Positions 1 to 64,000 of a stretch of DNA of 64,000 bases are shown here, one piece after another. Position 1 is the first letter of the stretch. The number at the start of each line of letters is the position of its first letter. A program made the position numbers and the translations under genes. The notes below the pieces were generated by a model. That model did no database searches. It was not told where the DNA came from and saw nothing but the letters and a program-made list of their open reading frames with translations. The stretch is from an uncultured Clostridia bacterium (GTDB taxonomy: Bacteria > Bacillota > Clostridia > Oscillospirales > Acutalibacteraceae): the NCBI GenBank assembly GCA_945876745.1, contig CAMCPL010000010.1:1-64000 (forward strand), in the 5' to 3' direction.

Positions 1-58
1 TAGTTATTATTTGATACAAAAAATATAAATCAATCATAGAACCGTCCCCTGATTGACC
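1..58 (+). mobile_element. 3' terminus of a RAYT element (tail of the ORF plus right terminal palindrome), cut by the window edge
   Basis: Bases 1-58 are identical to 4354-4411, the 3' end of the RAYT copy (..SYYLIQKI stop) and its right-hand palindrome. Confidence 0.8.
31..57 (-). repeat. REP-like palindrome, CAATCA/TGATTG stem class
   Basis: caatcatagaaccgtcccctgattgac: inverted arms around a GGGGACGGTTC core. Confidence 0.85.
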
Positions 59-76
59 CAAGAAAGGATAACTAAT

Positions 77-1126
77 ATGAAGACAATCTTTTTATCTAAA
101 CAAGGTTATTTGTTTAGAATAATAAGCTCTTTACTTCAAATACTAATTTTTTCTCCAATATCATTGATATTGTCATATGTTGTATCATCCATTGTTTTGG
201 AATTTTTCAATACAGATACATTAATTGTTTTCAAAACAGTATTTATAGTGATAAATTTATTATGGCTTTTAAGAAATAGTTTTATTAAATTATCAGATAA
301 TAAGGTATTTTTGTATGATTTTATAGGAAAAAGAAAAATCATTGAACTTGACGAAATTAATTCTTTAAAAATAATCGATTATAAAGATTTAAGAAAGATT
401 GTGTTTAGCCACTCAGGAAACAATCCACTTATTTCAAATGCTTCTGCATTTTTATTACCAATAGGTAAGTTTATTATGTTTAAGAATAAATTTGGTCGTG
501 ATGTTGTTATTGGTGTTTGGAATTATAAAAAATTATATAAGAATCTTCTAATATACAATAACAGCGATTTAGTTTCTTCGGAAATTGGACAATCAAATTA
601 TTGTCAAAACAATAAAAATAATTTTTTGGATAAAAAATATAATTTTATTGTTAAAATGCCTATAAAAAATCATATTATAACCTATTTTAAGCATTTTCCT
701 GAAACTGTTGTAAGACCTTTAATTTTTCTATTATTTATATTTTTTTCATTCAATAGAATAGGGGTTAAAATAAATCCGTTTATATTATTGGGATTGTATT
801 TTATTAATAGTTTAATAACATATTTTCTTATCGTTAGAATAGTTGTTGATACTAAAAATGATACACTAAGACTTAAATTATTTAATGATAACAATATGAA
901 TATTGTTAAAATTGATAATTTAAGTAATCTTGAATATGTCAATTCTGCAAATGAATTAGTTGCTGATGAAAAAGATTTTCAATCTATGATTTGTACGCCG
1001 TATTATAAAAAAAGTTCTGACAATTTGATTGCATTTGAAAATTCAAAGAATATATATGTTGTATTATCAGTAAATAAGCCAGATGAATTGTACAATTTAT
1101 TAAAAAAGTACAAGGTCCAATATTAG
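77..1126 (+). CDS. hypothetical multi-pass membrane protein
   Basis: ORF 53..1126; ATG at 77 preceded by AAAGGA; several hydrophobic segments; AT-rich. Confidence 0.6.
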   Translation: MKTIFLSKQGYLFRIISSLLQILIFSPISLILSYVVSSIVLEFFNTDTLIVFKTVFIVINLLWLLRNSFIKLSDNKVFLYDFIGKRKIIELDEINSLKIIDYKDLRKIVFSHSGNNPLISNASAFLLPIGKFIMFKNKFGRDVVIGVWNYKKLYKNLLIYNNSDLVSSEIGQSNYCQNNKNNFLDKKYNFIVKMPIKNHIITYFKHFPETVVRPLIFLLFIFFSFNRIGVKINPFILLGLYFINSLITYFLIVRIVVDTKNDTLRLKLFNDNNMNIVKIDNLSNLEYVNSANELVADEKDFQSMICTPYYKKSSDNLIAFENSKNIYVVLSVNKPDELYNLLKKYKVQY

Positions 1127-1133
1127 GAGGAAC

Positions 1134-1158
1134 CAATCAAGGGACGGTTCTATGATTG
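1134..1158 (+). repeat. REP-like palindrome, CAATCA/TGATTG class
   Basis: caatcaagggacggttctatgattg. Confidence 0.8.
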
Positions 1159-1167
1159 AATAGAGTG

Positions 1168-1190
1168 AACAGGGAACCGTCCCCTGTGCA
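1168..1190 (-). repeat. REP-like palindrome, CACAGG/CCTGTG class
   Basis: aacagggaaccgtcccctgtgca. Confidence 0.8.
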
Positions 1191-1221
1191 GTATAGAAAA
1201 AGTTTTTGGAAAAGATAAAAA

Positions 1222-1764
1222 ATGAAATATTATAAACTAATAGCGAACGCTTATTCATGTAAAAATCCATTAGTACTAAAAATAAATTCTGAAGAAAATT
1301 ATTTTGATGAAAAGAACATTTACAAAGATATTGATTTAAAGTGCAATTTGATTAAAGCCTATTCATATTCAGAAAAAAATGACACTATCATTGAGGATTT
1401 TATTGTAAGCAATATTGGATTACCTATTGTTACTGAAAGAGCAAAAGAAGTAATAGAGAAATTATCAATTGGTAATACAGAGTTTATACCTATAAAAGTT
1501 ACTAATATGAACAATATAAGCACAAAATTATATGCGGTACATATAAGAAATCATATAAGTGATGATGCTATAAACTTAGATATATGCAAATGCATTGGTA
1601 ATTCAATTGCTGTTTATGGTTTTTTTGAAGAAAAAATTAATGGAAATGATTTATTCAGATTACAAAAAAATAATTTTGCAATATTTGTTTCACAAAAATT
1701 TGTTCAAGCAGCAAAAAAGAATAAATTAACAGGATTTTCATTTACTGATGTTCGAACTGTCTGA
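1222..1764 (+). CDS. DUF1629/Imm11-like protein, possible orphan immunity protein
   Basis: 180 aa ORF; VTERAKEVIEKL...EFIPIKV...YAVHIRN layout resembles the DUF1629 (Imm11) family; lies next to Rhs debris. Confidence 0.45.
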   Translation: MKYYKLIANAYSCKNPLVLKINSEENYFDEKNIYKDIDLKCNLIKAYSYSEKNDTIIEDFIVSNIGLPIVTERAKEVIEKLSIGNTEFIPIKVTNMNNISTKLYAVHIRNHISDDAINLDICKCIGNSIAVYGFFEEKINGNDLFRLQKNNFAIFVSQKFVQAAKKNKLTGFSFTDVRTV

Positions 1765-1832
1765 ATTAATGTATATTTGTTAAAAATACACTTCACAATT
1801 TTAATATATGTAAGAAAAGATGTTTCAAATAA

Positions 1833-1855
1833 CACAGGGGACGGTTCCTTGTGCA
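1833..1855 (+). repeat. REP-like palindrome, CACAGG/CTTGTG class
   Basis: cacaggggacggttccttgtgca. Confidence 0.8.
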
Positions 1856-1897
1856 CGTAGACGGGACTATCTATAGGAATTGTAAGAAAATATTGAA

Positions 1898-1920
1898 CAC
1901 AGGGAACCGTCCCCTGTGCA
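1898..1920 (-). repeat. REP-like palindrome, CACAGG/CCTGTG class
   Basis: cacagggaaccgtcccctgtgca. Confidence 0.8.
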
Positions 1921-1922
1921 TT

Positions 1923-2043
1923 CGCCCCTTAACCCCTAATTAGTATGTAACAAGAGACAAGAGTATTGAATACACCCACGGCAATAATACCGCTTCGTAT
2001 TCATATACTACCACCGGTACAGGTGAAAATGAAAAGATTAATG
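1923..2043 (+). pseudogene. Rhs/YD-repeat gene fragment, copy A
   Basis: Near-identical to 2922-3042; the reading frame gives SIEYTHGNNTASYSYTTTGTGENEKIN; ends at a REP palindrome. Confidence 0.6.
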
Positions 2044-2046
2044 GAA

Positions 2047-2069
2047 CACAGGGAACCGTCCCCTGTGCA
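2047..2069 (-). repeat. REP-like palindrome, CACAGG/CCTGTG class
   Basis: cacagggaaccgtcccctgtgca. Confidence 0.8.
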
Positions 2070-2113
2070 CGTGCATATAATTGGTATCTTGGTATGTAAT
2101 GGAGATGAAATAA

Positions 2114-2434
2114 ATGAAAAAAGAATTTGATTATAATGTAAGTCCGTTAGCTATTGCCATAGTAGCAACAATTCTCACGCTCTTAGATGCGATATTTTCA
2201 GATTTTGGAAGGGCACGTTTGATCTATCGTGGATTTGGAAGAGGTGAATTATGCGGAACGGCTTTCATAATTGGATTTTTAGTTGTAACGATTTTTTATA
2301 AAGGATATCGTCAGTACGTTTGGACTAAAAAAGGACTGATTACACTTTTTGTCGCATTAGCAATAAATCTTGCCATAGCAATTTACTGCATAATAAATCA
2401 TTATAATCTTTATGGCTATTTCGGAATTATATAA
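2114..2434 (+). CDS. small hypothetical membrane protein
   Basis: 106 aa ORF with about three hydrophobic segments; GGAGAT upstream of ATG. Confidence 0.55.
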   Translation: MKKEFDYNVSPLAIAIVATILTLLDAIFSDFGRARLIYRGFGRGELCGTAFIIGFLVVTIFYKGYRQYVWTKKGLITLFVALAINLAIAIYCIINHYNLYGYFGII

Positions 2435-2539
2435 CAAAAAAGATTAGAGGACTAATCAATGAATGGTATCTTGTGTTGATGAAAAAAGGCATAACACACC
2501 CTCTCCCTTTTAACGGATAAACGCTATAATTTACTAATA

Positions 2540-2566
2540 CAACGGCAAGGGAAATCCTTGCCGTTG
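2540..2566. terminator. perfect 11-bp hairpin (CAACGGCAAGG gaaat CCTTGCCGTTG)
   Basis: Inverted repeat at the 3' side of the minus-strand remnant; no clear T-run, so terminator function is uncertain. Confidence 0.4.
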
Positions 2567-2572
2567 TGTGGT

Positions 2573-2710
2573 TTATGAAATAAGGCTTTTATTGTTTTCC
2601 CAACCCCAAGCAAAGCCGTTAAAGCCTTCGTTCCAGCTTTCAAGGGATTGTACCTTTACTGTGCCTGAGAGGTTGTGTATTACCTGTCCGTTACCGATAT
2701 AGATGCCGAC
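2573..2710 (-). pseudogene. possible NlpC/P60-type hydrolase C-terminal remnant
   Basis: VGIYIGNGQVIHNLSGTVKVQSLESWNEGFNGFAWGW resembles the GIYIGNGxxIH part of NlpC/P60 domains; joined directly to repeat DNA at about 2711. Confidence 0.35.
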
Positions 2711-2711
2711 C

Positions 2712-2871
2712 CCTACAAAAATCTTTCTTATTTGTGGGCTTTGCGAGCCTTTGAATCTCTCCACCGCAAGGAGTTCCCCTGTCTTTGACAAGAGAGGATT
2801 GTTTATTATAGTGTGTTGTTGCAATAAATAGTAAAATTTCTCTTGACAAATGCATATTATAATATATAATA
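2712..2871 (+). repeat. duplicate of the rimP upstream/promoter segment (partner 5546-5704)
   Basis: Matches 5546-5704 with scattered differences; includes TTGACA (2843-2848) and TATAAT (2865-2870). Confidence 0.8.
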
Positions 2872-2873
2872 AC

Positions 2874-2899
2874 CAATCAGGGGACGGTTCTCTGATTGA
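2874..2899 (+). repeat. REP-like palindrome, CAATCAG/CTGATTG class
   Basis: caatcaggggacggttctctgattga. Confidence 0.85.
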
Positions 2900-2921
2900 C
2901 GAAACAAGGGGTGGTTAACTC

Positions 2922-3140
2922 CGCCCCTTAACCCCTAATTAGTATGTAACAAGAGACAAGAGTATTGAATACACCCACGGCAATAATACCGCTTCGTATT
3001 CATATACTACCACCGGTACAGGTGAAAATGAAAAGATTAATGCCGACTCCGTAAAGTATAACAATACCGCTGTTCTTTCATCATCATATACCTATGATGA
3101 TAAAGGCAATGTGCTTATAAAGTCGTACGGTGATAAGAAC
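2922..3140 (+). pseudogene. Rhs/YD-repeat protein fragment, copy B, truncated by a RAYT element
   Basis: Frame reads VTRDKSIEYTHGNNTASYSYTTTGTGENEKINADSVKYNNTAVLSSSYTYDDKGNVLIKSYGDK; no start; ends exactly at the REP at 3141. Confidence 0.7.
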
Positions 3141-3166
3141 CAATCAGGGGACGGTTCTATGATTGA
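3141..3166 (+). repeat. REP-like palindrome, left end of RAYT copy 1
   Basis: caatcaggggacggttctatgattga. Confidence 0.85.
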
Positions 3167-3207
3167 CAAATGCTGAGACTTAGGTTATACTATTATTGGT
3201 GATAGAA

Positions 3208-3567
3208 ATGCCTAGACATGCAAGAAAAAAGAGTAACAGCGGAATATATCATATAATTCTGCGTGGTGTAAACAGACAGCAAATCTTTGAAGACAATGAA
3301 GATTATTATAAATTTTTGCAAGTCGTAGAAGAAAGCAAGGCAATAAGTGGATTTGAACTTTTTGCTTATTGCCTTATGAGTAATCATATTCACTTATTGC
3401 TTAAAGAAATCTAAGAACCAATAGAACAGATAATGAAAAGAATAACAACACGATTTGTTTATTGGTACAATATAAAATATCAGCGCAGCGGACATTTATT
3501 TCAGGATAGATACAAAAGCGAACCTGTGGAAGATGATGCATACTTTTTAACTGTGATAAGATACAAC
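3208..3567 (+). pseudogene. REP-associated tyrosine transposase (Y1_Tnp), truncated copy 1
   Basis: MPRHARKKSNSGIYHIILRGVNRQQIFEDNEDYYKF...MSNHIHLLLKEI, stop, EPIEQIMKRITT...; HUH motif HIH; lacks its 3' half. Confidence 0.85.
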
Positions 3568-3593
3568 CAATCAGGGGACGGTTCTCTGATTGA
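3568..3593 (+). repeat. REP-like palindrome, left end of RAYT copy 2
   Basis: caatcaggggacggttctctgattga. Confidence 0.85.
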
Positions 3594-3634
3594 CAAATGC
3601 TGAGACTTAGGTTATACTATCATTGGTGATAGAA

Positions 3635-4381
3635 ATGCCTAGACAAGCAAGAAAAAAGAGTAACAGCGGGATATATCATATAATTCTGCGTGGTGTAAAC
3701 AGACAGCAAATCTTTGAAGACAATGAAGATTATTATAAATTTTTGCAAGTCGTAGAAGAAAGCAAGGCAATAAGTGGATTTGAACTTTTTGCTTATTGCC
3801 TTATGAGTAATCATATTCACTTATTGCTTAAAGAAATCTAAGAACCAATAGAACAGATAATGAAAAGAATAACAACACGATTTGTTTATTGGTACAATAT
3901 AAAATATCAGCGCAGCGGACATTTATTTCAGGATAGATACAAAAGCGAACCTGTGGAAGATGATGCATACTTTTTAACTGTGATAAGATATATTCATCAA
4001 AATCCGGTAAATGCAGAGATATGCAAAAACCCAAAAAACTACTCTTTTAGCAGTTATAACGAATATTTCAAAACAACGACATTTGTTGATTGCAATTATG
4101 TTTTCGCAATAATAAAAAAAGACGATTTTATCAAACTTCACAAACAAAAAGTATCGGAACAATGTTTGGAAATTGAGGATAAATCGAAAGTTAGGGTAAC
4201 TGACGAGCAAGCACAGAAAATAATTGAAAAATATTCAAAATGTAAAAATGCAACTGAATTTCAGGCATTGGACATAAAGTTAAGAAATAAATGCTTAAAA
4301 AAGTTTAAGGAAAGCGGTCTATCTATACGGCAAATTAGTAGGTTGACAGGGGTTAGTTATTATTTGATACAAAAAATATAA
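3635..4381 (+). pseudogene. REP-associated tyrosine transposase (Y1_Tnp), full-length copy 2 with an in-frame TAA at 3839-3841
   Basis: ORFs 3623..3841 and 3860..4381 are in the same frame, separated only by TAA; HUH motif in the first part, RYIHQNPV (tyrosine helix region) in the second. Confidence 0.85.
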
Positions 4382-4383
4382 AT

Positions 4384-4410
4384 CAATCATAGAACCGTCC
4401 CCTGATTGAC
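4384..4410 (-). repeat. REP-like palindrome, right end of RAYT copy 2, inverted relative to the left end
   Basis: caatcatagaaccgtcccctgattgac. Confidence 0.85.
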
Positions 4411-4411
4411 C

Positions 4412-4516
4412 TTGCGATTATATCGCAAAGTGAAATACGCCGTTGGCGTGTTGAGGTTTGTTTGATTATATATTGCGGGAGGTCGAGGACGGTGCAGGTG
4501 AGATTATCCCCTACAA
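4412..4516. repeat. intergenic repeat with triloop hairpins and GTGAAAT linker (partner 5448-5552)
   Basis: ttgcgattatatcgcaaagtgaaatacgccgttggcgtgttgagg...atcccctacaa also occurs at 5448-5552. Confidence 0.8.
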
Positions 4517-4578
4517 GTCCGTTACAGTAAGGCAACCGTAGGGGTCGGCGGTCTCGCCTGCCGGCTCGGTCGGTGCTT

Positions 4579-4738
4579 CTGCATAAAAATGCAGAGGTGT
4601 CCACCGGACACCCGCACCCCTGACGACCCGTTAGGATATCGTATCGGCGGACGATTGATAATCGTCCCTACGGTAGTTTGAACATTTACAGTGTCGTTTC
4701 ATTTGTGCGACATCTCGTAGCGACGAGCATTGCTCGTC
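4579..4738. repeat. string of short perfect hairpins
   Basis: CTGCAT-aaaa-ATGCAG (4579-4594), GGTGTCC-acc-GGACACC (4596-4612), GGACGATT-gat-AATCGTCC (4649-4667), GACGAGC-att-GCTCGTC (4722-4738). Confidence 0.7.
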
Positions 4739-4752
4739 ATAAAAATAAGTAA

Positions 4753-4775
4753 CACAGGGGACGGTCCCCTGTGCA
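4753..4775. repeat. REP-like palindrome, CACAGGGGAC/GTCCCCTGTG class, near-perfect
   Basis: cacaggggacggtcccctgtgca. Confidence 0.8.
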
Positions 4776-4795
4776 GTCTGAAAGAGAGGATTTAT

Positions 4796-5362
4796 ATGAA
4801 CCCAAAGAATAAAATAATCGCTAAAAATGTGTTTCAAATATTCAAAACACAGCCTAAAGTTTTTAAATACGGAAATGACGATAATACAAAAACTGTGGAC
4901 ATTGTAATTTGCGACAACAGTCCGTATGATGGTGTTAGTTCATATTCTACAATAGGATTGTATAATACAAATATAGGATTGAGTAGCAATGATAAACCGA
5001 TAAGAACTGAGATTTTAGGAGCTTGTGATATGCAAATAGAAGAGTTTGAAAACATTATTTCAACGGTTGCATTTGAAATAATGGATAGACAATGCGCATA
5101 TCCGGGTTTTGTTATTGATAATATTGTATCGATGTATATCGGTAATAGTGATATGAAACATTTGTTATTGACATATCCGTTTTTATGGGATAATACCAAC
5201 TCGATGAATTTTGATGATTTTACTCTTGCTTTCTTAATGTTAATACCTATTTCCGAAAGAGAAAAGGAGTATTGTAATGAAAACGGATTAGATGCATTAG
5301 AAACTATTTTTGAAGAATATCAAATTGATGTGTTTGACATTTATAGAAAAAGCGTTTTATAA
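4796..5362 (+). CDS. suppressor-of-fused (SUFU)-like domain protein, possible immunity protein
   Basis: ATG at 4796 with GAGAGGA upstream; VDIVICDNSPYDGVSSYSTIGLYN...EILGACDMQIEEFENIISTVAFEIM...LLTYPFLWDN...ISEREKEYCNENGLDALETIFEE matches the bacterial SUFU layout. Confidence 0.6.
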   Translation: MNPKNKIIAKNVFQIFKTQPKVFKYGNDDNTKTVDIVICDNSPYDGVSSYSTIGLYNTNIGLSSNDKPIRTEILGACDMQIEEFENIISTVAFEIMDRQCAYPGFVIDNIVSMYIGNSDMKHLLLTYPFLWDNTNSMNFDDFTLAFLMLIPISEREKEYCNENGLDALETIFEEYQIDVFDIYRKSVL

Positions 5363-5378
5363 TTATTGCTTTTGAAAT

Positions 5379-5400
5379 GCACAGGGGACGGTGCCTTGTG
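5379..5400 (+). repeat. REP-like palindrome, CACAGG/CCTTGTG class
   Basis: gcacaggggacggtgccttgtg. Confidence 0.75.
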
Positions 5401-5404
5401 TTCA

Positions 5405-5492
5405 GTGATATACGGCTGCGCCGTGTGAAATCGCAAGCGGTGAAATTTTGCGATTACATCGCAAAGTGAAATACGCCGTTGGCGTGTTGAGG
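5405..5492. repeat. hairpin array with constant GTGAAAT linkers
   Basis: Linkers GTGATAT 5405, GTGAAAT 5425, 5440, 5466, GTTGAGG 5486 alternate with hairpins ACGGC-tgc-GCCGT, CGC-aa-GCG, TTTGCGAT-tac-ATCGCAAA, ACGCC-gtt-GGCGT. Confidence 0.8.
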
Positions 5493-5675
5493 TTTGTTTG
5501 ATTATATATTGCGGGAGGTCGAGGACGGTGCAGGTGAGATTATCCCCTACAAAAATCTCTCTTATCTGCGGGCTTTGCGAGCCTTTGAATCTCTCCACTG
5601 CAAGCGGCTCCCTCTCTTTGACAATAGAGGATTGTTTATTATAGTGCGTTGTTGCAATAAATAGTAAAATTTCTC

Positions 5676-5703
5676 TTGACAAATGCATATTATAATATAT
5701 AAT
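5676..5703 (+). promoter_or_regulatory. sigma-A-type promoter of the rimP-nusA-infB operon
   Basis: TTGACA (5676-5681), 16 nt, TATAAT (5698-5703). Confidence 0.7.
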
Positions 5704-5776
5704 AAATATAATCGAATATAAACAAAGTGAGGTGAGCCCAAAGGGTTCGCTTCTTTTTATTACAGGTGGTGAAATT

Positions 5777-6265
5777 TTGGCTAAGCTAAATACAGTAGAA
5801 AGAGTGGAGCAAATTGTAAAGCCCATTGCTATTGAGCTGGGATATGATTTGTGGGACGTCCGCTTTGCAAAGGAGGGCGCAGATTGGTATTTGCGTATCT
5901 TTATTGACAAGGACGGTGGCGTGGATATTAACGACTGCGTTGATTTTACGCATGCAATAACAAAGCCGCTTGACGATGAGGACCCGATAAGTCAAAGCTA
6001 TATGCTTGAGGTCAGCTCGCCGGGAGTTGAAAGAGAGCTTATTAAGGACGAACATTTTGAAAAATATATCGGTTGTCCTGTTATGATGAGAACAATCAGA
6101 GCTATTGACGGAGTAAGAGATTTTGCAGGAACGCTTACCGAGTACGAGAACAAGGAAATAACAGTTGAGCTTCAGGACGGCAGCACCGTTACGGTGAACA
6201 AAAAGGACACGTCCTACGTTAAGCTTGACGATTTTGATATAAACGATTTTAACAAAGAAATTTAA
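5777..6265 (+). CDS. rimP: ribosome maturation factor RimP
   Basis: TTG start at 5777 after AGGTGG; LGYDLWDVRFAKEGADWYLRIFIDKDGGVDINDCVDFTHAI...LEVSSPGVERELI. Confidence 0.93.
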   Translation: MAKLNTVERVEQIVKPIAIELGYDLWDVRFAKEGADWYLRIFIDKDGGVDINDCVDFTHAITKPLDDEDPISQSYMLEVSSPGVERELIKDEHFEKYIGCPVMMRTIRAIDGVRDFAGTLTEYENKEITVELQDGSTVTVNKKDTSYVKLDDFDINDFNKEI

Positions 6266-6286
6266 TTTGAGAGGATGATAGGAAAA

Positions 6287-7342
6287 ATGAATAAGGAATT
6301 TTTTGAAGCAGTAAAAATGCTTACAGCAGAAAAGGGCATTCCCGAAGAGTATTTGTACGACAAAATTGCAACCGCTATTATCGTTGCCGCAAAGCACGAT
6401 TATAACGGCAAGGATATCGTTCATTGTGACATTGACCCTGAAAAAATGAATATTAAGGTATATGTTACCAAAAATGTAGTTGAGGAGATTGAAGATCCCG
6501 ATACCGACCTTACTTTAGAGCAGGCACAGCTTATCCGCAAGAGTGCAAAGGTCGGTAAGACAATCAATATTCCGCTTAAAACAAAGGACTTCGGCAGAAT
6601 CGTTGCTCAAACTGCAAAGCACGTTATTCGTCAGGGTATTCGTGAAGCAGAAAGAGGAAAGATGCTTGAAGAGTTCCAGAGTAAAAATCAGGAGCTTATT
6701 ACTGCAAAGGTTAATAAGGTTGACCCCGTAACAGGAAACGTAATCCTTGAAATCGGAAAGAGCGAGGCAGTTTTGCCAAAGGCAGAGCAGGTTCCGGGCG
6801 AAGTATTTGTTGAGGGTCAAATGACAAAAATCTTTGTTGTTGACGTAAAAGACGCAGGCAAGGGTCCAAAGGTTATGATCAGCCGTACACACCCCGGTCT
6901 TGTAAGAAGACTGTTTGAAACAGAGGTGCCTGAAATATTCGACGGCACTATCGAGATTATGAGCGTTTCCCGTGAGGCAGGCTCGCGTACAAAGATTGCG
7001 GTTATGTCGAAGGACGAAAACGTTGATCCGGTAGGCTCGTGCATAGGTCCGAGAGGACAGAGAGTATCGAATATTGTTGAGGCTCTCGGCGGTGAGAAAA
7101 TCGATATTGTTAAGTACAGCACAAATCCTGAGGAATTTGTTTCCGCCGCGCTTGCACCGAGTGATGTAATTTCGGTTGAAATTCTTGACGAGGGTGCAAA
7201 GTCATGCAGAGCTACAGTTCCGGATGACCAGCTTTCGCTTGCAATCGGCAACAAGGGACAGAATGTTCGTCTTGCCGCAAAGCTGACATCTTGGAAAATC
7301 GACATCAGACCGGAATCGGGCTTCTACGGTGTTGACGAGTAA
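6287..7342 (+). CDS. nusA: transcription termination/antitermination factor NusA
   Basis: MNKEFFEAVKMLTAEKGI; S1/KH features; GSCIGPRGQRVSNIVEALGGEKIDIVKYS. Confidence 0.96.
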   Translation: MNKEFFEAVKMLTAEKGIPEEYLYDKIATAIIVAAKHDYNGKDIVHCDIDPEKMNIKVYVTKNVVEEIEDPDTDLTLEQAQLIRKSAKVGKTINIPLKTKDFGRIVAQTAKHVIRQGIREAERGKMLEEFQSKNQELITAKVNKVDPVTGNVILEIGKSEAVLPKAEQVPGEVFVEGQMTKIFVVDVKDAGKGPKVMISRTHPGLVRRLFETEVPEIFDGTIEIMSVSREAGSRTKIAVMSKDENVDPVGSCIGPRGQRVSNIVEALGGEKIDIVKYSTNPEEFVSAALAPSDVISVEILDEGAKSCRATVPDDQLSLAIGNKGQNVRLAAKLTSWKIDIRPESGFYGVDE

Positions 7343-7363
7343 AATATACGGCAGGTGATATAT

Positions 7364-7630
7364 ATGAAAACAAAAAAGGTGCCTATGAGAATGTGTACAG
7401 GCTGCGGAGAAATGTTCGATAAGCGTACACTTGTCAGAGTAGTAAAAAGTCCCGACGGCGACGTCAGTCTTGACTTAACCGGAAAAAAATCGGGCAGAGG
7501 CGCTTATGTTTGTAAAAATTCCGATTGCCTGAAAAAAGCAAGAAAAAAACGTGCCTTCGAGCGTGCCTTCGGTATGCAAATTGAGGACAGCGTTTACGAT
7601 AAAATGGAAGAAGAAATAGCAAATGCCTAA
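7364..7630 (+). CDS. ylxR: YlxR family RNA-binding protein
   Basis: VPMRMCTGCGEMFDKRTLVRVV...GRGAYVCKNSDCLKKARKKRAFERAF. Confidence 0.93.
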   Translation: MKTKKVPMRMCTGCGEMFDKRTLVRVVKSPDGDVSLDLTGKKSGRGAYVCKNSDCLKKARKKRAFERAFGMQIEDSVYDKMEEEIANA

Positions 7631-7958
7631 AAAATATATTTCTATGCTGGGTATGGCAAGAAGGGCAGGCAGACTTTCAATGGGACACGACACAGCGCTC
7701 GGCTCATTGAGAGAGCATAAGGCACAGCTTATCATATTTGCCCGTGACATATCCCCAAGGCTGATAGAAGAATTTACCGTTGCGAGAGATAAATATTACA
7801 ATGAACTTGAGATGCTTCAGATCGACGAAAGCATAGACGAGCTTCACAGAGCCCTCGGCTATAAGGCAGGGGTTATCTCCGTTAACGACAGTAATTTTTC
7901 TGTCAGACTTATTGAACTGATTAAACAGGAGGAAAACGAGTATGGTAGTAAAGATTAA
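7623..7958 (+). CDS. L7Ae/L30e/S12e/Gadd45 family ribosomal protein
   Basis: MLGMARRAGRLSMGHD...AQLIIFARDISP; position between ylxR and infB. Confidence 0.88.
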   Translation: MPKKYISMLGMARRAGRLSMGHDTALGSLREHKAQLIIFARDISPRLIEEFTVARDKYYNELEMLQIDESIDELHRALGYKAGVISVNDSNFSVRLIELIKQEENEYGSKD

Positions 7959-10338
7959 GATTTCCGACATCGCAAAGGATTTCGGAAAGCAGAGTAAAGA
8001 AATCATCGAAATATTGGACACATACTGCGACGGTCCTGCAAGAAAAGCCGCTACAGCACTTACGGAGCAGGAGCTTAACGTTTTGTTCGACAAGCTCACA
8101 CAGGCTCACAGCGTAAAGGATTTCAATTCATATTTTGCTCAAAAGAAGGTGCAGCAGACCGAGAAAAAGCCTGCAAAGACCGCAGAGCAAAAGCCAAAGA
8201 AAACGGCAAAAGGCGATGCAAAGGCAGACGACGCAAAGAGCAAGAAGCATCAAAGTCAGGCGGCAATTTTGCAAATGGCAGAGCAGGCTGCAAAGAGAGC
8301 CGAGGAAAAGGCAAAGAAGCGTGCCGAGCAGGCTCCGCAGGCAAGAACAAAGGGCGAAAAGCGTCACGTTGATACAAGAGTAAATATCGTTGATTTGGAG
8401 AAATATAACCAAAAGTACGAGGATATTTCTCCTGCAAACAGCGTAGGCGATTACCAGAAAAAGCAAAAGCTCAATCAAAAGTCAAAGCAGTACAGAAAGA
8501 AGAAGCCACAGGGTATGCACTCTCGCTCAAAGAAAGAGACAGAGCAGCAGCGTCTTGCTCGTATTGCAGAACAAAGAAAGAATCAAAAAATTAAAATCAC
8601 AGTCGGCGACGAAATTACAGTCGGCGAGCTTGCATCTCTTTTGCGTTTGGCGGCAAACGAGGTTATTAAGGAGCTTATGAAGCTCGGTATGATGGTAACG
8701 GTTAACGAGGTTATCGACTTTGATACCGCCGAAATCGTTGCAACAGAGCTTGGCGCAAAGGTTGAAAAAGAGGTTGTTGTTACAATCGAGGAGCAGATTA
8801 TCGAGGCAGAGGACGAGAACGATGAAAACGCAGTAACACGTCCGCCTGTTGTCTGCGTAATGGGTCACGTTGACCACGGTAAGACCTCAATCCTTGACGC
8901 AATACGTAACACCTCTGTTACATCGACAGAGGCAGGCGGTATTACTCAGGCTATCGGCGCATATCAGGTTGTAACTCCCGACAAGCAGACTATAACATTC
9001 CTTGATACACCGGGTCACGCCGCATTTACCGCAATGCGTGCAAGAGGTGCAATGAGCACGGATATCGCAGTTTTGGTTGTTGCCGCTGACGACGGTATTA
9101 TGCCGCAGACTATCGAGGCTATCAATCACGCAAAGGCTGCGGGCGTTGAAATTATTGTTGCAATAAACAAAATGGATAAAGAGGGTGCAAACCCCGACAG
9201 AATTATGCAGCAGCTCACCGAGCACGAGCTTGTTCCCGAAGAATGGGGCGGTGATGTTATATGCGTGCCTGTTTCCGCAAAGACTAAAATGGGTATCGAC
9301 AAGCTGCTTGAAACAATAAATCTTGTTGCCGAAATGTGCGAGCTTAAGGCTAATCCCGACAGATCGGCAAAGGGTGTTGTTATTGAGGCAAAGCTTGACA
9401 AGGGCAGAGGTCCTATTGCAACTCTTCTTGTTCAAAACGGAACTCTTAATGCAGGCGACGTTATCGTTGCAGGCACTGCGGTCGGTAAGGTTAGAGCAAT
9501 GACCGACTGTCAGGGCAGAAAGATAAACAATGCAGGTCCGTCTGTTCCTGTCGAAATTATGGGTCTTGACCAAGTGCCGATGAGCGGTGATTTGTTCAAC
9601 GCCGTATCGGACGAAAAACTTGCACGTCAGCTCGTTGAACAGCGTAAGGCAGAGGCAAAAGAGGAGGAATTTAAGGCTTACCAAAAGGTTACTCTTGACA
9701 CTCTGTTTGATACTCTTCAGGACGGCGAAATGAAGGAGCTTAACATTATCGTAAAGGCGGATGTTCAAGGCTCGGTTGAAGCAGTTAAGCAGTCGCTTAT
9801 CAAGATTGAAAACGACGAGGTTAGAGTTAAGATTATTCACGGCGGCGTAGGTACCGTAAACGAGAGCGACGTTATGCTCGCAAACGCTTCTAATGCGATT
9901 ATCGTAGCCTTTGCGGTAGGCGTTGACCCTGTCGCACAGGAAAGCGCAAATCGTGACGGTATCGAAATTAAGACTTATCGTATTATTTATGACGCTATTG
10001 AGGATATCGAAAACGCAATGCGCGGAATGAGAGCGCCGAAGTACCGTGATGTTGAAACAGGAAGCGCCGAGGTCAGAGAGGTTTACAAAATTTCTTCTGC
10101 CGGAACTATCGCAGGCTGTGTTGTTACATCCGGTAACATCAAGAGAAACGGTAGAGTTCGCGTTATCAGAAACGGCAAGCAGATTGCCGATGTCGAGCTT
10201 GCAAACCTCAAGAGATTTAAGGACGAGGTTAAGGAGGTATCGTCGGGTTATGAGTGCGGTATCAGCCTTAACGGCTTTGACGATATCCAGACAGGCGATA
10301 TTTTCGAGGCTTATATCGTTGAGGAATACAGAGACTAA
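7942..10338 (+). CDS. infB: translation initiation factor IF-2
   Basis: VCVMGHVDHGKTSILDAIR, DTPGHAAFTAMRARGA, NKMDK GTPase motifs. Confidence 0.97.
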   Translation: MVVKIKISDIAKDFGKQSKEIIEILDTYCDGPARKAATALTEQELNVLFDKLTQAHSVKDFNSYFAQKKVQQTEKKPAKTAEQKPKKTAKGDAKADDAKSKKHQSQAAILQMAEQAAKRAEEKAKKRAEQAPQARTKGEKRHVDTRVNIVDLEKYNQKYEDISPANSVGDYQKKQKLNQKSKQYRKKKPQGMHSRSKKETEQQRLARIAEQRKNQKIKITVGDEITVGELASLLRLAANEVIKELMKLGMMVTVNEVIDFDTAEIVATELGAKVEKEVVVTIEEQIIEAEDENDENAVTRPPVVCVMGHVDHGKTSILDAIRNTSVTSTEAGGITQAIGAYQVVTPDKQTITFLDTPGHAAFTAMRARGAMSTDIAVLVVAADDGIMPQTIEAINHAKAAGVEIIVAINKMDKEGANPDRIMQQLTEHELVPEEWGGDVICVPVSAKTKMGIDKLLETINLVAEMCELKANPDRSAKGVVIEAKLDKGRGPIATLLVQNGTLNAGDVIVAGTAVGKVRAMTDCQGRKINNAGPSVPVEIMGLDQVPMSGDLFNAVSDEKLARQLVEQRKAEAKEEEFKAYQKVTLDTLFDTLQDGEMKELNIIVKADVQGSVEAVKQSLIKIENDEVRVKIIHGGVGTVNESDVMLANASNAIIVAFAVGVDPVAQESANRDGIEIKTYRIIYDAIEDIENAMRGMRAPKYRDVETGSAEVREVYKISSAGTIAGCVVTSGNIKRNGRVRVIRNGKQIADVELANLKRFKDEVKEVSSGYECGISLNGFDDIQTGDIFEAYIVEEYRD

Positions 10339-10361
10339 TCCAAAATATCGGAGAATAAAAT

Positions 10362-10718
10362 ATGGCAGGCTATAAAATTGACAGAATCAGCGAGGATATA
10401 AAAAGAGAGCTTATTTCTATTATGAGGGACGTTAAGGACCCAAGAGTAAGCGGAAAACTTTTAAGCGTAGTTAAAGTAGATGTCAGCAATGATTTGAGCT
10501 ATGCTAAGGTTTATGTAAGCTCCTTGCAGGGAGTTGAAAGTGCGCTCGAGGCGGTTAAGGGCTTGAAGTCGGCAGCCGGATTTATCAGGGGCAGACTTGG
10601 CTCAGCCTTGCATTTGAGAAAAACTCCGGAGCTGAAATTTGTCGCTGATGATTCTATCGAAAAGGGTATGGAGCTTTTTGATAAGCTAAAGGGTATAGAA
10701 ACAGGAAATGAAGATTAA
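10362..10718 (+). CDS. rbfA: 30S ribosome-binding factor RbfA
   Basis: Size, order and RISEDIKRELISIMRDVKDPRVSGKLLSVVKVDVSNDLSYAKVYVS. Confidence 0.95.
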   Translation: MAGYKIDRISEDIKRELISIMRDVKDPRVSGKLLSVVKVDVSNDLSYAKVYVSSLQGVESALEAVKGLKSAAGFIRGRLGSALHLRKTPELKFVADDSIEKGMELFDKLKGIETGNED

Positions 10719-11655
10719 TATACAAGAATGTGCAAATTTGCTCAAATCGTGGGATAATATCTTAATTCTTTGTCACGCTCATCCGGACGGAGATACTCTC
10801 GGAAGCGGCTTTGCTCTGCTTCGTGCACTGCTCAAAATGGGCAAGACGGCAAGGGTAATATGTGACGACGAAATACCGCACAAGTATTCGTATTTGTTTG
10901 ATGATATCGAAATGCAGGAATTCAGCGAGGATTATGTTATTGCGGTTGATGTTGCAACGGTAAATCTTCTCGGCTCGTTGCAGGAAAGGTACGGCGACAG
11001 GGTTAATCTTTGTATTGACCACCACGCAACTAATACAAATTATGCCGAAAATCTTTTGCTAAATGAAGACGCGGCGGCAAATTGCGAAATCGTATACGAG
11101 GTTATCAATGCCCTCGGAGTTGAAATTGACAGCAAAACGGCGGCGTGTCTTTATACGGGACTTACGACCGATACAGGCTGCTTTAGGTATTCGTCCACTA
11201 CATCGAATACCTACCGCTGTGCCGCCGAGCTGATTGATTTAGGCGCTGACAACGGTCGTATTAATCGTCTTATGTTTGAAACGAAGACGAAGAAGTTTGC
11301 GGCTCTTGAAAGGCTTGCAACTCAAAGTATGCAGTTTTTCCTAAACGAGCGTGTGTGCGTTATTACAATCACAAACGAGATGTACGAGCAAACAGGAACC
11401 GACGAGCAGGATACAGAGGCTTTGCCGCCTCTTACACGTCAAATTGAGGGCGTAGAAATCGGTCTTACAATTCGTGAGAAAAAGGACAAAACCTGCAAGT
11501 GCTCAATCAGAACGTTTGAAAGTGTAAACGCCGCAGATTTAGCGAGTGCCTTCGGTGGCGGCGGACATAAGCAGGCGGCGGCTTGCCGATTTGACTGCGA
11601 TGTTGAAACGGCAAAGAAAATGCTTGTGGAAAAATCCAAGGAATTATTGAAATAA
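10708..11655 (+). CDS. nrnA: DHH family phosphoesterase, NrnA-like bifunctional oligoribonuclease/PAP phosphatase
   Basis: HAHPDGDTLGS, DHHATN, GGGGHKQAAAC. Confidence 0.9.
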   Translation: MKINIQECANLLKSWDNILILCHAHPDGDTLGSGFALLRALLKMGKTARVICDDEIPHKYSYLFDDIEMQEFSEDYVIAVDVATVNLLGSLQERYGDRVNLCIDHHATNTNYAENLLLNEDAAANCEIVYEVINALGVEIDSKTAACLYTGLTTDTGCFRYSSTTSNTYRCAAELIDLGADNGRINRLMFETKTKKFAALERLATQSMQFFLNERVCVITITNEMYEQTGTDEQDTEALPPLTRQIEGVEIGLTIREKKDKTCKCSIRTFESVNAADLASAFGGGGHKQAAACRFDCDVETAKKMLVEKSKELLK

Positions 11656-12554
11656 TGACCGGAATTATTTGTGTTAATAAAGACAGGGATATTACCTCGT
11701 TCGGCGTTGTAGCAAAGGTCAGGGGAATATGCAAAGAAAAAAAGGTCGGTCACACAGGAACGCTTGACCCTATGGCGACGGGTGTTTTGCCGATAATGCT
11801 CGGCGGTGCGACAAGATTTTTGAACTATCTTCCCGACAGCGACAAGGGCTACCGCGCTTCGTTTGTGCTCGGTAAAACAACCGACACTCTCGATATAACG
11901 GGCGAGATAACAGGTGAATTTGATGTTAGCGTCGGCGCTTGCGAGGTCAAAAAGGCGCTTGAAAATTTCAAGGGCAAAATAAGTCAGATTCCGCCGATGT
12001 TCAGCGCAAAGAGCGTTGACGGCGTGCGGCTTTACGAGCTTGCGAGAAAGGGCGAAACGGTCGAAAGACAGGCGTGCGAGGTTGAAATTAAGTCGCTTGA
12101 GCTTGTTGATTTTGATGAAAATTCAAACTTGTATACGATTGATGTTCTGTGCAGTAAGGGAACATATATTCGCTCGCTTATTGACGATATAGGCAGGCTT
12201 TTGGGCTGCGGCGCAGTTATGACTTCACTTGTCAGAACGAGGGCTATGGGCTTTTCGCTTGATGACTGCGTAAGTCTTGAACAGCTGCAAGGCATAAAGG
12301 ACGGCGGCGAGGGCTTTGACGGTGTTTTGCACAGCGTTGACAGTCTTTTTGCAGATTATAAAAAGGTTTTTGTAACTCCGGCGCAGGCAACGAGGTTTTT
12401 CAACGGCGGTGCACTTGATATTGCAAGGGTGAAATGCTGTTTGGAGCCTGACGAAATATGCACGGTTTACGGCGGCGACCGAGGCTTTTTGGGCTTGGGT
12501 CAGCGAAAAAAAGATGAATTGAGAGTGCTTCGCATTTTGGCACTCAATAAATAA
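11655..12554 (+). CDS. truB: tRNA pseudouridine(55) synthase TruB
   Basis: KVGHTGTLDPMATGVLP, CSKGTYIRSLIDDIG. Confidence 0.96.
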   Translation: MTGIICVNKDRDITSFGVVAKVRGICKEKKVGHTGTLDPMATGVLPIMLGGATRFLNYLPDSDKGYRASFVLGKTTDTLDITGEITGEFDVSVGACEVKKALENFKGKISQIPPMFSAKSVDGVRLYELARKGETVERQACEVEIKSLELVDFDENSNLYTIDVLCSKGTYIRSLIDDIGRLLGCGAVMTSLVRTRAMGFSLDDCVSLEQLQGIKDGGEGFDGVLHSVDSLFADYKKVFVTPAQATRFFNGGALDIARVKCCLEPDEICTVYGGDRGFLGLGQRKKDELRVLRILALNK

Positions 12555-12575
12555 ACGGACAGTTAGTGAATTATT

Positions 12576-13379
12576 ATGTATAAAGACAGAATTGCGGTTG
12601 CCTTGGGCGATTTTGACGGAATGCACAGGGCGCACCAAACTGTTGTAACAGGCGCAAGCAACGTTATTGTTTACTGCGTGAACAACAGGTTTTCACTTTT
12701 ACAAAAAAGTATTTTTCAGCAGCGTTATCCTAACGCCGTTTTTGCGGATTTTGATGAAATAAAGCATATGCAGGGCGAGGATTTTATCGAAAAAATCCTG
12801 ATAGAGAAATTCAATGCAGGCGTTGTGCTTTGCGGCTTCAATTTTCGTTTCGGCAAAATGGCGTCGTGGAGTGCGGCTGACTTGAGAGAGTATCTCGAAA
12901 AAAAGGATATTTGGGTAAGAATACTGGAGCATCTTGATTTTGAGGGCGAGCCGATTTCTTCAACAAGAATAAGAAAGGCGCTTCAAGACGGAGATGTTGA
13001 AAACGCAAATAATATGCTCGGATATAACTTCACCTTTGAGAGCGAGGTTATAAAGGGCGACAAAAGAGGCAGAACAATAGGCTTTCCGACTATAAATCAG
13101 CATTTGCCCGACGGACTTATTGTGCCTAAATACGGCGTTTACGAAAGCAGAACCTTCGTTGACGGCAGGGAATACAAGTCGTTTACAAATATCGGTATTC
13201 GCCCGAGCTGGCAGGTAGAAAAGCCACTTTGCGAAACGCATATTTTCGACTTTGACGGAGATTTGTATTCCCGAAATATCAGAATAGAGCTTGTAAAATA
13301 CAAAAGAGAAGAAAAGCTATTCAACAGTGTAGAGGAATTGAGGACTCAGCTTAATTATGATAAAAGCAGTATTGTTTGA
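12576..13379 (+). CDS. ribF: bifunctional riboflavin kinase/FAD synthetase
   Basis: ALGDFDGMHRAHQ, ISSTRIRKAL, GRTIGFPTIN...YGVY. Confidence 0.88.
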   Translation: MYKDRIAVALGDFDGMHRAHQTVVTGASNVIVYCVNNRFSLLQKSIFQQRYPNAVFADFDEIKHMQGEDFIEKILIEKFNAGVVLCGFNFRFGKMASWSAADLREYLEKKDIWVRILEHLDFEGEPISSTRIRKALQDGDVENANNMLGYNFTFESEVIKGDKRGRTIGFPTINQHLPDGLIVPKYGVYESRTFVDGREYKSFTNIGIRPSWQVEKPLCETHIFDFDGDLYSRNIRIELVKYKREEKLFNSVEELRTQLNYDKSSIV

Positions 13380-14019
13380 TTTTGACGAAACCTTGCAGGA
13401 CAGAACGCTCGCCTTTGAGGGATATATGGACGCAATGCTGAAAAGGTATTTCCCTGATATAGACGAAAAAACTGCCGAGCAATACAAGGACGATATGGTA
13501 AAAACAGGCAACGGCGGTTATGTTGTAAGAGTTGATTGGTATCAGGCGTTGCTTGAAAAATGGGGCTGTGCCGATAGACTTTCGGCAAAGGAGCTTGCAG
13601 AGCATTACGACACAACCTTCGGCGACCATAACGTGATTTTTGAGCATACCGTTCCGCTATTGAAGGAGCTTAAAAAAAGAGGGCTTCTTGTCGGCGTAAT
13701 CACCAACGGACCGTCATATCTCCAAAATCATAAAATGGACGAAAGCGGCTTAAGAGAGTATTGCGATATCGTTGTAGTAAGCGGTGACCTCGGTGTACAT
13801 AAGCCGGACAAAAGGATATTTGAGCTTACGGCAGAGCGATTAGGTCTTAAATGTGAGGAATGTGTTTACGTCGGCGACCACCCGATAAATGATATACAGG
13901 GTGCGCTTTCGTCGGGTATGAGTGCAATTCGTATGAATTGGGGCTGGTTTAAGGATAAGGATTTAAGAAGCGACGTTCCTGTTATCGACGACATTATAGA
14001 TGTATTAAAATATATATAA
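13357..14019 (+). CDS. HAD family hydrolase
   Basis: KAVLFDFDETLQDR, VITNG, VYVGDHPINDIQGA. Confidence 0.92.
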   Translation: MIKAVLFDFDETLQDRTLAFEGYMDAMLKRYFPDIDEKTAEQYKDDMVKTGNGGYVVRVDWYQALLEKWGCADRLSAKELAEHYDTTFGDHNVIFEHTVPLLKELKKRGLLVGVITNGPSYLQNHKMDESGLREYCDIVVVSGDLGVHKPDKRIFELTAERLGLKCEECVYVGDHPINDIQGALSSGMSAIRMNWGWFKDKDLRSDVPVIDDIIDVLKYI

Positions 14020-14032
14020 TATAGGAGGACTT

Positions 14033-14899
14033 ATGGACAGATTTGCGAAAATACATCCTGCATTTCATTTTGTGTTTTTTATCAGCGTGTTTGTATTGAG
14101 CGTTACTGTCGTTAATCCCGTTTTCTGCGCTGTGTCGCTTGTCGGCGCAGTTTTATACATCGGTATATCGAGAGGTAGGGAGGTACTCTCCTGCCTGAAA
14201 TTTGTGCTGGCAATTATTGTAGTTGTCGGCATTTTTAATATGCTTTTTTCGGGCTACGGCGTAACCGAATTATTCAAAATCGCTCACAAGAGATTTACGC
14301 TTGAGGCTCTTGCTTATGGCATTAATCAGGGCGTTATGCTCGGCGCTACGGTGCTTTGGTTCGACGCTTTTTCTCATACCGTTGATAGCGAAAGGGTTGT
14401 ATATTTGCTGTCCTTTGCACCTAAAACGGCGTTGATTTTTTCAATGGTTTTGGGATTTATCCCGCGCTTTAAGACAAAGGCGCGCGATATTCGCGAGGCT
14501 CGTCTCGGTCTTAACGGCGGTGCGGCTGAAATGAATATTGTTCAAAAACTGAAAAGCGGTATTCACGATTTCGGCGCACTCGTTACATACAGTATGGAAA
14601 GCAGTATCGTTACATCAAATTCGATGCGCTCAAGGGGATATAATCCGTCGGCTGTAAGGGCGAGTAGGTATAAGCTCAAGAGTCGTGATATTGTGCTGAT
14701 TGCAGTTTGTTTTTTGATTTCGGCGTATGTTCTGTATTCAAAAGCAAGCCGAAAAAACCTGTTTATTTTTGAGCCTGAAATCGGTTTTTTGAGCCTTGAT
14801 TATTTTGCGATAGCTTTCTTTGCATTGCTTTGCGCATTACCGTCGGTAATAGATTTAACGGAGGTGGTAAAATGGAAAATATCCGCTTTGAAAATGTGA
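14033..14899 (+). CDS. energy-coupling factor transporter transmembrane protein EcfT
   Basis: Hydrophobic; IPRFKTKARDIREARLGL and SIVTSNSMRSRGY coupling motifs. Confidence 0.88.
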   Translation: MDRFAKIHPAFHFVFFISVFVLSVTVVNPVFCAVSLVGAVLYIGISRGREVLSCLKFVLAIIVVVGIFNMLFSGYGVTELFKIAHKRFTLEALAYGINQGVMLGATVLWFDAFSHTVDSERVVYLLSFAPKTALIFSMVLGFIPRFKTKARDIREARLGLNGGAAEMNIVQKLKSGIHDFGALVTYSMESSIVTSNSMRSRGYNPSAVRASRYKLKSRDIVLIAVCFLISAYVLYSKASRKNLFIFEPEIGFLSLDYFAIAFFALLCALPSVIDLTEVVKWKISALKM

Positions 14900-16353
14900 G
14901 CTTTTCATATGCAGTAAATGATAAGACGGTGTTGAAAAATGTGTCGTTTGATGTTCGTCAGGGTGAATTTTGCCTCGTTATCGGAAAATCGGGAGCAGGC
15001 AAGAGCACTCTTTTGAAGCTCATCAAAAAGGAAATTGCACCTGCCGGAAAATTAATCGGTGAAATCGTTACCGCCGATAACGTCGGCTATGTCGCTCAAA
15101 ATGTTCAGGAAAGCATAGTGACCGACAGAGTTCGCTCGGAGCTGTCCTTCGGGCTTACAAATATGGGCGTAGACGCGAATACTGTTGAGCTTTCCGTTGC
15201 GGAAGCGGCAAGCTATTTCAATTTGTCAAATAAACTTGACAATGATATTTGCTCCCTCTCCGGCGGTGAGAAGCAAATACTTAATTTGGCAAGCGTTATG
15301 ATAATGAAGCCGAGTGTTCTTGTGCTTGATGAGCCGACCTGTCAGCTTGACCCTGTGTGGGCACAGCGTTTTTTGACGGTGATAAAAAGGCTTCACCGTG
15401 ATTTCGGCACAACGGTAATAATCAGCGAGCATCTGCTCGAAGAGCTTTATGAGTATGTCGACAGCGTAATGCTTGTCGAAGACGGCGAGATAAAGGCAAA
15501 GCTTCCGAGCGATGAAATGACGAAATTTCTAAAAGAAACCGATAATCCTCTTTTGAAGTCGTTGCCGTTGAGGTTAAGACTGTTTGACGGTACGAAATCA
15601 CTTTTTGAGTGCCGTAGTATTATTAAATCGAAGAGCCTGCCGAGCATTTGCGACGACGACAAAAGGGACGAAAAGGCAATGACGGTAAAAAATCTTTGCT
15701 TTGCCTACAAAAAGAATAATTATGTTCTGTCGGAGCTGTCACTGAATATTTATAAGGGCAAAATAAATGCGGTATTAGGTCCCAACTCCTGCGGAAAATC
15801 AACGCTCTTTAAGGTGTGCGCAGGCGTTCTCAGGGCACACCGAGGCAAGGTAAAATCAACGGGAAAAATTTCTATGCTGTGTCAAAATCCGTATGACCTT
15901 TTCACAACGGATTTGTGCGAAGACGAAGCGCAGTTCGGCGAAATAACTCGATTTTTGGAGATAGACGATATAAAAAATCAACACCCCTACGATATTTCGG
16001 GAGGTCAGGCACAACGCCTTGCACTTGCAAAGGTGCTTCAAACGGGGGCGGATATAATTCTGCTTGACGAGCCTACTAAGGCGCTTGACAGCGAGTTCAA
16101 GTTGAAACTTGCGCAAAAGCTCAAAGAATTGTGCGAGCAGGGTAAAACGGTTGTTTTCACTACCCACGATATAGATTTTGCAGGCGAATATGCAGATTAT
16201 ATTTCGTTTATGTCGGGCGGCGAGATTGTTACAACTCAAAAAAAGCATACCTTCTTTTCCTCGCTTTCATATTATACTACCGCCGCTTCAAGGCTTTGCC
16301 GGGGCGCAGCGCAGGGCTATGTCTGCGAGCAGGATTTGGAGGAGGTGCTATGA
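14872..16353 (+). CDS. ECF transporter ATPase with two fused ABC domains
   Basis: Two Walker A motifs (GKSGAGKST, GPNSCGKST) and two signature motifs (LSGGEKQ, ISGGQAQR); start 14872 with GGAGGTGG. Confidence 0.92.
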   Translation: MENIRFENVSFSYAVNDKTVLKNVSFDVRQGEFCLVIGKSGAGKSTLLKLIKKEIAPAGKLIGEIVTADNVGYVAQNVQESIVTDRVRSELSFGLTNMGVDANTVELSVAEAASYFNLSNKLDNDICSLSGGEKQILNLASVMIMKPSVLVLDEPTCQLDPVWAQRFLTVIKRLHRDFGTTVIISEHLLEELYEYVDSVMLVEDGEIKAKLPSDEMTKFLKETDNPLLKSLPLRLRLFDGTKSLFECRSIIKSKSLPSICDDDKRDEKAMTVKNLCFAYKKNNYVLSELSLNIYKGKINAVLGPNSCGKSTLFKVCAGVLRAHRGKVKSTGKISMLCQNPYDLFTTDLCEDEAQFGEITRFLEIDDIKNQHPYDISGGQAQRLALAKVLQTGADIILLDEPTKALDSEFKLKLAQKLKELCEQGKTVVFTTHDIDFAGEYADYISFMSGGEIVTTQKKHTFFSSLSYYTTAASRLCRGAAQGYVCEQDLEEVL

Positions 16354-17060
16354 GGCGGTCATTTGGAATAATCGGCGTTGCTTGCTCGTTGCTTGCACTT
16401 GTTGCGGCAGTCGTGTGGCAGATTTTTTTCAGCGAGCAGGTAAATTATTACATAACGAGCGTTGCGGTGCTTGTTTTGTCAATGCTGCCGTTTTTTGTCG
16501 GCTTTGAGCTGAAAAAGATTTCGACTGGCGAAATAACGCTTGTTGCAACCTTTATTGCGCTTGCCGTTGTCTCAAGGGCGGTGTTTTACCTCATACCGCA
16601 ATTTAAGCCAATCGGCGCAGTTGTGATAATTGCGGCAGTCTGTCTCGGCGCACAAAGAGGATATTTAGTCGGCTCATTTTCTGCGTTTATTTCAAATTTC
16701 ATTTTCGGTCAGGGCTTTTGGACGCCGTTTCAAATGGTTGCACTCGGACTTGTTGGATTTCTATCCGGTCTGATATTCAAAAAAATAAAGCCTAAACGAG
16801 TATCTCTGTCAATCGTCGGCTTTGTTTTGTGCTTTGCCTTGTACGGCTTAATTGTCGATATGTCGACAATAATCAGCGTTTATGGAAACGATTTTGATTT
16901 TAAGGGAGCTATGTCGATTTATCTCACAGGCTTGCCGTTTAGTGCGGTTTTCGGTGCGGCGACTGCCGTATTTCTGTTTTTGTTCGGCGAGTCGTTTATT
17001 AAAAAAACGCAGAGGGTTATAAAAAAATACGGCTTAATCTGTACTCAAGATAAAAAATAA
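16350..17060 (+). CDS. ECF transporter S component
   Basis: Six or so TM segments; VVIIAAVCLGAQRGYLVGSFSAFISNFIFGQGFWTPFQMVALGLVGFLSGL; adjacent to EcfT/EcfA; start 16350. Confidence 0.85.
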   Translation: MRRSFGIIGVACSLLALVAAVVWQIFFSEQVNYYITSVAVLVLSMLPFFVGFELKKISTGEITLVATFIALAVVSRAVFYLIPQFKPIGAVVIIAAVCLGAQRGYLVGSFSAFISNFIFGQGFWTPFQMVALGLVGFLSGLIFKKIKPKRVSLSIVGFVLCFALYGLIVDMSTIISVYGNDFDFKGAMSIYLTGLPFSAVFGAATAVFLFLFGESFIKKTQRVIKKYGLICTQDKK

Positions 17061-17083
17061 CGCCGAAAAATGATATGAAAATA

Positions 17084-17112
17084 TTGAAAATTCAAAGGCG
17101 TAGTTTTATAAT
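17084..17112 (+). promoter_or_regulatory. predicted purF promoter
   Basis: TTGAAA (17084-17089), 17 nt, TATAAT (17107-17112). Confidence 0.6.
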
Positions 17113-17178
17113 AAAACCGTAAAAGCGTTACACTTTTCAAATCTGTCTATAAATAAAAACTGAATAGGGGGAAATTCA

Positions 17179-18612
17179 ATGTTTGAAAATCTTAAAGAAG
17201 AATGCGGCGTATTTGGGATTTTTGAAAACAAGACCACATCTGTTGCACAGTCGGCGTATCTTGCGCTTTACGCTTTGCAGCACAGAGGGCAGGAAAGCTG
17301 CGGTATTGCGGTAAATGATGACGGTGTTTTTCGTCATTATCGAGGTGACGGACTTGTGCCCGACGTGTTTAACCACAGCAGACTTGAGCATTTGGGCAAG
17401 GGTAATATGGCAATAGGTCATGTAAGGTATTCTACTACCGGCGGTAAGGATGTTAACAATATTCAGCCGCTTGTAATCAGGCATATCAAGGGTAATCTTG
17501 CGCTTGCACACAACGGAAACTTAGTCAACGCTCCCGAATTGCGAAAAAAATTCGAGCTTAAAGGCGCAATATTTCACGGCACCTCCGACACAGAGGCTAT
17601 TGCATATTCGATTGTTTCCAACCGTCTTGAAAGCGAGAATACCGAAAGGGCAATCGAAAAGGTTATGTACGACCTTAAGGGAGCGTATTCCTGCGTTGTT
17701 ATGACGGCGACAAAGCTAATTGCCTTTCGTGACCCGAACGGCTTTCGTCCGCTTTGTATAGGAAAAACTCAGGACGGCGCCTGGGTTGTCGCTTCCGAAA
17801 CCTGCGCTCTTGATACTCTCGGCGCGAGCTTTGTAAGAGACGTTTTGCCGGGTGAGATTGTTGTTGTATCAAGCAACGGCTTGGAGTCAATAAAAACGCA
17901 TTGCGGCTGTAAGGGCAACATCTGCGTTTTTGAGTACATATATTTTGCAAGACCCGACAGCGTTATCGAAGGTTCGTCTGTTCAGCACGCAAGAATGAAA
18001 GCAGGCGAATTTCTTGCAAAGGAGCATCCGGTCGAAGCGGATATTGTTATCGGCGTGCCCGATTCGGGACTTGATGCTGCGCTCGGCTATGCAAATGCAA
18101 GCGGTATTCCTTACGGTATCGGATTTATTAAAAACAGATATATCGGCAGAAGCTTCATTCAGCCTACACAGGGTCAGCGAAGCGACGCCGTTCGTATTAA
18201 GCTCAACGCAGTAAAAAAGAATATCGAGGGCAAGAGAGTTATTATGATAGACGACTCTATCGTAAGAGGTACAACCTGTGCGAGAATTGTCCGTCTTTTG
18301 CGTGAAGCAGGCGCAAGGGAAGTACATATGCGTGTATCCTCTCCGCCGTTTAAGCATCCGTGCTTTTTCGGAACGGATGTTGACTCGCAGGAAAACCTTA
18401 TTGCCTGTCAGTTTGATACGGTTGAGGAAATTGCAAAGGAAATCGGTGTTGACAGCTTGGGCTATCTTTCGGTTGAAGCTACTCATCATCTTGCCAGCGA
18501 ATCAAGCTGCGGCTTTTGCGACGGTTGCTTTACCGGTAAGTATCCTATCGACGTTCCCAAGGAACAGCCCAAGAATAAATTTGAGTACAAAATGGGCGTC
18601 GTTTCGGAATAA
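17179..18612 (+). CDS. purF: amidophosphoribosyltransferase
   Basis: ECGVFGIF, LQHRGQESCGIAV, MIDDSIVRGTT. Confidence 0.97.
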   Translation: MFENLKEECGVFGIFENKTTSVAQSAYLALYALQHRGQESCGIAVNDDGVFRHYRGDGLVPDVFNHSRLEHLGKGNMAIGHVRYSTTGGKDVNNIQPLVIRHIKGNLALAHNGNLVNAPELRKKFELKGAIFHGTSDTEAIAYSIVSNRLESENTERAIEKVMYDLKGAYSCVVMTATKLIAFRDPNGFRPLCIGKTQDGAWVVASETCALDTLGASFVRDVLPGEIVVVSSNGLESIKTHCGCKGNICVFEYIYFARPDSVIEGSSVQHARMKAGEFLAKEHPVEADIVIGVPDSGLDAALGYANASGIPYGIGFIKNRYIGRSFIQPTQGQRSDAVRIKLNAVKKNIEGKRVIMIDDSIVRGTTCARIVRLLREAGAREVHMRVSSPPFKHPCFFGTDVDSQENLIACQFDTVEEIAKEIGVDSLGYLSVEATHHLASESSCGFCDGCFTGKYPIDVPKEQPKNKFEYKMGVVSE

Positions 18613-18667
18613 TACGTTGTTTATTATAGGAAATTTTATACAATGATATTATTTTTGGTATATTGTC

Positions 18668-18696
18668 TTGAATTTATCGAAACGAAGTGTTATAAT
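18668..18696 (+). promoter_or_regulatory. predicted nifJ promoter
   Basis: TTGAAT (18668-18673), 17 nt, TATAAT (18691-18696). Confidence 0.55.
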
Positions 18697-18764
18697 TTAG
18701 AGTGGTTATTAGGGCAAATATGCCCTGTACTATAATTGCAAATTTTTTACGGAGGTATTTTCCA

Positions 18765-21700
18765 ATGGCAAGAAAAAAGAAAACCATGGATGGTAACAGT
18801 GCTGCGGCTCACGTAAGCTATGCGTTTACTGAGGTTGCCGCTATCTATCCTATTACACCTTCTTCACCGATGGCAGAAGAAACAGACGCTATGGCGGCTA
18901 AGGGTGTAAAGAATTTGTTTGGACAAACTGTTAAGGTTGCAGAGCTTGAATCAGAAGCAGGTGCGGCAGGTGCAGTTCACGGCTCACTTTCGGCAGGTGC
19001 GCTCACTACTACATACACAGCTTCACAGGGCTTGCTCCTTATGATTCCGAATATGTACAAAATCGCCGGTGAGCTTATTCCGAGCGTAATTCACGTTTCG
19101 GCTCGTTGCGTATCTACTCACGCACTTAATATTTTCGGCGATCATTCCGACGTTATGGCTTGCCGTCAGACAGGCTACGCTATGCTTTGTTCGGCTAACG
19201 TTCAGGAGGTTATGGACCTCGGTGCGGTTGCTCACCTTGCAACCTTGAAGAGCCGTGTTCCTTTCCTTCATTTCTTCGACGGCTTCCGTACATCTCACGA
19301 GGTACAGAAGATTGAGGTTTGGGATTATGCAGACCTTAAGGATATGCTTGATATGCAGGACGTTGCTGATTTCAGAGCAAGAGCTTTGAATCCCGAAAGA
19401 CCTGTTCTTCGTGGTTCGGCAGAAAACTCCGATATTTTCTTCCAGCACAGAGAGGCTTGTAATAAGTATTACAACGACGCTGTTGCCGCTACCGAAGCAT
19501 ATATGCAAAAGGTAAATGAGAAAATCGGTACAAATTATCAGCTCTTTAACTACTACGGCGCAGAGGACGCAGAGCGTGTAATCGTTGCTATGGGCTCAGT
19601 TTGCGATACTATTAAGGAAACAGTTGATTTCCTTAACGCAAGAGGCGAAAAGGTTGGTATGGTAAGCGTTCACCTTTACAGACCTTTCTCTGCTTCTCAC
19701 CTTATCAATGCGCTTCCCGAAAGCGTTAAGCAGATTTCGGTTATCGACAGAACAAAGGAGCCGGGTGCACTCGGCGAGCCGCTTTATCTTGATGTTGTTG
19801 CAGCTCTCAAGGGTTCAAAGTTCGACGCTGTTCCTGTATACGGCGGTCGTTACGGTCTTGGCTCAAAGGACACTCTTCCTGCTCATATTATCGCTGTATA
19901 TGCTAATATGGCAACTCCTGAGCCGAAGAAGCAGTTTGTTCTTTCAATCGAGGATGACGTTACCGGTCTTTCACTTCCTGTAACAGAAACTCCCGACACA
20001 ACTCCTGCCGGCACAACCTCCTGTAAGTTCTGGGGTCTTGGTTCGGACGGTACGGTAGGCGCTAACAAGGACTCTATCAAGATTATCGGTGACCACACAG
20101 ATATGTATGCACAGGGCTACTTCTTCTACGACAGTAAGAAGTCGGGCGGTATTACTGTATCTCACCTTCGTTTCGGCTCATCACCGATTACTTCAACATA
20201 TCTTATCAACAAGGCTAACTTCGTTGCATGCCATAATCCGTCTTATGTAACAAAGTACGATATGGTACAGGATCTTCTTCCGGGCGGTACATTCCTTCTT
20301 AACTGCATTTGGTCGCCTGAGGAGCTTGACACACAGCTTCCTGCTTCAATGAAGAGATATATCGCAGAAAACGATATTAACCTTTACACAATCAACGGTA
20401 TTAAGATTGCCGAGGAGGTTGGTCTTCCGGGTAGAGCTTCAACAATTCTTCAGTCTGCATTCTTCACAATCAGCGGTATTCTCCCTGTTGACGAAGCAAT
20501 CGGCTATATGAAGGAAAAGGTTGTTGCAAAGTTCTCAAAGAAGGGCGAGGCTGTTGTTAACGCTAACTGCAACGGTATCGACAGAGGCTCAAAGGAAGTT
20601 GTTAAGATTGACGTTCCTGCATCTTGGAAGGATGCTGTTGATGAAGCAACAGAGCTTAATGTAAATACAGACAGACCTGAAATGAAGAAGTTCGTTAAGA
20701 ACATTCTTGACCCTGTCGGCAGACTTCACGGTGACGATCTTCCTGTATCTGCATTTGTTGACAGTGCTGACGGTGTATATCCTCAGGGCTCTGCCGCATT
20801 CGAGAAGAGAGGTATTGCTATCTCTGTTCCTGAGTGGAATCCTGAAAAGTGCGCACAGTGTAATATGTGCTCAATGGTATGTCCTCACGCAGTAATCAGA
20901 CCTATCGTTATGAACGCTGAAGAGGCTGCCGCTGCTCCTGAGGGAACAGCAATGATTAAGCATAAGAGAACTGATTATCAGTATGCTCTTATCGTATCGG
21001 CTCTTGACTGTACAGGCTGCGGCTCTTGTGCAAACGTATGTCCTACAAAGTCGCTTACAATGAAGCCGATTGCTTCACAGCTCGGTGTTCAAAAGTCATT
21101 CGACGCACTTGTTGACACTCCTGTTAAGCCTGAGGTTCTTACTCCTAATACAATCGGCGTTCAGTTCAGAAAGCCATATCTTGAGTTCTCCGGCGCTTGC
21201 GCAGGCTGCGGTGAAACACCTTATGCAAAGCTTGTAACACAGCTCTTCGGTGATAAGATGTATATTGCAAACGCAACAGGTTGTTCTTCAATCTGGGGTG
21301 GTTCTGCTCCGTCAACTCCATATACTGTTGACAAGAACGGTCACGGTCCTGCTTGGTCTAACTCCTTGTTCGAGGATAATGCAGAATTCGGTTACGGTAT
21401 GTATCTTGCTCAAAAGCAAATCAGAGAAAGACTTGCAAACGATGCAGTTGTTCTCAGCGAAGCAGGTATTAAGGAAGCTGACGCTTGGCTTGCTACCTAC
21501 GAAGACGCTGCAAAGAACGAAGCAGACGCTATCGCTCTTATCAATGCTATTAAAGCCGCTAACCTTGACGGCGATGCAAAGGCAGCCGCAGAGGACTTCC
21601 TTAAGGATGCAGACTATGCTGCAAAGAAATATCAGTTCATCTTCGGTGGTGACGGTTGGGCTTACGATATCGGCTTCGGCGGTCTTGACCACGTTATCGC

Positions 21701-22283
21701 TTCTCACGAGGATGTAAATATCGTTGTATTCGATACAGAGGTTTACTCAAATACAGGCGGACAGGCTTCAAAGGCTACTCCTACCGGCGCTGTTGCAAAG
21801 TTTGCAGCTTCAGGTAAGGTAGTTAAGAAGAAGGATTTGGCTGCTATCGCAATGTCCTACGGTTACGTATATGTTGCACAGGTTGCTATGGGCGCTAATG
21901 CAAATCAGTGCTTGAAGGCATTCCAAGAGGCTGCCGCATATAACGGTCCGTCAATCGTTATTTGCTACGCTCCTTGTATCAACCACGGTATCAAGATGCC
22001 GTTCAACCAGGCAGAGCAGAAGAAGGCAGTTGCCGCAGGCTACTGGAACTTGTTCCGCTACAATCCTGCTTTGATTGAGGTTGGTCAAAATCCGTTCAGC
22101 CTTGATTCAAAGGCTCCGTCTGCTGACTATGTTGAGTTCATCGAGGGCGAAACAAGATACTCTGCACTCAAGAGATCCTTCCCGGGCAAGGCAGAAGAAT
22201 TGTTCGCAATCGCAGCTGAAAATTCAATCGAGAAGTACAACAAGCTCACAAGACTTGTTGATTACTACGCTCCGGAGAAGTAA
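18765..22283 (+). CDS. nifJ: pyruvate:ferredoxin (flavodoxin) oxidoreductase
   Basis: MDGNSAAAHVSYAFTEVAAIYPITPSSPMAE; two 4Fe4S motifs CAQCNMCSMVCPH and CTGCGSCANVCPT; CAGCGETPYAKL; start 18765 with GGAGG. Confidence 0.97.
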   Translation: MARKKKTMDGNSAAAHVSYAFTEVAAIYPITPSSPMAEETDAMAAKGVKNLFGQTVKVAELESEAGAAGAVHGSLSAGALTTTYTASQGLLLMIPNMYKIAGELIPSVIHVSARCVSTHALNIFGDHSDVMACRQTGYAMLCSANVQEVMDLGAVAHLATLKSRVPFLHFFDGFRTSHEVQKIEVWDYADLKDMLDMQDVADFRARALNPERPVLRGSAENSDIFFQHREACNKYYNDAVAATEAYMQKVNEKIGTNYQLFNYYGAEDAERVIVAMGSVCDTIKETVDFLNARGEKVGMVSVHLYRPFSASHLINALPESVKQISVIDRTKEPGALGEPLYLDVVAALKGSKFDAVPVYGGRYGLGSKDTLPAHIIAVYANMATPEPKKQFVLSIEDDVTGLSLPVTETPDTTPAGTTSCKFWGLGSDGTVGANKDSIKIIGDHTDMYAQGYFFYDSKKSGGITVSHLRFGSSPITSTYLINKANFVACHNPSYVTKYDMVQDLLPGGTFLLNCIWSPEELDTQLPASMKRYIAENDINLYTINGIKIAEEVGLPGRASTILQSAFFTISGILPVDEAIGYMKEKVVAKFSKKGEAVVNANCNGIDRGSKEVVKIDVPASWKDAVDEATELNVNTDRPEMKKFVKNILDPVGRLHGDDLPVSAFVDSADGVYPQGSAAFEKRGIAISVPEWNPEKCAQCNMCSMVCPHAVIRPIVMNAEEAAAAPEGTAMIKHKRTDYQYALIVSALDCTGCGSCANVCPTKSLTMKPIASQLGVQKSFDALVDTPVKPEVLTPNTIGVQFRKPYLEFSGACAGCGETPYAKLVTQLFGDKMYIANATGCSSIWGGSAPSTPYTVDKNGHGPAWSNSLFEDNAEFGYGMYLAQKQIRERLANDAVVLSEAGIKEADAWLATYEDAAKNEADAIALINAIKAANLDGDAKAAAEDFLKDADYAAKKYQFIFGGDGWAYDIGFGGLDHVIASHEDVNIVVFDTEVYSNTGGQASKATPTGAVAKFAASGKVVKKKDLAAIAMSYGYVYVAQVAMGANANQCLKAFQEAAAYNGPSIVICYAPCINHGIKMPFNQAEQKKAVAAGYWNLFRYNPALIEVGQNPFSLDSKAPSADYVEFIEGETRYSALKRSFPGKAEELFAIAAENSIEKYNKLTRLVDYYAPEK

Positions 22284-22303
22284 GCGAGAAATATTAAAGC
22301 ATC

Positions 22304-22333
22304 AAAATCCCCTGTTTTGCGCAGGGGATTTTA
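22304..22333 (+). terminator. intrinsic terminator after nifJ
   Basis: AAAATCCCCTG ttttgcg CAGGGGATTTTA. Confidence 0.8.
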
Positions 22334-22412
22334 TTTTGGCGCTATCGGTTGACTTTTTCGGCGTGTTTTTATATAATAATTAAATAAAATTAAATTTTTT
22401 GGAGGAAAAGGT

Positions 22413-23018
22413 ATGGACGACCTGAAAAACGGATATATCAAGAAAGCATTGATTTTTCCTCTTGTAGTTGTTGCAATTTTGGTAATTGTTGCCGCATTAT
22501 CCGTTCCGAGTATAATAAGAAGTCTGCCAGTATCTACCGACAGAGTTCAAGCAGTAAAAACCTATAACGCAAAGGATTATGACTATTACTTAAAGGAATT
22601 TGACTCCTTTGATGAGCTTCGTCTTAACCGTTTTGTAGGCTGGCTGAGCTCCGATGACGTTGCGCTCGGCTGTGCCGTTACATATAACAGTGAGGACGAG
22701 GACAGTGATGCTTGCTCGCTTTTGCCGGCATCAACCGAGCCGTGGAATAACGGTTGTGTTATGATTATCGGCGACAACAGCGATAATGAGTTTAGAAATC
22801 TCCATAAGGCAACTGTCGGTGATGTTGTTACCGTCGACTTTTACGCCAAGGACAGCTATTCCTATAAAATCAAGCAGATAGAAGTAAATATTACCAAGGA
22901 TGAAATTGCCGATTATAAGGCTGACAACCGTTTGATTCTTTGTAAGCCGTATAAGAATTTTGAGCAGGACGGCACATACTTTTATTCAATTTATATTGCT
23001 GATTTAATCGAGGAATGA
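22413..23018 (+). CDS. sortase-like membrane-anchored protein
   Basis: N-terminal TM; NNGCVMIIGDNSDNEFRNLHKATVGDVVTVDF...YSYKI...LILCKPY resembles a sortase core, with catalytic-site changes. Confidence 0.55.
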   Translation: MDDLKNGYIKKALIFPLVVVAILVIVAALSVPSIIRSLPVSTDRVQAVKTYNAKDYDYYLKEFDSFDELRLNRFVGWLSSDDVALGCAVTYNSEDEDSDACSLLPASTEPWNNGCVMIIGDNSDNEFRNLHKATVGDVVTVDFYAKDSYSYKIKQIEVNITKDEIADYKADNRLILCKPYKNFEQDGTYFYSIYIADLIEE

Positions 23019-23028
23019 GGTGCTTTGT

Positions 23029-24009
23029 ATGAAGAAAAAAACAAGAGATTTGTCACTCGATTTCAGAAGAATATTTTGTTATCTGCTTGCACTCATTATG
23101 GCAGGCTGCGTTGTGCTTACCGTTTCAGTCAGCATAACCTCAGGTCTTTTAAGAACGGAATCCTTTGTTCAGGCAAGATTTGAGCATTACAATAAGGAGC
23201 TTCTTGACGAGGTTAATAATGCGCTGGGCGGTGTTGCCGAAAGAACCAATCTTCCGACAAGAGCATATACAAATGCTATTCAGGAGGGTCACGTTAATAC
23301 TGCGCTTCATCAGGTTGCAAATAATGTTGTAAAGGGTTTTGGCACAGACTATACCGAGTCTAAATTCCTTTACGGCTATTATCGAACGGGTATTTTGAAT
23401 TACTGCAAGGAAAACGGAATACCGATTACCGAAGAAGAGCTTGTTGAAAACGCGTGCTTTGCCGTTGATACGTTTAACGACGTTGTAGGTGACGAAAGTA
23501 CAAGCAATATCATTATTTTTGCCCTTGCATATACGAAATATCCGCTTATTGCCGTTATCGGGTCTATTATTGCATTTGTACTGTGTATTGTTATTCTTGA
23601 ATTTATAACGTACGGCAGACATAAAAAATTCGATTATATAAGCATTGCGCTCATTACGGCGGGTGAAACGCTCGTTGTGCTTCCTCTTTTCGCGATACTG
23701 ATGAAATATACCTCAACGCTGCGCTTTATGGACGTAGATGTGTATAATATGGCGCTTGCCGAGGTGCTTGACGATATAATGAAAATCTTCATTCTTGTCG
23801 GCTTTGTGATCGTAGCAATCGGAGTTGTGATTACTATGATTAATTACAGATATTATTCTCACAAGACGAGAACGCTTAAAACGGAGCACGATATTCGTGT
23901 AAAGCTAATGAACGAGCAAAAGGCAATGAACGAAAAGCTTTTTGTCGAAAAAGAAAAGAAAGCCATTGAGTCGGAAATTGAACGAAACGAACGTGAAATG
24001 AGGGAATAA
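23029..24009 (+). CDS. hypothetical membrane protein
   Basis: Several TM segments and a C-terminal charged coiled coil; start 23029; follows the sortase-like gene. Confidence 0.65.
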   Translation: MKKKTRDLSLDFRRIFCYLLALIMAGCVVLTVSVSITSGLLRTESFVQARFEHYNKELLDEVNNALGGVAERTNLPTRAYTNAIQEGHVNTALHQVANNVVKGFGTDYTESKFLYGYYRTGILNYCKENGIPITEEELVENACFAVDTFNDVVGDESTSNIIIFALAYTKYPLIAVIGSIIAFVLCIVILEFITYGRHKKFDYISIALITAGETLVVLPLFAILMKYTSTLRFMDVDVYNMALAEVLDDIMKIFILVGFVIVAIGVVITMINYRYYSHKTRTLKTEHDIRVKLMNEQKAMNEKLFVEKEKKAIESEIERNEREMRE

Positions 24010-24014
24010 AAATT

Positions 24015-24049
24015 AGACTGCACTTCAAATCGGGAGTGCAGTCTTTTTG
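24015..24049 (+). terminator. intrinsic terminator
   Basis: AGACTGCACT tcaaatcggg AGTGCAGTCT TTTTG. Confidence 0.85.
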
Positions 24050-24066
24050 TAAATATTCAATAAAAT

Positions 24067-24870
24067 TTATAATTCGTTTTTGTCTATTATACCGATGCCG
24101 ATGCCCATTCTTCCGCCGTCAAGCATAAACGCCTTTGCGCTTTTTTGAAGCGAGGTGTTTTCGGGATAATTACGCTTGAAAAGTCGGCGCTTGCCGAAAA
24201 TGCGCTCAATAGCCTGAACGTCAATCGGCAGGGAGTCGACTATTTCAAACAGCGATTGAAACTGTAAAATGTTTGACGAGCTTTTCATAAAAAGATAGTT
24301 TTCTTCAAACAAAAGCCAGCTTTCCGAAAAATAAAACCTGTATTCGTAATCGGGAAAATGCTCTGCGAAAAAATCGTTTGCCTCTTTTATCGAAGCGACG
24401 CAAGCCGCATAATTTAGCTTTTCGCCCTGCGGAATATGAATGTAAATAAGATTTTCGCCATACTTAAAAGGCATTTTTGAGTAGTTGAGCGTTTTGTTTT
24501 TGCAGGGGTAAAGCTGAAACTGAAGTCTGCCGATTTTGAATAATTCGGCGTTCAAGTGATTTTTTATCCAATTATAGTTTTTCAATCCCTTGTTATCGTT
24601 GTTTTCGCACCAAATTGCGATGTCGCTCATTGTATCAAAAAAGATTTTTTCACTTATTCCGAGGCGCTCGTATTCCTTTTTTGTGTATTCAGCGTACTTC
24701 ACGCACGCCGCAAGGCGCATAAGCTCATTTTCTTTTTTAAGACACGAAAATCCGTTTTCTTTACATTTTTCGGCAAGTGATGTGATTTTTTCTTCGTTTG
24801 ATTTAATAAGCTCAAGAAGCCTTTGTTCGAGCTCTTTTTCTAATTTTAAGCGTTTAATTAATTCGTCCAT
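24067..24870 (-). CDS. acyltransferase-like protein (DUF5596-like)
   Basis: 267 aa; LPCKN...IYIHIPQGEKLNYAACVASIKEANDFFAEHFPDYEYRFYFSESWLL resembles DUF5596 acyltransferase proteins. Confidence 0.55.
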   Translation of the reverse strand: MDELIKRLKLEKELEQRLLELIKSNEEKITSLAEKCKENGFSCLKKENELMRLAACVKYAEYTKKEYERLGISEKIFFDTMSDIAIWCENNDNKGLKNYNWIKNHLNAELFKIGRLQFQLYPCKNKTLNYSKMPFKYGENLIYIHIPQGEKLNYAACVASIKEANDFFAEHFPDYEYRFYFSESWLLFEENYLFMKSSSNILQFQSLFEIVDSLPIDVQAIERIFGKRRLFKRNYPENTSLQKSAKAFMLDGGRMGIGIGIIDKNEL

Positions 24871-24912
24871 AACCGTAGTTTATCATCTTAAAGCAGTATT
24901 GTCAAATAATAA

Positions 24913-24944
24913 TTGTAAACCAAATTAAAATTATAGGTTGACAA
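24913..24944 (+). promoter_or_regulatory. BirA (biotin repressor) operator overlapping the bioY promoter
   Basis: TTGTAAACC-N14-GGTTGACAA inverted repeat; TTGACA (24938-24943) is also a -35 box, 16 nt from TAAAAT (24960-24965). Confidence 0.7.
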
Positions 24945-24988
24945 TTAGAAATAATGTGCTAAAATAGTATGGGCTTAGGAGGTAGAAT

Positions 24989-25549
24989 ATGGACGAAAAA
25001 ACAGTAAAAGTAAGTAAAAAACCGAGAATTATTGATATGATTTACGTCGGTCTTTCTGCGGCGCTTATTGCGCTGGGAGCGTGGATTGCCATACCTGTCG
25101 GCGATATTCCGATTACGCTTCAAACTCTTATGATATGCCTTGTTTCGGGACTTTTCGGAATGAAACGAGGTACTCTCTCTGTGTTAATATATATTATTTT
25201 AGGCGCCGTCGGAGTGCCTGTGTTTTCAAATTTCAAGGCAGGGCTCGGCGTGCTTGCGGGACCTACGGGCGGATATATTGTCGGCTTTGTTTTTACGGCG
25301 CTTATTGTCGGTCTTGTAAGTGATAAAATGAAGGGCAGACTTTGGGCAGTTGCGATTGCAATGGTTGTCGGAATTGCCGTTTGTTATATGTTCGGTACGG
25401 CGTGGTTTTATGTTTATATGCAGTCGAAAAAGGCAGTAACGCTTTCGTATATTTTAGGGCTTTGCGTAGTTCCGTATATTGTGCCCGATGTTGTAAAAAC
25501 GGCGATTGCGTGCGTTTTGGTTAGCAGACTTAAAAAATTTGTGAAATAA
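24989..25549 (+). CDS. bioY: biotin transporter BioY
   Basis: GDIPITLQTLMICLVSGLFGMKRGTLSVLIYIILGAVGVPVFSNFKAGLGVLAGPTGGYIVGF. Confidence 0.95.
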   Translation: MDEKTVKVSKKPRIIDMIYVGLSAALIALGAWIAIPVGDIPITLQTLMICLVSGLFGMKRGTLSVLIYIILGAVGVPVFSNFKAGLGVLAGPTGGYIVGFVFTALIVGLVSDKMKGRLWAVAIAMVVGIAVCYMFGTAWFYVYMQSKKAVTLSYILGLCVVPYIVPDVVKTAIACVLVSRLKKFVK

Positions 25550-25588
25550 GTAATTGACTAAACGCTGTTGTGAAATTATAATATCCTT

Positions 25589-26452
25589 ATGGAAAATTCA
25601 GTAGTAGAAAGCAATATCTCCGAGCGTGATTACAGGGATATTGAACGCAGTATTCAAAAGAAATTTCATCGTTCGATTTGGAGTAAGTTCGTAGCAGGAA
25701 TAAACGAATATAACCTTGTTGAGCCTAATGACAAAATTGCGGTTTGTATCTCCGGCGGTAAGGACAGTATGCTTATGGCAAAGCTGTTTCAGGAGCTTAA
25801 AAGACACAATAAATTTTCGTTTGAGCTTGTGTTTTTAGTAATGGACCCCGGATATACCGAAGCGAACAGGAAAAAAATCGAGGAAAACGCAAGGCTTCTT
25901 AATGTTCCGATAACGGTTTTTGAAAGTAATATTTTCGATAGCGTTTTTCATATTGAAAAATCACCCTGCTATCTTTGCGCAAGAATGAGAAGAGGCTATC
26001 TTTACAGCAAGGCGCAGAGTCTCGGCTGTAACAAAATCGCCCTCGGTCATCATTACGACGACGTTATCGAAACGGTGCTTATGGGTATGCTGTACGGCGG
26101 TCAGGTTCAGACTATGATGCCTAAGCTACATTCTACAAATTTTGAGGGTATGGAGCTTATAAGACCGCTTTATATGGTGCGAGAGCAGGATATTAAGCAT
26201 TGGCGTGATTATAATAATCTTGAGTTTTTGCAGTGTGCCTGCAAGTTTACCGAGGAAAACAAAACCGTTAAGGCAACAGGCGACAGTGCTTCAAAAAGGC
26301 TTGAAATAAAGCATCTCATTGCCGAGATGTCAAAAATTAATCCGCAGGTAGAGCAGAATATTTTTAAGTCGGTCGAAAATGTTAATCTCTCAACCGTTAT
26401 TGCCTATAAGGATAAGCAGGGCGAGCGCCATCATTTTTTGGACGAGTACTGA
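25589..26452 (+). CDS. TtcA-like tRNA 2-thiocytidine biosynthesis PP-loop ATPase
   Basis: ICISGGKDSMLMAKLF PP-loop, CYLCARMRRGYLY, LGHHYDDVIET. Confidence 0.88.
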   Translation: MENSVVESNISERDYRDIERSIQKKFHRSIWSKFVAGINEYNLVEPNDKIAVCISGGKDSMLMAKLFQELKRHNKFSFELVFLVMDPGYTEANRKKIEENARLLNVPITVFESNIFDSVFHIEKSPCYLCARMRRGYLYSKAQSLGCNKIALGHHYDDVIETVLMGMLYGGQVQTMMPKLHSTNFEGMELIRPLYMVREQDIKHWRDYNNLEFLQCACKFTEENKTVKATGDSASKRLEIKHLIAEMSKINPQVEQNIFKSVENVNLSTVIAYKDKQGERHHFLDEY

Positions 26453-26477
26453 TTTGAGACGGTTATGAATTATTATG

Positions 26478-26516
26478 CTCCCTTTGTCATATGATTGTGT
26501 GACAGGGGGAGTTTTT
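26478..26516 (+). terminator. 12-bp hairpin with T-run that contains the sigK ribosome-binding site
   Basis: CTCCCTTTGTCA (26478-26489), 10-nt loop, TGACAGGGGGAG (26500-26511), TTTTT, then ATG at 26517. Confidence 0.75.
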
Positions 26517-27218
26517 ATGTTGTCTGCAATTTTAGGTATGATAGGTGCAAACCTGCTGTACTTTATTCTTCACATTCAAAACGGCTCAAGTTTTCCGAAG
26601 CCGCTTAGCGCAAAGGAGGAAAGGGCGTATCTCGAAAAGGCTTCGCAGGGAGATATGAGCGCCAGAGAGACTTTGATTGAGCGTAATTTAAGGCTTGTCA
26701 GCCATATTTGTAAAAAATATTATGCAAAAACAAACGACGCCGACGATTTGATATCAATAGGTACGATAGGGCTTATTAAAGCCGTGGACAGCTTCGATTA
26801 TTCAAAGGGTACACGCTTTTCTACCTACGCCTCGCGTTGCGTCGAAAATGAAATTTTGATGTATTTTCGCAGTCTTAAAAAGCAAAACGGCGAGATATTT
26901 TTGGGCGACGCAATAGACAGCGACAAGGACGGTAATCCGCTGACGGTTGAGGATATCATAAGCGACGATGAGGACATAGTCGACGAGCTTGAAAAGAAGC
27001 GAAAATGGGCGGTCATAAGCTCATTTATCAACGATATGCAGGATAAACGCGAAAAGCAAATACTCATTCTGCGCTACGGACTTAATAATAAAAAGCCGCT
27101 TACCCAAAGGGAAGTGGCTCAAAGGCTGAATATCAGCCGTTCATATGTCAGCAGAATCGAGAAAAAGGTTCTCACCGACCTTGCCGATAAATTTGAAGAG
27201 TACGAAAATAAAAAGTAA
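26517..27218 (+). CDS. sigK: RNA polymerase sporulation sigma factor SigK
   Basis: Hydrophobic pro-region FPKPLSAKEERAYLEKASQGD; NLRLVSHICKKYY; DLISIGTIGLIKAVDSFDY; YASRCVENEILMYFRSLKK; SRSYVSRIEKK; uninterrupted ORF. Confidence 0.92.
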   Translation: MLSAILGMIGANLLYFILHIQNGSSFPKPLSAKEERAYLEKASQGDMSARETLIERNLRLVSHICKKYYAKTNDADDLISIGTIGLIKAVDSFDYSKGTRFSTYASRCVENEILMYFRSLKKQNGEIFLGDAIDSDKDGNPLTVEDIISDDEDIVDELEKKRKWAVISSFINDMQDKREKQILILRYGLNNKKPLTQREVAQRLNISRSYVSRIEKKVLTDLADKFEEYENKK

Positions 27219-27223
27219 CAATT

Positions 27224-27262
27224 AGGCAATAAAGAGAAGGTTCGGCTTATTCTTTATTGCCT
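27224..27262. terminator. bidirectional hairpin terminator between convergent sigK and DUF4430 genes
   Basis: AGGCAATAAAGA ... TCTTTATTGCCT. Confidence 0.7.
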
Positions 27263-27953
27263 ACCCTGTCACGGTATAGTAAAACACGATATTTTCGCCG
27301 CCTGTGAGCTTGTAATAGCCGCTGCTTCGGTTTGCGTCAACGCCGTTTACCTTGTATTTCCAGCCGCTTTGAGAACCGCAGTCGAACTCGTCAATGTTGT
27401 TGATACCGGCAACATAAACGCCGTAGCCTGACGAACGTGAGTTGAGAATAATCGAATTATCGTCGCACGCTTTTTCTAATATGTCAAACACCGTGTCGCC
27501 CGAATTAACAGTACAGGTGTAGCTGCTGAGTATGTATCCGTCTTGAGGTACATATTTCTCGTGTCCCGGCTTCAAATCGTTCATATTACTCAAAATCGCC
27601 TTGCACTCAATGGTGAGTGTACAGGTGATTTCTTTTTTTGAAGTGGTCGACTTAGCCGTCGTTGTCGGCTTTGCAGTTGATTGTACGGTTGTTTTTTCTG
27701 CTTTGTTTTGTTTGGTAGTGACTTTTGATGAGTCGGCTGTTTCTTCTTTTGCCGTGCTTTCTTCTTTCTCGTTTGACGCTTCGGTTGTTTCTTCCTCTTC
27801 TTGAGTTAAAAATGAGGAGGTTGTAGTTTGCTCGGCAGAGCTTTCGTGGTTGCTATTGCTTTTAACCGATGTGTTATTTACACACGAGGCAAAACACAGA
27901 CAAAGCACCGCCGTTAAAAGCAGTGCCGTTATTCTTTTAATATTACTTTTCAA
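27261..27953 (-). CDS. DUF4430 domain lipoprotein
   Basis: Lipobox-type signal LCFASC; Ser/Thr/Glu-rich linker; SGDTVFDILEKACDD...YVAGINNIDEFDCGSQSGWKYKVNG. Confidence 0.85.
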   Translation of the reverse strand: MKSNIKRITALLLTAVLCLCFASCVNNTSVKSNSNHESSAEQTTTSSFLTQEEEETTEASNEKEESTAKEETADSSKVTTKQNKAEKTTVQSTAKPTTTAKSTTSKKEITCTLTIECKAILSNMNDLKPGHEKYVPQDGYILSSYTCTVNSGDTVFDILEKACDDNSIILNSRSSGYGVYVAGINNIDEFDCGSQSGWKYKVNGVDANRSSGYYKLTGGENIVFYYTVTG

Positions 27954-28674
27954 AATCCGATAAATCCTTTTTCATAGCGTTGTAGCTGCATTCAACAGCC
28001 TCGTCGGAGATGTTGCAGCCGAGCTGATAAATCGGCACCTTGTTGAAAATTTCCGTGAGGTTGTCGAGCAGTTTGTTCATATTTTGCTCGCCTAAACGGC
28101 GGATTGTCTGACTGAAAATATTAAACAATGCCTTTGATGTTTCGGCGCTTTTTATCCAGTTATTCTCGCTTCTCTCTAAAAAGCATATTCCTGCAAGCGG
28201 TGCAATCGTCGGGGTGGAGTAGTCGTACTTTCCACTCCACGGCGTGCCGCAGGCATAAACGGTGTCACCGATAATTCGAATAGCCGGCTTGTCGTCGTTT
28301 AGCATATAAGCTCTGTCGCCGAAGCGCTTGAGCCAAAGCTGGGTGTGAGTCGATTTGCCTGTTCCGCTGTCTGCGCTGAAAGCATATGCAACGCCGTCTA
28401 CAACTATACACGATGAATGAAGCAAAATTCCGTCGTACTGAATGAGCTGTGTGTAAAAATCGCTTCCGGTGAGCATATATTCCCAGTCGTTTTGAGTAAG
28501 CTCCGGATGCTCTGCCATAGCTTCAAGAACTCTTTGCCTGTCAACGTTTATGTCAATATCAAATTTTTGGTTTTCATCCTGATTTTCGGCAAGATAAGCC
28601 TGTGCCTGCGCCTGACTTCTTCCGCCGCAGTTGTTCATTCTTACCTTAAGTCCTGCTATATCGTAAAACGGCAT
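27943..28674 (-). CDS. HPr kinase/PEP carboxykinase-like P-loop protein
   Basis: HSSCIVVDGVAYAFSADSGTGKSTHTQLWLKRFGDRAYMLNDDKPAIR. Confidence 0.7.
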   Translation of the reverse strand: MPFYDIAGLKVRMNNCGGRSQAQAQAYLAENQDENQKFDIDINVDRQRVLEAMAEHPELTQNDWEYMLTGSDFYTQLIQYDGILLHSSCIVVDGVAYAFSADSGTGKSTHTQLWLKRFGDRAYMLNDDKPAIRIIGDTVYACGTPWSGKYDYSTPTIAPLAGICFLERSENNWIKSAETSKALFNIFSQTIRRLGEQNMNKLLDNLTEIFNKVPIYQLGCNISDEAVECSYNAMKKDLSDFEK

Positions 28675-28929
28675 AATTTTTTCCTTTGCTGTTATAATAT
28701 ATTTATATAATTATAAGACAAAAGCAGCTTGCAGTCAACCTCGACATCATATTTTTTATAAATTAAGTAATTTTGGTATTGAAATTTTTTGATATATAAT
28801 GTATATTAAATAATATATAATTTTATAGACAACGGTGATTTTCTTAAACGAAAAGCAGAACGGGTAATTTTTAGCGGCAAGCAGCTGTTTATTTCGCCCA
28901 AGCAAATTAAGCACGCAACGGAGATGTGT

Positions 28930-29703
28930 ATGGAAAAAATCACAAGCAAAAATAATAGCTTGATTAAGGACACAAAAAAGCTTTTCACCTCCTCAAGGTA
29001 CAGATACGAAAAGGGTATGTTTGTATTGGAGGGCGCGAGGCTCTGCTTTGATGTCCTTAATTCTGTTTATGAAACCGAGGATTTGTTTTTTACCGAGGAT
29101 ATGCAGGAAAAGTACGGCGACAAAATTGAGGCGCTGTCTCGTGCATGCAAAAGCTCGTATATAATCACTCCCGAAATCAGTCAAAAGCTGTCGGAGACAA
29201 AAAGTCCGCAGGGAATTTTTGCCTGTGTGAAGATGAACTCTGAAAAGAGTGTTGCATCGGGTAATAAAATAATTGTGCTTGATAATGTTCAGGACCCGTC
29301 AAACGTCGGAGCAATAATCCGCAGTGCAGAGGCGCTCGGAATTGATACGGTAATAACCTATCGAGGCTGTGATGTCTATAACCCGAAAGCTATTCGCGCT
29401 TCAATGGGCGGCGTGCTTCGAATGAATATTTGCAACGTAAACGATTTGTGCGCCGAGCTCAAAACGCTTAAAAGCAAGGGCTTTATGATTTACTCAACAG
29501 TTCCAGACAGAAAAGCAAAACATATTACCGAGCTTGATTTTTCTACGCCGACTGCCTGCGTTATCGGAAACGAGGCAAACGGAGTGGAAGACGAGGTTAA
29601 GGCAGTCTCTGATTTGCTCATAACAATTCCGATGCTTGGCAGGGCGGAAAGCCTGAATGCTTCGGTAGCCGCTTCTATAACAATGTGGGAGATGCTTCGA
29701 TGA
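28930..29703 (+). CDS. TrmH/SpoU family RNA methyltransferase
   Basis: LDNVQDPSNVGAIIRSAEALGID, SMGGVLRM, IGNEANGV, LNASVAASI. Confidence 0.93.
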   Translation: MEKITSKNNSLIKDTKKLFTSSRYRYEKGMFVLEGARLCFDVLNSVYETEDLFFTEDMQEKYGDKIEALSRACKSSYIITPEISQKLSETKSPQGIFACVKMNSEKSVASGNKIIVLDNVQDPSNVGAIIRSAEALGIDTVITYRGCDVYNPKAIRASMGGVLRMNICNVNDLCAELKTLKSKGFMIYSTVPDRKAKHITELDFSTPTACVIGNEANGVEDEVKAVSDLLITIPMLGRAESLNASVAASITMWEMLR

Positions 29704-30908
29704 GTGACAAAAGATATTGGATTTGGCTTCAGCTTTGTCTGGGCGCCGGTAAGAGGTTTTCTCCCATAATCGAATATTTCGGCTCGGTGGAAAACGTGTA
29801 TAACAGTAATTATCTTCAGCGTAAGGCGTGTCTTCTGATTAAAGATAAGCTGCTTGACAGAATGGAAGAAACCGATATATCAAAGGCTGATGAAATAATT
29901 GAACTTTGCAAAAATAACGATTGGCAAATAATAACCTTTGAAGACGATGAGTATCCTAAAAAGCTGAAAAATATTTACGACCCGCCCGCCGTGCTTTATG
30001 TAAGCGGTGAAATGCCCGATGTCGATAATATGCTGACTCTCGGCGTTGTGGGAACACGTAAGGCTTCGCCATATGCACTCAATTGTGCGAGAGTTGTATC
30101 GAAGGGCATTGCAAGGTGCAACGGCATAATTGTCAGCGGCGGTGCACTCGGAGTAGATACCGCTTCTCACGAGGGAGCACTCTCGGCAAACGGAAAAACG
30201 ATTGTTGTTTTAGGCTGCGGACTTGCGTGTAATTATCTGTCAACTAATAACGATCTTCGCCGAAAGGCGTCAATGTCAGGCGCTGTAATCAGCGAATATC
30301 CGCCCGATACTCCTGCAACGAAGTTTACATTTCCGCTGAGAAACAGAATAATAAGCGGTCTTTCGGACGGAGTTTATGTTGTTGAGGCAGGAGACAGAAG
30401 CGGTTCGCTTATTACCGCTTCTTATGCAGCCGACCAAAGCAGAGATTTGTTTGCAACGCCCGCTTCGATTTTTGACGAGGGCTTCAACGGAACAAACCGA
30501 CTGATAGAAGACGGAGCAATTCCCGTTACTTCAATCAAGGCGATTGTTTCCCACTATACTCAAAGGTATAAAACGCTTGATACGACAGGGCTTGCAACAA
30601 TCCGTGAGCTTTTGAGCGACGAATATGCCGATAAAACGATACCCGACGAGCTTGAAGAACAGCTTACCTTTGAAAACATCGGCGAGCACAGACAGGCAAG
30701 GTCGGAGATAGACAGAAAAGCGTCAATGCTTAAAGGAAATGAAAAAGCGGTTTTTGACGCGCTGAGCGATGACTTTACCGATACCGATACAATATGCGCA
30801 AAATCAGGCTTGAGCGTTCACATAGTTTTGATGAGCCTGACAATGCTTGAGCTTGACGGCTTGGCGGAGGCAGGAATGGGAAAACGCTATCGCAAAAAGC
30901 AATCATAA
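29700..30908 (+). CDS. dprA: DNA-processing protein DprA
   Basis: LGVVGTRKAS, IVSGGALGVDTASHEGAL, VVLGCGL; C-terminal winged helix. Confidence 0.95.
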   Translation: MSDKRYWIWLQLCLGAGKRFSPIIEYFGSVENVYNSNYLQRKACLLIKDKLLDRMEETDISKADEIIELCKNNDWQIITFEDDEYPKKLKNIYDPPAVLYVSGEMPDVDNMLTLGVVGTRKASPYALNCARVVSKGIARCNGIIVSGGALGVDTASHEGALSANGKTIVVLGCGLACNYLSTNNDLRRKASMSGAVISEYPPDTPATKFTFPLRNRIISGLSDGVYVVEAGDRSGSLITASYAADQSRDLFATPASIFDEGFNGTNRLIEDGAIPVTSIKAIVSHYTQRYKTLDTTGLATIRELLSDEYADKTIPDELEEQLTFENIGEHRQARSEIDRKASMLKGNEKAVFDALSDDFTDTDTICAKSGLSVHIVLMSLTMLELDGLAEAGMGKRYRKKQS

Positions 30909-30937
30909 CAAACGCAACACCGAAAGGAATAAAAATA

Positions 30938-33043
30938 ATGTCAAAATTAGTAATAGTTGAGTCGCCTGCAAAGGCAAAAAATATCAAAGGCTATCTCGGC
31001 AAGGGATATGAGGTTATTGCTTCAATGGGTCATGTTCGCGACCTTCCTGCCGCAAGACTTAGCGTAGATATAGAAAACAACTTTGAGCCTAAATACGCTA
31101 TCATCAAGGGCAAGGAAAATCTTGTTGATGAGCTTAAAACTAAAGCCGGTAAGGCGGATTATGTTTATCTCGCAACCGACCCTGACCGTGAGGGAGAAGC
31201 AATTTCGTGGCATCTTGCGAATATTTTGGGCTTAAAGCTCGATGATAAAAACAGAGTAACCTTTAACGAAATTACAAAGTCGGGCGTAAAAAGCGGTATG
31301 GAAAGCCCAAGAGCTATAGATATTGATTTGGTAAACGCACAGCAGGCAAGAAGAATACTCGACAGACTTATCGGCTATAAGCTGTCTCCCTTTGTAAGCC
31401 AAAAAATCAGACGCGGTCTTTCTGCCGGCAGAGTACAGAGTGTTGCACTTCGTCTTATTGTTGACAGAGAAAACGAGATACGCGCCTTTAATCCGGAGGA
31501 ATACTGGACTGTTGATGCAAAGTTCACAAATCCGCCCGACAGAAAGAGCTTTAACGCTACTCTTGTTCAGGATAAGGACGGTAATAAGGTCGGAACGGAT
31601 AAAAACAAAATTCCTGCAAAGGACGAAATCGACAGAATACTTGCCGATTTGGAAGATGCACAGTACGTTGTAAGCAGTGTTAAAAAGGGCACAAGAAAGA
31701 AAAATCCCGCACCTCCGTTCATTACTTCAACCTTACAGCAGGAGGCTTCGCGCAGACTGTCGTTTCAGGCTCGCCGTACAATGAAAGCGGCACAGGAGCT
31801 TTACGAGGGCGTTGATGTTAAGGGTATCGGCACCGTCGGTCTCATCACTTATATGAGAACAGACTCGCTTCGTATTTCCGACGAGGCTCGTGCGGCAGGT
31901 AACGAATTTATTAAGAATCAGTACGGTGAAAAATATCTCCCGTCAACTCCGAGATTTTATAAAACAAGAGGAAACGCACAGGACGGTCACGAGGCAATTC
32001 GTCCGTCAATGCCGAGCGTTACTCCCGAAAGCGTAAAATCCTCGCTTACAACCGACCAATACAAGATTTATAAGCTCGTTTGGGAGCGCTTCATTGCTTC
32101 GCTTATGGCTTCGTGTATTCAGGAAACAATGAAGGTTGAAATTGATGCAAACGGCTATATGTTCTCTGCGGCAGGCTACACCGTAAAGTTCGACGGCTTT
32201 ACGGCGCTTTATGAGGAAAAGACTGACGACGCACAGAAAAAGGATAACGAATCCCCGCTTCCTCCCGTTGCGCAGGGTGATGTGCTGAAGCTCAAATCAA
32301 TCGCAGGAAATCAGCATTTCACTCAACCTCCTGCAAGATATACCGAAGCCTCGCTTACAAAGGCGCTTGAAGAAAACGGCGTCGGTAGACCGTCAACCTA
32401 TGTTACTATCACAAGCACGATATTATCAAAGGAATATGTTGTTCGTGAGGGCAAGCAGTTTGTTCCGACCGAGCTCGGCGAAGCTGTAACAAATCTTCTA
32501 AAGGAGCGTATTCCGAATATAGTTAATGTTAAGTACACCTCGAAAATGGAGGACGATTTGGACAAAATCGACTCCGGCGAGAAAAACTATATTGATATGA
32601 TAAGGCTATACTACGACGACTTTATCGACCCTCTTGAAAAAGCGAAAAAGGATATGCAGGGCGTAAAGATTAAGCTCAAGGAAGAGGAAACCGAGGAAAT
32701 CTGTGAAAAATGCGGCAGAAAAATGGTTGTCAAGGTTGGCAGATTCGGCAAATTCCTTGCCTGTCCCGGATTCCCCGAATGTCGAAACGCAAAGCCGCTT
32801 GTAACAAAAACGACTGCTAAATGTCCGTTGTGCGGCGGCGACGTAATTGAGAAAAAGACGAAGAGGGGAACTCCGTTTTACGGCTGCTCAAATTATCCCG
32901 AATGTAACTTTATGACTTGGGATACCCCTACCGATGAGAAGTGCCCGAAGTGCTCAAAGTCGTTGTTTAGGAAAAAGGGTAATATTTTGTATTGTCCCGA
33001 TACCGAGGGCTGCGGCTATACCGCTGACCCAAAAAAGAAATAA
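30938..33043 (+). CDS. topA: DNA topoisomerase I
   Basis: LVIVESPAKAKNIKGYLG, TDPDREGEAISWHL, ITYMRTDS, C-terminal zinc ribbons. Confidence 0.98.
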   Translation: MSKLVIVESPAKAKNIKGYLGKGYEVIASMGHVRDLPAARLSVDIENNFEPKYAIIKGKENLVDELKTKAGKADYVYLATDPDREGEAISWHLANILGLKLDDKNRVTFNEITKSGVKSGMESPRAIDIDLVNAQQARRILDRLIGYKLSPFVSQKIRRGLSAGRVQSVALRLIVDRENEIRAFNPEEYWTVDAKFTNPPDRKSFNATLVQDKDGNKVGTDKNKIPAKDEIDRILADLEDAQYVVSSVKKGTRKKNPAPPFITSTLQQEASRRLSFQARRTMKAAQELYEGVDVKGIGTVGLITYMRTDSLRISDEARAAGNEFIKNQYGEKYLPSTPRFYKTRGNAQDGHEAIRPSMPSVTPESVKSSLTTDQYKIYKLVWERFIASLMASCIQETMKVEIDANGYMFSAAGYTVKFDGFTALYEEKTDDAQKKDNESPLPPVAQGDVLKLKSIAGNQHFTQPPARYTEASLTKALEENGVGRPSTYVTITSTILSKEYVVREGKQFVPTELGEAVTNLLKERIPNIVNVKYTSKMEDDLDKIDSGEKNYIDMIRLYYDDFIDPLEKAKKDMQGVKIKLKEEETEEICEKCGRKMVVKVGRFGKFLACPGFPECRNAKPLVTKTTAKCPLCGGDVIEKKTKRGTPFYGCSNYPECNFMTWDTPTDEKCPKCSKSLFRKKGNILYCPDTEGCGYTADPKKK

Positions 33044-33058
33044 TCGGTCGGTGAATAT

Positions 33059-34351
33059 ATGAAGAAATTTACAGTAGTCGGTGCAGGGCTTGCAGGGTGC
33101 GAGGCGGCGTGGCAGATTGCCGAGTGCGGCTATGACGTTACGCTTGTTGAAATGAAGCCTCTTCAGATGTCTCCGGCGCATAAAAGCGAATATTTTGCCG
33201 AGCTTGTTTGCTCAAATTCCTTAAAGGCCTCCAGAATAGAGAGTGCCGCAGGACTTCTAAAAGAGGAAATGGCTCGCTTGGGCTCGCTCACCGTTCCTGT
33301 TGCAAGGCAGTGCGCCGTTGCCGCAGGCGGAGCGCTTGCCGTTGACAGAAACGATTTTGCCGGTACCGTAACCGATATGATAAAAAATCACCCTAACATA
33401 ACAGTCGAAAACAGAGTGTATGAAAAAATTGAATGCAGTGATGACGAAATTCTCATCATTGCAACGGGACCGCTTACACAGGGTGCTTTGGCTGACGAAA
33501 TACAAAGGCTTTGCGGCGACTGTCTTTCGTTCTACGATGCGGCGGCTCCGATAGTAACTGCCGACAGCGTGGATATGCAAAAGGCGTTCGGCGCTTCAAG
33601 ATATGAGCGCGGCGGTGATGACGACTACATTAACTGTCCGTTTAATAAAGAGCAGTACGAAGCGTTTATTGACGAGCTTTGCAACGCCGAGGGCGCAGTT
33701 GTTCACGATTTTGACGTGTACGAGGGCTGTATGCCTATTGAGAAGCTGGCTAAAAGAGGTAAGGACGCTCCTCGCTTCGGACCTATGAAGCCTGTCGGAC
33801 TTATCGACCCGAACACAGGTCACAGACCATGGGCGTGTGTTCAGCTTCGCCGAGAGAACAACAAAGGAACAATGTTCAACCTTGTAGGCTTTCAAACTAA
33901 TCTTAAGTTCGGCGAGCAAAAAAGAGTCTTTTCTATGATACCCGGACTTGAAAATGCGGAATTTGTAAGATACGGCGTAATGCATCGCAATTCTTTTTTG
34001 GACTCTCCTCGGCTTCTTAATTCCGATTTCAGCCTGAAAAGTAATCCTAATATCTTTTTCGCAGGTCAGATAACCGGCGTTGAGGGGTATATGGAGTCGG
34101 CAGGCTCGGGAATACTTGCAGGAATAAACGCCGTAAGACTTGCGGAAAATGAAGAACCGCTCGTTTTGAGCGAGAATACAATGCTCGGTGCTCTGTCGCA
34201 TTATATAAGCGATGAAAGCGTAAAGAACTTTCAGCCGATGGGTGCTAATTTCGGAATACTTCCTGCTATTGAGCCGAAAATAAAAGACAAAAAAGAACGC
34301 TATTCGGCATTGGCGAGGCGGTCGCTTGCCGAAATAGACAGCTTGGATTGA
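33059..34351 (+). CDS. trmFO: methylenetetrahydrofolate-tRNA-(uracil-5-)-methyltransferase TrmFO
   Basis: VVGAGLAGCEAAWQIAECG, LVCSNSLKA, GVEGYMESAGSGILAGINA. Confidence 0.97.
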   Translation: MKKFTVVGAGLAGCEAAWQIAECGYDVTLVEMKPLQMSPAHKSEYFAELVCSNSLKASRIESAAGLLKEEMARLGSLTVPVARQCAVAAGGALAVDRNDFAGTVTDMIKNHPNITVENRVYEKIECSDDEILIIATGPLTQGALADEIQRLCGDCLSFYDAAAPIVTADSVDMQKAFGASRYERGGDDDYINCPFNKEQYEAFIDELCNAEGAVVHDFDVYEGCMPIEKLAKRGKDAPRFGPMKPVGLIDPNTGHRPWACVQLRRENNKGTMFNLVGFQTNLKFGEQKRVFSMIPGLENAEFVRYGVMHRNSFLDSPRLLNSDFSLKSNPNIFFAGQITGVEGYMESAGSGILAGINAVRLAENEEPLVLSENTMLGALSHYISDESVKNFQPMGANFGILPAIEPKIKDKKERYSALARRSLAEIDSLD

Positions 34352-34355
34352 TAAT

Positions 34356-35348
34356 ATGAAGATACTAATTGACGCAATGGGCGGCGACAATGCGCCGCTT
34401 GAGGTAATCAAGGGCGCAATGCTCGCAGTTGATGAATTTAATATTGACGAAATTGTGCTTTTGGGTGATGAGAGCGTAATAAAAAAATGCGTTGAGGATA
34501 ATAAAATCGCACTTAAGAATACGACGGTTTTGCATTGCACACAGGTTATTGACAACTGTGACGAGGCTCGAAGCGTGCTTAAAGCAAAGCCCGACAGCTC
34601 AATGTCGCAAGGCTTAAAGATGCTTGCAAACGGCGAGGGCGACGCCTTTGTCAGCGCAGGCAATACAGGCGCAATAACAGTCGGTGCAACGCTGATTGTT
34701 AAGCGCATTAAGGGCGTTAAGCGACCTGCGATTGCCTCCGTTATGCCGAGCAGTAATAAGCCGTTTTTGCTTATGGACTGCGGTGCAAACGCAGAGTGCA
34801 AAAGTGAATATCTTGTACAGTTCGGACTTTTAGGCTCGCTTTATATGGAAAATATTATGGGTGTTGAAAATCCGAGAGTTGCCCTTGCAAACAACGGCGC
34901 CGAGGAAACAAAGGGAACGCCTGTTGTCAAGGAGGCGTACGAGCTTATGAAAAACGCAGGATATAATTTTATCGGAAATATTGAGGGCAGAAGAATACCT
35001 TACGGCGACGCAGACGTTGTTGTTGCCGACGGCTTTACCGGCAATTTAATTCTCAAAACATATGAGGGCGTTGCAAAGGTGCTTATGCAGGGCATAAAGG
35101 ACGCATTTTATAAAAACGCTTTTTCAAAGCTTGCGTATCTCGGTGTAAAAAGCGGAATAAATGATATGAAAAAGCAGTTTGACTATAAGGAATACGGCGG
35201 TGCGGTAATGCTCGGAGTAAGCAAGCCTGTTGTTAAGGCTCACGGCTCGGCAGACGCACGTTGCTTCAAAAACGCCGTAAAGCAGGCGGTTTGGTTTTTG
35301 CAGACCGACTTTATCGACAAAATAGAAAAGGAATTATCTAATCAGTAA
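34356..35348 (+). CDS. plsX: phosphate acyltransferase PlsX
   Basis: ILIDAMGGDNAPLEVIKGA, SAGNTGA, VVADGFTGNLILKTYEG. Confidence 0.97.
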   Translation: MKILIDAMGGDNAPLEVIKGAMLAVDEFNIDEIVLLGDESVIKKCVEDNKIALKNTTVLHCTQVIDNCDEARSVLKAKPDSSMSQGLKMLANGEGDAFVSAGNTGAITVGATLIVKRIKGVKRPAIASVMPSSNKPFLLMDCGANAECKSEYLVQFGLLGSLYMENIMGVENPRVALANNGAEETKGTPVVKEAYELMKNAGYNFIGNIEGRRIPYGDADVVVADGFTGNLILKTYEGVAKVLMQGIKDAFYKNAFSKLAYLGVKSGINDMKKQFDYKEYGGAVMLGVSKPVVKAHGSADARCFKNAVKQAVWFLQTDFIDKIEKELSNQ

Positions 35349-35350
35349 TT

Positions 35351-36022
35351 ATGGAGAAGCTTGAAGAAAAAATTAAATATTCCTTCAAAAACAGGGAGTT
35401 GCTTGAAGAGGCGCTTACTCACAGCAGCTACGCAAACGACCATCAGCTTAAAATCAATAACGAAAGAATGGAATTTTTAGGGGACGCTGTTTTGAGCCTT
35501 GTTTCGGCACAGTTTTTGTATGAAAAATTCCCCGAACTGCCCGAAGGTGATTTGTCAAAAATCCGTTCCTCGCTCGTTTGCACACGCTCGCTTTCGGACT
35601 TTGCAAGAGAAATTGATTTGGGCAAATATCTCAAATTAGGCAGAGGCGAGATGAAAACAGGCGGCTCCAACCGTGACTCGAATTTGGAAAATGCCTTTGA
35701 AGCGCTCATTGCCGCAGTTTATCTTGACGGCGGTATGGAGCAGGCGAAAAAACACATTTTGCATTTTTTGGACAGAGAAATTGATACATCTCATATAGGC
35801 GTTAAGGATTACAAAACGACCTTGCAGGAGATTATCCAAAAGAATAAGGACGAAACTCTTAATTATGTTATAGTACGAGAGGACGGACCTGCCCACGACA
35901 GAGTGTTTGAAGCGCAGGTATTTGTAAATTCAAATGTTGTCGGTGTAGGCGTGGGAAGAAGCAAGAAGCAGGCTGAACAGGAGGCCGCAAGGGAAGCACT
36001 TGCACTTATGGGAATTGTATAA
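35351..36022 (+). CDS. rnc: ribonuclease III
   Basis: ALTHSSYAND, NERMEFLGDAVL, C-terminal dsRBD. Confidence 0.97.
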   Translation: MEKLEEKIKYSFKNRELLEEALTHSSYANDHQLKINNERMEFLGDAVLSLVSAQFLYEKFPELPEGDLSKIRSSLVCTRSLSDFAREIDLGKYLKLGRGEMKTGGSNRDSNLENAFEALIAAVYLDGGMEQAKKHILHFLDREIDTSHIGVKDYKTTLQEIIQKNKDETLNYVIVREDGPAHDRVFEAQVFVNSNVVGVGVGRSKKQAEQEAAREALALMGIV

Positions 36023-37014
36023 TGGATGAAAAAATAGTAAAAAAAGGAAATATCAGCATTTTTATTCCGCATTTGGGTTGTCCTCATAAATGCTCGTTTT
36101 GTAATCAGAATGTGATTACCGGAAACGAAAATCAGCCCACACCGCAGGATGTAAAAAATGCAGTTGATACTGCGCTCAGGCGCAAGGGCTATGAATATGA
36201 AATAGCATTCTTCGGCGGCTCGTTTACCGCTATTGACAGACAGTATATGATTTCTCTGCTCGAAGCGGCAGGCGAATATGTCAAAAACGGCAGCGTAAAT
36301 GGTATCAGGATTTCAACACGTCCCGACGCTATTGACGAAGAGGTGCTTGAAATACTCAAAAGCTATGGGGTAACCTCAATTGAACTCGGCGCACAGAGTA
36401 TGGACGATGAGGTGCTCAAAGCGAATTTGAGAGGTCATACCTCGGCGGATGTTGCAAACGCATCAAGGCTCATTAAGGAGTACGGCTTTGAGCTTGGACT
36501 TCAAATGATGACAGGCTTGTATTTGGACACGGACGAAAAGGCAATCAAAACGGCGCAGAGGATTATCGACCTTGCTCCGGCAACAGTTCGTATTTATCCT
36601 ACTGCGGTGCTAAAGGGCACATATCTTGCACGTCTTTTGGAGGACAAGGTGTACAAGGCTCAAACGGTTGACGATGCGGCAAATCTCTGCACAACGCTCG
36701 TGCCGATGTTTGAAAATGCAGGAATAAAAATAATAAGACTCGGACTTCATTCTTCGCCTGAGCTTAAAAAGAATATCGTTGCTGGCGCGTTTCACGACAG
36801 CTTCGGCGAAATCGTAAAATCACGGTTTATGCTAAACAGAATTTTGAAATATCCGCCCGACGATTACGAAATATTCGTTAATTCAAAATCAGTTTCCCAG
36901 CTAAAGGGACAGCAAAAACGAAACATTTACTTCCTTATGGAAGCAGGCTATAACATAAAAGTAACGGTCAACGATAGGGTGGCTGTTGATGATATAAAAA
37001 TAGTTAGACGGTAA
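36022..37014 (+). CDS. radical SAM protein (Elp3-like)
   Basis: IPHLGCPHKCSFCNQ CxxxCxxC cluster motif; IAFFGGSFTAI; sits between rnc and smc. Confidence 0.9.
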   Translation: MDEKIVKKGNISIFIPHLGCPHKCSFCNQNVITGNENQPTPQDVKNAVDTALRRKGYEYEIAFFGGSFTAIDRQYMISLLEAAGEYVKNGSVNGIRISTRPDAIDEEVLEILKSYGVTSIELGAQSMDDEVLKANLRGHTSADVANASRLIKEYGFELGLQMMTGLYLDTDEKAIKTAQRIIDLAPATVRIYPTAVLKGTYLARLLEDKVYKAQTVDDAANLCTTLVPMFENAGIKIIRLGLHSSPELKKNIVAGAFHDSFGEIVKSRFMLNRILKYPPDDYEIFVNSKSVSQLKGQQKRNIYFLMEAGYNIKVTVNDRVAVDDIKIVRR

Positions 37015-37019
37015 AAAAT

Positions 37020-40000
37020 ATGCTACTTAGAACATTAGAAATGCAGGGGTTCAAATCGTTCCCCGACAAAACTGAATTAACCTTCGGCAAGGGTATAACC
37101 GCCGTAGTCGGACCTAACGGCTCGGGTAAGAGTAATATTTCCGACGCAGTAAGGTGGGTACTCGGTGAAACAAGCACGAAATCCTTGCGAGGCTCAAAAA
37201 TGGAGGACGTTATTTTCGGCGGAACATCAAGCAGAAAGCCCCTCGGCTTTGCTCAGGTTGTGCTTACTCTTGACAACAGCGACGGCTCGCTTGCAAATCA
37301 CGGTGAGATTGTAACGGTAACACGCCGTTATTATCGAAGCGGCGAGAGCGAGTATAAAATTGACGGAGAGACAGTTCGCAGAAAGGATATTCACGAGCTG
37401 TTTATGGACACGGGCTTAGGCGCCGACGGCTATTCAATGGTCGGTCAGGGCAAAATCGACTCCATTATTTCAGCGAAAAACGAGGACAGACGAGAGCTTT
37501 TTGAGGAGGCGGCAGGTATTTCACGCTTCCGTCACAAGCGCCGTGATGCAGAACGTAGATTAGAGCAGGCACAGGAAAACCTCGTTAGACTTTTGGATAT
37601 CCTCTCCGAGCTTGAAAGCAGAGTAGGTCCGCTTAAAAAGCAGAGCGAAAAGGCGCAAAAATTCCTTGAATACAGCGACGAAAAGAAAACGCTTGAGATA
37701 GGCGTTTGGCTCAATAAAATCAATAAGTTCACAGTTGAGCTTCGAGAACAGGAGCACAAAATCGACGCTGCAAGGGCTTCTTATGAAATCTGTGAAAACG
37801 ATTTAGACGAGCTTGAAAAGAATATCGAGCAGATTGCAAACGATATTACTTCGATTAATCTTGCTATTGAACAGAGCAGGCTCGGTGTTTCGGGATTTGA
37901 AGAAGAGGCACTTCGCAAGGACGGCGAAATTTCCGTACTTAATGCAACCTTGGAGCATAATAACGAAACGATTGCCAGACTTTCGGCGGATATCAGCGAG
38001 GCTGACGACACAGGCAGTAATATTGACCTTCAAATCGAGCAAAAGCAGGCGCTCGTTGAGGAAAACGAGCAATTAGCCCAACAAAAACGGCAGGAGCTTG
38101 AACAAACGGTAGGCGAGCTTAACAGAGTTCAAAGCGAGAATTTGGAGTTTTCCGACAGAACAGTTGAGCTTAATCAAATGCTTACCTCGCTTACCCTAAA
38201 GCTGTCCGACAGTAAGGTTAAGATTTCGCAGGCAAGCTCGTCAATCGAGGAAATCAATTCGAGAAAGGAAACTATCGCCTTACAGATTGAAGCGGTCGAA
38301 AAAGATATTGAATATACTACCTCTCAAAAGCAGGAGGGTGAAGAAAACTTAAGCTTTATTCAGCAGAGAATAGACGAATACGAAAATTCAATGGACGGCT
38401 ATCGAATGAAGCTTAAATCCAAAACCGACAAGGCGGAGGAATTAAAGGAAAAGGTTGAGCGACTTCGCAGACAGTATGCCGAAAAGCAGGACAGAGCCAA
38501 TATGCTCACCGAGCTTGAAAAGAATATGGAGGGCTTTTCGGGTGCTGTTAAGGCGGTAATGAAGCAAAGTCAGGCGAGAGCACTTTCCGGTATTCACGGA
38601 ACACTCAGTCAGCTTATAACGGTTGATGACGAAAGCTTGACAGCCGTTGAAATAGCGCTCGGTGCGGCTATGCAAAATATAGTTGTATCTACCGAGAGCG
38701 ACGCAAAAAAAGCCATTGCATATTTGAAGCAGAATAATATAGGCAGAGCAACATTTTTGCCTATTTCGGCAATTAAAGCCAGACATATTGAGGAACGCAA
38801 TCTCGACGATAACTTCGGATTTGTCGATATTGCCTCCAATCTCGTTGAATGTGACGCACAGTACCGTGATATAGTCGATAATCTTTTAGGCAGAGTTATC
38901 GTTGTAGAGGATATCGACTGCGCAATAGGTATTTCAAAGAGATATTCAAATAAGTATAAGATTGTAACCCTTGACGGTCAGGTTATGAATCCCGGCGGCT
39001 CAATGACAGGCGGCTCAAAGGGCAAGCAGGGCGGCGTTCTTTCCCGTGCAAATACAATAGAAAAATTAAACGAAGAAGCAAAAGTAATTTATTCCGAGCT
39101 TGAGAGCGTTCAGTCCGATTTCAAAAAGGCGCTTGAAGCAGCAAGCCTTGCAGGTGCGGACGTTCAGGGCGCAGACGCCGATTTAAGAAACGCAAAAGAG
39201 GAATATATCAGAGCACAGGGCGACTTAAAGCTAATCTGCGACAAGCTTGATTCATTTAATAAGCAAAAGGAAATGCTTATTCACGAGCAGGAAAATTCTC
39301 ACGGTAGAATTATGCTTTTTGAACAGGCAGTACGAAACGCCGAGCAGGAAAGCAAAAGCATTGAAAAAGAGATTGAACACACCGAGCAGGAGCTTTCTTC
39401 AATCAGCGAAAATGCGAGCGAGCTTGCTTCAAGGCGTGAGGATATAAGACAAAAGGCGGAAAAGATTAATCTTGAAATCGTTGCACTTAATAAGGATACG
39501 GAAGCGGCAAAAATAGCCGTTGAGGAGCTTGAGCTTCGCAGAGCAACTCAATCCGACAGAGTTAAGACCATTAATGACGAAATTACCGAGATTAAAGCTA
39601 AAAACGACAATCTTCTGCTTTCAATTTCTGATATTAAGGCGCAGGCAGACGAGCTTCGTCAAAAGGCAAAGAGCGTCAGCGACAGCATAAGCGGTGAAAT
39701 TGAAAAACGAAACGAGCTTGAAAAGAAAACAGCCGAGCTTCGCCTTGCGGAAAAATCAAGACAGGGCGATAAGGAAAAGCTGTCGAGTGACCTCGTAAGA
39801 CTTGAGGAACGCAAGAGCAATATGAAAAAGGAATACGACGAGCTCGGAGATATGCTGTTTGAACAGTATGAGCTGACGAAGCCGGAGGCAGAGATGCTCG
39901 GAATAGTAATCGAGGATATGGCTCAGGCGAAAAAGCGGCTTCACGAAATTAAGGTTGCCATTCGTTCGCTCGGCTCAATAAATGTAAGCGCAATCGAGGA

Positions 40001-40592
40001 ATACAAGGAGGTTTTTGAAAGGTATAATTTCCTTAAAGAACAGATTGACGACATCAACGCTTCAAGGCGTGAGCTTACTAAAATCATTGACGATTTAACA
40101 GCCGAAATGAGCGAAAAATTCCTTAATCAGTTCAAGAAAATTAACGAGGAGTTTAAGCGCAGCTTTGCCGATTTCTTCGGCGGCGGCAGGGGCGAGCTTA
40201 TTTTGGAGGAGCCCGATAACTGTCTTGAATCCGCTATTGAAATAAAAATTCAGCCACCCGGAAAATCAGTACAGAACATTAATCTGTTCTCAGGCGGCGA
40301 AAAGTCGCTTGCGGCAATGGCATTGCTTTTCAGCGTGCTAAAGGTTCAGCCGTCGCCGTTTTGTATATATGACGAGGTTGAAGCGGCACTTGACGACGTA
40401 AACGTTGAAAGGTTTGCAAAATATATGCGCTCAATGACCGACAAAACGCAGTTCATCTCCATTACTCACAGACGAGGTACAATGGAGGAGGCAGATGTGC
40501 TATACGGCGTAACAATGCAGGAAAAGGGCGTATCGAAGCTCCTTGAGCTTAACAGCGCACAGCTTGCGCAACAAATGGGGCTTGACGCATAA
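37020..40592 (+). CDS. smc: chromosome segregation protein SMC
   Basis: GFKSFPDKTELTFGKGITAVVGPNGSGKSNISDAVRWVLGE, coiled coils, hinge, LFSGGEKSLAAMALLF. Confidence 0.98.
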   Translation: MLLRTLEMQGFKSFPDKTELTFGKGITAVVGPNGSGKSNISDAVRWVLGETSTKSLRGSKMEDVIFGGTSSRKPLGFAQVVLTLDNSDGSLANHGEIVTVTRRYYRSGESEYKIDGETVRRKDIHELFMDTGLGADGYSMVGQGKIDSIISAKNEDRRELFEEAAGISRFRHKRRDAERRLEQAQENLVRLLDILSELESRVGPLKKQSEKAQKFLEYSDEKKTLEIGVWLNKINKFTVELREQEHKIDAARASYEICENDLDELEKNIEQIANDITSINLAIEQSRLGVSGFEEEALRKDGEISVLNATLEHNNETIARLSADISEADDTGSNIDLQIEQKQALVEENEQLAQQKRQELEQTVGELNRVQSENLEFSDRTVELNQMLTSLTLKLSDSKVKISQASSSIEEINSRKETIALQIEAVEKDIEYTTSQKQEGEENLSFIQQRIDEYENSMDGYRMKLKSKTDKAEELKEKVERLRRQYAEKQDRANMLTELEKNMEGFSGAVKAVMKQSQARALSGIHGTLSQLITVDDESLTAVEIALGAAMQNIVVSTESDAKKAIAYLKQNNIGRATFLPISAIKARHIEERNLDDNFGFVDIASNLVECDAQYRDIVDNLLGRVIVVEDIDCAIGISKRYSNKYKIVTLDGQVMNPGGSMTGGSKGKQGGVLSRANTIEKLNEEAKVIYSELESVQSDFKKALEAASLAGADVQGADADLRNAKEEYIRAQGDLKLICDKLDSFNKQKEMLIHEQENSHGRIMLFEQAVRNAEQESKSIEKEIEHTEQELSSISENASELASRREDIRQKAEKINLEIVALNKDTEAAKIAVEELELRRATQSDRVKTINDEITEIKAKNDNLLLSISDIKAQADELRQKAKSVSDSISGEIEKRNELEKKTAELRLAEKSRQGDKEKLSSDLVRLEERKSNMKKEYDELGDMLFEQYELTKPEAEMLGIVIEDMAQAKKRLHEIKVAIRSLGSINVSAIEEYKEVFERYNFLKEQIDDINASRRELTKIIDDLTAEMSEKFLNQFKKINEEFKRSFADFFGGGRGELILEEPDNCLESAIEIKIQPPGKSVQNINLFSGGEKSLAAMALLFSVLKVQPSPFCIYDEVEAALDDVNVERFAKYMRSMTDKTQFISITHRRGTMEEADVLYGVTMQEKGVSKLLELNSAQLAQQMGLDA

Positions 40593-40613
40593 ATTCAGTA
40601 TTCGAGGTTAAAT

Positions 40614-41591
40614 ATGGGATTATTTGATAAATTCAGAAAAGGCTTACGTAAAACAAGAAACGAGGGTATGACCCGTCAAATGGATATGGTAATCGAATCG
40701 CACGAAAAGATTACCGACGAGCTTTTTGACGAGCTTGAGGAAGTGCTTATTATGGGCGACGTCGGATTTCCGACCGCCGAAAGAGTAATAGGCGACCTTA
40801 AAGAAAAAATTGCAAACGATAATATTACCAAGGTGTCGGACGTTCGTGAAACGATGAAGGATATTGTTGCCGGCGTTGTTTGGGGCGGTAGCTATCTTTC
40901 ACTTCGTACAAAGCCGTCTATCATTCTCATAATCGGCGTAAACGGAGTGGGTAAGACGACCACTATCGGAAAACTTGCAATGAGACTTAAGTCTATGGGC
41001 AGAAGCGTTGTGCTCGGCGCGGCAGATACGTTCCGTGCGGGTGCAATTGAGCAGCTTCAGGTTTGGGCGGACAGAGCCGGCGTACCTCTTGTTAAGCACG
41101 GTGAGGGCGCAGACCCTGCCGCAGTCGTATACGATACGATTCAATCGGGCAAGGCAAAAAATGCGGACGTAATTATCATTGATACGGCAGGTCGACTTCA
41201 TAATAAGAAAAATCTTATGGATGAGCTTAATAAAATCAGCCGTGTTATTGACCGTGAATTGCCCGACGCAAGTCGTGAAACGCTTCTTGTGCTTGATGCA
41301 ACGACAGGACAAAATGCAGTTAATCAGGCAAAGGATTTCAAGGAAGCGGCAGGCATTACCGGCATTATTCTTACAAAACTTGACGGTACCGCACGAGGCG
41401 GCGTTGTGCTTGCTATAAATAACGAGCTTGACGTTCCCGTAAAATTTGTCGGCGTCGGCGAGCAGATTGACGATTTACAGCCGTTTGACGCAGAAGCGTT
41501 TGCTTCGGCAATGTTTGACTTGAAGCCGACTCACGAGGAGGACGATACTATCGTTGATTTTATCGGCTCCGCAACGGAGGAAAAGGAATAA
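40614..41591 (+). CDS. ftsY: signal recognition particle receptor FtsY
   Basis: [41 protein letters not shown]. Confidence 0.97.
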
Positions 41592-42214
41592 TGGATTTTA
41601 TTTTAGCAACCAATAATATGAAAAAGCTTGCCGAAATGCAGAGAATACTCTCACCTCTGGGCATAAATGTTGTTACTGCAAAAATGCTCGGTATTACTTT
41701 GCCGGAGGTTGTCGAGGACGGCGATACCTTTGAGGCTAATGCAAAAATCAAAGCCGAAAGCGCCTGCAAGATTACGGGACTTCCTGCCATTGCAGACGAC
41801 AGCGGACTTTGTGTTGATTACCTCGGCGGTTATCCGGGTATTTATTCGGCAAGATTTGCAAATATCGAAATTCACGGCGACGAATGTGTCGACAACGAAA
41901 AGAATGCCGACGATGAGGATAACAACAATCTCCTGCTTGAAAAATTGCAGGGCGTTGCCGAGAGCGACAGGACGGCATATTATGTATGCGCCATATCCTG
42001 CATATTCCCCGACGGCAAGGATATTTCCGTAAGAGGCGAGTGCCACGGAATTATAGGTTTTGAGCGTGACGGAAACGCAGGCTTCGGCTATGACCCGCTT
42101 TTCATCATAAACGGAAAATCGTTCGGCAAGTACGAGGGTGAGGAAAAGGATAAGATTTCTCACCGAGGAAAAGCGCTTCGTTCTCTTGCCGAGGAGCTTA
42201 AAAAGATTATTTGA
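41591..42214 (+). CDS. rdgB: XTP/dITP diphosphatase
   Basis: ILATNNMKKLAEMQ, ADDSGLCVDYLGGYPGIYSARF, GFGYDPLF. Confidence 0.95.
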   Translation: MDFILATNNMKKLAEMQRILSPLGINVVTAKMLGITLPEVVEDGDTFEANAKIKAESACKITGLPAIADDSGLCVDYLGGYPGIYSARFANIEIHGDECVDNEKNADDEDNNNLLLEKLQGVAESDRTAYYVCAISCIFPDGKDISVRGECHGIIGFERDGNAGFGYDPLFIINGKSFGKYEGEEKDKISHRGKALRSLAEELKKII

Positions 42215-42226
42215 GAGGATAGTATT

Positions 42227-42673
42227 ATGACATCAAAGGAAAGAGCCGCTTGGCGTGCAAAGGCAAATTCGCTTGAGCCGATTATTCAAATCGGAAAAGA
42301 GGGAATAACCGATAACCTTATTACTCAAATTGACGATACTCTTGACGCTCGCGAGCTTATTAAAATCAGAGTTCATCTTGAAACCGCACCGCAGACTCCA
42401 AAGGAGCTTGCGCCGCTTCTTGCCGAGAGGCTGGACGCCGAGGTTATTCAGGTTATCGGCGGTATAATCGTTCTTTACCGTGAGGCTGACGAGCAGAGAA
42501 TAGAGGAAAAAAAGAAAAAAAGAGGAAGCGGCAACGCAAAGGCGAAAGCGAAGAAAAAGGTGAAAATCAAGGGTCTTCGCCAAAGACAGCGTGAAAAGGA
42601 AGCAAAGAATCCTTACGCTGTTTACGACCGTATGAATAAGAATAAGAACAAAAAGCCGAGCAGGACAAAGTAA
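42227..42673 (+). CDS. yhbY: YhbY family ribosome assembly RNA-binding protein
   Basis: CRM domain: RAAWRAKANSLEPIIQIGKEGITDNLITQIDDTLDARELIKI. Confidence 0.88.
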   Translation: MTSKERAAWRAKANSLEPIIQIGKEGITDNLITQIDDTLDARELIKIRVHLETAPQTPKELAPLLAERLDAEVIQVIGGIIVLYREADEQRIEEKKKKRGSGNAKAKAKKKVKIKGLRQRQREKEAKNPYAVYDRMNKNKNKKPSRTK

Positions 42674-42679
42674 AGAAAT

Positions 42680-43270
42680 ATGAAAATCGGAATTTTCGGC
42701 GGGGCGTTCAACCCTGTTCATAACGGGCATATTTCACTTGCAAGGCAGTATATGAAATACCTTGAGCTTGACAAAATAATATTTATTCCCACCTGCGTGC
42801 CGCCTCATAAATCGGGCGATGATTTGGCGCCCGGCGAGGACAGAATTAATATGCTTCGGTGTGCGCTTGACTGTGAAGAATTTGTTATTTCCGATTTGGA
42901 ATTTCACCGACAGGGCAAAAGCTATACCTATGACACCTTGCAGGAGCTTAAAAAAACATATAAAAACGACGAGCTGTTTTTGATTGTCGGCTCCGACCAG
43001 TATTTTTATTTCCCGAATTGGTACAGAGCGCAGGATATTTTGAGCGAAGTCACCGTTGTAACCTCGGCAAGGGAAGAAAATGAATACAACGCCTTGCTTG
43101 AGTTTAGGGATAGAACACCGTGTATGCAAAACACAGTCATATCAAATCTTGACGTTTTTGAGGCTTCGTCAACGCAAATCAGGAATATGATAAAAAACTC
43201 AAAGGATGTTTCAAATCTCGTGCCAAGCGGTGTTTACGAATATATAAAGGAGCATAAGCTCTATGTGTGA
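42680..43270 (+). CDS. nadD: nicotinate-nucleotide adenylyltransferase
   Basis: GIFGGAFNPVHNGHI, FIPTCVPPHK, ASSTQIRNM. Confidence 0.96.
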   Translation: MKIGIFGGAFNPVHNGHISLARQYMKYLELDKIIFIPTCVPPHKSGDDLAPGEDRINMLRCALDCEEFVISDLEFHRQGKSYTYDTLQELKKTYKNDELFLIVGSDQYFYFPNWYRAQDILSEVTVVTSAREENEYNALLEFRDRTPCMQNTVISNLDVFEASSTQIRNMIKNSKDVSNLVPSGVYEYIKEHKLYV

Positions 43271-43862
43271 TTACGAAAAGAAGTATTCAAATTATAATGA
43301 ATTATTAAAGGAGCGTTTGTCGGAATACAGATATATTCACAGCGTGAATGTTGCAAGGCGTGCGTTTGAGCTTGCAAAAATTTATGATGAAAATTGCGAA
43401 AAAGCGTATCTTGCAGGTCTGCTCCACGATATAACGAAAGAAGACGATTACGAAACGCAGGAAAAATATATTGCTCTTTACGGTATGACGCTTACGTCTC
43501 TTGAAAAAAGCAGTAAATCAGTGTATCATCAAATTTCCGGTGCAGGGTATATTAAAGGTGTGCTCGGTATTGACGACGAACAGGTGTTAAGTGCCGTAAG
43601 ATATCACACAACCGGTCACAGCGATATGACAACGCTTGAAATGATTGTTTTTCTTGCAGATTTAACATCGGAGGAAAGAAGTTATAACGACGTTGATACC
43701 GTGAGGAGCTTGAGCGAGAAATCCCTGCTTGACGCAATGCAGTATTCACTCAGCTTCGTTATTTCCGATTTAGCAAAAAAATACCGCCCGATTTATCCCG
43801 ATACCTTGTATTGCTATAATTGGGTGATTGAAAAAAATAAAAAAGAAAGTGAAAATTTATGA
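43263..43862 (+). CDS. yqeK: HD-domain hydrolase YqeK
   Basis: HSVNVARRAFELA...AYLAGLLHDITKE; VRYHTTGH. Confidence 0.93.
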   Translation: MCDYEKKYSNYNELLKERLSEYRYIHSVNVARRAFELAKIYDENCEKAYLAGLLHDITKEDDYETQEKYIALYGMTLTSLEKSSKSVYHQISGAGYIKGVLGIDDEQVLSAVRYHTTGHSDMTTLEMIVFLADLTSEERSYNDVDTVRSLSEKSLLDAMQYSLSFVISDLAKKYRPIYPDTLYCYNWVIEKNKKESENL

Positions 43863-44224
43863 GTAAAGAAAATTATCTTGAAATTGCACAAATCGCAGTT
43901 AAGGCTATCGACAGTAAGCGAGGCGAGGATATTGAGCTTATCAAGGTGTCGGACATTACGGTTTTGACCGACTACTTTGTTATTGCAAGCGCAAGCTCAA
44001 ATACACAGCTTCGTGCCATTGCCGACGAGGTTGAGTATAAGCTCAGTCAGGCAGGCTTTGAGCCTCACCATATCGAGGGCGAAAAGAGTGAATGGTACTG
44101 TCTTGATTATGTAGGCTGCGTTGTTCATATTCTCCTTAAACAGCAGAGAGGCTTTTACCAAATCGAGCGTTTGTGGGAGGACGGCGAAAAGCTGAATATA
44201 GACGATTTAATTATTAAGGACTAA
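43859..44224 (+). CDS. rsfS: ribosome silencing factor RsfS
   Basis: [27 protein letters not shown]...[13 protein letters not shown]. Confidence 0.95.
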
Positions 44225-44249
44225 ATTATTTTTCTTGGAGGACAAAATA

Positions 44250-46658
44250 ATGGAATACAATTTTAAGCAGATTGAATCAAAATGGCAGAATGTTTGGTAT
44301 TCTCAAAATACCTTTGCCGCAAAGCAGGATTTCACCCTGCCTAAATTCTACTGTCTTGTAGAATTTCCTTATCCGAGCGGACAGGGACTTCACGTAGGAC
44401 ATCCGCGTTCCTATACGGCACTTGATATCGTTGCCCGTAAAAAGAGACTTGAGGGCTACAATGTGCTTTATCCTATGGGCTGGGACGCTTTCGGACTTCC
44501 GACGGAAAACTTCGCAATAAAAAATCATATTCATCCGGCAGAGGTAACGAAGAATAACGTTGCTCACTTTAAGCAGCAGCTTCAGGCGCTCGGCTTTAGC
44601 TTCGATTGGACGAGAGAAATCAACACTACCGACCCGTCTTATTATAAGTGGACGCAGTGGATTTTTCTTCAGCTTTACAAAAAGGGACTTGCCTACAAAA
44701 AGGAAATGGCAGTAAACTGGTGTACCTCGTGTAAATGCGTTCTTGCAAACGAGGAGGTTGTAAACGGCGTTTGCGAGCGTTGTGGAAGCGAGGTTATCCG
44801 TAAAAATCAAAGTCAGTGGATGCTTAAAATAACAGAGTATGCCGACAGACTTGTTAAGGATTTGGACGATGTTAACTTTATCGACAGAGTTAAGACTCAG
44901 CAGAGAAACTGGATTGGACGTTCAACAGGCGCAGAGGTTGATTTTGAAACAACCTTGGGAGATACTTTAACCGTTTATACAACACGTCCCGATACTCTTT
45001 TCGGCGCAACATATATGGTTATTTCGCCCGAACATCCGCTTATTGAAAAATGGGCTGATAAGATTACAAATATTGACGCAGTTCGTAAGTATCAGGACGA
45101 GGCTGCTCATAAATCCGATTTTGAACGTACCGAGCTTAATAAGGACAAGACGGGCGTTATGCTTGAGGGCGTAAAGGGAATTAACCCTGTAAACGATACC
45201 GAGATTCCGATCTTCATTTCCGACTATGTTCTCGTTTCCTACGGTACAGGCGCAATTATGGCAGTTCCGGCACACGATACCCGTGACTGGGAATTTGCAA
45301 AGAAGTTTGATTTGCCGATTATCGAGGTTGTTGCAGGCTCACAGGTCGGCGTTGAGAACGAGGCGTTTACCGACTGTGCAACAGGCGTTATGACAAATTC
45401 ATCTTTCCTTACAGGTCTTACCGTTGAAGAGGCAAAGAAGGAAATTACAAAGTGGCTTACCGAGCAGGGTAAGGGCAGAGAAAAGGTTAACTTCAAGCTT
45501 CGTGACTGGGTGTTCTCACGCCAGAGATATTGGGGCGAGCCTATTCCTATTGTGAAGTGTGAAAAGTGCGGCTTTGTTCCGCTTGATGAAAGCGAGCTTC
45601 CGCTTACACTTCCTAATGTTGAATCTTATGAGCCGACCGATACAGGCGAATCACCGCTTGCAAAAATGACCGATTGGGTAAACACAACCTGTCCGTGCTG
45701 CGGCGGTCCTGCAAAGAGAGAAACCGACACAATGCCTCAGTGGGCAGGCTCTTCGTGGTATTTCCTCAGATATTGCGACCCTCATAATGATAAGGAGCTT
45801 ATTTCAAAGGAAGCCGCTGAATACTGGATGCCTGTTGACTGGTATAACGGCGGTATGGAGCACACAACGCTTCACCTGCTTTATTCAAGATTTTGGCATA
45901 AATTCCTTTATGACATCGGTGTTGTTCCTACCTCCGAGCCGTATCAAAAGAGAACTTCTCACGGTATGATTTTGGGCGAAAACGGCGAGAAGATGTCGAA
46001 GTCGAGAGGAAATGTCGTTAATCCCGATGAGATTGTTGATACCTATGGCGCAGACACAATGCGTCTTTACGAGATGTTCATAGGCGACTTTGAAAAGGCG
46101 GCTCCGTGGAATAGCGATTCTATCAAGGGCTGTAAGAGATTTTTGGAGAAATACTGGAATCTTCAGGAAAAGGTTAGCGACGGCGATGAGTATTCACCTG
46201 AGCACGAAGCTCTTATGCACAAGACTATCAAAAAGGTTAGCGAGGATATCGACAACCTCAAAGCAAATACAGCTATTGCCGCTATGATGACTCTTGTAAA
46301 CGAACTTTCTTCAAAGGGCTGTAATAAGGCAGAGCTTAAAACTCTTACTGTTTTACTTAACCCGTTTGCTCCTCATATTACAGAGGAAATGTGGGAGGTT
46401 ATGAATTTCGGCGGTATGGTAAACGAAACCGAGTGGCCGAAGTACGACGAAGAAAAAACAAAGGAAAACAGCGTAGAGATTGTTATTCAAATTTTGGGCA
46501 AGGTTCGCGCAAAGATGACTGTTGCGGTTGATATGCCCAAGGACGAGGTTATTGCACTTGCAAAGGCAGAACCGAAAATTGCCGAGCTTCTTGACGGCAA
46601 GGAAATTAAGAAGGAAATCTTTGTACCGGGTAAGCTTGTAAACTTTGTTGCAATGTAA
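44250..46658 (+). CDS. leuS: leucyl-tRNA synthetase
   Basis: [29 protein letters not shown]-type motif, [10 protein letters not shown]. Confidence 0.98.
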
Positions 46659-46667
46659 AAAACGGAA

Positions 46668-47042
46668 GTGATAATTGTGGACAACAAAATATTGGAATGT
46701 TGCGAGGATAAGTGTATTCACAAAAATCTGCTTGATATTGTGAATGAAAAAATGCCCGACGAAACGGAGCTTTACGATTTGTCGGAGCTTTTCAAGGTTT
46801 TCGGAGATTCTACGAGAATACGTATACTGTTTGTGCTTTTTGAGGCGGAGGTCTGCGTTTGCGACCTTGCCGAAGCGCTGAATATGACTCAATCCGCAAT
46901 ATCGCATCAGCTAAAAATACTCAAGCAGAATAAGCTCGTCAAAAGCAGACGAGAGGGAAAATCGGTGTTTTACTCACTCGCAGACGACCATGTTCGTACC
47001 ATTATTTCTATGGGACTTGAGCATATTGAGGAAACCGATTGA
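46668..47042 (+). CDS. ArsR/SmtB family metalloregulator-like transcription factor
   Basis: LFKVFGDSTRIRILFVLFEAEVCVCDLAEALNMTQSAISHQLKILKQNKLVKSRREGKSVFYSLAD. Confidence 0.92.
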   Translation: MIIVDNKILECCEDKCIHKNLLDIVNEKMPDETELYDLSELFKVFGDSTRIRILFVLFEAEVCVCDLAEALNMTQSAISHQLKILKQNKLVKSRREGKSVFYSLADDHVRTIISMGLEHIEETD

Positions 47043-47073
47043 TAGAAAAATAACTAAAACAGGGGGTGATAGT

Positions 47074-48969
47074 TTGAAAAAAATAGCTTGCTTGCTTTTG
47101 TCGGTAGGTATGTTTTTTGCTGTCACCTTTTCGTTTATGACGCCTGTTAAGGCAGAAACCACGGAGCTTGGAACACGACTTAAAACGAGTAATACCTTTT
47201 ATCTCTACAAAAGCTCTGAAAAAACGCTTTACATAAACGGTTGGGGTGATACTCCGAATCTTTCAAACAGCTCGGCAAGTATTCCTTGGCTTGAATGGCC
47301 GAGCGGAACTATCCAACGAGTTGTAGTAAGCGAGGGTATAACTTCGCTGGGAAACTACCTTCTTTATAATGTTTCGGCAGGTGAGGTCATTTTGCCGTCG
47401 ACGCTCAAAAGAATAGGCAAATACGCACTTTCCTGTAATAACGGAATGACGAAATGGGAGCTTCCGTTCGGTCTTGAAACAATTGACAATTATGCATTTT
47501 ATGCAACCTCGGCAATGACTGAAATATCGTTGCCTAACTCTCTAAAAACAATCGGTATGAGGGCGTTTGCGTTTTGTACGGGACTAAAAAGCGTCGAAAT
47601 TCCGCCGTCTGTTACAAGGATAGATTCTTATGCATTTCACCGTTGCATAAACCTTGAAAGCGTTGAATTTACTTCTCTTACGCAGAGTGTCGAAATAGGC
47701 TTGTCTGCGTTCATAGATTGCTCGCTTCTTAAAAGTGTGAGTATCCCCGAAAATGCACTTTGCTCGGCGGAATCGTTCGGATATATAAACAGTACAACCA
47801 AGGTTGAAGGCTTTTCCTTGAGAGTGTTTTATAACTCAACGGGCTACACATACGCTCTTGCAAACCAAATTCCGTATACGCTTATTGACGAAATCCAAAT
47901 AAAATGCGGAGTTGAATATAAGGACGGCTTTGACGAGAGTAATTTGAACGATGCAAAAATTTATACCATAATTCCCGAACGTACACAGGAGTATGTTATT
48001 TATACCAACGGCGAATGCGATACCTACGCAGAGCTTTATTGTAACGGCGAGCTTATTGCTCAAAATGACGATATTGACGTCTCAAACAGAGGCTTTTGCA
48101 TAAGTGCCGAGCTTGTCGAGGGGCAGGAATATACGCTATATGTCAGGACTGTAAAAATGGCGGCTGAATACACGCTTATGATGTATCCGAAAAGCATTAC
48201 TTCGTTTGATGTTGTTTCGGGCAGTATTACTGCTTCGGCGGCGGACGGTAAGGTGCGTGACGGCGTGAGAGTTTACACCTTGAATAACGATATGCTTGAC
48301 GGCTTTGTTTTTGACGTCGGCTTTGAGGACGGCAGTATATACCGTATGTACTACACGAGATATATAGCAGGTGAGTATGTCAGCTTTGTTGACGCTCAAA
48401 AGGAAAGCCCCTTTACCTGCGGCGAGAATACGGCGTATTTGATGCTCGGAGAAAATACGGCAGACTATAAATTCAAAGTCGAGCATAGCTATGAAGTCGA
48501 AACGATAGCGCCGACCGAGGACGAAGACGGCTACGATTTGTTTACCTGTATAAGCTGCGGCGATAATTATAAAGACAATTATGTTGCGACGACCGCTTTT
48601 TCCGTTACCGGACTTTGTGTAATGGACGAGGATAATTTCGGCAGACACGATTATAACGTGCCGTATAACAACGCTTATATCACCGTTGACGGCAGAACAT
48701 ACGATATTAACGACGACGGCACCTTTGAAATACATACCTTTGAGAACTGCTGGGCGGTAATTCATAATAATTACGGCGGCAACGTTACGCTGAAGATTGA
48801 TGTTTCAAACGGAAGCTATGACTATGGAATCGTAACTCTTGAGCCTTATGATTTGAATAAGGACGGAGTTGTAAATGCAAAGGATTATGCACTTTACTAT
48901 AAATATAACTACGAGCGACTCGGTGAGGATTACTGGCGCTTTGCCGAAAATTATTATCTGTTGAGATAG
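47074..48969 (+). CDS. secreted leucine-rich repeat (BspA/LRR_5-type) protein with a dockerin-like C-terminus
   Basis: TTG start at 47074 after AGGGGGTGAT; signal peptide; LRR_5 units (LPSTLKRIGKYAL, LPNSLKTIGMRAF, IPPSVTRIDSYAF); C-terminal DLNKDGVVNAKDYALYYKY. Confidence 0.82.
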   Translation: MKKIACLLLSVGMFFAVTFSFMTPVKAETTELGTRLKTSNTFYLYKSSEKTLYINGWGDTPNLSNSSASIPWLEWPSGTIQRVVVSEGITSLGNYLLYNVSAGEVILPSTLKRIGKYALSCNNGMTKWELPFGLETIDNYAFYATSAMTEISLPNSLKTIGMRAFAFCTGLKSVEIPPSVTRIDSYAFHRCINLESVEFTSLTQSVEIGLSAFIDCSLLKSVSIPENALCSAESFGYINSTTKVEGFSLRVFYNSTGYTYALANQIPYTLIDEIQIKCGVEYKDGFDESNLNDAKIYTIIPERTQEYVIYTNGECDTYAELYCNGELIAQNDDIDVSNRGFCISAELVEGQEYTLYVRTVKMAAEYTLMMYPKSITSFDVVSGSITASAADGKVRDGVRVYTLNNDMLDGFVFDVGFEDGSIYRMYYTRYIAGEYVSFVDAQKESPFTCGENTAYLMLGENTADYKFKVEHSYEVETIAPTEDEDGYDLFTCISCGDNYKDNYVATTAFSVTGLCVMDEDNFGRHDYNVPYNNAYITVDGRTYDINDDGTFEIHTFENCWAVIHNNYGGNVTLKIDVSNGSYDYGIVTLEPYDLNKDGVVNAKDYALYYKYNYERLGEDYWRFAENYYLLR

Positions 48970-49100
48970 CCGTTAATCCAAAGTGCATATATAATGTAAT
49001 TAATATTTATAATTTCGATATTTAACTTTGATATTGCTTGAAATAAGCACACTGTTAAAGTATAATATAAAAAATCAATTTGAAAGGTAAGGACAGATTT

Positions 49101-49598
49101 ATGAAAAAGGTAGCAATTATAATGGGCTCTGACAGCGATTTGCCTGTTGTAACACCGGCTATAAAACAGCTCAGGGAGCTGAATATTGAGACTGAGGTTA
49201 GAGTTATGTCGGCTCACCGTACACCCCAGGAGGCTCACGAGTTTTCAAAGAATGCCGCAGATAACGGCTTCGGTGTAATTATTGCGGCGGCAGGTATGGC
49301 GGCTCATTTAGGCGGAGTGCTTGCGGCGTCAACCGTGCTTCCCGTAATCGGAATCCCTTGCTCTGCGAAGGTGCTTGACGGTATGGACGCAATGCTCGCA
49401 ACCGTTATGATGCCTCCCGGAATCCCTGTTGCAACAGTCGGCGTAAATGCGGCAAAGAATGCGGCTTTGCTTGCGGCAGAAATTTTAGCAGTAGGCGACG
49501 ATGACCTTGCAAAGAAACTCGTTCAAATGCGCGAGGATATGCATAACCAGGTTGTTGAGAAGGATAAGGCGCTTCAGGAAAAGCTCAAAGAACTGTAA
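49101..49598 (+). CDS. purE: 5-(carboxyamino)imidazole ribonucleotide mutase
   Basis: IIMGSDSDLPV, SAHRTPQ, AAGMAAHLGGV, TVMMPPGIPVATVGV. Confidence 0.97.
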   Translation: MKKVAIIMGSDSDLPVVTPAIKQLRELNIETEVRVMSAHRTPQEAHEFSKNAADNGFGVIIAAAGMAAHLGGVLAASTVLPVIGIPCSAKVLDGMDAMLATVMMPPGIPVATVGVNAAKNAALLAAEILAVGDDDLAKKLVQMREDMHNQVVEKDKALQEKLKEL

Positions 49599-49636
49599 AT
49601 CATAAATCAATAATATATATGAACAAAGGAGAAGTT

Positions 49637-50674
49637 ATGGAAAAGAGTTTCAGCGATAGTTATGCAGCAGCAGGCGTAGACGTTACGGCAGGATATGAGT
49701 CTGTCGAGCTTATTAAATCACACGTAAAGCGTACTAATATTCCCGGAGTTTTGGGCGGTATAGGCGGCTTCGGCGGTATGTTTGAGCTTGGACTTTCGGA
49801 ATATAAAAATCCTGTTCTTGTTTCAGGAACAGACGGCGTAGGCACAAAGATTAAACTTGCGTTTCTTATGGACAAGCACGATACAATCGGTATCGACTGC
49901 GTTGCAATGTGCGTAAACGATGTTGCGTGCTCAGGCGCAAAGCCGTTGTTCTTCCTCGATTACATTGCCTGCGGCAAGAACTATCCCGAAAAGATAGAAC
50001 AGATAGTAAAGGGCGTAGCAGACGGCTGCGTTATGTCGGGCTGTGCGCTTGTAGGCGGTGAAACTGCCGAGCATCCGGGTATGATGCCTAATGAGGAATA
50101 CGACCTTGCAGGCTTTACCGTGGGCGTCGGCGAAAAGGATAAGCTCGTAACAGGCGAGCATCTTAAAGCAGGCGACGCAATTATCGGCGTTGCATCATCG
50201 GGCGTTCATTCAAACGGCTTTTCGCTCGTTCGTAAGGTATTTGATATAAACGAAAAGACTATCGACGTTTATTACGACGAGCTTGGCGCAAATCTCGGCG
50301 AAACGCTTCTCACTCCTACAAGAATTTATGTTAAGCCGCTTCTTGCTCTTATGGACGAGATTAGAGTAAACGCAATTTCTCATATCACGGGCGGCGGTTT
50401 TTATGAGAACGTTCCGAGAATGCTCAATGACGACACTCTCGCAGTAATCGAAAAGGATAAGTGCTTCACTCTTCCTATCTTCGACCTTATTCAGAAAACA
50501 GGAAATATTCCGGAGCACGATATGTACAATACCTTTAATATGGGTACGGGCTTGATGCTTGCAGTTGACAGCGACAAGGCTGACGAGGCAGTAAGAATAC
50601 TTCAGGCAAACGGCGAGCAGGCAAAGATTATCGGCGAAATTAAATCCGGCGAAAAGGGTGTAGAAATCGTATGA
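49637..50674 (+). CDS. purM: phosphoribosylformylglycinamidine cyclo-ligase
   Basis: VLVSGTDGVGTKIKLAF, GCALVGGETAEHPGM, HITGGGFYENVPRM. Confidence 0.97.
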   Translation: MEKSFSDSYAAAGVDVTAGYESVELIKSHVKRTNIPGVLGGIGGFGGMFELGLSEYKNPVLVSGTDGVGTKIKLAFLMDKHDTIGIDCVAMCVNDVACSGAKPLFFLDYIACGKNYPEKIEQIVKGVADGCVMSGCALVGGETAEHPGMMPNEEYDLAGFTVGVGEKDKLVTGEHLKAGDAIIGVASSGVHSNGFSLVRKVFDINEKTIDVYYDELGANLGETLLTPTRIYVKPLLALMDEIRVNAISHITGGGFYENVPRMLNDDTLAVIEKDKCFTLPIFDLIQKTGNIPEHDMYNTFNMGTGLMLAVDSDKADEAVRILQANGEQAKIIGEIKSGEKGVEIV

Positions 50675-51294
50675 TGAATATTGCAGTTCTTGTGTCGGGC
50701 GGCGGCACAAATCTTCAGGCGCTCATTGACGCACAGAAAAGCGGAATAATCACAAACGGAAAAATCACCTGCGTTATTTCTTCAAATCCAAACGCTTATG
50801 CGCTCGAAAGAGCGAAGCAAAACGGTATCAAAACAGTAGTTCTTAACCGTAAGGACTATGACGACGTTCATAAGTATTCCGCAGATTTGAGAGATATATT
50901 GCTGGAGGAAAAGGCGGATTTAGTCGTTTATGCAGGATTTATGACTATCCTTGACGAGCAGGTTGTTAAGGCGTTTCCTAACAAGATGATGAACGTTCAT
51001 CCTGCACTTATTCCGTCGTTTTGCGGCAAGGGGTTTTACGGACTTCACGTTCACGAAGCCGTGCTTGAAAGCGGCGTAAAGCTAACCGGCGCAACAGTTC
51101 ATTTCGTAACCGAGGAATGTGACGGCGGACCGATTATTCTCCAAAAGGGCGTCGAGGTACAAAACGGCGACACTCCCGAAATTCTCCAAAAGCGAGTTAT
51201 GGAGCAGGCTGAATGGAAAATTCTCCCCGAAGCAGTATCGCTTTTCTGCAACGGCAGAATAAAGGTAAACGGCAAAATAACAGAAATTATTTGA
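50671..51294 (+). CDS. purN: phosphoribosylglycinamide formyltransferase
   Basis: VLVSGGGTNLQALIDA, NVHPALIPSFCGKGFYGLHVH, TVHFV. Confidence 0.97.
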   Translation: MMNIAVLVSGGGTNLQALIDAQKSGIITNGKITCVISSNPNAYALERAKQNGIKTVVLNRKDYDDVHKYSADLRDILLEEKADLVVYAGFMTILDEQVVKAFPNKMMNVHPALIPSFCGKGFYGLHVHEAVLESGVKLTGATVHFVTEECDGGPIILQKGVEVQNGDTPEILQKRVMEQAEWKILPEAVSLFCNGRIKVNGKITEII

Positions 51295-51306
51295 GGTACA
51301 TATATT

Positions 51307-52011
51307 ATGAATAAGGTTTCATTATTAACAGAGCTTAATACAAATTCATACCCCGGCAGAGGTATTGTTCTCGGAAAGTCTGCCGACGGCAAAAATGCTG
51401 TAATCGCTTATTTCATTATGGGCAGAAGCGTTAACAGCCGAAACAGAATTTTTGAAGAAAACGACAGAGGCGGTATTCGTACAAAGGCTTTTGATGAATC
51501 AAAGATGGAGGATCCGAGCCTTATTATTTATAATCCTGTTTTGAAGTTAGGTGAAAAAACAATCGTTACAAACGGCGACCAGACCGATACAATTTACGAT
51601 TATTTGGAAGAGGGCAAGACGGTTTTTGAGGCTCTTCAAAGCAGAGAATTTGAACCTGACGAGCCGAACTATACTCCGAGAATTTCGGGTGTGCTTGAGA
51701 AAAACGGCGACTATATGCTTTCTATTTTGAAGTCGAATAACGGTAAGCCGCAATGCGTTCGTAATTATTTTGAATATCCTGCCGAAGCAGGTCTCGGACA
51801 TTTTATTCATACATATAAGTGCGACGGCAATCCGATTCCGAGCTACGAGGGTGAGCCTACCTTGGTTGAAATCGGTAATGAAAGCATTGATGATTTCACA
51901 AAGTCTGTTTGGGATAATCTAAACGAGGACAACAAGGTTAGTCTTTTCACAAGATATATCAACCTTGAAACAGGCGAGGAGCAAACTCGTATAGTAAACA
52001 AGAATGAATAA
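51307..52011 (+). CDS. IMP cyclohydrolase, PurO-like (PF07826 type)
   Basis: NSYPGRGIVLGKSADGKNAVIAYFIMGRSVNSRNRIF, YTPRISGVL, GLGHFIHTYKCDGNPIPSYEGEP. Confidence 0.85.
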   Translation: MNKVSLLTELNTNSYPGRGIVLGKSADGKNAVIAYFIMGRSVNSRNRIFEENDRGGIRTKAFDESKMEDPSLIIYNPVLKLGEKTIVTNGDQTDTIYDYLEEGKTVFEALQSREFEPDEPNYTPRISGVLEKNGDYMLSILKSNNGKPQCVRNYFEYPAEAGLGHFIHTYKCDGNPIPSYEGEPTLVEIGNESIDDFTKSVWDNLNEDNKVSLFTRYINLETGEEQTRIVNKNE

Positions 52012-52027
52012 TATTCGGGAGGACAGA

Positions 52028-53305
52028 ATGAGAGTTTTAGTTGTTGGCTCAGGCGGTCGTGAACACGCCCTGATAAAAAAGATTAAGGAATCGAGCAGGG
52101 TAGATTATATTGCCTGCTGTCCCGGAAACGGCGGTATTTCTTATGACGCAGAATGTTTTAATGTAGGTGCAACCGATATTGACGGAGTTGTTGCTCTTGC
52201 AAAGCAGATTAGCGCTGATTTAGTTGTTGTTGCTCCCGATGACCCGCTTGTTATGGGTATGGTTGATGCACTGGAAGAAGCAGGATTTGCAACATTCGGA
52301 CCAAAAGCAAATGCCGCTATTATCGAAGGCTCAAAGGTTTTCTCAAAGGAGCTTATGCAAAAGTACAATATCCCGACGGCTGAATACAAAGTTTTTGATA
52401 ACGCCGACGAGGTTATGGCATATATTAAAGAGAAGAATGAATTTCCGACAGTAATCAAGGCAGACGGTCTTGCACTCGGCAAGGGTGTTATCATTCCCGA
52501 AAGTCTTGAGGAAGCCGAGGCAGGCGTAAAGGAAATTATGGAGGATAAAATTTTCGGCGACAGCGGAAATAATGTTGTTGTTGAGGAATTTTTGACAGGT
52601 CCCGAGGTCAGCGTTTTGGCGTTTACCGACGGTAAATGCGTAAAGCCGATGGTAAGTTCAATGGATCATAAGCGTGCGCTTGACGGTGACAAGGGACTTA
52701 ACACAGGCGGTATGGGTACCGTTTCTCCAAACCCGTACTACACCGACGAGGTAGCAAAGGAATGTATGGAAAAAATCTTCATTCCGACCATTGAAGCTAT
52801 GAATAAAGAGGGCAGAACGTTTAAGGGTTGCTTGTATTTCGGACTTATGATAACTCCTAAGGGACCTAAAGTAATCGAGTACAACTGCCGCTTTGGTGAC
52901 CCCGAAACGCAGGTTGTTTTGCCGAGACTTAAAACGGATATCGTTGACATTTTTGAAGCCATTAATAATGAAACACTCTCCGATTTGGATATTGAATGGG
53001 ACGAAAGAGCGTGCACCTGCGTAATTATGGCGTCGGGCGGCTATCCGAAATCATATCCAAAGGGAATAGAAATCAAGGGCTTATCCGACGGACAGCTTGA
53101 CGGCGTTACCGTTTATCACGCGGGAACAAAGCTTGACGGCGATAAGCTCGTAACAAGCGGCGGTAGAGTTTTGGGTGTAACCGCACTCGGTGATACGCTT
53201 GAAGCCGCACTTGAAAAATCCTATGCCGGTGTGAAGTCAATTTCATTTGACGGCGCTCATTTTAGAAACGATATCGGAAAGCGTGCTTTGGACGCTTTGA
53301 AATAA
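52028..53305 (+). CDS. purD: phosphoribosylamine-glycine ligase
   Basis: MRVLVVGSGGREHALI, ATFGPKANAAIIEGSKVFSKELM, YNCRFGDPETQVVLPRL; start 52028. Confidence 0.97.
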   Translation: MRVLVVGSGGREHALIKKIKESSRVDYIACCPGNGGISYDAECFNVGATDIDGVVALAKQISADLVVVAPDDPLVMGMVDALEEAGFATFGPKANAAIIEGSKVFSKELMQKYNIPTAEYKVFDNADEVMAYIKEKNEFPTVIKADGLALGKGVIIPESLEEAEAGVKEIMEDKIFGDSGNNVVVEEFLTGPEVSVLAFTDGKCVKPMVSSMDHKRALDGDKGLNTGGMGTVSPNPYYTDEVAKECMEKIFIPTIEAMNKEGRTFKGCLYFGLMITPKGPKVIEYNCRFGDPETQVVLPRLKTDIVDIFEAINNETLSDLDIEWDERACTCVIMASGGYPKSYPKGIEIKGLSDGQLDGVTVYHAGTKLDGDKLVTSGGRVLGVTALGDTLEAALEKSYAGVKSISFDGAHFRNDIGKRALDALK

Positions 53306-53438
53306 TTGAATAAATTGTGAATTTTTGTTAGAAATACAATTTGTTATTGACAATTATACAAATAGCAATTATACTATGCTTATATTAAATAAAACATCAT
53401 ATCGCAGTGCGTGTTGATTCAGAATAGGAGAAATAGTT

Positions 53439-54995
53439 ATGGCTCAGGTAAAAAAGAGTAATACAAAAAAGATTGTATGGGCTGTTATTGCTGTTATTCT
53501 TGTTGTTGCTATCGTAGTAGGCACAATACTTATGAAGTCGAGCAAGAGCAAGGTTGATGTCAGCCTTACAACAATTTCAACAGACACTATCGTTCAAACG
53601 GTAAGCTCAACAGGCGAGGTTTCCTCCGGTCTTAATAAAGACTATACCGCAGGTAGCATTGCAACTGTTAAAGAGGTTTTCGTTAAGGTTGGCGACCAGG
53701 TTAAAAAAGGCGATAAGCTCGCAACCTTTGACACATCAAATCTTGATATGCAGGTAGCAAACCTCAATACATCTTATAAGGAGGCGTTGGCTGCTTATAA
53801 TACTGCTGTTGAAAACCAGAATAATGCAAAGGAACAGCTTGTGATTGTTAACTCTGCTATTGACGCTCTCAATAACGAGATTGCACAGCTTGAAGCAGAG
53901 ATGGCTGCATCTGCTCAAGAAACGCCTGTTTCCGGTCAATCGTCGCAGTATGCAGAGGGCGGCTCAGGTATAGGCGATATTATCGGTGGTGGAAGCGGCT
54001 CAATCGGCAGTGGTACTGGCAGTTCATCAAGCCAGTTCCAGGAACAGATTGACGAGCTTATTAATACAATTAAAGAGCTTCAGGAAAGCATCGAGGGCAT
54101 TAACGACCGTGTTGACGAGCTTACTGCACAGCTTGAAGCACTTGCCGCTTCGGTAAATGAAATTGACCCTAACAGCATTAAGTTGACTGCGCTTCAAATC
54201 GAGCTTGCAGGTCTTACTGCTCAAAAGGAACTTTATTCCATTATTGCACAGGGCAATACAGTAAACGCTCAAAAGCAGCTTGTAAATACAACAAAGCAGG
54301 CGCTTGATACTGTTTCTTCCGCTCAGCAATCACTTGATGCAGGCTGGACTGCCGATTTCGACGGAACAATTACTGCTTGCTCAATTACAGCAGGCGGACA
54401 GACGACTGCACTTGAAAATGGTATTACTCTTGAAAATATGGACACAAGAGTTGTAACAATTTCACTCGGTGAGTACGACGTTAAAAAGGTCAAGGTTGGT
54501 ATGCAGGCAACTGTTAAGACTGCTTACGGTACATACTCCGGCGAGGTTGCAACAATTGCGCCGACTGCAACAGGCGGAAATGAGTCTTCAATTATGGATT
54601 CAGTCGGCTCAATGGCAGGCATCAGCGGTCTTTCATCCTTGACAGCACAGGGTGCCGGCGTTGAATGTACAATTCTTGTAGCAGAGCCTGATGATGATAT
54701 TATCATCGGCTTTAATGCAGATGTTGAAATCCAAACAGGCACATATTCACAGGTTCCTTGCGTTCCTATTGAGTCAATAATTCTTGAAAAAGAAGGTACT
54801 TATGTATACCTTTATAACGAAGAGGATGAAACAGTAACAAAGACTGCTATCACCACAGGCGCAACCTCCGATACAGCATATGAGGTTTTGTCGGGTCTTT
54901 CGGCAGGTCAAAAGATTGTTACTACACCGCAGACTGATTACAAAGAAGAAACATTTAAGGTTAGAGTTGTACAAAAGAATTCAATAATTAAGTAA
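53439..54995 (+). CDS. HlyD/MacA-like efflux adaptor (periplasmic adaptor family)
   Basis: N-terminal TM, VFVKVGDQVKKGDKLATFD, coiled coil, Ser/Gly-rich loop, barrel-sandwich C-terminus. Confidence 0.87.
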   Translation: MAQVKKSNTKKIVWAVIAVILVVAIVVGTILMKSSKSKVDVSLTTISTDTIVQTVSSTGEVSSGLNKDYTAGSIATVKEVFVKVGDQVKKGDKLATFDTSNLDMQVANLNTSYKEALAAYNTAVENQNNAKEQLVIVNSAIDALNNEIAQLEAEMAASAQETPVSGQSSQYAEGGSGIGDIIGGGSGSIGSGTGSSSSQFQEQIDELINTIKELQESIEGINDRVDELTAQLEALAASVNEIDPNSIKLTALQIELAGLTAQKELYSIIAQGNTVNAQKQLVNTTKQALDTVSSAQQSLDAGWTADFDGTITACSITAGGQTTALENGITLENMDTRVVTISLGEYDVKKVKVGMQATVKTAYGTYSGEVATIAPTATGGNESSIMDSVGSMAGISGLSSLTAQGAGVECTILVAEPDDDIIIGFNADVEIQTGTYSQVPCVPIESIILEKEGTYVYLYNEEDETVTKTAITTGATSDTAYEVLSGLSAGQKIVTTPQTDYKEETFKVRVVQKNSIIK

Positions 54996-55007
54996 GAGGT
55001 AATTCGC

Positions 55008-56258
55008 GTGAATTTAACGGAAAGCTTAAAAATAGCTATAAAATGTATAAAAGCGAATTGGCTTCGTAGTGTGCTTACAATGCTTGGTATCATTATCGGT
55101 ATTACCTCGGTTATTATGATTGTCGGCGCAGGTACAGGCGTAAGAGACTATATCGTCGGACTTATCGAGGATATGGGCTCAAACGCAGTTCTTGTCAGCG
55201 TTGATACAACGCAGGCCTCCGACAACGACTACATAACTCTTGAGGATGTTGAAAATATTAAAACCAAGGTTTCGGGCGTTGACCGTTGTTCGCCTATGCT
55301 TATGGGCTTCGGTCAGGCAACAATCGACAAAACCGCTACCGAAGCAACCGTTATGATGGTCGGTGTAAACTCCGATGTTCAGTTCGCTATGACAAATACC
55401 TGTGAATACGGTAGATTCTTTACCGATGAGGAATATGCGGCTAATGCTCCTATTGCAGTTATGGGTCTTGAATCCGCAAAAAATGTTTTCGGCTATGAGG
55501 ATGCGACTAACGAAAGCATAACCGTTTCTTCGTCGGGTAAGTCAATGAAGATTAAGGTTTGCGGCGTTGCAAATATCGACGCAATGGCAAACTCGCTCGG
55601 AGGTGGCGGAAACATCGGTCAGATGTTCCAAAGCGGCTCTGATAAGCCGGTAATCGCTTTGTTTTTGCCGTGTACAACGCTTACTCAAATTACAGGCGCA
55701 AGCTCCAATCTTTCAAGTGTGTTTGTAATTGCCGAGGAGGGCGCAGACTATGACGCAGTCGGAAATGCGGCTGTAAACTATCTTAAGGCTGCTCACGGCA
55801 ACTATTCAAAGGGTATGTATACCGCTCAAAATATGGCGACATATATTGAAATAGTCGACATTATTATGCAGGTTCTTACAGCTTTTATTGCTTGTGTCGG
55901 TGCAATTTCGTTGCTTGTAGGCGGTATCGGTGTTATGAATATTATGCTCGTTTCCGTAACCGAGCGTACAAGGGAAATCGGTATACGAAAATCTCTCGGA
56001 GCAAAAACAAGAGTTATTACAATGCAGTTCTTGACAGAATCCATTATCCTTTGCTTAATCGGTGGTATAATCGGTGTTATATTGGGAATTTCGGGAGCGT
56101 TTGCGGCGTGCTCCGTGATAGATATTCAACCGAAAATCAGCGTGTGGCTTGTGCTTCTGGCGTTACTGTTCTCGTCAGGCGTTGGATTGTTCTTCGGAAT
56201 TTATCCTGCACGTAAGGCGGCACAGCTCAGCCCGATTGACGCACTTAGAAGTGAATAG
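55008..56258 (+). CDS. MacB/FtsX-like ABC transporter permease
   Basis: NWLRSVLTMLGIIIGITSVIMIVGAGTG; LLVGGIGVMNIMLVSVTERTREIGIRKSLGA; C-terminal YPARKAAQLSPIDALRSE. Confidence 0.93.
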   Translation: MNLTESLKIAIKCIKANWLRSVLTMLGIIIGITSVIMIVGAGTGVRDYIVGLIEDMGSNAVLVSVDTTQASDNDYITLEDVENIKTKVSGVDRCSPMLMGFGQATIDKTATEATVMMVGVNSDVQFAMTNTCEYGRFFTDEEYAANAPIAVMGLESAKNVFGYEDATNESITVSSSGKSMKIKVCGVANIDAMANSLGGGGNIGQMFQSGSDKPVIALFLPCTTLTQITGASSNLSSVFVIAEEGADYDAVGNAAVNYLKAAHGNYSKGMYTAQNMATYIEIVDIIMQVLTAFIACVGAISLLVGGIGVMNIMLVSVTERTREIGIRKSLGAKTRVITMQFLTESIILCLIGGIIGVILGISGAFAACSVIDIQPKISVWLVLLALLFSSGVGLFFGIYPARKAAQLSPIDALRSE

Positions 56259-56271
56259 TAATTACAAAATG

Positions 56272-56302
56272 CTACCTCTCTTTTCAGGGAGGTAGTTTTT
56301 TT
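56272..56302 (+). terminator. intrinsic terminator after the MacB-like gene
   Basis: CTACCTC tcttttcag GGAGGTAG TTTTTTT. Confidence 0.85.
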
Positions 56303-56310
56303 GTTTTATC

Positions 56311-56344
56311 AAAATAAAAACGGCTCGGAAATTTCCAAGCCGTT
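56311..56344 (-). terminator. intrinsic terminator of ilvC
   Basis: Minus strand AACGGCTTGGAAATTTCCGAGCCGTTTTTATTTT. Confidence 0.8.
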
Positions 56345-56363
56345 AGGTTTATTTATGTACCGA

Positions 56364-57404
<1,041 letters not shown>

Positions 57405-57411
57405 TTATCAG

Positions 57412-57498
57412 TTGTCTAACAATATCAATTTATCAATTGCCAAACAATACCGATTTGTTATTTATTCACATTATATATTGTCTGTTGTCTAATGTCAA
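57412..57498. promoter_or_regulatory. cluster of putative GntR/FCD-type operators upstream of ilvC
   Basis: TTGTCTAACAA (57412), TTGCCAAACAA (57437), TTGTCTGTTGTCTAATGTCAA (57478). Confidence 0.5.
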
Positions 57499-57514
57499 GC
57501 ATTATTTGAAAAAA

Positions 57515-58168
57515 TTATAATCCTTCTATTGCGTGAAGAATATGAAGCCTCATTGCAGTTCGTGCGCCGTCTGCATTTCTCGCCTTCAAAAACTCCATAA
57601 TCAGCCTGTCGTCGTTTAGATTATCCTTGCTTACGTTGTCGTCCTTTTGCATAACCAAAACGCCTTTTTTGATTGCGTTGAAGATTATAGGCATAAACTG
57701 CTTAACAAAGGCGTTGTGAGTAGCGTTTGCAATGCTTTCGTGGAATTTTTGCTCCTCGTAGGTTCTGTCCTCGCCGCTTAAAATCTTTTGTTCAACAGCT
57801 TCGCCGTATTTACAAATGATTTCGATCTCCTCGTCGGTTGCTCGTTGCGCCGCATAGTATGCACAGTCGGGCTCAAACATCAAACGCATTTCAAACAAAT
57901 CGTCAAGTCCCGAGCTTATTTCACCGAGGTCACCCGTTTCAATAAACGTGTTTGCGGTTACAAAAGTGCCTTTTCCTCGCTTGATTTCAAGTATACCGCC
58001 GAGGGTGAGTATTCTTATCGCTTCACGTAGGGTAGCACGGCTGATGCCAAGCTCGTTTGCGAGCTCGTTTTCGTTGGGCAGCTTGTCGCCGACCTTGAAG
58101 CGGTTTTCCGTCTCTATCATTGCTCGTATTCTTTTTGCAGTTATATCCGATAGCTTTTTAGTTTCCAT
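57515..58168 (-). CDS. GntR family (FadR/FCD) transcriptional regulator
   Basis: KLPNENELANELGISRATLREAIRILTLGGILEIKRGKGTFV; C-terminal FCD helices. Confidence 0.93.
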   Translation of the reverse strand: METKKLSDITAKRIRAMIETENRFKVGDKLPNENELANELGISRATLREAIRILTLGGILEIKRGKGTFVTANTFIETGDLGEISSGLDDLFEMRLMFEPDCAYYAAQRATDEEIEIICKYGEAVEQKILSGEDRTYEEQKFHESIANATHNAFVKQFMPIIFNAIKKGVLVMQKDDNVSKDNLNDDRLIMEFLKARNADGARTAMRLHILHAIEGL

Positions 58169-58201
58169 AATACACCTCGCTGTTTTGATAATATTACCAC
58201 A

Positions 58202-58234
58202 TTGTCTGCTGAATGTCAATAGCTGTCAGACATC
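58202..58234. promoter_or_regulatory. putative GntR autoregulatory operator
   Basis: TTGTCTGCTGAATGTCAA and CTGTCAGACATC (TGTC-N-GACA). Confidence 0.45.
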
Positions 58235-58347
58235 ATACAATTAAAAAATATTTTCAGAAATTAACGCATATCCCTTGTAAATTGTGAACAAATGGTATAT
58301 ATTGTAATTAATAAAGCGGCATTATAACATTATAGGAAGTGACTTAA

Positions 58348-59583
58348 TTGAAAAAAGCGGTAAAAATAAGATACTATATAGAGTCGCTGAGCGTGTATGA
58401 TTTTAAGCAGGACGAGATAATCGGCGCACTGTATGATTTGTTAAGCTCGCTTGATGATGAAACGGTACTTGTAAAGCAAAGCAGATTTTTCAAGCTGCTG
58501 ACAAACCATAAGTCGTTTCGCCATTATGTATCGAAGCTGATACTGACTGACGATAATGCATTTACAAAGGCGGCTGCGGCAGGGGAGTGCGACAGTCTCG
58601 ACGGCTCGATTTTGGACGGCGTTAAGTCCGATTTATATAAGCTCGAAGAAATTGCCGGAATATCGGCGGACGATATTTGCGACGCACAGCCGAATGAGGA
58701 TATTGCCGAAATACTCAAAACGATGCCGAAATGGAATCCGAACGGCAGGGCTATGCTTCCGCTTACCGACAAGTGGTGCGAGCATATTGACGACTTGAAA
58801 GCGTTTCACAAAACAAACGGCTACGGTATGTTTGCAAAGTTTGTAGCGTTTACGTGGCGAAATGAGGACTTTGTTCCGATTTCCTCGGTTGATCCGATTT
58901 CGCTCAATGATTTGAAGAATTACGAAATTCAACGTCAAAAGGTTATCGACAACACACAGGCGTTTATTCAAAATCTTCCGGCAAACAACGTTTTGCTTTA
59001 TGGCGACAGAGGAACGGGAAAAAGCTCGACAGTTCACGCAATACTCAATGAATATAAAAATCAGGGCTTGCGAATGATAGAAATATCAAAGGGCGATATC
59101 AACGACCTGACTATGATTAGAGAAAAGCTTTCCGACAGTCCGATGAAGTTCATTATTTTCATTGACGATTTGAGCTTTGACAGTCACGACGATAGCTTCG
59201 GAGAGCTGAAAGCCGCACTCGAAGGCTCGCTTTCAGGCAGAAAGAGTCATATCCTGATTTATGCAACCTCGAACCGTCGCCATCTCATAAAGGAGAATTT
59301 CTCCGATAGGGAAAACGACGTTAACAGAAGCGATACTCTTCAAGAGGAGCTTAGCCTGTCCGACCGCTTCGGTCTTTCAATAACCTTTGTTAATCCCGAC
59401 AAGGCGGATTATCTCGACATTGTCGAAAAGATTGCAAGGGACAGAGAACTCGAATGTGATTATCAGCGCCTTTTTGACTCTGCGGAGCAATGGGCGAGAA
59501 GACGTGCAGGACGTTCGCCGAGGTGCGCAAAGCAGTTTATCGACTATGTTGAGAGCTGCATAAAGCGTGGTATTGATTGGTAA
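58348..59583 (+). CDS. DUF815 family AAA ATPase
   Basis: LLYGDRGTGKSSTVHAILNEY, FIIFIDDLSFD, LIYATSNRRHLIKE. Confidence 0.92.
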   Translation: MKKAVKIRYYIESLSVYDFKQDEIIGALYDLLSSLDDETVLVKQSRFFKLLTNHKSFRHYVSKLILTDDNAFTKAAAAGECDSLDGSILDGVKSDLYKLEEIAGISADDICDAQPNEDIAEILKTMPKWNPNGRAMLPLTDKWCEHIDDLKAFHKTNGYGMFAKFVAFTWRNEDFVPISSVDPISLNDLKNYEIQRQKVIDNTQAFIQNLPANNVLLYGDRGTGKSSTVHAILNEYKNQGLRMIEISKGDINDLTMIREKLSDSPMKFIIFIDDLSFDSHDDSFGELKAALEGSLSGRKSHILIYATSNRRHLIKENFSDRENDVNRSDTLQEELSLSDRFGLSITFVNPDKADYLDIVEKIARDRELECDYQRLFDSAEQWARRRAGRSPRCAKQFIDYVESCIKRGIDW

Positions 59584-59706
59584 AAATTTGATAAAGTATA
59601 ATTAATTGATTGTTAAAAATTTTAACTCTTTGTTTACCGTGAATACAAATTGTGAACAAAATAGTGTTGTATTATGGTGACAAATTAAAAGAAAGGACGA
59701 AACATT

Positions 59707-60402
59707 ATGGCAAACAAAATTCTTGTAGTAGACGATGATTTGAACATCTGCGAATTACTTAAGCTGTATCTCGAAAACGAGGGCTATGCGGTATTTACGG
59801 CAAACGACGGTCAGGAGGCGGTTGATAAGTTCAAAAACAAAACTCCCGATTTGGTACTGCTTGATATTATGCTTCCGAAAATGGACGGCTGGCAGGTGTG
59901 CCGTGAAATAAGAAAGGTATCAAGCGCGCCTATCATTATGCTTACGGCAAAGGGTGAAACCTTTGATAAGGTGCTCGGACTTGAGCTCGGCGCAGACGAC
60001 TATGTTGTAAAGCCGTTTGATGCAAAAGAGGTTATGGCAAGAGTAAAGGCTGTTCTTCGCAGAACAAACGGAGAAGCAGATAATGCCGAAAAAGAAAAGA
60101 AGACAGTTATTTACGACAATCTCGAAATCAATATTACAAATTACGAAATGAAGGTAAAAGGCGTTGCGGTTGATACTCCGCCTAAAGAGCTTGAGCTCAT
60201 ATACCACTTTGCTTCAAATCCGAACAGAGTATTTACCCGTGACCAGCTTCTTGACGAGGTTTGGGGCTTCGACTATTACGGCGACAGCAGAACGGTTGAC
60301 GTTCACGTAAAAAGACTTCGTGAAAAGCTTGAAAATGTTTCCGATAAATGGTGCTTAAAAACTGTTTGGGGCGTTGGATATAAATTTGAAACAAAGGATT
60401 AA
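59707..60402 (+). CDS. OmpR/PhoB family response regulator
   Basis: ILVVDDDLNICELLKLYL receiver; C-terminal winged helix VFTRDQLLDEVWGFDYYGDSRTVDVHVKRLREK. Confidence 0.96.
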   Translation: MANKILVVDDDLNICELLKLYLENEGYAVFTANDGQEAVDKFKNKTPDLVLLDIMLPKMDGWQVCREIRKVSSAPIIMLTAKGETFDKVLGLELGADDYVVKPFDAKEVMARVKAVLRRTNGEADNAEKEKKTVIYDNLEINITNYEMKVKGVAVDTPPKELELIYHFASNPNRVFTRDQLLDEVWGFDYYGDSRTVDVHVKRLREKLENVSDKWCLKTVWGVGYKFETKD

Positions 60403-60405
60403 TTT

Positions 60406-61908
60406 ATGACAGTTCCCGCAAAAAGAAGTAAAAGACAAAATCTCTTTACGAAATACTTTTTGCTTTTTATGGGCATATTGCTTACTGCGTTTGCCATACT
60501 CGGACTTGTTCTTATCGGAATAGTAAACACATATTCTCTTAAAGAAAAGACGTCTATTTTGAGCGAAAATACTCAAACACTTTCAAAAGCCGTCGCACAG
60601 GATATGATTGTAAACGATATGAACTCCGCATACAGCTTTGATAAGGTAATGATATGCGAGAATCTGAATATGGTTTCCGGCTGTATTGATGCAGACGTTT
60701 TCGTTTGCGATGCCGGCGGAAGTATAATTATGTGTAAGGAGCAAACAGGAGTTCAGGGACTGAAATCAGGCAGTATGGCTTGCAAAGCGCACCGAACTAT
60801 GTTTATTGACGATAGGCTTATTCAGCGAGTATACGAGGGTGAATCTGTCGGCAAAACCACATTAAACGGCGAAATGTACTATGTTGTAGGCTCGCCGATT
60901 GTATCGAGCTACGACAATAAGGATTTGCACGAAAACGGACAGATTATAGGTTGCGTTTTTGCCGTAACTCCTGCCGGTACAACCGATATTGTTTCTCTTA
61001 TCTTCAAGGTGTTCCTTATAGTTGCACTGAATTGCCTTTGCTTTGCCGGTGTGTTTATCTGGATACTGACAAAGAAGATGGTAACTCCGCTTCAGCAAAT
61101 GAGCCTTGCGGCAAAGAAGTTTGCAGTCGGCGACTTTTCGTATAGAGTAAATGTAAAAACAAATGACGAGCTTTCCGATTTGGGCTATGCGTTTAATGAA
61201 ATGGCTGACGCGCTTGATAAGCTCGAAAGCTCACGACGTTCATTCGTTGCGAATGTATCTCACGAGCTGAAAACGCCGATGACCTCAATTGCAGGCTTTA
61301 TTGACGGCATTTTGGACGGAACTATTCCGAAGGAAAAAGAAGATTACTATTTGAAAATAGTGTCTGACGAGGTTCGACGACTTTCGCGGCTTGTTGTTGC
61401 TATGCTTAATATGAGCAAGATTGAAAGCGGCGATTTCCAAATGAAGCCGAAGCCTTACAACATATGTGACCAGATTATTCATATTCTTCTCACCTTTGAA
61501 CAAAAGATTGAAAGCAAGAATATTGAAATTATCGGTCTTGAAAATATCGGAGTGCATTATGTGCTTGCCGACCCTGATATGATTTATCAAGTTGTATATA
61601 ACCTGTTTGATAACGCCGTAAAGTTTACTAATAGCGGCGGATATATTGCCATTGAGGTTAGTGACGAGGGCGAAAATATCAGGATAAGCATAAAAAACAG
61701 CGGCGACGGTATTGATTCAAATGAACTTGTTCATATATTTGAACGCTTTTACAAGGTTGATAAATCACGCTCGCTTGACTCAAAGGGAGCAGGCTTGGGT
61801 CTTTATATAGTCAAGACAATGGTTGAAATGCACGGCGGCAGAATTTTTGCACGCTCCGACAGCAAAACCGAGGCGGAATTTGTTTTCACTCTGCCAAAGA
61901 AAAAATGA
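60406..61908 (+). CDS. HAMP-domain sensor histidine kinase
   Basis: Two TM segments, HAMP, FVANVSHELKTPMTSIAGF H-box, N/G boxes, GAGLGLYIVK. Confidence 0.96.
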   Translation: MTVPAKRSKRQNLFTKYFLLFMGILLTAFAILGLVLIGIVNTYSLKEKTSILSENTQTLSKAVAQDMIVNDMNSAYSFDKVMICENLNMVSGCIDADVFVCDAGGSIIMCKEQTGVQGLKSGSMACKAHRTMFIDDRLIQRVYEGESVGKTTLNGEMYYVVGSPIVSSYDNKDLHENGQIIGCVFAVTPAGTTDIVSLIFKVFLIVALNCLCFAGVFIWILTKKMVTPLQQMSLAAKKFAVGDFSYRVNVKTNDELSDLGYAFNEMADALDKLESSRRSFVANVSHELKTPMTSIAGFIDGILDGTIPKEKEDYYLKIVSDEVRRLSRLVVAMLNMSKIESGDFQMKPKPYNICDQIIHILLTFEQKIESKNIEIIGLENIGVHYVLADPDMIYQVVYNLFDNAVKFTNSGGYIAIEVSDEGENIRISIKNSGDGIDSNELVHIFERFYKVDKSRSLDSKGAGLGLYIVKTMVEMHGGRIFARSDSKTEAEFVFTLPKKK

Positions 61909-61919
61909 TATTATCGGAT

Positions 61920-61955
61920 GACGGCGAATATGATATTCACTCTTGAATATCGCCG
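61920..61955 (+). promoter_or_regulatory. bulged hairpin between histidine kinase and HtrA-like gene
   Basis: ACGGCG[aatat]GATATTCA ctct TGAATATCGCCGT. Confidence 0.55.
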
Positions 61956-61981
61956 TTACCCCGTAAAGGAGATAATTTATA

Positions 61982-63472
61982 ATGGACGAATTTAATAACA
62001 ACCAAAACGGTGTGCCTAACGGTAATTCATCAAACGGCGTGAACGGCGAGTATCATTTCGTACCGCCGAAACAACCGCAACAGAACAATAATGCGCAAAA
62101 CGACAATCAACAGCAAAACGGATATTACTATCAGAGTGTGAACACGCCGAATAACGGACAATCGTTTCAGCAAAGAAACGCACAGCAAAATCCGTTTGCC
62201 TATAATCCTCAGCCGAGTGTTGTCGTAAACGGCAAGGCGATAAATGCCGATAAGCACAAGAAAAATAATAAGGCGCTTAAAATAGTTATTGCAATAATCG
62301 CTGTGTGCGCAGTTATTTCGATAGTCGGAATAGTTCTTTCGTTTATCGGCACGAATTCTTCTTCAAAAAAGGATAACGATATTTCAGCAAGTGACGATGC
62401 TTCCGCTTCAATCAGCGATTCAAACGAAGCGGCAAAAAAGGATGCCGACGGAAATTATACCGTAGCAGGCGTTGCGGCAGAAAATATGGACTCCTGCGTT
62501 CTTATCAGCGTTTATTCCACGCCGAGCTCTTATGATTATTTCTTCGGCTTCGGCTCGCAGAATAATAACGGCTCGTCCGGTAATTCAACGCTTTCGGGCG
62601 AGGGCTCCGGTGTTATTATGAGCGAGGGCAACGGCAAAACATATATTATAACCTGCGCTCACGTTATTTCGGACGGCTCCACCTTTAAGGTTACGCTCAA
62701 TGACGGCACGGAATATGACGCTTCTATGGTAGGCTATGACGCTCAAACGGATATCGGTGTACTGTCGATTAACGAAACGGGCTTGAAAATTGCAACCTTC
62801 GGCGACAGCGATGATATTGATGTCGGCGAGCAATGTGTTGCAATCGGTTGTCCGGGCGGCAGTAAGTTTATGAACAGTGTTGCAACAGGTATCGTGTCTG
62901 CGCTTGACAGACCGGTATCGTCCTCGATAGGCTATGATAACGAATGTATCCAAACCGATACTGCAATAAATCCCGGTAATTCGGGCGGCGCCTTGTTCAA
63001 TATGCAGGGACAGGTAATCGGCATTAATTCCTCAAAAATTGCTTCAACTGAATACGAGGGAATGGGCTTCGCAGTACCGAGTAATACGGCGGTCGAAACT
63101 GCAAACAGCCTTATCAAAAACGGCTACGTCGCAGGCAGAGCAAAGCTCGGAATAACCTACGCTCCGATTACAAACGCTTCAAATGCAAACGCAATTTTGA
63201 ATGCCCTTGCCGAAAAAGGCTATAAGGATGCAAAAGGTGCGATGATTGTTAACGAGATAAGCTCCGAATCCGACCTTGCCAATAAGGACGTTAAGCAGTA
63301 CGATATGATTGTTGCAATAAACGGCGAAACGCTCACCTCTATCGACATTCTTACTTCGACCCTGAGCGACTCAAAGCCGGGCGATACCGTAACGCTCACA
63401 ATCGCAAGAATTGAAAATAATCAAATCAAGACCTTCGATATCGACTGCAAACTTATCGAAAGCAAAGGCTGA
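61982..63472 (+). CDS. HtrA/DegP-like S1C serine protease with PDZ domain
   Basis: Asn/Gln-rich N-terminus, TM, ITCAHVISDG, TDIGVLSI, AINPGNSGGALFN catalytic motifs, C-terminal PDZ. Confidence 0.95.
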   Translation: MDEFNNNQNGVPNGNSSNGVNGEYHFVPPKQPQQNNNAQNDNQQQNGYYYQSVNTPNNGQSFQQRNAQQNPFAYNPQPSVVVNGKAINADKHKKNNKALKIVIAIIAVCAVISIVGIVLSFIGTNSSSKKDNDISASDDASASISDSNEAAKKDADGNYTVAGVAAENMDSCVLISVYSTPSSYDYFFGFGSQNNNGSSGNSTLSGEGSGVIMSEGNGKTYIITCAHVISDGSTFKVTLNDGTEYDASMVGYDAQTDIGVLSINETGLKIATFGDSDDIDVGEQCVAIGCPGGSKFMNSVATGIVSALDRPVSSSIGYDNECIQTDTAINPGNSGGALFNMQGQVIGINSSKIASTEYEGMGFAVPSNTAVETANSLIKNGYVAGRAKLGITYAPITNASNANAILNALAEKGYKDAKGAMIVNEISSESDLANKDVKQYDMIVAINGETLTSIDILTSTLSDSKPGDTVTLTIARIENNQIKTFDIDCKLIESKG

Positions 63473-63481
63473 TAAATAACA

Positions 63482-63516
63482 AAAACACCTTGAAGACTAA
63501 AATTTCAAGGTGTTTT
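63482..63516. terminator. bidirectional terminator between convergent genes
   Basis: AAAACACCTTGAA ... TTTCAAGGTGTTTT. Confidence 0.8.
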
Positions 63517-63522
63517 CTCTTT

Positions 63523-64000
63523 CTAATTTAGATATATTTGATATACTATTGCGAAGATTTCTCTTGTTGCAAACGGCATATATCCGTTCCATCTTGTTTT
63601 ACAAGGATATGAATATGCGTTGAACCCGCTTCGCTTTGCAAATTCCAACGCTCGATATTCGTGAAATTCATTCGTCACAACGAGAAGCTCGTCTGCTTTA
63701 ATACCCTTGCTTTCAAGTAGCTTTGCGGTATTTTCAAAGTTTTCTTTTGTTGATTTTGATTTGTCTTCGATTATCAGCCTTGACGGTTCAATTTCTTTGT
63801 CAACCAAGTAGTTGAACATACATTGGGCTTCGGATATTTTTTCGTTGCTTCCCTGACCGCCGCTTAAAACGGCTTTTGAATTTGGATTGGCTGAAAGATA
63901 ATCATGCGCCGTGTTCAGTCTTTGCGTAAGAAAAACTCCGGGTTGGTCGCCTCGTAAAACACAACCCAAAACGATTATATATTCTGTTTCGAGCTTAACC
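63523..64000 (-). CDS. YdcF/DUF218 family protein, N-terminus beyond the window
   Basis: Reads in frame from the window edge (VKLETEYIIVLGCVLRG); AVLSGGQGSNEKISEAQCM, STKENFENTAKLLES. Confidence 0.85.
   Translation of the reverse strand, partial: VKLETEYIIVLGCVLRGDQPGVFLTQRLNTAHDYLSANPNSKAVLSGGQGSNEKISEAQCMFNYLVDKEIEPSRLIIEDKSKSTKENFENTAKLLESKGIKADELLVVTNEFHEYRALEFAKRSGFNAYSYPCKTRWNGYMPFATREIFAIVYQIYLN

Follow-up and report, generated by a model that had tools for sequence, protein, structure and literature searches.

In 2010, Weinberg et al. (PMC2864571) described Gut-1 as a probable noncoding RNA, with human-gut metagenomes as its only known source. PF05635 is the family of the 23S rRNA intervening sequence (IVS) protein (S23/IVP) of, for example, Coxiella; IVSs replace small tetraloops while the host stem is kept, and the Coxiella IVS has 7-nt (heptamer) repeats before its ORF (PMC4990558). 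The Avd protein is homologous to PF05635 proteins (PMC10053308), and DGR homing requires a hairpin or cruciform in which the structure of the stem is fixed and its sequence is free (PMC3240598). Here we compare with these systems a short array of hairpins from a gut Clostridia genome. We consider it, with a probability of about 0.72, to be a gene-less, MITE-like copy of the structured, cis-acting end module of transposase-free, hairpin-targeting cassettes in Oscillospiraceae and relatives.

The array lies at positions 5405-5492 on the + strand of the window, by which we mean the whole stretch of 64,000 nt that was analysed, and reads GTGATAT-hairpin-GTGAAAT-hairpin-GTGAAAT-hairpin-GTGAAAT-hairpin-GTTGAGG. 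An initial annotation, made from the letters alone, had given this sequence and these coordinates, and both agree with the sequence on checking. Linker 1 (GTGATAT, 5405..5411) is followed by hairpin 1 (ACGGC-tgc-GCCGT, 5412..5424; ACGCC/GGCGT, ACGCT/AGCGT or CTGC/GCAG in other copies), linker 2 (GTGAAAT, 5425..5431), hairpin 2 (CGC-aa-GCG, 5432..5439; other copies have ATTTCC..GGAAAT or ATTCCC..GGGAAT instead), linker 3 (GTGAAAT, 5440..5446), hairpin 3 (TTTGCGAT-tac-ATCGCAAA, 5447..5465, from the sequence and comparison of copies), linker 4 (GTGAAAT, 5466..5472) and hairpin 4 (ACGCC-gtt-GGCGT, 5473..5485; ACGTC/GACGT, ACGCT/AGCGT or TTGCC/GGCAA in other copies). The description of a constant linker between variable, self-complementary units is borne out, with the caveats that only 3 of the array's 5 linkers are exactly GTGAAAT and that hairpin 2, with a stem of 3 bp and a 2-nt loop, is weak. 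A conserved 3' tail, GTTGAGGTTTGTTTGATTATA (5486..5507, + strand), begins with GTTGAGG (5486-5492). Copies at other loci share this tail and diverge after it, so it is probably the right end of the solo element.

Directly 5' of the array is a terminator/REP-like palindrome, H0 (CACAGGGGACGGTGCCTTGTG, that is, CACAGGggacggtgCCTTGTG; 5380..5400, + strand). In related window-type arrays the sequence at the H0 position varies but is mostly a hairpin, and at one locus (L034) this hairpin is the terminator of the host gene. The window copy, about 100 nt without an ORF that follow the palindrome, has a SUFU-domain gene (PF05076, 4799-5362) as its 5' neighbour; its other neighbour, just before nusA, is an ORF that, judging from the translations, we take to resemble rimP. 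A second, truncated copy (4412..4470, + strand, 98% identity over 59 nt) consists of part of hairpin 3, hairpin 4 and the tail, joined to a REP palindrome. The same part of the window contains an Imm11 (PF07791) gene at 1222-1764 and, at 3199-4381, a copy of a RAYT (REP-associated tyrosine transposase) gene that contains an in-frame stop and has REP palindromes (CAATCAGGGGACGGTTCTCTGATTG, CACAGGGGACGGTTCCTTGTG) around it; a partial tandem duplicate lies ahead of this copy. Imm11 and SUFU domains are typical of polymorphic-toxin immunity.

We scanned ab initio for any repeated 6-mer linker, with at most 1 mismatch, that separates hairpin inserts; the scan used no knowledge of the array sequence. 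The window array scored 3 hairpins and 15 points. When the whole window was dinucleotide-shuffled 40 times (2.56 Mb), the maximum was 3 hairpins and 8 points, reached once; shuffled sequence, which the initial annotation had named as a possible source of similar arrays, gave no equal of the window's score. Folding of the array as single-stranded DNA gave z = -3.35 for the + strand and -2.99 for the - strand, and folding as RNA gave z = -3.41 and -1.31, respectively. We conclude that the window array is real and beyond chance.

The covariance model of the Rfam family Gut-1 (RF01706) matches the window copy twice on the + strand, at 5438..5545 and 5342..5436, with 36.1 and 33.9 bits (E 1.4e-5), both below the gathering cut-off (50 bits). 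In the genome of the window and in G053, close relatives of this copy are above the cut-off, with 53.3 bits (L023) and 55.1 bits (L359), and the UGAAAU linkers between short hairpins in the Gut-1 alignment are present in the window copy. Its kinship to the full elements described below runs through the Gut-1 model, the linker, the hairpin grammar and intermediate copies, with no shared gene. By these features the window array is probably a member of the Gut-1 group, which we read as a half-catalogued family of mobile-cassette ends. The statement that no named family has this design does not hold, although the Rfam entry models one half-array only, as an sRNA.

A search for relatives in the same and related genomes, as had been proposed, found many copies. 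The genome of the window holds 22 Gut-1 matches, 4 of them above the cut-off; within the genus, Gut-1 occurs in 27 of 60 genomes, and in the wider phylum the covariance model found it in 3 of 300. Copies similar to the window array at the DNA level number 13 in its own genome, 12 in G053 and 2 in G016. Near-identical copies (98%) are located at C1:227228, C1:230248 and C1:465440 as well as in the window, with unrelated flanks. Comparison of sequences shows that, in the genomes with full elements, gene-less copies that share the ends of those elements occur at scattered positions. The window array had no match among phage and plasmid records, and a literature search, with most subscription journals outside its reach, found no paper on this mobile element. 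As to whether the family is already known as a MITE, we found no catalogue entry that calls the window copy one; it does behave as a gene-less mobile element.

Comparison of 14 window-type copies reveals stems altered on both sides, in hairpins 1 and 4, and whole exchange of hairpin 2. Linkers 2-4 are the same within an array and different between arrays in 13 of the 14 (4.4 expected; none of 2000 shuffles reaches this number), with CGATAT, TGATGT, TGAAGT, ATTAGC and others as the linkers of other arrays. In a second subfamily, with 28 aligned copies, 97% of cells pair, as compared with 36-44% in slid controls, and double changes occur in 9 pairs versus 2.7 in shuffles. These 28 relatives thus have the compensatory double changes, and with them the selection on structure, that the initial annotation had envisaged. 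Mismatches are about equally G-U (29 cells) and A-C (20 cells), with 0 GU and 2 AC in forward arrays; hence, the data show selection on structure, not that the structure is RNA. The alignments demonstrate that stems are held by compensatory change and linkers held identical within each element, and we take the array stems to be under selection for structure, leaving aside RNA as its level. Covariation of the long outer stem was also considered, and was uninformative within the GGGAGAACC subfamily (zero double changes), its support coming only from comparison across subfamilies.

The covariation bears on a reading in which Gut-1 is a free-standing structured noncoding RNA and the array an expressed sRNA. 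Compensatory changes in stems fit such an RNA, as do the RNA folding of a full leader (z = -10.3), the better RNA folding of the window copy on its + strand than on its - strand, and the Gut-1 entry in Rfam together with its listing as a probable ncRNA (PMC2864571). However, selection on RNA predicts an excess of GU over AC mismatches, and none is seen in the counts above. The position of the array, described below, also argues against an sRNA, and we consider this reading unlikely.

Whole hairpins are exchanged, and in one array (L115) two hairpins are missing between repeated TATTTCATA. Such exchanges, and the precision with which hairpins are lost at linkers, suggest that recombination takes place there. 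Another whole-hairpin swap is seen in two genomes (L112, L120), where hairpin 4 is replaced by a long GTTTTAGCATTCTCGCTGAAAGCGAGCAATACTAAAAC. Two arrays (L120 and L141, in G019 and G038) contain, near the middle, an interrupting stretch TTATTATGAGCATAGCGAATAACAAG..TTCTTATTTCATATCG that may be a second small insertion. In an array after tRNA-Cys in G031 (L270), hairpin 1 (ACGTTCC-tatc-GGAACGT) has a 16-nt core in common with the upstream terminator hairpin AACCGTTCC-tatc-GGAACGGTT, which looks as though hairpins might be copied. In 30 of 51 elements, versus 10 when shuffled, the arm of hairpin 1 recurs at long range, between the forward and the inverted array; this implies two competing folds, which would suit a switching substrate.

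Strong Gut-1 matches consist of a forward array followed by an inverted array, and the pair is often followed by a gene for a four-helix-bundle protein (PF05635/TIGR02436). The protein at one such locus (L021) scores 91 bits with Pfam PF05635 and 100 bits with TIGR02436, and the nearest solved structure to the four-helix-bundle protein is 2RLD. Among the 60 genomes of the genus, 24 have both Gut-1 and PF05635, 3 have Gut-1 only, 8 have PF05635 only and 25 have neither (Fisher p = 4.5e-7). We collected 85 PF05635 loci by protein alone; 71 have arrays at most 500 nt away, a share that is partly by choice since the query was built from array-linked proteins (80 genome loci). The polarity is unaffected by this choice: all 71 have arrays upstream, and 1 has an array downstream as well. 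Array density is 1.16 per kb near the PF05635 gene and 0.03 per kb far from it, a difference of about 40-fold. PF05635 loci from the phylum at large had no convincing arrays (2 of 30 flagged), and the five relatives of the protein on viral contigs included just one with arrays, L230. Arrays are also present in Oscillospiraceae bacterium MH27-2, at L202. At a locus in the genome of the window (L074, C6:17887), the PF05635 gene has the same CGATAT array on both sides, as a direct repeat of about 110 bp, where the usual layout is upstream only. A gene linked to the array, which the initial annotation had suggested looking for, is thus found for the family, with the window copy itself lacking it; overall, the earlier reading of the array is partly supported.

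A hairpin that carries A- and T-runs leads directly into the forward array, and the promoter of the gene lies between the array and the start codon (TGnTATAAT in 25 of 67 cases versus 0.36 in shuffles). This location, between terminator and promoter, speaks against a leader RNA of the gene. With the array starting immediately behind the terminator hairpin and the conserved promoter coming after it, there is little space for a promoter that could drive the array as an sRNA. Across these loci, sequence comparison shows that a full element consists of a forward and an inverted array together with a promoter; most also have a PF05635 gene, and some carry other small cargo.

An array that abuts a promoter could instead be a DNA operator, in which the 7-bp linkers bind the four-helix-bundle protein, which represses its own downstream promoter, and the hairpins serve as spacers. 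The concerted change of linkers, with one linker kept throughout each element, fits binding sites, and linker type tracks protein clade: among 9 sequences, the two CGATAT proteins are 69% identical to each other and 43-59% identical to the others. An operator would not account for hairpins of unrelated sequence that pair perfectly and covary, for solo arrays away from the gene, or for insertion at terminators, and we think it quite unlikely.

In the GGGAGAACC subfamily the left end is GGGAGAACCTTC..GAAGGTTCTCCC followed by the arrays, and the right end is ..CTCAGCCGCCTTCTTTATGACGGGCGCCC. All 7 elements of this subfamily with both ends (298-1291 nt) are inside a terminator loop with both arms kept; the terminator arms around them pair over 10-16 bp, with an A-run and a T-run, versus 3-12 for mismatched combinations. 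The cargo in this subfamily is PF05635, NUDIX, a membrane protein or nothing evident. A further split-terminator candidate (L121) was dropped once the right end had been defined, as a probable chance match inside a CHAP gene. Other subfamilies insert after terminators. For 40 of 52 forward arrays the sequence directly upstream is a perfect hairpin with 7 bp or more, and 35 of the 52 have an intact tRNA or tmRNA gene at most 90 nt away. At L229 a tmRNA gene is followed by a variant array with a gene, so that the targets extend beyond tRNAs.

Empty sites were compared at three loci only, between species rather than strains. A terminator that is intact in G002 (AAAAAATGCCTC-TTTT-GAGGCATTTTTTT) is occupied in its sister species G007 (AAAAAAGCCTC-(about 620 nt)-GAGGCTTTTTT), the flanking gene being 94% identical. 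The terminator before the window-type array L034, a relative of the window copy, is present without an array in G053; and the tRNA-Cys gene is followed by an element in G000 and G045, and directly by the next gene in G005. Taken together, the sequences show that the elements occupy terminator hairpins: some are within the loop, and others come straight after a terminator that belongs to a gene or tRNA.

Inspection of the ends by eye detected no terminal inverted repeats or target-site duplication of a transposase family, and no recombinase was identified for the elements. Reverse transcriptase (PF00078) is not associated with Gut-1 (9 of 27 genomes with Gut-1 versus 7 of 33 without, p = 0.38), being absent from 18 of the 27 array-bearing genomes, and was rejected as a partner; hence, a DGR-like process with a standard reverse transcriptase is unlikely. 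Movement by the RAYT transposase near the window array is the basis of a further alternative, namely that the arrays are REP/BIME-like palindromes that reinforce terminators and that PF05635 has no role. The broken RAYT copy and REP palindromes in the window fit this scheme, and several window-type copies follow REP palindromes; a REP unit, however, has a constant sequence and comprises one or two palindromes, whereas here the stems vary and the linkers are constant. The scheme also leaves the PF05635 link, the defined ends and the cargo unexplained. We regard it as very improbable.

We favour the reading of the window array as a gene-less copy of a cassette end. The array would be a cis-acting module for recognition and folding, its hairpins either extruded from DNA or folded in the transcript. 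The cognate four-helix-bundle protein may bind it through the 7-nt linkers, as suggested by linker type following protein relatedness, and the array would direct integration, without a transposase, at the tips or ends of hairpins, comparable to the position of 23S rRNA IVSs in hairpin tips and to the guidance of DGR homing by hairpins. Solo arrays, such as the window copy, would have been moved in trans. A broader proposal, which we hold tentatively and at less than even odds, is that these elements represent a new class in which S23/Avd-like proteins recognise 7-nt linkers of modular hairpins and place cassettes into terminator loops or ends, with 23S IVSs and DGR Avd as related machinery.

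The results set the orphan "noncoding RNA" of 2010 in a genomic context, and it is probably of another kind; an orphan RNA motif becomes testable as part of a mobile element. Gut-1 is linked to PF05635, a family whose role in 23S rRNA IVSs is still open (PMC4990558). If our reading is correct, gut Oscillospiraceae have a mobile element of the cassette type for which terminator hairpins and the ends of tRNAs are a standing target. The movement of intervening sequences would then be testable, the analysis having defined the ends, the targets and the empty sites as well as a candidate protein and substrates without a gene.

The array family differs from each of the known systems it resembles. Unlike a CRISPR array, its variable units are self-complementary and its linked gene is PF05635. 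Like MITEs and REP/BIMEs, the gene-less copies are short, dispersed and palindromic, and the empty L034 site in G053 is a further MITE-like feature; however, window-type arrays lack terminal inverted repeats of known IS, combine variable stems with a constant linker, and have a full-length partner that encodes a four-helix-bundle protein rather than a transposase. Group IIC introns insert at terminator hairpins. The array elements share this target, but are inside the loop or after the T-run, and Rfam detects no intron ribozyme core at the array loci, which also have no linked reverse transcriptase. With Gut-1 RNA the arrays have in common the UGAAAU linker and the hairpin grammar, and related elements exceed the cut-off; the Rfam model, in contrast, treats as an sRNA a stretch of about three hairpins from a single half-array, without the inverted partner array, linked gene, promoter placement, terminator targeting or mobility. 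DGRs are similar in that Avd is a homologue of the PF05635 proteins of the array elements and in that their homing depends on a hairpin, and differ in that no linked reverse transcriptase was found for the array elements, the 9 of 27 Gut-1 genomes with a reverse transcriptase showing no association. Relative to 23S rRNA IVSs, the array elements are at terminators and tRNA 3' regions rather than in 23S rRNA helices, and have hairpin arrays, their own promoter, other cargo and many copies per genome. What they share with IVSs is a PF05635 ORF inside the full elements, absent from the window copy, and insertion into a hairpin tip with the host stem kept, as in 7 of 7 complete elements of one subfamily, the window copy instead following a palindrome.
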